25,056 bases of DNA from positions 1 through 25,056 of IMG/VR virus record IMGVR_UViG_3300032323_003010; one strand, 5' to 3'. Source of the DNA: a virus. The notes beneath the pieces are model-generated. The model ran no database searches, had not been told where the DNA came from, and worked only from the letters and a program-made list of their open reading frames with translations. Positions 1 to 25,056 of this stretch are shown piece by piece. Position 1 is the first letter of the stretch; each line of letters starts with the position of its first letter. The position numbers and the translations under genes were made by a program.

Positions 1-1
1 C

Positions 2-319
2 ACCGCCGCCAAAGTGGAGCGGGAGTTCGGACAAGTCGTGGTCACAGGCAGGCAACTGGTTGGAAAACGTCTGGCGGTGGTCTACGAGCCGACGCAGGTC
101 AAGGTGCAGGTGAAACTTCGCACGAGCTTTAGGACAAAGTCGCACCGCTTTGAGAAAAAACGGCTTCGAACGACCTCCTTTTTGACCCGGAATCGATCCT
201 TCGAAGGGTCAAACTTGCTCGTGCAAGCGGCTTGCAAGGTTCCAATTCGGGCAGAATCGGAGCTTCTTCCACGGTTCGATGCGATAGGACGAGTTGTAAC
301 AGACGGACCAATCGCGTGA
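2..319 (+). CDS. possible 3' part of a convergent plus-strand gene (uncertain)
   Basis: An open plus-strand frame enters from the left edge and stops at 317-319; a GTG at 14 could also start it. The first ~40 codons look protein-like: alternating Val/Lys/Gln residues suggest beta strands, and third positions are G/C-rich. The second half runs antisense to the Cys-rich gene at 209-475 and looks poor. A real gene may end near 130-320 with a worn 3' end, or the whole frame may be chance. I recognise no family. The only minus-strand frame open to the edge here is His/Leu/Arg-rich and looks like a shadow. Confidence 0.2.
   Translation, partial: TAAKVEREFGQVVVTGRQLVGKRLAVVYEPTQVKVQVKLRTSFRTKSHRFEKKRLRTTSFLTRNRSFEGSNLLVQAACKVPIRAESELLPRFDAIGRVVTDGPIA
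155..206 (-). terminator. weak candidate intrinsic terminator at the end of the late operon
   Basis: Just after the last minus-strand gene (stop at 209), a 7-bp stem can form between CTTCGAA (206-200) and TTCGAAG (170-164). Three bases later comes a run of six T in the minus transcript (160-155). The loop is long and the stem is short, so the hairpin is not strong. The 10-bp palindrome CCTTCGAAGG at 198-207 could compete with it. Position at the end of the gene string supports the call; the structure alone does not. Confidence 0.28.
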
Positions 320-475
320 GTTTGCCCTTTGGCAGCGCTTTACACTCGATTGGTACCATTCGCAGCGCTCGCAGATCGCCTGTTTGTCGACCACGACGCT
401 GGTTGGAATCTCACTTTTGAGCCTTTCTGACGCCTTTGGTTTGAGTCTTCCGCTGATCCGAAAGGCGTATTTCAT
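209..475 (-). CDS. small Cys-rich protein following the tail hub gene
   Basis: This encodes 88 residues. The ATG at 475 shares an ATGA overlap (472-475) with the stop of the 1217-residue tail protein, so the two are probably translationally coupled. The middle and C-terminal parts hold a spaced Cys set (ICERCEWY, RCQ, VC, then RFCP), which suggests a small zinc-binding or disulfide-stabilised fold. From memory, compact Cys-rich proteins ending in an FCP or CP(L)GKW-like motif often follow tail-tip genes in phages, but I cannot name a family. It is the last confident gene of the minus-strand operon. Function is unknown; a late tail assembly factor or a small zinc protein are both possible. Confidence 0.7.
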   Translation of the reverse strand: MKYAFRISGRLKPKASERLKSEIPTSVVVDKQAICERCEWYQSSVKRCQRANSRDWSVCYNSSYRIEPWKKLRFCPNWNLASRLHEQV

Positions 476-3400
476 ACCAGATTGACCGCGATGATCATCG
501 CATCGGCTTCAATTGGCGTCACAGTGACGACTCCTGAGGCGTTTACGACGCAGTAAATGAGGTCTCCTGAGTCGAATACTCGACCCACTCCAATGGCGCT
601 CGACGGAGGCAACGGAGGCGTCAAACGCTCGCTCTGTGGCAGGAGCTTGCACTCCAGCGTGTACTCGCTTTGGGCCGGGAACTTGATAACCTCGCCGCCG
701 CCACCGCTCCAGAAGTCCGCGATGGCGTTGCAAGGCTCTCCATTGGTCGGGGTTGTGCTCTGGGCAACCTGGTAGGAAAGCAGGCGTTCCCGGACACCCA
801 AAAGCAGGCCGTTCGTCTCGATCATGTCCTGCCATTCGACCGGGATTGCCTCCAGGTAATCGGGGTGCAAAAGCGACCACTTAAATTGCTCATCAACGCG
901 CCCGTGAACCAGTCTCCAATCGCCGCTCCCGTCGCATGCGAAATCGTCGATCGCCATGGTGTATTGAGCGCTGCTCAAAACGGCATCCGCGTAGCTGCCC
1001 AATGAAGGCGTTGGAGGCAACACAGGATCGAATTTATTGAAGGCTCCTGGAATGACCTGGCCCGTCGAACATCCATGCTCTGTTCCGTCGGCTTCATAGA
1101 GCTTTTTGACCTCCACGGTTTCACTCACACCAAACCGAGTTTGGAACACGATCGGAAGCATCAGACGGACGTCCGTTAGCAGGTTGAAAAAGGCGGCAAA
1201 TTGGTTGAAGACTTCAGCGCTGGGAAAGGTGTTCGGAAGTGGCCCATGGAACAGCGGTTTGTCTGGCCTGGTTTCTTCCTCTGGCCGGTACTCTGTCGCC
1301 GTACTTTGGACGCATCCAAACGACCGACCTCCGAAGGCCTGGACGCAGGCTGATTCGAACGTGAAATCGAGCACGGCATACACCCCGGTTTCACAGCCGT
1401 ATTGCTCCGTCGAAATTCGGTCGACGAAGCCCTCGCAAATCGCCCGCGCGTAAAGTTCGATAAGGCCGAAGACCCAGCTATCCATTGGGGTCTTTTTAGG
1501 CGAGTAGTCGACGAGTCCGTTGTAATACGGTTTTGGGACCAATCGGGTGAGGCCAATTCGTGGGTAACAGGAGCCGAAAGGGACGTCCAAACTGAACGCC
1601 ACATTGCTGTTGTGTGCCGCGTTGCCGTATTGTGTTCCAGGACCGACGCAATTGCCCCCAACGAACTGGTTGATGAGGTACTCTCGTATTCCGTTTTCTG
1701 CGGTCCGTCCGGACTCGATTTCGGCTTGGATTGTGGCGAGGCTCCACGTGGTGAAATCGCGATCGATTGACGAGGGTGCATCCGACCCATGGTGAAGCCG
1801 TCCTGAAAGGGTGATTTTAACGCGTTCTTCGCCATCCTCGGTGATCGATTCCACGCTTTCAATCACCAGGGGCAATTCACCGATAGGACACGACCGCAGC
1901 TTGCGACGCCTGGCCTCTTCACATGTGGTGTCCAGATCGGCGCACGGAAGGGCGTTGATCCCTTCTGCGTATCGATACGAAGGGAAGGATTCTGGGGCAG
2001 TCCATTCCTTGATCCCGTAGTGGAAATGGCGGGTCAGAGTCGCGGGCCGAATGCTGGGGTGCATCCATGTGCAGCGATCCGTGAACATGGACACGTAATC
2101 GGTGAATGAATCGACCTTCCAGAGGCTGGTGTCCAACGTCTGGTATGGCAGGAGCGAAAAGACGTCCAAGACCCATTCATTGGACCATCCTCCAGGCAGA
2201 GCATCCGTGAGAATTCCATTGGCTTCATACGGCAACCCAGCATCCGTCGAAGACCACTCGAAAACGCCCTCCACAGCCGTCCACTTGGAGCCCTCGGAAT
2301 ACTTGTTCCCGTTATAGATTATCGAGCCACCTTTTGCCACGTACTGTCGGCCTTCTTGCAGGCTTCCAGACTGGATGTATTCCCTAGCGGGCGCGATGGC
2401 ATCGAAGACATCCGCCTGGGAGATCCCATTCCACAACCGTCGGAAGTACAGGATCGACTTTCCCCCAGTCACTTCGTAGCCGACCAGGCTGTTCCTGGGT
2501 AGCTGCCGGGAACACTGGTTTCCGTAGCGGCGCGCCGCCTCAAATACCGCGTTTGTGTTGATCTCCGCGAAGGATCCCGGCAAGGCAATGTGCAGCCGTC
2601 GATTGATGATGCATCCGGAGGCGAAATAGTCCTGGCTGATCTCCGCTGCCTGATCCTCATCCTGGCCGTCGCCATCAGTGCCGTTTTCCAGCCCCATCCG
2701 CGCACCGGCCAGGCGCAAGACAAGCGCCAAATCCCAGAGGGCCGGTTTGTACGTCCAGAGTTCGGTTGCCTCGCAGACGATGCCATGGGCCGAAGTCGAT
2801 GTCTGAAGCCGCACTTCCCCGCGAATAATGAACCGCAGCTCGGCGAATGCCTGTGCCGTTTCCAGGGTGACAATTCGTGATGGTGTTTCGGTGTCCAAAG
2901 TGACCGAACCGATCACTGACAGCCCGTCCAGAATATCCACTGTCGCGGTGCCAACCAGACCTTGGGAATGGACCAGAACAGAAGCACACAGAAAGCCTGA
3001 TGCCGTGCTGTGCGTTGTTCCTGTGGCGTTGCTCCTTGGAATGACCGTTTCGCTAGCGAACGACGTGGCTCCCGTTAACTGCCATTGGGGATATTCCGCC
3101 GTGACGGTATCGCCTGAGGATATGCCGCGCTGCGGTGCCAAGTGATATTGGCTGGTGAGAAACCCATGGATGTCAAATGCCTGAGACATCCAGCGCTTTT
3201 CACCACTCAATTCTTCCAGCCTTTGGGTGGGTGTCCCGCGAAACTGACTGGCGAAGAAATTGAGGTATCGATTGGGTAGGTTTCCCCAGCTCTTTCGAAG
3301 CCGATTCCCAAACGTGTAGGGGCCTTCGATATAGTCAGTCCACTTGAGCACCGTGACGGTGCCGTTGAACTGATAAATGACATAGGCCTGGTTGGGGTAG

Positions 3401-4125
3401 TACAGCACCCCGGCGACGTGGGTTGGAATGCTGCTGCAATATCCTTCGAAGGTTCGGTTCGGAAGGATCGGATTGATCGATGTGAATATCAGTTGCACGT
3501 GGGGCGTTGGCTCGGTCGTCGAGTCGCCGTCGCCACAGTCGCCAAGGATCTCCGGCACCGGTTGGTATCCACCGTAGGCATTGCCATGTGGCGACCGATC
3601 GCTGGCGATGATTGCGAAGTGGGATTTTGCCGCGTTGAATGCCGGGCACGCCACGACGCCAGTGCCGCCATCAATGGCCCCGCGCTGGCGTTTGGCCATC
3701 TCCCAGAGTTCGCGTGCGGTTCCGGTCCCGAAATCCATGTCCACGCCGCCCTCAATCGGATCGCTCAACCGAAGGTCCTCGCTCGGTAAATTCAGCGCGT
3801 CAGCCCCAAAGACGAACGATCCGAGGACGGACGCTAGGTTCGCGCCCTCTGGCTCGCCTGGCCCGCTGACGGGCCATGTGTAGTCGTTTGGCTTTAGGTG
3901 CTCGTAACCGGCCCGGAATTCGTCGACCGGTGGAAACAAAAACCCGGACGAATCCGGGTTTCGAATCTGACGGGATCCACTCGATAGTAGGAAGTGGATC
4001 CGGCGCGCGCAGTCACCCAATCCGGATCGAATCCGATCGTTGATCCCATTCGCAAGACCGACCATCTCGATCGATGTCACTCGATCGCCGACGGCAACGG
4101 TTGGGATCCGACGAAAGGTGATCAC
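472..4125 (-). CDS. large tail hub/fibre-type structural protein (1217 aa)
   Basis: A GTG start at 4125 is the only plausible start: a stop in the same frame (4135-4137, also the stop of the previous gene) lies three codons upstream. The protein follows the tape measure and distal tail genes, which is where the central tail hub, receptor-binding or baseplate protein sits in long-tailed phages. It is rich in aromatic residues, Gly and Ser, with many scattered Cys. Residues 594-618 (RQYVAKGGSIIYNGNKYSEG and on) match a short beta motif that I know from many phage tail and fibre proteins (YxVxxGGxIxYNGxxYxxG). An acidic, low-complexity patch lies near 481-493 (DGDGQDEDQ). No enzyme motif is seen. 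The tail assignment is by position and motif; the exact role (tip attachment or adhesin) is inferred. Confidence 0.8.
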   Translation of the reverse strand: MITFRRIPTVAVGDRVTSIEMVGLANGINDRIRSGLGDCARRIHFLLSSGSRQIRNPDSSGFLFPPVDEFRAGYEHLKPNDYTWPVSGPGEPEGANLASVLGSFVFGADALNLPSEDLRLSDPIEGGVDMDFGTGTARELWEMAKRQRGAIDGGTGVVACPAFNAAKSHFAIIASDRSPHGNAYGGYQPVPEILGDCGDGDSTTEPTPHVQLIFTSINPILPNRTFEGYCSSIPTHVAGVLYYPNQAYVIYQFNGTVTVLKWTDYIEGPYTFGNRLRKSWGNLPNRYLNFFASQFRGTPTQRLEELSGEKRWMSQAFDIHGFLTSQYHLAPQRGISSGDTVTAEYPQWQLTGATSFASETVIPRSNATGTTHSTASGFLCASVLVHSQGLVGTATVDILDGLSVIGSVTLDTETPSRIVTLETAQAFAELRFIIRGEVRLQTSTSAHGIVCEATELWTYKPALWDLALVLRLAGARMGLENGTDGDGQDEDQAAEISQDYFASGCIINRRLHIALPGSFAEINTNAVFEAARRYGNQCSRQLPRNSLVGYEVTGGKSILYFRRLWNGISQADVFDAIAPAREYIQSGSLQEGRQYVAKGGSIIYNGNKYSEGSKWTAVEGVFEWSSTDAGLPYEANGILTDALPGGWSNEWVLDVFSLLPYQTLDTSLWKVDSFTDYVSMFTDRCTWMHPSIRPATLTRHFHYGIKEWTAPESFPSYRYAEGINALPCADLDTTCEEARRRKLRSCPIGELPLVIESVESITEDGEERVKITLSGRLHHGSDAPSSIDRDFTTWSLATIQAEIESGRTAENGIREYLINQFVGGNCVGPGTQYGNAAHNSNVAFSLDVPFGSCYPRIGLTRLVPKPYYNGLVDYSPKKTPMDSWVFGLIELYARAICEGFVDRISTEQYGCETGVYAVLDFTFESACVQAFGGRSFGCVQSTATEYRPEEETRPDKPLFHGPLPNTFPSAEVFNQFAAFFNLLTDVRLMLPIVFQTRFGVSETVEVKKLYEADGTEHGCSTGQVIPGAFNKFDPVLPPTPSLGSYADAVLSSAQYTMAIDDFACDGSGDWRLVHGRVDEQFKWSLLHPDYLEAIPVEWQDMIETNGLLLGVRERLLSYQVAQSTTPTNGEPCNAIADFWSGGGGEVIKFPAQSEYTLECKLLPQSERLTPPLPPSSAIGVGRVFDSGDLIYCVVNASGVVTVTPIEADAMIIAVNLV

Positions 4126-4134
4126 TGGAGTGGA

Positions 4135-4518
4135 TCAGCTCTGGCATACCCTGACGTCTATCCTCACAGCAGCGGTATCCGCCTTGGCGTACCATGTGAC
4201 ACCCGATGGGATCGTTGATCGGTGACAGTCTGCCCCTAGCAATACGGCGAATTTTGCAGCAGCGAATCCACCGCCTGATGCAGTTGAAAGCTCGACGAAA
4301 TTTGTGTTCTTTGCGCCGAGTGAATTGATTTCAATGTGGCGAATACCGCTTACATCAGAAGGGATCGCGAGCGCTTCTTCAGTTGTTCCGATGTCTTGTG
4401 TGAACGACGCCATGTGCGTCCCCGCCATGTCCAACGTCTTGGTGGTGGTTTGACTGGGGAGATAGGCACCGCCTTTGGCTGCGTACAAGCGTGTCGATAC
4501 TGAGATTTCGTCTGGCAT
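4135..4518 (-). CDS. small tail-associated protein, unknown
   Basis: This encodes 127 residues from an ATG at 4518 to a stop 9 bases before the large tail protein. The sequence is beta-like, rich in Thr, Ser and Ala, with no signal peptide or membrane segment. It lies between a 65-residue protein and the tail hub, so it is likely a small tail-tip or fibre component. The leader upstream has no Shine-Dalgarno (SD) motif and is C/A-rich, like other spacers in this operon. I do not recognise a family. Confidence 0.7.
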   Translation of the reverse strand: MPDEISVSTRLYAAKGGAYLPSQTTTKTLDMAGTHMASFTQDIGTTEEALAIPSDVSGIRHIEINSLGAKNTNFVELSTASGGGFAAAKFAVLLGADCHRSTIPSGVTWYAKADTAAVRIDVRVCQS

Positions 4519-4551
4519 AGAATTTCAGGGGTTGATGGTTTGAGAATGGGT

Positions 4552-4749
4552 TCAGCCGTATCGGGGGATGCTGTTTTTGCCACCACCGCCTTTGCCGAAA
4601 ATAGCCGATGTCGGGCGTTGCAAGACGCCATCCGGCCTAACTTCGGTCAGCATGCCAGGTGTTCGACGCGGCTCCAGCCGTCGGATCTGCGCATCGTGGT
4701 TTCGCAAGAGTTTGCTCAGCTTCCCTCGGCCTTGTGGTAGTTCGTTCAT
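4552..4749 (-). CDS. small basic protein of the tail region
   Basis: This encodes 65 residues from an ATG at 4749 that overlaps the previous stop as ATGA (4746-4749); this overlap decides the start over an in-frame start at 4770. It is Arg/Lys-rich with a Gly-rich stretch near the C terminus (GKGGGGKN). No domain is recognised. Translational coupling to the 280-residue tail protein suggests it is made together with it. A small tail assembly factor is possible. Confidence 0.6.
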   Translation of the reverse strand: MNELPQGRGKLSKLLRNHDAQIRRLEPRRTPGMLTEVRPDGVLQRPTSAIFGKGGGGKNSIPRYG

Positions 4750-5588
4750 ATTGGCGCTCCGTACAACCATGTGTTGAATTCATCGGAGTGATCCCAGGTT
4801 TGTGTGACCTGCCACCGATTTTTCTCGATCACCGCGATCTGGGCGGCGGATTGGAGGAAGAACCCAGCCGGAACGACGTTCTTGAATTCATTGGGCATGG
4901 TCGGATCGGAAATCAATGTGGCACGAGACCATACCTTGTTGTTCGTGGCATCGTTGTTGATGAGGTTTGCCGGTGGGCCGATCTGAATCCTTCGAATCTG
5001 GAACACATCGATTCGGTAGGCTTCGGTTCCTGATGCAAAGGCATCCAGCATGCTTCGAATGTCGGACAACATATTGGCCGTAACACCGGATTGCTGCATG
5101 TAGGTGCCAGTTTTGTAGGCAGTGTACTCGGCAAGAGTTAATTCACCCCTCCAAAACGATTCTGTCTTGGCCCTAAATTCGGCCCTCTTGGATGCCGCTG
5201 AAGTAAGGACGCTGCCTTGTGTGGTGTCGGTGAAGACTGCAAGCGCCAACTTCATTTCGGGTCGATTCCATAATGTTTTTTCACCCAGAACACTCTCTCG
5301 CGACCACGTTGTGACGACGGATTCCGCTCCGAGTGGTTCGGTTCCGGAGTCGACTGCACTCTTGGCAGCATAAGACGCTGTCAAAATGAAATAGTTCCCT
5401 GAATCGTGCTCAATGGTCCCTTCCTCAATGCTGCCTTCATTGACCAATAGATCCAAAGCTAGTCCACATTCCGCTTCGGTTCCCTTCCATCGGAAATCCA
5501 CGGTGTACCCAAGACCTGAACGAAACCCTCGACGACGTTCAAGGAACTGAACTCCTGTGTTTTTTACGATACGAACGCGAGCGCTCAT
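4746..5588 (-). CDS. putative distal tail protein (280 aa)
   Basis: The ATG at 5588 overlaps the tape measure stop by one base (TAATG), so the two are tightly coupled. The gene directly after the tape measure in siphophages usually encodes the distal tail or a tail-tip protein, which is the basis of the call. The protein is mixed alpha/beta with no transmembrane segment. It ends in an aromatic stretch (WQVTQTWDHSDEFNTWLYG). It is shorter than most two-domain baseplate hub proteins. I do not recognise the family from sequence alone, so the role is positional inference. Confidence 0.65.
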   Translation of the reverse strand: MSARVRIVKNTGVQFLERRRGFRSGLGYTVDFRWKGTEAECGLALDLLVNEGSIEEGTIEHDSGNYFILTASYAAKSAVDSGTEPLGAESVVTTWSRESVLGEKTLWNRPEMKLALAVFTDTTQGSVLTSAASKRAEFRAKTESFWRGELTLAEYTAYKTGTYMQQSGVTANMLSDIRSMLDAFASGTEAYRIDVFQIRRIQIGPPANLINNDATNNKVWSRATLISDPTMPNEFKNVVPAGFFLQSAAQIAVIEKNRWQVTQTWDHSDEFNTWLYGAPI

Positions 5589-6904
5589 TAAAATATCCTG
5601 TTGATGTTCGTGGCTGTTTGTTTCGTCGCTTCTCGGATCTGCTTCAGCTCAATCACTTGCTGCCTCATCAAATCCACTCGCTGGACGTCGATTCCGCCGC
5701 GATACAAACCGATTCGCGCCAGGGAGTCAGCCTGTGGTATCGACATGGCAAGGCTCTGTTGTCCCTTTAGCTTTGCCTCCTCCGCCGCCGCTTTTGCGTC
5801 AGACTGCCTTTTGATTCTGGCCAGTTTTCTAGCTGTGGCTTCAGGGCTTAAAGGCAAGGCATTTGAGTTGGCGAAAAATGTCGAGTAAGCACTCCCGACC
5901 ATGGATCCAGCAAGCTTCAGAGCTTGGAATCGAGGATCGGAACTGTAGGCATTCATTAGCTTACTCGCTATCGCGAATACCGTATCTGTCATCCCCACCA
6001 TGATGAGCTTCCACTTCATCATTGCGTCCTCAAACTTGCGATTGACCTCATCGAGGTTTCTCAGCTTCTCGTCGAGTGCCTTCTCATCGCCCAATGGTGA
6101 ACTCCCATAAGATCCCAAGACGGCCATCATGCGACCTGGGTTCCGTCCGAACATGGCGCCCATGTTGTTTCGATCCTTGGTCTGCATGCCATTCGGTCCA
6201 AGTGCTTGCCTGATACCCAAAGCCAACGCGAGGTTGTCCTCGGGTCCGCGCATGCGTCCAAGCATACCGTATTTCGCGGCGATATTTTGGGCATTCTCAT
6301 CGCCACCCACCACAGAACTTCGGAATGCTGCAAATGTGCTCATACCTGCCAGCGCTGCCCCCGTCGAAACGCCAGAAGCACCCGCGGCCTTCTGGAGCTT
6401 CAACATCTGGATCCTCGTGAGATCCGCTTGTTCCGATAGATCACCCAGTTCGTCTGCGAACCTGAGTGAACTCGTGACAATGCCCGCCAATCCATGGGCC
6501 ACACCGGCAATGCTGACACCGATGCCAAGTGCACCGAGACCGCGCGCCGCCAACCCCATGATGCCTCCTCCGCCAGCTGGGCCGACACTGCGTTGACTGC
6601 TGCGATTGCGCGCCATGGACAATTCCAGGGCGCTGATCCGTGAAAGGTTGCCACTCGACCGCGCCCGGCTCAGCTGGCGCTCCAGGTTAACCTGGCGTTG
6701 CAGCAATCGATTCCGCTTCTCTTCGTCGCTCAACGCCGAGAATCGAGCCTGGCGTTCCTCGCGGGCCAATCGTTGGCGTTCACGTCCGTAGCGCGTGGTG
6801 GCGGCCTTGGCATCGTTCAGGTCCTTGACAACCTTGTCGATCTTGGCCAGTGCTTCGCGGTCATCTCCTTCGAGGACGATTCGGAATTTCAGGTCATTGG
6901 CCAT
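5588..6904 (-). CDS. tape measure protein (short, 438 aa)
   Basis: Tape measure proteins set tail length and are threaded inside the tail tube. The features fit. Residues ~35-100 are a long charged helix or coiled coil. Residues ~109-145 are a Gly/Ala-rich hydrophobic stretch (GGGGIMGLAARGLGALGIG and on). Residues ~150-180 (FADELGDLSEQADLT..QMLKLQKAAGASG) match the pattern common at the start of phage tape measures, and helices follow to the end. The ATG at 6904 overlaps the upstream gene by 11 bases. At 438 residues it is short for the family; by the usual rule of about 1.5 angstrom per residue this would give a tail of roughly 60-70 nm. The tail-tip genes follow directly. Confidence 0.85.
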   Translation of the reverse strand: MANDLKFRIVLEGDDREALAKIDKVVKDLNDAKAATTRYGRERQRLAREERQARFSALSDEEKRNRLLQRQVNLERQLSRARSSGNLSRISALELSMARNRSSQRSVGPAGGGGIMGLAARGLGALGIGVSIAGVAHGLAGIVTSSLRFADELGDLSEQADLTRIQMLKLQKAAGASGVSTGAALAGMSTFAAFRSSVVGGDENAQNIAAKYGMLGRMRGPEDNLALALGIRQALGPNGMQTKDRNNMGAMFGRNPGRMMAVLGSYGSSPLGDEKALDEKLRNLDEVNRKFEDAMMKWKLIMVGMTDTVFAIASKLMNAYSSDPRFQALKLAGSMVGSAYSTFFANSNALPLSPEATARKLARIKRQSDAKAAAEEAKLKGQQSLAMSIPQADSLARIGLYRGGIDVQRVDLMRQQVIELKQIREATKQTATNINRIF

Positions 6905-7538
6905 CGAGTGCCTCTTCCTTTTCGAACATTGACCGCATCAGTTCCGGATCCTCAGCGAGCTTTCGAGCCCACTCCATGAATTCCTCATCCTCCTTGTTCC
7001 ACAATTGAATGAGGCCTTTTTCTTCCAACAACGCCGCACGATCCCAGAGAGCGGTGGTGATCGGTGTGTTCAAGGCTTCCGCTTCCGACTTGTGGAAGTG
7101 ATGCACCAACCCGGCTTTGAGCATGGCCAGCATGGGTGTGCCACACTTTCCGCCGCCGCCGCTCTGTGGACGGAGCTTTGGACCGACGAACCCGGCTCGA
7201 ATGTGGATCCCGAGTTGATTCCAAACCTCGGCCATCTCCTCTGGTTCCATCTTCGACAATCGCTTGCCGTGATGTTTGATCCTTCGCTGCGCACTCCATG
7301 ATCCGATGCGTTGGAAGGCTTCGCTTGCAGGGCGCTCCATGACCCAAATGGCTTGAGCCATGTCGCCAATGCCAATCCGTGTTTCCGGTTGTTCGACGTC
7401 GCTCCAGATGCCGGACAACGGACTCCGCATGCGGGTCAACAACAACGCGTGGCCGACGCAGAACGGCAACAGCAGCACCCCGCCCACCGTCAAGCGGTCG
7501 GGGTGCATTGCCATGGCGTAGCCGAGGTCGTTGTTCAT
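6894..7538 (-). CDS. putative tail assembly chaperone-position protein
   Basis: This encodes 214 residues from ATG 7538. A TTG at 7550 would add four residues and overlap the previous stop as TTGA. It sits between the tail tube candidate and the tape measure, the classic place of the tail assembly chaperone (lambda G/GT type). The N-terminal ~40 residues are hydrophobic (LTVGGVLLLPFCVGHALLLTR) and may be a buried helix rather than a true membrane segment. The middle has a Gly-rich loop (PQSGGGGKCG), and the C-terminal ~60 residues are acidic and helical. I see no convincing slippery site for a frameshifted long form. Function is inferred from position. Confidence 0.7.
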   Translation of the reverse strand: MNNDLGYAMAMHPDRLTVGGVLLLPFCVGHALLLTRMRSPLSGIWSDVEQPETRIGIGDMAQAIWVMERPASEAFQRIGSWSAQRRIKHHGKRLSKMEPEEMAEVWNQLGIHIRAGFVGPKLRPQSGGGGKCGTPMLAMLKAGLVHHFHKSEAEALNTPITTALWDRAALLEEKGLIQLWNKEDEEFMEWARKLAEDPELMRSMFEKEEALDGQ

Positions 7539-7546
7539 TCGATCGA

Positions 7547-8002
7547 TCAATCGAAGTCGACTGGCGCAGTGCCGATACTGTTGGTCTCTGGATCGCTCCC
7601 GTAGCGCTGGAGATTCATGGATACCTCACCGACGTCGGAGCTTAATTCACCGCCACCTCCGACATAGTGCCAGGTGCCGTCGAATCGGTTATTGCCGAAA
7701 CCGATGAGTGTCACCACGCCCAGACGCGGTGGTAGAGTAAAGTTGGACTTGGCATTCGCCAATGTGCCACCGACTGGCGCGATCGGCACCCAACGAATGC
7801 TCAGGCTTTGAATAGGTTGATCCGCCGTCACGGCGAACACCTCGCTTTTTCCATCGCGATGGGGTGTGGCGGAAAAATCGTCCTGAAGGCTTGCGCTCAT
7901 CATTTTGCTTTTGGTGTCGTCGATCGCGACGGCACCCGTAAATGACATCGTGCCGTGCACACCCTTGACGAGGTACCGACCGATTCCTTTTTGAATTGGC
8001 AT
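7547..8002 (-). CDS. putative major tail tube protein
   Basis: This encodes 151 residues from ATG 8002, ending just before the chaperone-position gene. The composition is beta-rich (many Gly, Val, Thr and Ser) with no signal peptide. The opening (PIQKGIGRYLVKGVHGTMSF) and the pattern of short strands fit a tail tube subunit. Order also fits: tail completion, terminator, tube, chaperone, tape measure. The leader upstream is C/A-rich and lacks an SD. The call rests on order and secondary-structure impression, not on a recognised signature. Confidence 0.65.
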   Translation of the reverse strand: MPIQKGIGRYLVKGVHGTMSFTGAVAIDDTKSKMMSASLQDDFSATPHRDGKSEVFAVTADQPIQSLSIRWVPIAPVGGTLANAKSNFTLPPRLGVVTLIGFGNNRFDGTWHYVGGGGELSSDVGEVSMNLQRYGSDPETNSIGTAPVDFD

Positions 8003-8014
8003 AGTGGGGTTTGG

Positions 8015-8500
8015 TTAGGGGACTTCTGTGACGTCGTAGACGGTGTCTGCGGCGAAAGTGAGGCGATCTCCGAGCCAACCTTGCGGGGTCTTCCCGCTCT
8101 GCCATGTGGTTCGCTGGAATGGAGACCATCCGAGAGCTGAGGACCAATTGCGCAGTAGGATGTGCACAATCTCACCAAGTCGCATGGCCCGAATCTGGTT
8201 GCCAGTAGACGCCCGATTGATTCGGGCGTGCTCGACGCATTCGATCGATATCTGCATGGATAGGATGAATGGGCGCCTTTGATCCTGCGGTACGATCTCC
8301 GGCGTGTGGACGATGATGCATCCACCGTTTGATCCAACGGGACCGAGCCCCTTCTTGATTTCAGCCTCGATGTCGCCGAAATCCTCGGGGATGACGAGGA
8401 TCCTGGGTGGGCCAAACAATTGTGGATCCTCCTGAAGGCGCAAGACGATCTCGTTCTGAAGGTCCTTCAACAGTCCGTGCTCTTGCAGGGCTTCGCTCAT
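8015..8500 (-). CDS. putative tail terminator protein
   Basis: This encodes 161 residues. ATG 8500 overlaps the previous stop as ATGA (8497-8500), and an SD (GGAGG, 8510-8506) sits five bases upstream, which fixes the start. Layout fits the small tail terminator fold: an N-terminal helix, beta strands (CIIVHTPEI, FILSMQISIECVEHARINR), a helix (IRAMRLGEIVHILLRNW) and final strands (LTFAADTVYDV). These proteins cap the tail tube and join it to the head. Position before the tube gene agrees. No signature motif is certain. Confidence 0.65.
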   Translation of the reverse strand: MSEALQEHGLLKDLQNEIVLRLQEDPQLFGPPRILVIPEDFGDIEAEIKKGLGPVGSNGGCIIVHTPEIVPQDQRRPFILSMQISIECVEHARINRASTGNQIRAMRLGEIVHILLRNWSSALGWSPFQRTTWQSGKTPQGWLGDRLTFAADTVYDVTEVP

Positions 8501-9069
8501 CGGGTCCTCCGTTGGATGTAGGTCGAAATGGCGGCGGTGACTGCCTCCTGAATTTCGTCGAGTCTTGGGAGCACGTCGGGGTTTCCTTGCTGAATGACGC
8601 TGCTCTTAAGGACGTACAACAATTCCAGACCTTTGGCAGTGTTACGTGCCAGGTAGGCCTTGTTGGACGTCTTGCTGTCCCCACCATCCTTCCCAATCTT
8701 CAGCACAAACAGATCCTCAAACTCCAAGGCCGATTTGCCGTAGGAGATTCGGCTGATCGGAATGGTGAGCATCTTGCGACCGCCCGTCGGCTTGATAGGC
8801 CCGCCAAAATATCGTTGCGCCACTTCGTTTGGCATCACGATTGCCGCTTCGGTCATGCTCGATTCCGCGCGCGTCGCACCTCGCATGCGTTTCCAAAAGG
8901 TGGCGGGTCGTCCGAACTTGTTCCGGTTCGACATGGCCATTTTGACGAAGTGCTTCTGCACGACCTGAGTGCCCGCCGTGGCGATCACGTTGTTGACCGC
9001 CGATCGATCGCGAAGCGTGCGAAGGATCTCATTGAGTGCCGGTGTGGCGCTGTCGATGACGTAGGCCAT
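8497..9069 (-). CDS. putative tail completion / virion morphogenesis protein
   Basis: This encodes 190 residues from ATG 9069. A clear SD, AGGAGG at 9084-9079, is nine bases upstream inside the end of the previous gene; it is one of few in the window. The protein is basic with a helical N terminus, a central stretch (RYFGGPIKPTGGRKMLTIPI) and a C-terminal helix. The pattern RPxTFWKRM...YFGGxIKP...LTIPI resembles the Mu gpG/lambda Z/HK97 gp10 class of tail completion proteins, in which a head-proximal tail subunit binds the neck. Order before the tail terminator agrees. Confidence 0.65.
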   Translation of the reverse strand: MAYVIDSATPALNEILRTLRDRSAVNNVIATAGTQVVQKHFVKMAMSNRNKFGRPATFWKRMRGATRAESSMTEAAIVMPNEVAQRYFGGPIKPTGGRKMLTIPISRISYGKSALEFEDLFVLKIGKDGGDSKTSNKAYLARNTAKGLELLYVLKSSVIQQGNPDVLPRLDEIQEAVTAAISTYIQRRTR

Positions 9070-9071
9070 AC

Positions 9072-9989
9072 TCAGAGCCCTCCTTTCAATCGCAAGACGT
9101 CGCCGTCCAATTCCAGCGTAGGGTCGGCTTCCAGGGCGGCACGCAGAGCGGGTTCGAAGTTCGCAGCACTGGCGGTGATGTCCTCATTAATCGACCGTTG
9201 ATTAGGTCGAGGTGCCGGTGCGTTCGGCTGGATCACGCCGAGCTGCTCAGCCTCTTCACGCGAGACATCTTGGACATCCATTCCGCTGTTGAATGCGAAG
9301 GGTGGGTATGGATTGCCGAGGGCGTCGTCGAATATGTCGGGATCCCCAATCCGCTCCCAGATCACGGAGTTTTTCAGAGCGATCATTCGACCCTGGTAAA
9401 TCTCTCCACCAACTCGGCGCCAACGATCCGGCCATGCGTCGCCTGGTACCGGCAATCGGACGCCACCAGGCCCGATTCGGAATCCACGCTCAACGTTGAC
9501 GGGAGAGACTCGGATCAATTCCCAACACGGCCACAGGTCCAACAGATCCTCGTTTTGTGTGGCCACGTATCGACCGTAGCCGTGGGCCAGTTCTTCCTGG
9601 GTTTTTAGGATTAGATTCAGACGAGTATCGCTCTGTGGATCCTTCAGACCGCCGACATCATCGGGTTCAGCAGCTTGGACACCCAGTCGCTGGAAGGTTT
9701 TTCGTAGTCTCAGTCTGGCTTCTGGCACGCTCAGTTTGAGCGCGCGTTCACCGGCGTCACGTGCGGCGATGTCCTCAGCCGACACGCCACGGATCAATTC
9801 CGTTACGGTGTCGTTGATGGCCTGCAAGGCGCGTGCATTCTCGATCTTGGCTGAGAACGACGCCCATCGTTTAAGATCAGCACCCAACCGCTGTAGGTCC
9901 CGCGTCCCGAGCGACGTCGGCAGAGCCTTTCGGACATTCAAGCGACGAATGCCGTCAGCCCATGTGCGTGGTTGAGTGAGTGTGGGCAT
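9072..9989 (-). CDS. putative minor head (gp7/gpF-like) protein
   Basis: This encodes 305 residues from ATG 9989. The N-terminal half is helical. Residues ~120-140 (DTRLNLILKTQEELAHGYGR) resemble the helix in SPP1 gp7/Mu gpF-type minor head proteins that normally reads like RTNxxxAxxxGR. A later motif, NPYPPFAFNSGMDVQDVSRE, is a sequence I associate with phage head morphogenesis proteins. The C-terminal tail is extended (Pro/Asn-rich, then helical). In Mu and SPP1 this gene follows the portal; here it is about 9 kb further along. It would be an injected or portal-associated minor protein. Family assignment is from memory of motifs and is moderate only. Confidence 0.65.
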   Translation of the reverse strand: MPTLTQPRTWADGIRRLNVRKALPTSLGTRDLQRLGADLKRWASFSAKIENARALQAINDTVTELIRGVSAEDIAARDAGERALKLSVPEARLRLRKTFQRLGVQAAEPDDVGGLKDPQSDTRLNLILKTQEELAHGYGRYVATQNEDLLDLWPCWELIRVSPVNVERGFRIGPGGVRLPVPGDAWPDRWRRVGGEIYQGRMIALKNSVIWERIGDPDIFDDALGNPYPPFAFNSGMDVQDVSREEAEQLGVIQPNAPAPRPNQRSINEDITASAANFEPALRAALEADPTLELDGDVLRLKGGL

Positions 9990-9993
9990 TGGA

Positions 9994-10386
9994 TTAGGGC
10001 TCGATCTGGCGCCAATAAAAGATGTTGGTGGTGATCAATTCCCACTTGGTAACATTCGTTGCTCCTCTGAGGTTCGTCGGTGGGTCAACTCGATTGGTGC
10101 TGATCACGTATTCATTGGACGGTCGGCTGAGGATGCCGTTGGTTCCGATTGCCAAAACCTCGACGAAAACTTCGATGTTGTCCGGGATGTTGAGAATTCC
10201 GACCTTGTTGGTGTCGCCAACGAATTGGTTCACCAGCTTGTTGCTGGAACTGGGGCCGTAGCGAACCAGGTATCCGTTGACCGTGTTGGTCGAACGGGTC
10301 CACTCACCCCACCATTCGCCACCGATAAGTGTGCCGCAGAACAGGAGTATGATCAGAGATCGCATGGAAAGAATCGTTTTTCGCAT
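9994..10386 (-). CDS. small secreted Fn3-like protein
   Basis: From the ATG at 10386 this encodes 130 residues; GTG 10422 and ATG 10365 are alternatives. The N terminus is a Sec signal peptide: basic residues, then LIILLFCGTLIGG, with likely cleavage after it. The mature part has the strand order of a fibronectin type III domain: NGYLVRYGPSSSNK, a strand ending in GILNIPDNIEVFVEVLAIG, then NGILSRPSNEYVIST. The gene lies four bases before the minor-head gene and overlaps the LuxR-type gene by 34 bases. An exported protein inside a morphogenesis operon is odd. It could be a surface adhesin or receptor mask, or a virion decoration whose hydrophobic N terminus is used differently. Confidence 0.65.
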   Translation of the reverse strand: MRKTILSMRSLIILLFCGTLIGGEWWGEWTRSTNTVNGYLVRYGPSSSNKLVNQFVGDTNKVGILNIPDNIEVFVEVLAIGTNGILSRPSNEYVISTNRVDPPTNLRGATNVTKWELITTNIFYWRQIEP

Positions 10387-10589
10387 TGTGGTTTTGGTGA
10401 CCTCAGCATGATTGCAACGCACTGCGCGGCGTTGCTTGCACCAAGTCTTTTGTACGCGTTCCTCTGGTGAGTATTTGCCGTGCTTGTCGCGATCCCAAGC
10501 TTGTCGGCAATCAGCTTCGCGCTCAGCCCATCAGCTGTCAGGCTGATGATCTGCGTTTGCCGCGGAGTCAATTGGCCGGTTTGTGGCAT
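10353..10589 (-). CDS. stand-alone LuxR-type (GerE) HTH protein
   Basis: This encodes 78 residues, of which 7-62 form one complete LuxR/GerE helix-turn-helix: LTPRQTQIISLTADGLSAK, then IADKLGIATSTANTHQRNAY and KRLG. Residues ~36-50 would be the recognition helix (Thr/Asn-rich, followed by the usual ..RN.YKKLG-type end). There is no receiver or ligand domain, so it resembles the short single-domain regulators of this superfamily. The C terminus is a short basic tail with two Cys. The ATG at 10589 is three bases after the previous stop, so it is co-expressed with structural genes. It may bind DNA to time or damp late transcription or act on the host; the target is unknown. Confidence 0.8.
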   Translation of the reverse strand: MPQTGQLTPRQTQIISLTADGLSAKLIADKLGIATSTANTHQRNAYKRLGASNAAQCVAIMLRSPKPQCEKRFFPCDL

Positions 10590-10592
10590 GGG

Positions 10593-10964
10593 TCAGGGGT
10601 TTTGTTGCTCCCGTGCAATCAGAGCATCGATCAACGCCGTGAACAGCTCGGCTTGCTCCGATGGCTCCAGTTTTCCAGATGCCGAAAGTTTCTCTCGGAG
10701 AGCTTTTAGCGTGGCGATGAATCCTTCGAACTGCGATTGCTTGGCTTGCTCGGCAGTGTTCTTGGCCGCCTCTGCGGCCCTAGTCAAAGCAGCTACAGTT
10801 TCATAATGTGTCTCAAAACGGCGCTTCCACTCTTCTTCTGTAACTTCTATCCACCCATCTGGAATTGTGTCCTTGTCCTCGACTCTCCTTCGTTCAGCAG
10901 GGTATTCGCCAGGAAACCCGAGCGGATTTGGTGTGGCCGAATAAGGTAAAACTATATTTTTCAT
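10593..10964 (-). CDS. fibre-adjacent helical protein, possible fibre chaperone
   Basis: This encodes 123 residues. ATG 10964 overlaps the fibre stop as ATGA (10961-10964), showing coupling to the giant fibre gene. The N-terminal part includes DTIPDGWIEVTEEEWKRRFE, a pattern seen in small proteins encoded next to phage tail fibres. The remainder is a long Ala/Gln/Lys/Glu helix (~50-105), probably a coiled coil. Tail fibre assembly proteins are often encoded right after their fibre, so a chaperone role is a fair inference, but a small coiled structural protein is equally possible. Confidence 0.65.
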   Translation of the reverse strand: MKNIVLPYSATPNPLGFPGEYPAERRRVEDKDTIPDGWIEVTEEEWKRRFETHYETVAALTRAAEAAKNTAEQAKQSQFEGFIATLKALREKLSASGKLEPSEQAELFTALIDALIAREQQNP

Positions 10965-13900
10965 CGGGCAGTGGTGAATTTCTTGTAGACCTGAATGTAG
11001 TCCGAATAGAAATCCCGCTGAGTCGTTCCAATACTCTTCTGGATACCGAAGCCAAAACTCGTTGCACGACTGGCACCCGTTGGAATGGTATTGGTCTCTG
11101 TTCGAACCAACGTGCCGTTAATGTAGAATTTTACCTCGTTACCGGCTGCATTGACCACGATCGTCCAGTCTGTGTAGTTGGTAGTGGCGGCAACTCCCGT
11201 GTCGGTCGCGGTAATGGAATTGTTGGACTCGGTGCAAGCCTCCCAATTTCCAGATGAAACGTTGTCTGTGCATCGAAAGTAAGCGCCATCTGTACCGCCA
11301 ATTTCACCATCCAAGAACCCAACATGAACTATGAATCTCTCCGAACCTGTCGACAGGGTGGGTATTTTTCCACGAAACTGACCAACTACTTTTCCCTCAC
11401 CAAATATCAAGTTCGCTGAATTGGGGGTTAATGCCCTAGTTCCGGTTGATGACGTGCTGGTGTGCACACCCATCAATCCATTGCCTTGAGCCTCAGAACT
11501 AATGTTGCCAGAGTTTCCGCCTGTTCCCCAGCCAGCATAACCAACCAAACCATGATACACCCAATCCTCGGTGAATAAGTAGTGTGTCCTAGCGTTCACC
11601 CACTCAACGCCGTCTGGACCGTTGTACAGCATGGAGGGGAAGAAACCCGTCGGGGCAGCAAATCTTGAGGCGGTGTCTGAACCGGTACCAACAACCAAAT
11701 CTCCAGCCGCATCCCAAATCGTATCGGTTGCAACACTTCCACTCCCACCGACCACCGCCGTTCCGTCGGCCTTGGTGTACGATGCGACCAGCCAATTTCC
11801 TGAACCTAGCGAATAGGCTCTAAACCGGTCATTGACCGCCGTCGTCATATTGGCGGCACCTGGAAGAATTAACGACGTCCCGTTGTGAGTCAACGTGAGC
11901 ACTCCAGTGAATCGGCCTTCGCGAACAGTTCCAGCCGCCACCGTGCCGAAGCCGGTTATCGTCGTCGTGCCTGTGATGCTGACCTTATCGCTCGCTACGG
12001 CGCCTAGGTCGGTCGTTGTCGCGCTGGCGACGGTGGCTTCAGCGACACCAGTATTGAACGGACTCACCCATCCCCACTGGCCAGATCCATCGGTTTTTAA
12101 CAGTTGATTAGCCGTGCCAGTGGTCGTCGGTAGCTTTATTGTGTGCGTTCCCGCAGCAGCAGGAACTGTCATTGTGACGAATCCGGAAGTGGATCCCTCA
12201 AAATCTAGCAAGTCTGTCTTTGGATTCGACAGTGATGCGTTGTCGATGAACGAGCTGTCGCTTTTGACGTAGGAGCCGATTCCAGTCACACCAACACCCT
12301 GGATTGCTGATCCACTAGTCCACTCTGCGGCTTGTCCAGATGACGGTGTGCCTGTGATGCTGACGCCGCTTCCTCCTGGTGCTCCATAAGCGACCCAGCC
12401 TGTGTTTCCTGTTCCAGACTCTTTGACGTAGAAAGTTGTCCCGGATCCTCCATCCGTTCGCCGCCATGTTCCTCCAATATTCTCGGTGACTACGCCCTCA
12501 GGATTGCCTGCTCCAAACCGGTCTTGTGTGGATGTGCCGTATTGAATCCCACTGGCTGTACGCAAAAAACCACCAACAGTCACAAGTGCCGTATTGTCAT
12601 TCAGAGCCAAAGTCTGAGGACTGGTACCATCAGCCAAAGACGAATTTATGGAGTTTCCGTTCAGCGTCAGTCTTCGATCAAGTGTCTGAGCCACTTGCAG
12701 CAGAATCTGGGAATCAGTTGCTGATACGCCTCGCAATAAATGACCCGAAGTGCCATTAGGGCTAAACGCCACAATGCGCCCATCAGTAGTCACATAGAAT
12801 CGCTCACTGCCATCGTCCGTCGTACTGATCAAACGATGAGATCCAGATCCAAGCGCCGTCGTAGTAGCTTCAATTGAAAGCCCGCTGCTTCCAGCCGTTC
12901 CAGTCTGGTTCACCGTGTACTGAAACCTCGCTGGAAACTGGGTTCCGCTAGATCCTGTCAACGTGCTGGCAAGAGTAGCACCTCCGTTCAGCGCCGCACT
13001 GCCTGTCACCGTCAATGCTTGCGCCACTGTTGCAGCTCCGGAAATGGCAACATTATTTCCAGACGTGCCTAGTGATAGATTAGCCCCAGCACCAGTGCTG
13101 TTTACTTTTGCGCTGATTGAGTTTCCGTTGATCGTCAATGACCTGTCTAGCGCCGTGTCTCCTGTTTGAATCGTGACACCTGAACTAGCCACACCGTCGA
13201 CTCCAAACCTATGCAGATACCCACCGTTCGTTGCGGTCGGAGTGACGATCAACCTGTCAGAGAATGTAGCCTGACCTGTTACTCCTAGAGTCTGTGCGAC
13301 TGTCGCCGATCCAGCTACAGCCACAGTTTGACCGGATGTTCCTAGCGACAAATTGGCAGGAGATGCTGTGCTATTTACCTGCACAGATATGCTGTTCCCG
13401 TTGATCGTCATCCCTCGGTCAAGAGATGTATCACTGGCAATTATTTGGACACCAGAAGCAGCCACACTTCCAGAGCCAAATCGATGACTAGTACCTCCTG
13501 CTCCAGCCGTGGGCAGCATCAACAAACGCCCATTTCCAGTCACATTCCCAACAAGTGAACTGGTTCCGGAAACGCTCAACGACGTAAAAACACCTGCACC
13601 ACTAAACGAACCTCCACTTATTCCCTGGCCTGAAGTGATCGAAGGGAGATCTTGAGCAAAATTCTCTGCGAATGCCGAGGCTATAGCCGCATGTCCTGTA
13701 TCGTTCGGATGAACAGCATCACCACCTTGGTGTGATAATGGGGCATATTTCGACGATGACTCTGCAATGGCAACCCTCAGTCGACTCACCTTTGCCGCGT
13801 TAATTGAAGAAGCGATTTGGGAGTTGAATGCCGAATGAAGCGCATCAGTTCCACCGCTGGTCCATGGGTATTGCCTTGGGATAGTTCCAACAAAAATATT

Positions 13901-15451
13901 GGGTCCTCTTTTTGTAGACCTTGGAAATCCGTTTCCAGAACACCAGAGCACGTAAACCGGATTGCTTGATGCGGTGACGACTACAGTGTGCGAGGAAAAT
14001 CCAAGATCTGTTACTCGAACCAACTGCGGGCAGAAGTCGATCATTCCGGTCCCATAAGGTCCATTGTGATCCGGTATGCTGGCGTCACTTCCATTTATGT
14101 ACTCACGGTTACCGTAAGCCACGCTCGCAGTTGAGAAGTTCGTGATAGTAACACCATCCACAGAGATCTGGAGACTGCCTCCAAAGTTTGTGCCCCAGCC
14201 TATGTACCCAAGGTAAACATCAGACCCAATTACATTGCTGAACGTGAGCGTTCCGCTGCTGCTGTATGCTCCGATCGATCCCATTCCGTTTGACCATGGT
14301 ATGGGAGTCCATGTTCCAGTTGATGCGTCTGGGCTCTGTGCGGTTCGCTTTGAGTCAGAAGGTATTGCCAACCAGTGCAACAAATGATCCAGCCCTTTAC
14401 GAAACATCGACGCACTGGTAGTGCCCGTTCGGATGTCGTTGAATCCAATTAGAACGCTCCAATTCTGATTGTCGTTTATCGTCGTCGGAGATTTAAAAAT
14501 GTAACTGGTTGGGCCGGTAGCATTGGTGACTGTCCATCCGCTAAATACCGACCAGTTTGCATCTGAAATCGTGAACGAACCGTTGGCGAGGTTTGTTGCG
14601 CTTAGACCTATGCTCGCTGCAAATGTGCTTGGCCAAGTGTTTGTATAAGAAGTGGCGCCTGCTCCGTACGTGAAAGAATCCCCTATTGTGAAGAGGTCCG
14701 TTGCGCTCGTTTCAAATTTCCTGCTAGTTGGAAGATCTCCATTGATTTCCCATTTTGTTCCCGCTTCAGACACGATCACTCCACCCTTATTCCCGTCGCT
14801 GAGTGCTCCACCTGCTCCAGGTGCACCATACGGAATCCATCCAGTGTTCCCGGCACCGCTTTCCTTGATGTAAAATGACGTGCTTGCACCACCATCTGTC
14901 CGATGGTATTCGGATCCAACTGGAGCAGTCAGTACACCCTCAGGCGAACCAGAGCCCTTGTAGGTGAACAGCTCACTACCAAGTACCGCCGTGTCATTCG
15001 TCGTCCAGACCACCGGCGCCGCCTGGGTCGTGTACGTCCTCACCACGCCCTCGATCGTGTCATTGGCCGTCGCGTAGCTATTGGTCCGAGGACTAATCGC
15101 ACTGTTCCAGGCCAGGCTGTTCGTGATCCGCTCCAATAGCGTGTAGGTCGCCGCATTCGTCGGGACATCGATCACGAAGGCTTTGTCAGCGCCTACTGTC
15201 ACTCGATAATTGCCGGGGGATAGCTCCACGCTGAACACACCGTTGGTTGCCGGTACAACCCTGAAATCACCACCGGTGATCAGATTAGGTGTGTAGGGCA
15301 GTGGCGTCGACATGGGCCGGAACAGGATCGTTCCGGTGTACGGCGTGTTGCTGTACGTAAGGAAGATCGGACCCGTGATGACTGCCGGGGTTGCACGCCA
15401 GGTGCAAACCAGCGCCATCGTCAGAAAAAGAAATGCTCGGAATAATTTCAT
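10961..15451 (-). CDS. secreted multidomain tail fibre/spike with SGNH esterase domain (1496 aa)
   Basis: Residues 1-23 form a Sec signal-like segment (MKLFRAFLFLTMALV...). Residues ~24-100 form a small beta domain like a prealbumin/collar fold. Residues ~169-213 and ~983-1029 are two copies of a known fibre motif (PEGVxTxxxGxxxxRTDGG...KESGxGNTGW). Residues ~250-602 are an SGNH/GDSL hydrolase: GDSFTYGAG at 257-265 (Ser259), GFND at 336-339 (Asn338) and DAVHPNDTGH at 578-587 (Asp578, His581). About 140 residues (370-510) of beta-rich sequence, jelly-roll-like, interrupt this domain. Three ~75-85 residue repeats fill ~641-963. The C-terminal ~200 residues look like a concanavalin/LamG-like lectin domain. 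Esterases in tail fibres remove acyl groups from surface polysaccharides; the substrate is unknown. The gene is coupled to the next (ATGA), and its body is AT-richer than its neighbours. Confidence 0.85.
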   Translation of the reverse strand: MKLFRAFLFLTMALVCTWRATPAVITGPIFLTYSNTPYTGTILFRPMSTPLPYTPNLITGGDFRVVPATNGVFSVELSPGNYRVTVGADKAFVIDVPTNAATYTLLERITNSLAWNSAISPRTNSYATANDTIEGVVRTYTTQAAPVVWTTNDTAVLGSELFTYKGSGSPEGVLTAPVGSEYHRTDGGASTSFYIKESGAGNTGWIPYGAPGAGGALSDGNKGGVIVSEAGTKWEINGDLPTSRKFETSATDLFTIGDSFTYGAGATSYTNTWPSTFAASIGLSATNLANGSFTISDANWSVFSGWTVTNATGPTSYIFKSPTTINDNQNWSVLIGFNDIRTGTTSASMFRKGLDHLLHWLAIPSDSKRTAQSPDASTGTWTPIPWSNGMGSIGAYSSSGTLTFSNVIGSDVYLGYIGWGTNFGGSLQISVDGVTITNFSTASVAYGNREYINGSDASIPDHNGPYGTGMIDFCPQLVRVTDLGFSSHTVVVTASSNPVYVLWCSGNGFPRSTKRGPNIFVGTIPRQYPWTSGGTDALHSAFNSQIASSINAAKVSRLRVAIAESSSKYAPLSHQGGDAVHPNDTGHAAIASAFAENFAQDLPSITSGQGISGGSFSGAGVFTSLSVSGTSSLVGNVTGNGRLLMLPTAGAGGTSHRFGSGSVAASGVQIIASDTSLDRGMTINGNSISVQVNSTASPANLSLGTSGQTVAVAGSATVAQTLGVTGQATFSDRLIVTPTATNGGYLHRFGVDGVASSGVTIQTGDTALDRSLTINGNSISAKVNSTGAGANLSLGTSGNNVAISGAATVAQALTVTGSAALNGGATLASTLTGSSGTQFPARFQYTVNQTGTAGSSGLSIEATTTALGSGSHRLISTTDDGSERFYVTTDGRIVAFSPNGTSGHLLRGVSATDSQILLQVAQTLDRRLTLNGNSINSSLADGTSPQTLALNDNTALVTVGGFLRTASGIQYGTSTQDRFGAGNPEGVVTENIGGTWRRTDGGSGTTFYVKESGTGNTGWVAYGAPGGSGVSITGTPSSGQAAEWTSGSAIQGVGVTGIGSYVKSDSSFIDNASLSNPKTDLLDFEGSTSGFVTMTVPAAAGTHTIKLPTTTGTANQLLKTDGSGQWGWVSPFNTGVAEATVASATTTDLGAVASDKVSITGTTTITGFGTVAAGTVREGRFTGVLTLTHNGTSLILPGAANMTTAVNDRFRAYSLGSGNWLVASYTKADGTAVVGGSGSVATDTIWDAAGDLVVGTGSDTASRFAAPTGFFPSMLYNGPDGVEWVNARTHYLFTEDWVYHGLVGYAGWGTGGNSGNISSEAQGNGLMGVHTSTSSTGTRALTPNSANLIFGEGKVVGQFRGKIPTLSTGSERFIVHVGFLDGEIGGTDGAYFRCTDNVSSGNWEACTESNNSITATDTGVAATTNYTDWTIVVNAAGNEVKFYINGTLVRTETNTIPTGASRATSFGFGIQKSIGTTQRDFYSDYIQVYKKFTTAR
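12563..13531 (-). repeat. three diverged in-gene repeats in the fibre stalk
   Basis: The fibre contains three related units at residues ~641-724, ~733-816 and ~891-963. Each has a His/Leu-Arg pair near the start (SHRFG, LHRFG, LLRGV), then a TxLDRxxTxNGNSI core, then a strand-rich end (the first two carry ANLSLGTSG). The first two are close copies; the third is worn. They probably form trimeric beta stalk modules between the esterase and the C-terminal lectin-like domain. Unit number could vary by recombination. Confidence 0.7.
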
Positions 15452-15455
15452 GGGC

Positions 15456-15914
15456 TCAAAGACCTGCCATGGATTCGCGGGTGTAGACTCGGGTGGATGA
15501 TCTCACCAACTGCACCGCGTTGGCGGCGGTCTGCACGTCTGGTGTGGTATCGGGGCTGTCAGGGACTTCGACCGGCATGTCCCCTCGTGCCACATCGCTC
15601 AAGCGTTGCCTGGCTTGCGTCACTTCGTTCAGCTGGGCTTCGGTCATCTCGACGCCGAGCCCTTGGGCCATGTACTGGCAAATGATCCAACATGCGGCGC
15701 TACGCAGGCTTTGCGGGATCTTCGTCGTATCCGAATCCAGCACGTTACTCGTCTTGCCTTTCGCCGCCACGCGCACCTCGGCGATGGTGTCGGCGTGAAC
15801 CTGGGTGAATCGATCCAACTGCGCATCGCCCAACGCAGCCGAGTCAATGGCTTCGACCAGTGCCGAAACCACGTACATCTTAAGATCTTCCCGCGATACA
15901 GTTACCCAGGCCAT
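15456..15914 (-). CDS. head-tail connector protein (DUF1320/gp6-like position)
   Basis: This encodes 152 residues from ATG 15914. It is helical over ~5-115 (EDLKMYVVSALVEAIDS, then IPQSLRSAACWIICQYMAQG), followed by a Pro/Asp-rich extended C-terminal tail. This matches the layout of small head-tail connectors (Mu gp36/DUF1320 or HK97 gp6 type), where helices ring below the portal. It follows the major capsid gene, as such connectors do, and is four bases before the fibre gene. Identity is based on layout and order, not on a decisive motif. Confidence 0.65.
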   Translation of the reverse strand: MAWVTVSREDLKMYVVSALVEAIDSAALGDAQLDRFTQVHADTIAEVRVAAKGKTSNVLDSDTTKIPQSLRSAACWIICQYMAQGLGVEMTEAQLNEVTQARQRLSDVARGDMPVEVPDSPDTTPDVQTAANAVQLVRSSTRVYTRESMAGL

Positions 15915-15923
15915 GGATGGATT
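15914..15923 (-). promoter_or_regulatory. AATCCATCCA leader motif at connector start
   Basis: The minus strand reads AATCCATCCA directly into the ATG of the connector gene, in the place where an SD would be. The same 10-mer occurs at the starts at 17601 and 17909. No AGGAGG-type motif is present. Confidence 0.3.
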
Positions 15924-15953
15924 GCTTGGTTGGTGCTTTTATCCTTGGAAGGT

Positions 15954-15982
15954 CCCCGACCTGGGTACACACCAGGCCGGGG
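15954..15982 (-). promoter_or_regulatory. strong RNA hairpin between capsid and connector genes
   Basis: In the minus-strand RNA an 11-bp stem (CCCCGGCCTGG with CCAGGUCGGGG, loop of seven) lies 47 bases after the capsid stop and 39 before the next start. Ten pairs are Watson-Crick and one is G-U. On the plus strand that pair would be A-C, so the hairpin is perfect only in the sense transcript. There is no U run after it, so it is unlikely to be a full terminator. It may protect the capsid mRNA 3' end, be a processing site, or weaken read-through so that capsid is made in excess. Confidence 0.65.
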
Positions 15983-16029
15983 ATTTGGATGACTCATCAG
16001 TACTCACTCACAACGACTCACCGAAATGG

Positions 16030-17043
16030 TTAGGAGATCGTCTCCTCACGAATTCCGCTGGAATAGGTGACGGCAATCAGCTCGTAGTGCTCCACGCCAA
16101 CCACGATCTTCTTCTCAGAGACCTGTTGGCGGAACACTCGGATCGGTCCACCGCCCAACGTTGGCGTGTAGAACCGTTTGATGTTGGACGGATCCTCGCG
16201 ACGTCCGGACATCGAGGTGTAATAGCTCCAGATCTTGTTGGCTACGATGCCTGTGCGGACAGCGGCGGCGCTGGAATATCGCGCCTTGCTGATGAAGACA
16301 CGTTCCAGTCCGAGCTGGGCCGCGAGGGATTCCGGTGTCAACGGGACGCCACCGAAAGCACCAGCAGTTGCCTGCGCCGCATACGAGCCCCAACGAATGT
16401 CCCAGGCAGCGTCGCCGAAGATCTGGTTGTTGGGCCGTAATCCAGAGACATCCGCTGCCGTGCGAAGCGACGTTCGAAGATCCGAATCAGGATTCGCGGA
16501 CGAGTTCCAGGTTCGGGCGGTGTTGATACCCGCAGCGTCGATCAGCGCAACACCTCGACGAATTGAATTCAGCAGAAGACGATTCGTGAGGTAAAGAGCG
16601 GCGGATTGCTCCTCCATTGTGAGGTCCGTGATCTCGTCGGTATCGAGCACATAGATCAACCCACGGTTGAGTGTCTTGCGCTCAACCTCGGTTGTGGTCA
16701 ATCGAACCGACTTGAAATCACCGCCAATGGCGCGGCTATCTTCGTCGGGATCACTCAGGAATGCTTCCGCATTATCCCACACTTTGTGCGAGAATCGTCG
16801 AGGTACTGCCACTGGGCGACCGAAGATGGCTTCGACCTCGCGGTTCAGATCCAAGTTGTTCCACCCACCCACAGCGAAGTCGGTCAGACCTTGGCTGAAG
16901 AAGGACTGGTTGAACCGTGAATCATTAGCCAACAGGATCTGACCGTGTTCCAGATCGTTGTTGCCGATGTCGACCGACAGGCCGACGGCGCGAGCGTAAT
17001 CCGCCGCATTGGCGAAATCGTGAATAGGGCCGGGAGTTCTCAT
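16030..17043 (-). CDS. major capsid protein
   Basis: This encodes 337 residues from ATG 17043. It follows the protease/scaffold and cement genes, the standard head order. Content fits a HK97-fold/lambda E-like capsid subunit: an N-terminal arm, a long helix (MEEQSAALYLTNRLLLNSIRR), a core strand region (RPNNQIFGDAAWD), then LAAQLGLERVFISKARYSS, the typical 'xLGxxxVxxxxARY' stretch of phage capsids. The C terminus is beta-rich (KKIVVGVEHYELIAVTYS). Length is normal. The leader has no SD and is AT-rich just before the start. The stop is followed by a strong hairpin at 15954-15982. Confidence 0.85.
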   Translation of the reverse strand: MRTPGPIHDFANAADYARAVGLSVDIGNNDLEHGQILLANDSRFNQSFFSQGLTDFAVGGWNNLDLNREVEAIFGRPVAVPRRFSHKVWDNAEAFLSDPDEDSRAIGGDFKSVRLTTTEVERKTLNRGLIYVLDTDEITDLTMEEQSAALYLTNRLLLNSIRRGVALIDAAGINTARTWNSSANPDSDLRTSLRTAADVSGLRPNNQIFGDAAWDIRWGSYAAQATAGAFGGVPLTPESLAAQLGLERVFISKARYSSAAAVRTGIVANKIWSYYTSMSGRREDPSNIKRFYTPTLGGGPIRVFRQQVSEKKIVVGVEHYELIAVTYSSGIREETIS

Positions 17044-17091
17044 AGTATATAGAGGAAGGGTTGGACCGCCTGATTGTTTGGTTGTGGACGG

Positions 17092-17601
17092 TTACTTCGT
17101 CAGCCCGTATCCACCGGGCGATACCTCGAAGGTGTCGGTGTTTCCGTTGCCAACCGCTTCGAGTGCGCGCCCAACGATGTAGTAATTGCCTGCACCTGCG
17201 GCGACTGTCTTGACGGCACCCGCAGCCGCAGGCACCAACAGATCACCATAGGCGATCGCGGCAGATCCGTCTGAGATCATGCGTACCGTGCCTTTCGTGC
17301 AGTTCAACATCTTGACGGACACGGCATCGGTGGTGTTGGCGGTTTCGTCGTCGGTCACACCGAAGGGTCGATCGGCTGCACCAGCGACCGCCACGGATGT
17401 GGCTGCGGAACCTTGGATGACGAGTCGATAACGACCCAGGGCTGCATCCGTCGTTTTGGTCAACACGCCGTCCTCATGGGTGCCATGAGCCAGGCCGTTG
17501 ACCAGATCCAGTCGGCGTCGGCTGGAACGATGGACAGTTTTGTAAGCGGCCCACAGCGCGATAACGGCGAGGCCGATGCTCAACATCAGATTGTGAAACA
17601 T
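17092..17601 (-). CDS. capsid cement-like (DUF2190-type) protein with N-terminal membrane segment
   Basis: This encodes 169 residues. Residues ~35-169 form a small beta domain with the pattern of capsid cement/decoration proteins: RPFGVTDDE, then DGSAAIAYGDLLVPAAAGAVK, YYIVGRALEAVG and a final TFEVSPGG. Such proteins bind the outside of the mature capsid and stabilise it. Residues 5-20 (LMLSIGLAVIALWAAY) are a membrane-type helix followed by basic HRSSRRR, which is not usual. No start codon lies between this segment and the domain, so it cannot be explained by a wrong start choice. The gene is just upstream of the major capsid gene. Confidence 0.7.
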   Translation of the reverse strand: MFHNLMLSIGLAVIALWAAYKTVHRSSRRRLDLVNGLAHGTHEDGVLTKTTDAALGRYRLVIQGSAATSVAVAGAADRPFGVTDDETANTTDAVSVKMLNCTKGTVRMISDGSAAIAYGDLLVPAAAGAVKTVAAGAGNYYIVGRALEAVGNGNTDTFEVSPGGYGLTK

Positions 17602-17604
17602 AGA

Positions 17605-17614
17605 TGGATGGATT
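17605..17614 (-). promoter_or_regulatory. AATCCATCCA leader motif before cement gene
   Basis: The minus-strand leader has AATCCATCCA ending three bases before ATG 17601, where an SD would sit. A second related element (CCAACCATCC) lies just upstream. It is identical to the 10-mer before ATG 17909 and at ATG 15914. Confidence 0.3.
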
Positions 17615-17639
17615 CTTGGATGGTTGGGTCTTGCCGGGC

Positions 17640-17909
17640 TTAGGCCTTGTCGGCTTTGGCTTTCGGTTCGGCTTCAGCCTTCTTGGCTTTTGCCAAATTA
17701 TCTGGGTGCTGTGGATTGGCTTCCCATTCGCGTTGCTGTTGAACGACGAGCACCGCTTGGTCGCGACTCAACAAACCACCGCTGATGCGAATGCGTTCGT
17801 TGACTTCCTTGTCGTCTTCTTCGTTCTTTTTGGCTTGCGCCTCGAACTTTAGAAGCTTGGAGCGGAGTTCTTCATTTTCATCCGCGTACTCTTTGAGTGT
17901 TTTGGCCAT
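17640..17909 (-). CDS. small charged coiled protein of the head module
   Basis: This encodes 89 residues from ATG 17909. The N-terminal ~40 residues are a Lys/Glu-rich heptad-like helix (LKEYADENEELRSKLLKFEA). The middle carries GLLSRDQAVLVVQQQREWE, and the C terminus is Lys/Ala/Glu-rich. There is no signal peptide. It lies between the protease/scaffold and cement genes. A small scaffold or head assembly factor is possible, but no family is recognised. Confidence 0.65.
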   Translation of the reverse strand: MAKTLKEYADENEELRSKLLKFEAQAKKNEEDDKEVNERIRISGGLLSRDQAVLVVQQQREWEANPQHPDNLAKAKKAEAEPKAKADKA

Positions 17910-17913
17910 AGTC

Positions 17914-17923
17914 TGGATGGATT
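17914..17923 (-). promoter_or_regulatory. AATCCATCCA leader motif before 89-residue gene
   Basis: The minus-strand leader reads CCAACCCAATCCATCCAGAC before ATG 17909; the shared 10-mer ends four bases before the start. No SD is present. The motif recurs at two other head-gene starts. Confidence 0.3.
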
Positions 17924-17952
17924 GGGTTGGAGTTTGGTGGACTCAGTGGACC

Positions 17953-18513
17953 TCAGGAGGCCAACTTGGTTTGTTCGAACAGGCCAGGGTTCTCTAGGCA
18001 AACGGCCCGGTAACTTTCCGCATAGGCCAATTCCCTGTTGCCTCGGAAGTCAGGGTGCTTGCTGGCACGTTCGTTTGCCATCTCCACCAATTTCTTGCTG
18101 GCACTGGCGGCCTCCGTGATTCCACCACGGCGATCACCACTTGCCGCCGTATGACCTGTGGTTTTCACCTTGGGCTCCAATGCGGAGAACGATGGCCACT
18201 CGTTGGCGAAGTCGGATGTAAGGCGCCGTTCCCATGTCGCGCGTTCCGCTTCGGTGATGGCTCCCACCTTCTGCTTCTCGTTCACGAGATGCGTGATCAG
18301 CGTATTTCGTTCGTTGATCAGGGTTGTCGCCTGTTCCTGCGCGGTCTTGGCACTGTTTTCCGCAGCGGTGCGATCATTAGTCAATGTCGCGACGGAGGCT
18401 GCCTGAGTGCCGAGCTTGCGAATGGCTTCGGCGATTTGGACGTCGGTGGATTCATTGGAGAGATCCACAATCCCTGCGACGGCGAGTGCCGCCAGTAATA
18501 CTTGCTTATTCAT
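17953..18513 (-). CDS. possible nested in-frame scaffold product (Mu Z-like)
   Basis: Within the protease gene, an ATG at 18513 falls right after the GLTPNPNLP end of the protease domain and could start a 186-residue scaffold of the same frame. Mu (I/Z) and lambda (C/Nu3) make their scaffolds in this way. No SD is visible before it (ACATCTGAAATG), but most genes here lack one too. The product would start MNKQVLLAAL and be mostly coiled coil. Confidence 0.35.
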   Translation of the reverse strand: MNKQVLLAALAVAGIVDLSNESTDVQIAEAIRKLGTQAASVATLTNDRTAAENSAKTAQEQATTLINERNTLITHLVNEKQKVGAITEAERATWERRLTSDFANEWPSFSALEPKVKTTGHTAASGDRRGGITEAASASKKLVEMANERASKHPDFRGNRELAYAESYRAVCLENPGLFEQTKLAS

Positions 18514-19089
18514 TTCAGATGTCTGGTTTTGCCCGCCGGAGTTGAGTAATTCGGTGGGTAGATTGGGGTTGGGTGTCAGCCCGGCGCTGACGACATTGAT
18601 CGGTTCGAACACATCAGCGCCGTCCTTCTCGCCGGTCTTCTCGGCAGTCCAACGCACGCTGAAATAGAGCTTCTTGCCGGAATTGATGAGGTCGGCGCCC
18701 GCCTCATTGAACAGCGGCTTGACGTAAATCCCGTTGTCTCGCACTTCGAGTTCTCGGAAGACACCCTTGGGTTGTTTGTCCGGATACAGATGCCCGTTGA
18801 TTGGATGATCCGGATGGCCGTTCCAGATACTGGCCGCCTTGAACCACCGCTTCACTTTGCCAAAGAGACCATTGAATCCTGCGATGATCTTCGGCGCATT
18901 CTCGCGCGAGACACGCTGGATGATCTTGGTCTGCTTTCCGTTCTCCTCTAGGAGGTACTGGCTGTCTCCGAATGGAGCCAACTTCGCAAAGCCGTCATCG
19001 CCCATCTCGAACGCAGTGGCATTTGCGAGTTCGCAAATATCGCGCGTGTCGCTATTCGCTAGATCCAAAAAAATGGGTTTAGTCTTCAT
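17953..19089 (-). CDS. Mu I-like prohead protease / scaffold precursor
   Basis: ATG 19089 gives 378 residues and overlaps the portal stop by 11 bases; ATG 19113 would add eight. The N-terminal ~190 residues match the Mu I family: an IWNGHPDHPINGHLYPDK-like segment, GIYVKPLFNEAGADLINSG, then KKLYFSVRW and VVSAGLTPNPNLP, the usual end of the protease part. The C-terminal half is a scaffold: a helical, Gln/Ala/Glu/Thr-rich coiled coil followed by a basic conserved tail. The enzyme cleaves scaffold and head proteins during capsid maturation. An internal ATG at 18513 marks a possible separate scaffold product. Family from motifs: good; catalytic residues not assigned. Confidence 0.8.
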   Translation of the reverse strand: MKTKPIFLDLANSDTRDICELANATAFEMGDDGFAKLAPFGDSQYLLEENGKQTKIIQRVSRENAPKIIAGFNGLFGKVKRWFKAASIWNGHPDHPINGHLYPDKQPKGVFRELEVRDNGIYVKPLFNEAGADLINSGKKLYFSVRWTAEKTGEKDGADVFEPINVVSAGLTPNPNLPTELLNSGGQNQTSEMNKQVLLAALAVAGIVDLSNESTDVQIAEAIRKLGTQAASVATLTNDRTAAENSAKTAQEQATTLINERNTLITHLVNEKQKVGAITEAERATWERRLTSDFANEWPSFSALEPKVKTTGHTAASGDRRGGITEAASASKKLVEMANERASKHPDFRGNRELAYAESYRAVCLENPGLFEQTKLAS

Positions 19090-20689
19090 GGTCGGGGGAT
19101 TCTTGGAGTCCATTCAAAAGTGCGGTGCTGATGAGTTGTTCGATCGCTGGAGCCAATCGGCTGGGAGATTCGAGGAGTCGTTTAGCCCGTTCCGTGTTTT
19201 TCCCGAGCCAACGTTTGAGCGCGGCACGGATCTGCTCTGGCTCGTCAAGTTCCAGAATGATCTCCAGTTGATCGACCAACGCTTTCAGATCCTCGGAGCG
19301 TGCAGCCGCCACTTCTTTGGATGCGGCATCCACCAGCGCCTGGCGTTGTTCGTCGGTCGCCTTGGCGTTCGCCAGCGCCGCGCCTTGGCCATCGGTGCCG
19401 TTGGGCGAGTCGACACCGATGGCTGCGGCGGGGTTGGCTTGGGGGATTGGGTAAACCAAAATTGCAGAGCCTTCGATCGGAGCGGGCCGACCGTAGCGCT
19501 CGCGGAAATCATCCACACCAATCGGGACACCGAGACGGACGGCGGTTTCATCCACCTTCAGTTCTCGATCCACATCCAGACGCTTGGCGGGTACCAGCTG
19601 GAATTTGACGAAGATGGGAACACCCGGCCCGAAATGGTATTCGAGAACAGGGCGATCCACCTTTCGATTCAATGTTTCGCTGACAAACGATGCGTCGGCT
19701 CGCTCGCGTTTCTGGTCTTCCAAGCCCTGAAGTGATGCACCCTGGCCTTCGCCAGAGCCCGCAGACAACGTGGAGAGATCCGCGCCGAGTATAATCACCG
19801 CCACCAACCGCTCGATCCGCTCAATCAACATCGGGAACGGCAGATTGCTCCCCGTATTCTTGACCTCGATGAGCAAAATCTCGGCTTCATTGTTGGTGAC
19901 GACCGCTTCGTCCTCGTTGATCGCGTCGATCGCGTCGACCAGGTTGTTCCATTCGTCCGAATCTTTCGCCGCGGTAGTTTTCCCGTGAGCAATCGGGAAC
20001 CCAAATCGTTCCGAGAATCGCACCCAGGCCCGAAGAAGATCTAACTTCATGAGCCATCCGGCAGTGACGGCCTGCATATAATCGTCACTCACCGATATAA
20101 GCCAACCCGCTGGATCTATATCCACGCCGTACCAATCCGAATCCTGAAGCAACAATCGCAGCCGACCGTAGGTATTCTCGAACCAGTACAACGGACAGAA
20201 TCGGAACAAACCTGTGGTCCACTGCCCTTGAACAGCGCGCGGTTGCCAAATCCACTCATGAACCGCGTACCCTTTGGCTCTCGCATCCATCATTTGAGAC
20301 ACCAGCAGACCCACACCACCTACTTGATCGGAGCGCAACACGTCCGTGGCGGTCAAATTCTCGTAGAATTTTGCCAGGACCTGCTTCTGAAGGAGAGCTT
20401 GATCACGATTTTCGGGTGCGGTGCCCTCGGAATTCAGCGTCACTGTCCACTCCATGCCACCGATTGCGTCCTTCCGCTTGCCGTCGGTGGGACGAATCAT
20501 CTCATCCCGCGCCTGCATCTGTTCCCAAAACCGCGCGATGTCGAACCGACCGGCATACAATCCGTCCAATCCTTGGGCCAACCGCTCTGGGGTCGCCAAC
20601 CGGTACATGTTCGACCGGTTCAGGAGGGTCAAGTAGACCCGCTGAGCCTGGGTGCCGAAGTGCTGGGTTGTGGAGGGTTTGGTAGCCAC
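19079..20689 (-). CDS. portal protein, Mu gp29-like (DUF935)
   Basis: The portal forms the dodecameric ring at one capsid vertex through which DNA passes. The opening after the leader (LATPERLAQGLDGLYAGRF.. and QMQARDEMI) and the GKRKDAIGGMEW stretch match the DUF935 family start. Later conserved parts include AVHEWIWQP, FGFPIAHGK, and the GADLSTLSAGSGEGQGASLQ region. Length (536 residues) is normal. The start is uncertain: GTG 20689 (used here) follows the 54-residue ORF by five bases; TTG 20746 would overlap it; an internal ATG just before the conserved part is also possible. None has an SD. It is followed with overlap by the Mu I-like protease. Confidence 0.85.
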   Translation of the reverse strand: MATKPSTTQHFGTQAQRVYLTLLNRSNMYRLATPERLAQGLDGLYAGRFDIARFWEQMQARDEMIRPTDGKRKDAIGGMEWTVTLNSEGTAPENRDQALLQKQVLAKFYENLTATDVLRSDQVGGVGLLVSQMMDARAKGYAVHEWIWQPRAVQGQWTTGLFRFCPLYWFENTYGRLRLLLQDSDWYGVDIDPAGWLISVSDDYMQAVTAGWLMKLDLLRAWVRFSERFGFPIAHGKTTAAKDSDEWNNLVDAIDAINEDEAVVTNNEAEILLIEVKNTGSNLPFPMLIERIERLVAVIILGADLSTLSAGSGEGQGASLQGLEDQKRERADASFVSETLNRKVDRPVLEYHFGPGVPIFVKFQLVPAKRLDVDRELKVDETAVRLGVPIGVDDFRERYGRPAPIEGSAILVYPIPQANPAAAIGVDSPNGTDGQGAALANAKATDEQRQALVDAASKEVAAARSEDLKALVDQLEIILELDEPEQIRAALKRWLGKNTERAKRLLESPSRLAPAIEQLISTALLNGLQESPDHED

Positions 20690-20694
20690 AGGGG

Positions 20695-20859
20695 TCAAAA
20701 AGCGTGTTTTGGGGGTGTGAGGGTCGATCCGGCATGGCCCATGCAAGTCGATGCAAGGGGTGCCACGCTATCGGAACGGCTTCCGTGGGTGTCGATACCC
20801 CCCGAAACCGTCCTGGGGCATTTTAGAGCGAAATCGGTAAGGGCGGTGAGCCGGGTCAT
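20695..20859 (-). CDS. possible 54-residue ORF between terminase and portal
   Basis: ATG 20859 overlaps the terminase stop as ATGA and has an SD (AAGGAG, 20871-20866) six bases upstream, better than most genes here. The product begins MTRLTALTDFALKC and is rich in Thr, Ser, Gly and Pro with no domain seen. Its DNA contains a close direct repeat ATGCAAG (20741-20747 and 20751-20757, plus strand). Composition is not strongly protein-like, so the translation signals are the main support. It could be a small head protein or a leader that couples portal translation. Confidence 0.4.
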   Translation of the reverse strand: MTRLTALTDFALKCPRTVSGGIDTHGSRSDSVAPLASTCMGHAGSTLTPPKHAF

Positions 20860-22901
20860 ACGCCACTCCTTTCTGGCTTCACACGACCCATCCGTAGTGC
20901 GGCGAAGGGTCGTCCGATGGATCGACCGCCAACCACCTCCGCCAACCGGGCATAAGCGTGCGCAAAAAGGAAATGGTTCGGCACGCCATCGACGTAGTCA
21001 CCCAGTGACCCGTCGTTTTCTTTCTCACGCTCGGAGCCTGCGAGGTGTTGGTTGTCGAATTCTTCCCACACCGAACCCCCTTTCGGGTTCTGCGGAAGCC
21101 TCACGGCGGGTTCCGTTCGGAGTCCGAGCAGCTGAGAGGCGTCCAATTCGCCCTCGGCGGGTGTCAAAAACTCCCGGACGATCGAATCCACCGACTCAAA
21201 ACGGTTGCATTGGATCAACGGCACGTAGATTTCACCCCCGTTAGGTCCGTCAAATACGTCCAAGGATTGCTCGATGCCGCCGCCGACCTTCTTTTTGTCG
21301 AAACGGACGACCGCCGCCTTGAGTCCAGTCCATCGTTCCTCGCCATTGTCGAGCCGTTGGAACTTCAAACATCCAGGGAACGCGACATGACATCGACCGC
21401 GCGGTGGTATAACTGGCCAATGAGCTAGACGACTCAGTCCATTGAGCGTCATCGCCAATGTCCGAGACTCTTTGGTCTCTGGCATCTGATCGACGAACGT
21501 GCACCCCACTTGCAGCATGTTGACCAGGTGCGGCACACGGACGCCCACTTGGTGCAGCGGAATCTGCTCCGCCCAAATCACGCGCTTGCGGTGCGGGCTC
21601 TGAACTTCACGGGCCACAAACCAACAGCGTTGCCCCATGTCGAGACCGGCGTAGCGAGGAAATGTTTGGATCGGTGGGGCACTCTGGAACACTTCGATTC
21701 GCCTGGCTCGATCCAGGATTTCAGGCTCCAACTTCTGTGCTGTGCTCTTCGGGATCCCAAGGACGTCGCAACGGAACACCACCATTTTGTCTTCGTCCTG
21801 CACCGCGCCATACCAATCCTTGACGATCGTTTCCAGATCGATCGCCGCAATCCCGAGCTGGGAGATCCGGAACGATGGGTTGTTGCGCTTCAGCTCATCG
21901 GGTCGGCGATGAAACCAGTGAGGCTGGAATCGGTTGAGGCGCCCGCCGCAGTGAAGGCATCCAAGATAATAGGCCTGGCCTGGCTGAATGGTGGCCACTT
22001 GTTTGTCTGCCACACTGAACCCACCGGCGTAGTTGAGCCTGGCTGGCTGGCTCTGACCCGGTGTCACCAGGCAAACGATCTGCGGAAAATTCTCCTCCGG
22101 GTTCTGGCGGTGGTCGCACTTGGGGCAGTGCAACTCAATGATTCCTTGTGATCCATCGCGCCAGGCTTTGTTCATGCCGCGCCCGTGAACGCGTTGCGTG
22201 CCTATCTTGAAAATGAACTTGAGATCCGACGCCGAGATACGACCACGAACGAACTTCTCGTTTCGGACGTCGACATCATCCACCTCGTCCTCAAGAGCGA
22301 TGTCACCACTAACGCTTGTCGGAATCTTGCCGAGCCCGGCGAACATTCCATTGGCGCGACGTTTGCCGTCGGTGACGTTGAACGCGCCGATTCGGTGGAG
22401 GGCTTTCCCGGAGTCGTTGACCACGACGCCCAGCTTCAGCATTTCGGAGAACCATGGGATTTGATCGACGACGTTGGGTCGGAATTTGGTCTGGACCAGG
22501 TCGTTGACCAAATTGACGTCCGGCAAAAAGAGGAGTGTGCTGCGGAATAGCTGCCCAGTGCTGTACGCCATCAGGGCATGTTGGAGCATCGACTTGCCCC
22601 ACTGTGCGCCGCCAGCGAGCGACAGCGTGGCGTCCTTGCGCGTCTTGCCGTCTGTGTTGCCGAGGATCGTGTCGATCATTTCGACGATCCCCTTGAGCGC
22701 TTCGCGTCCGGTGAACGTATAGGGGACGTACGTACCGCGCTTCTGGGCGTCTGAAGAATCGGCTGGCACTCGGGCATCCATCACCAGGAATTCCAAGAAC
22801 GATTTGCGCTTGGGCGTCTTGATGACGCTCTGGTCGTTCAATGCCGCACTCAATGCCTGTCCGGCTGTGCGACCGCGCTGGATGGTCAGGCGTCGCGTCA
22901 T
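20856..22901 (-). CDS. terminase large subunit, GpA-like
   Basis: ATG 22901 overlaps the upstream stop as ATGA, which fixes this 681-residue start; a much longer in-frame extension overlaps the upstream gene antiparallel in meaning and is rejected. This is the ATP-driven packaging motor and nuclease. Motifs: a Walker A variant GGAQWGKS at 97-104; Walker B-like IALEDEVDD at 201-209 (Asp205/Glu206); paired Cys (CPKC 259-262, CLHC 315-318) of a zinc ribbon typical of GpA-type terminases; RNase H-like nuclease start AGLDMG at 418-423 (Asp421) with a second acidic site near TFVDQ (Asp471). The C terminus is basic. It follows the small-terminase-position gene and precedes the portal. Lambda-type GpA with a Mu-type portal is a known but less common pairing. 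Confidence 0.9.
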   Translation of the reverse strand: MTRRLTIQRGRTAGQALSAALNDQSVIKTPKRKSFLEFLVMDARVPADSSDAQKRGTYVPYTFTGREALKGIVEMIDTILGNTDGKTRKDATLSLAGGAQWGKSMLQHALMAYSTGQLFRSTLLFLPDVNLVNDLVQTKFRPNVVDQIPWFSEMLKLGVVVNDSGKALHRIGAFNVTDGKRRANGMFAGLGKIPTSVSGDIALEDEVDDVDVRNEKFVRGRISASDLKFIFKIGTQRVHGRGMNKAWRDGSQGIIELHCPKCDHRQNPEENFPQIVCLVTPGQSQPARLNYAGGFSVADKQVATIQPGQAYYLGCLHCGGRLNRFQPHWFHRRPDELKRNNPSFRISQLGIAAIDLETIVKDWYGAVQDEDKMVVFRCDVLGIPKSTAQKLEPEILDRARRIEVFQSAPPIQTFPRYAGLDMGQRCWFVAREVQSPHRKRVIWAEQIPLHQVGVRVPHLVNMLQVGCTFVDQMPETKESRTLAMTLNGLSRLAHWPVIPPRGRCHVAFPGCLKFQRLDNGEERWTGLKAAVVRFDKKKVGGGIEQSLDVFDGPNGGEIYVPLIQCNRFESVDSIVREFLTPAEGELDASQLLGLRTEPAVRLPQNPKGGSVWEEFDNQHLAGSEREKENDGSLGDYVDGVPNHFLFAHAYARLAEVVGGRSIGRPFAALRMGRVKPERSGV

Positions 22902-23683
22902 GCGGTTGGTTTGGCAGTGGTCGTGGGTTCGGGGGCTTTGTCCGCACTCGCGGTCAATGCGCGAATTCGTTCTTCGGCTTTGCGCAGATATTGCACCGCC
23001 ACAGGATCGCCCTTGGCTTCCTCGCAGAGTGCGTCGATCGCCTTCTGGGTCTGGTCTTCCAACCAGGACCGAACCTTGGCCCATGAGATCCGCTGGGCAT
23101 TGGCTTTGAGCAATCGATCCACCGCCTTGAGCTGGTTCGAGATCGTCATGCCACCCAACTTCGAACGAACCACTTCGTCTCCCAGCATCCGTAGAACAGA
23201 ATCCAGCACATCGGATTGATGGGTGGTTTTCGCCTCGGACCGAAACTTCTCCAGGAACGTGAACACGCTCCCGCTCTCCCCAATCGTCTTCTCGATCGAA
23301 AATCGCATGCGGATATCGGAGAGGATCGAATCGGACGGAAGTCCCCCAGCTTGCTTGCTGCTCTTGGGCCACCTCGGGCAGTCCTCGCGAATCTCCGCGT
23401 AGGTGATCCCAGGGGTAAACAAGAGCGAGTAGAAGCGCTCCAGTTCGACCAACGATCGCCGCGCCAGTTGCGACTCGTAGGATTGTGATTGCTGCTTCCA
23501 GAATCCATCGGGATCCCCACCGTAGGATCGAATGATCTCGTTCAGAGTCGCGATCTTGTCCGGCTTCCATCCCCACTTGGCGGTGGGTTTGGGTTTGGCC
23601 GTTCGATTCGATCTCGCATCGTGTGCCGGAATGCGGCCATACGATTTGATCGTTCGTCGTGCTCTGGATTGTTTGGGTTTCAT
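22898..23683 (-). CDS. putative small terminase / DNA-recognition subunit
   Basis: This encodes 261 residues from ATG 23683 (ATGA overlap 23680-23683 with the previous gene). The N terminus is very basic (KPKQSRARR...). Residues ~35-60 and ~80-115 look like helical DNA-binding regions (DKIATLNEIIRSYGGDPDGF; ITYAEIREDCPRW). A long helical core follows (LDSVLRMLGDEVVRSKLGGM..), ending in a Pro/Thr/Lys tail. Position immediately before the large terminase with a coupled start is the main argument; Mu gp27/DUF3486-like small terminases have a similar overall build. Specific family not certain. Confidence 0.65.
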   Translation of the reverse strand: MKPKQSRARRTIKSYGRIPAHDARSNRTAKPKPTAKWGWKPDKIATLNEIIRSYGGDPDGFWKQQSQSYESQLARRSLVELERFYSLLFTPGITYAEIREDCPRWPKSSKQAGGLPSDSILSDIRMRFSIEKTIGESGSVFTFLEKFRSEAKTTHQSDVLDSVLRMLGDEVVRSKLGGMTISNQLKAVDRLLKANAQRISWAKVRSWLEDQTQKAIDALCEEAKGDPVAVQYLRKAEERIRALTASADKAPEPTTTAKPTA

Positions 23684-23907
23684 TCATCCTTGCGGTCCGA
23701 GAAATTGGGGTCATTCCAGCGTCGTCGGATCGTGATCAGCACCGCCACGATGCTGCATACACACAGGACCATCCCAAACACCCTGCTCCAAAACGTGACG
23801 TGAGGATCAACCACCGCATACATTTGAGAGAGATCGTTAGTCGCCACGGCGGCGCCCAACAGACCCACTCCACTTTTCAAACAGATGCTGGCGAGTTGAT
23901 CGTTCAT
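23680..23907 (-). CDS. small membrane protein, holin candidate
   Basis: This encodes 75 residues from ATG 23907. A strong membrane helix lies at ~39-60 (FWSRVFGMVLCVCSIVAVLI), followed by a basic, charged tail (TIRRRWNDPNFSDRKDE). An N-terminal amphipathic or weakly hydrophobic helix (~8-22, CLKSGVGLLGAAVA) may be a second segment. Size and topology suit a phage holin, and its place before the terminase genes also fits. No endolysin is in view, so this stays a candidate. Confidence 0.65.
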   Translation of the reverse strand: MNDQLASICLKSGVGLLGAAVATNDLSQMYAVVDPHVTFWSRVFGMVLCVCSIVAVLITIRRRWNDPNFSDRKDE

Positions 23908-23928
23908 GGAAACGTCACGGATGGGGAT

Positions 23929-24399
23929 TTAGCCCTTATGGGATTCTGGCGCCTTTTCCTTGGTCTTGTAGGAGACCCTCACGGATCCGGCTTTGGTGAC
24001 GATGTCCTTGAAGTTCTTAAACACATCCACTCCGAGCACCTCCTTCATGCGCTGAAGGGCGTCCTTCACGGGTTTATAGGTGACCTTCTCCTCGTAGAAT
24101 TCAATCAGTTCCGGATTCGCCACGATGACGTTGTGATCCACGGACGCTGCGGACGGACCCGCCTGCGTCAGCTGGAACACGTTGCCTTCGTGCCCGATTA
24201 ATTCCACGGTCCAACCGCCACCGTCGGTTTTCTCGCCGTCGCGCTTCCGCTTGTTGGCGACACCCACCAGAACGGTTTCAATTTCTTTCTTCGCGAGTTC
24301 CTTAGTGCGGATATCGCGGTCGAGGTAGACGCATTCGTCGACGAGTGTCGCGACGGCATCGTCGGTCAGATTGATTTCAGCTTTGGTTTTCTTGGCCAT
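23929..24399 (-). CDS. soluble coiled protein, unknown
   Basis: This encodes 156 residues from ATG 24399. It starts with a Lys-rich segment, then a long charged helix (~15-55: LVDECVYLDRDIRTKELAKK..), a small beta stretch (GGGWTVELIGHEGNVFQLT) and a helical C-terminal half ending in basic residues. No signal peptide. The build (helix then a small alpha/beta part) is reminiscent of Mu Gam-like or Gp157-like DNA-associated phage proteins, but I cannot assign it. Its leader is C/A-rich and without SD. Confidence 0.65.
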   Translation of the reverse strand: MAKKTKAEINLTDDAVATLVDECVYLDRDIRTKELAKKEIETVLVGVANKRKRDGEKTDGGGWTVELIGHEGNVFQLTQAGPSAASVDHNVIVANPELIEFYEEKVTYKPVKDALQRMKEVLGVDVFKNFKDIVTKAGSVRVSYKTKEKAPESHKG

Positions 24400-24432
24400 A
24401 CGGCGTGGTGTCGTTGTGGTTTGAGTTAGTGG

Positions 24433-24990
24433 TTACTTGGTGACTGGAGGCGCGTTGGTCGCAGGTGGCGCGACAACCGTCTGGAGAATGGGAAGACTGG
24501 TGCCAATCGCAGGTACCCCGGTAACCGGTGGTGAGCTTTGTGCTGCGGTCGGGAGAATGGTTGCAGTGTTGATCGCAGGCACCCCGGTAAACGTTGATGA
24601 GCCTTGTGCTGCGATCGGGACCGGTGCTTGGACTGGAGGCGCTGCGGGATACTGCCTTGGCGGCACCGGAAATCCTTGCATGCGGAGGTACGTCTCGGCC
24701 CCATCGCGTCCGAGTTGAATTCCCTGCATCAGCATGTCGCTCGCTGATCGAGCCCGGATCTCTTCCAGTTGCATCGCCCCCGCATTGGCGGCACTCACGT
24801 AGCCCTCTATCGTGATCCCATGCTCATTCCATTGGAGCTTCTTCCACGCTGAGTCCTTCGGCTGGATGATCTGCGCTTCATTGGTGCCCATCCGGAATCG
24901 GATGTGAGATGTGGTCAAATCCTTGGTTCTTGTCGCACAGCCGATCGGCCCAAGCACCACAAGGCAGCCGATCGCCAGAAGCACCTTCAA
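24433..24990 (-). CDS. lipoprotein-like protein with Pro/Ala-rich tandem repeat tail
   Basis: From a TTG at 24990 this gives 185 residues starting MKVLLAIGCLVVLGPIGC18, a lipoprotein-type signal with Cys18 as the possible acylated residue (Pro at -3 is unusual). The middle is mixed alpha/beta. The C-terminal ~70 residues are Pro/Ala/Thr-rich with a repeated VPAIxT unit. The frame stays open to the right edge upstream (Pro/Glu/Ala/Thr-rich), so the true start may lie outside the window and the hydrophobic part would then be internal. In another minus frame a TGA overlaps the TTG (TTGA), which suits an upstream gene ending here. Its position beside a holin candidate makes an outer-membrane lysis role (spanin-like) conceivable, not shown. 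Confidence 0.6.
   Translation of the reverse strand: MKVLLAIGCLVVLGPIGCATRTKDLTTSHIRFRMGTNEAQIIQPKDSAWKKLQWNEHGITIEGYVSAANAGAMQLEEIRARSASDMLMQGIQLGRDGAETYLRMQGFPVPPRQYPAAPPVQAPVPIAAQGSSTFTGVPAINTATILPTAAQSSPPVTGVPAIGTSLPILQTVVAPPATNAPPVTK
24506..24620 (-). repeat. tandem 66-bp repeat in lipoprotein gene
   Basis: Two direct copies with 66-base spacing (22 codons) begin at 24506 and 24572; each contains ATCGCAGG(T/C)ACCCCGGTAA and later TGTGCTGCG(G/A)TCGGGA on the plus strand. They encode the repeated VPAI-type units of the Pro/Ala-rich tail. A worn third copy may begin near 24483. The length is a multiple of three, so unit number can change without breaking the frame. Confidence 0.65.
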
Positions 24991-25056
24991 CCCAGTGCCC
25001 GGTCCTGAAGTAGTCGGATTCTTGACGGGCGCCTCAGGCTCCCGAGGCGCAGGGGA

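Follow-up and report, generated by a model that had tools for sequence, protein, structure and literature searches.

A fibre-like phage protein with an SGNH esterase domain, an inserted beta-sandwich and a predicted export signal

What is a fibre-like protein with a predicted export signal and an interrupted esterase doing in the structural operon of a phage? The 25,056-nucleotide stretch of viral DNA analysed here (hereafter the window; IMG/VR record IMGVR_UViG_3300032323_003010) encodes such a protein at positions 10961–15451. The open reading frame and its translation give 1,496 amino acids (aa) from an ATG start on the minus strand, as for all other features of this protein described below, and several of its modules are common to annotated phage tail fibres. 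An earlier note on this DNA had read the gene as an exported virion fibre carrying an SGNH esterase of depolymerase type, split by a beta-rich domain.

An SGNH domain interrupted by a beta-sandwich

The full catalytic set lies where the earlier note had placed it. Block I, GDSFTYGAG (residues 257–265, window 14657–14683), contains the predicted nucleophile Ser259; block III, GFND (residues 336–339, 14435–14446), contains the predicted oxyanion residue Asn338; and block V, DAVHPNDTGH (residues 578–587, 13691–13720), begins with Asp578 and includes His581; in an alignment of the family with solved SGNH enzymes the two block V regions correspond. A probable block II, ATNLANG (residues 285–291, 14579–14599), with Gly291 as the candidate residue, comes from the alignment alone; the register there is shifted by one residue and pLDDT is low. 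In a 12-row alignment whose other rows are 20–33% identical to the window's, no substitution is seen at the catalytic Ser, Asn, Asp and His, or at the block I Gly, the Asp that follows Asn in block III, and the Asn and Gly-His of block V. Block I reads GNS or GHS in some relatives.

The full-length fibre scores under the Pfam cut-off for SGNH families, and residues 240–605 alone score above it: 34.9 bits with PF13472 (cut-off 32.9, E = 2.9e-8) and 27.7 bits with PF00657 (cut-off 23.6). The SGNH match is real and well above chance. Searched separately, the N-terminal half with blocks I–III (residues 247–365, 14357–14713) corresponds to PF13472 positions 2–94 and the C-terminal half (residues 516–605, 13637–13906) to positions 106–178; because the halves match consecutive parts of one profile, the insert is placed between blocks III and V.

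Residues 240–605 were modelled with AlphaFold2 as a single, monomeric domain. With the 12-row alignment the model reached a pLDDT of 74.8 and a pTM of 0.80 (from the single sequence, pLDDT was 33), and it is weak at residues 296–317 and 445–471. Against solved structures, VIA-align gave a best Z of 15.6 (2.7 Å over 178 residues, 4rw0) and Z of about 14–15 to the carbohydrate acetylesterases 5hoe, 2wao and 7toh; the SGNH alignment spans model residues 10–362, covering both halves and skipping the insert. The Pfam halves in order and the match of the model to SGNH structures bear out an SGNH fold with its catalytic blocks in canonical order; the earlier note was prepared to give up its reading if that fold were missing, and the monomer model has it.

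The insert, residues 372–515 (13907–14338), is about 144–145 aa long, in good agreement with the beta-rich, carbohydrate-binding-like insertion of roughly 140 residues proposed earlier. In the model it forms a CBM6/CBM35-like beta-sandwich: over about 150 columns, Foldseek matched it to the CBM6 structure 1gmm (TMt 0.67, rmsd 3.5) and also to 5fui, 7ay3 and 2w1w, CBM36 and CBM35 modules being among these. The sole sequence-level signal of CBM type is a weak match of the CE2_N profile, the N-terminal jelly roll of CE2, to three of the 12 inserts in the alignment. The insert has invariant residues of its own across the 12 rows (Trp381, Gly409, Asp432 and His488 in fibre numbering), which indicates a conserved part of the module rather than a random splice. 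The family profile also found two copies of this type of beta-domain in a subtilisin-like protein of Actinomycetota (L047), one within the protease region and one downstream; for one of the two, the structure of a relative called MiXBM has been solved. Given the Foldseek matches to CBMs, the weak CE2_N matches and the copies in the subtilisin-like protein, the insert is best read, on its modelled fold, as a mobile sandwich of carbohydrate-binding type.

Relatives of the module and known split esterases

At least 14 further phage or viral proteins share this arrangement of SGNH domain and insert. A tblastn search with the domain found gp79 of Tunturiibacter phage Tunturi_2 (25% identity over the insert and C-terminal half), which led in turn to Sinorhizobium phage PBC5 gp16 and the IMG/VR contigs L016, L025 and L026; seven further viral contigs carry the module (L028, L029, L030, L032, L035, L036 and L037), L028 being the closest relative at about 32%. 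A family profile built from 12 IMG/VR and window sequences matched the whole module in Arthrobacter phage BruhMoment gp38 (118 bits), Tunturi_1 gp78 (114 bits) and Gordonia phage Beenie gp27 (73 bits), and weakly Persistence gp31. Whole-module searches of BFVD with the model likewise returned a minor tail protein of Gordonia phage Beenie (TMq 0.67) and a hydrolase of Arthrobacter phage Persistence (TMq 0.61). The named phage proteins have the same insert in the same place as the window fibre, but they differ from it in their low identity and surrounding modules, and only some have export-type signals. In Tunturi 1 and 2, which are Acidobacteriota phages, and in PBC5, the module forms a short protein of exported type lacking fibre modules. 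PHROG searches with PBC5 gp16 and Tunturi gp79 returned no match, so the module appears to be mostly missed by annotation. In a 16-row tree the window protein clusters with L028, L029, L036 and Tunturi (support 92/92), and PBC5 lies elsewhere.

No useful match came from scanning viral sequences with a three-row alignment or with peptides taken from the domain, from the major head protein or from Tunturi gp79, and plasmid searches for the module gave none. One genome scan turned up an ordinary SGNH protein in Kocuria that has no insert, and the insert is likewise missing from the SGNH domain of Staphylococcus phage 80alpha gp59; matches in Rhodobacter were dropped as antisense to an annotated gene, and two in Actinomycetota as flagellar-cap-like proteins. 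On L016, a truncated second SGNH copy (4905–5222), close to PBC5 gp16 in sequence and with a twin-arginine-like start (MDFSSIDRRTLITGLLATGALSC), lies just upstream of the intact copy. The L036 protein (1–3309; 1,103 aa) has hydrophobic ends, and along with the SGNH-plus-insert module it contains glycine-rich domains and Pro-Thr linkers.

SGNH domains in phage receptor-binding proteins are not new. The fibres Aristophanes gp41 (PMC8471582) and Possum gp66 (PMC9569702) remove acetyl groups and leave the chain uncut, and SGNH deacetylation without chain cleavage is likewise described for G7C gp63.1 and receptor-binding proteins of Klebsiella prophages (PMC13123978). The window fibre shares with these an SGNH domain in a receptor-binding-type protein, and those that have been tested deacetylate glycan. 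The solved phage fibres that the model matched, 9d84 and 9lna, unlike the window fibre, have an SGNH core of about 210 residues and no inserted domain.

Among bacterial enzymes, neisserial Ape (4k3u, 4k7j) resembles the window fibre in that a CBM35-like sandwich interrupts its SGNH esterase, but its insert (104–221) falls between Ser and Gly236, that is, between blocks I and II (PMC6174289), whereas here the sandwich lies between III and V. In CE20 a beta-sandwich within a discontinuous SGNH domain sits beside the active site (PMC12313940); that family, however, has a GH2-like insert, a water-mediated triad and a Gln-based (HQGE-type) oxyanion hole, where the window fibre has GFND and DxxH (PMC12313940, PMC9487903). 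The jelly roll is N-terminal in CE2 and C-terminal in CE17 (RiCE17) (PMC9487903); both pair an SGNH domain with a related jelly roll, yet neither has it inserted, as it is here.

Foldseek with the two-domain whole matched the CE17 esterase 6hfz and the torovirus hemagglutinin-esterase 3i26. The latter aligns over both domains of the model (TM 0.41), a likeness of architecture that does not imply homology of the inserts. The lectin of hemagglutinin-esterases is likewise situated between the Asn and DxxH blocks. These proteins of torovirus and coronavirus (HE) and influenza C (HEF) hold a glycan-binding domain within an SGNH esterase (PMC9487903) and differ from the phage fibre in belonging to eukaryotic viruses and in their sialoside specificity.

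The fibre gene and its N-terminus

The fibre gene is flanked by tail genes and by a head-tail gene (15456–15914, weakly Mu gp36-like), in an operon that also holds terminase, portal, protease, major head and tape-measure genes. Its shared fibre modules and its place in this structural operon both put it in the tail fibre or receptor-binding class. The third-position GC content (GC3) is 0.50 in the fibre gene, 0.47 in its SGNH part and 0.48 in the next gene, a 123-aa minus-strand reading frame (10593–10964) that may encode a fibre chaperone. Other genes of the structural operon mostly lie at 0.60–0.72; since the low values stand apart from these, base composition suggests that the fibre and its downstream gene (10593–15451) form an exchanged cassette.

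The regions around the esterase are modular. For the beta-rich N-terminal domain (residues 24–110, 15122–15382), the best match in the phage collection was not significant (E = 3). The module PEGVxTAPVGxxxxRTDGGxxTxFYxKESGxGNTGW, related to phage tail fibres by tblastn, occurs at residues 164–212 (14816–14962), and a second copy, PEGVxT...KESGTGNTGW, at residues 977–1024 (12380–12523; phrog_21909, E = 2.7e-9). Residues 1085–1135 (12047–12199) are common to IMG/VR contigs L002–L011, residues 1177–1235 (11747–11923) share 67% identity over 51 aa with a fibre beside the SGNH gene of L032, and the C-terminal beta-rich region (residues 1285–1496, 10964–11599) is laminin-G- or jelly-roll-like as read by eye. 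In seven sampled phage tail proteins and in the second fibre of L028 the KESGTGNTGW-type module is the extreme C-terminus. Here it is internal twice, so that the protein resembles fibres fused in tandem.

The N-terminus is less usual for a fibre. Residues 1–23 (15383–15451), MKLFRAFLFLTMALVCTWRATPA followed by VI, fit a simple, home-made rule for Sec signals (charge, hydrophobic core and AxA; the hydrophobic 10-mer has a mean KD of 2.67). A typical signal was present in none of 26 control tail or fibre proteins (Loki gp20 and Beenie gp26 have hydrophobic N-terminal stretches of other kinds), which upholds the earlier judgement that such a signal is unusual. Sec-like signals recur in L028 and PBC5 gp16, a lipobox (LLTG followed by C) in Tunturi gp79 and a lipoprotein signal in gp78, and L036 has a hydrophobic N-terminus that is perhaps a signal. 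In this small set of relatives, not randomly drawn, most have no signal; within the window's clade (window, L028, L029, L036 and Tunturi), four of five have a signal or an N-terminal hydrophobic segment. On L028, positions 5857–11736 hold four consecutive genes with Sec-like signals, encoding the SGNH protein, a fibre ending in KESGTGNTGW, a 146-aa protein and a beta-helix protein. The literature searched, with incomplete coverage, yielded no description of a signal-bearing virion fibre, and we know of no signal peptide on an SGNH deacetylase tail fibre.

A Sec signal argues against assembly into virions in the cytoplasm. The two elements of the proposed exported virion fibre, a signal-like N-terminus and fibre modules, both stand, and their combination is a contradiction to be explained rather than an established fact; the protein may belong to the virion, the cell surface or the periplasm, and all three sites are considered below.

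Possible roles of the protein

The likeliest explanation, to which we give a probability of about 0.55, is a modular fibre for host recognition that includes its own polysaccharide O-acetylesterase. During binding, His581 and Asp578 would activate the nucleophile Ser259, Asn338 would line the oxyanion hole, and O-acetyl groups (or similar acyl groups) would be removed from a glycan of the host surface. The CBM6/35-like sandwich between blocks III and V, presumably set beside the active site, would hold or select that glycan, a role likeliest by analogy to Ape, CE20 and the hemagglutinin-esterases, and the flanking modules would attach the protein and extend it. O-deacetylation at host binding is likewise favoured by analogy, because SGNH fibres of other phages deacetylate and leave the chain intact; on the same grounds the earlier depolymerase-type label is not supported in that wording (PMC8471582, PMC9569702, PMC13123978). 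An esterase alone is an ordinary phage tool; the unusual parts are the splice site and the repeated export signals, and it is the recurrence of a glycan-binding-type insert together with an export-type signal in fibre-type phage proteins that draws attention. Which capsule or O-antigen types a phage infects is decided in part by phage deacetylases, and a conserved, widespread module of esterase and lectin-like domain could be of use in predicting glycan specificity. Whether phages secrete fibre-type enzymes that edit the host surface from outside is a question that the export signals raise.

If the signal is functional, the protein may instead be an exported enzyme outside the virion, stripping acetyl groups from the surface glycan of the infected or lysogenic cell itself, and we hold this possible, though less likely. 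It draws on the signals of the window protein, L028 (with its four signal-bearing genes in a row) and PBC5 gp16, on the lipobox signals of Tunturi gp79 and gp78, on the four of five clade members with a signal or a hydrophobic N-terminal segment, and on the position of Tunturi gp79 among small non-structural genes outside any tail operon. Against this, fibre modules are numerous in the window protein and its gene belongs to the structural operon; most relatives have no signal, and several adjoin tail genes. If true, the effect of such an enzyme would resemble that of a receptor-destroying enzyme: it would free progeny or limit superinfection (itself a conjecture). That a group of phages exports fibre-type proteins, the insert-bearing esterase among them, to act outside the infected cell as a bacterial-virus counterpart of the receptor-destroying hemagglutinin-esterases seems to us rather unlikely; if it does, L028 would export a cassette of four such proteins, including the beta-helix protein. 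It may also be that the start codon is misplaced, or that the hydrophobic N-terminus is a structural tail anchor and no signal. The ribosome-binding site upstream of the ATG is weak, and one of the window's head proteins likewise has a hydrophobic N-terminal extension, but the ATG stands four bases past the preceding stop, as in coupled genes, and the pattern of charge, hydrophobic core and AxA recurs in independent relatives, which makes this reading improbable.

Ape suggests a periplasmic role, as a peptidoglycan O-acetylesterase that readies acetylated murein for the phage lysozyme. Ape is itself split, with a CBM35-like domain set into its SGNH esterase (PMC6174289, PMC9487903), and it matches the model (4k3u, Z 12.8); endolysin or holin-like genes come immediately after the SGNH gene in L016, L030 and L032. 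The insertion sites differ, however, the intact copies adjoining lysis genes have no signal, and fibre modules would be pointless in a periplasmic lysis aid, so that we consider this role very improbable. A catalytically dead SGNH domain serving as a binding platform would fit the shifted register of block II, the longer and poorly modelled stretch at about residues 296–317, and the GNS or GHS that replaces GDS in some relatives; against it, Ser, Asn, Asp and His are retained across very divergent relatives, and we give it scarcely any credence. The host-recognition fibre with a built-in O-acetylesterase thus remains our preferred reading.

Other proteins of the window have features of their own. 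The N-terminal extension of the head protein at 17092–17601 (phrog_673) is hydrophobic and then Arg-rich; the extension may be genuine, or the start may have been placed at the wrong codon. A 78-aa protein of the structural operon (10353–10589) reads like a LuxR/GerE helix-turn-helix, and near the fibre gene a small protein (9994–10422), fibronectin-III-like by eye, has a signal-like N-terminus of its own (MRKTILSMRSLIILLFCGTLIGG).
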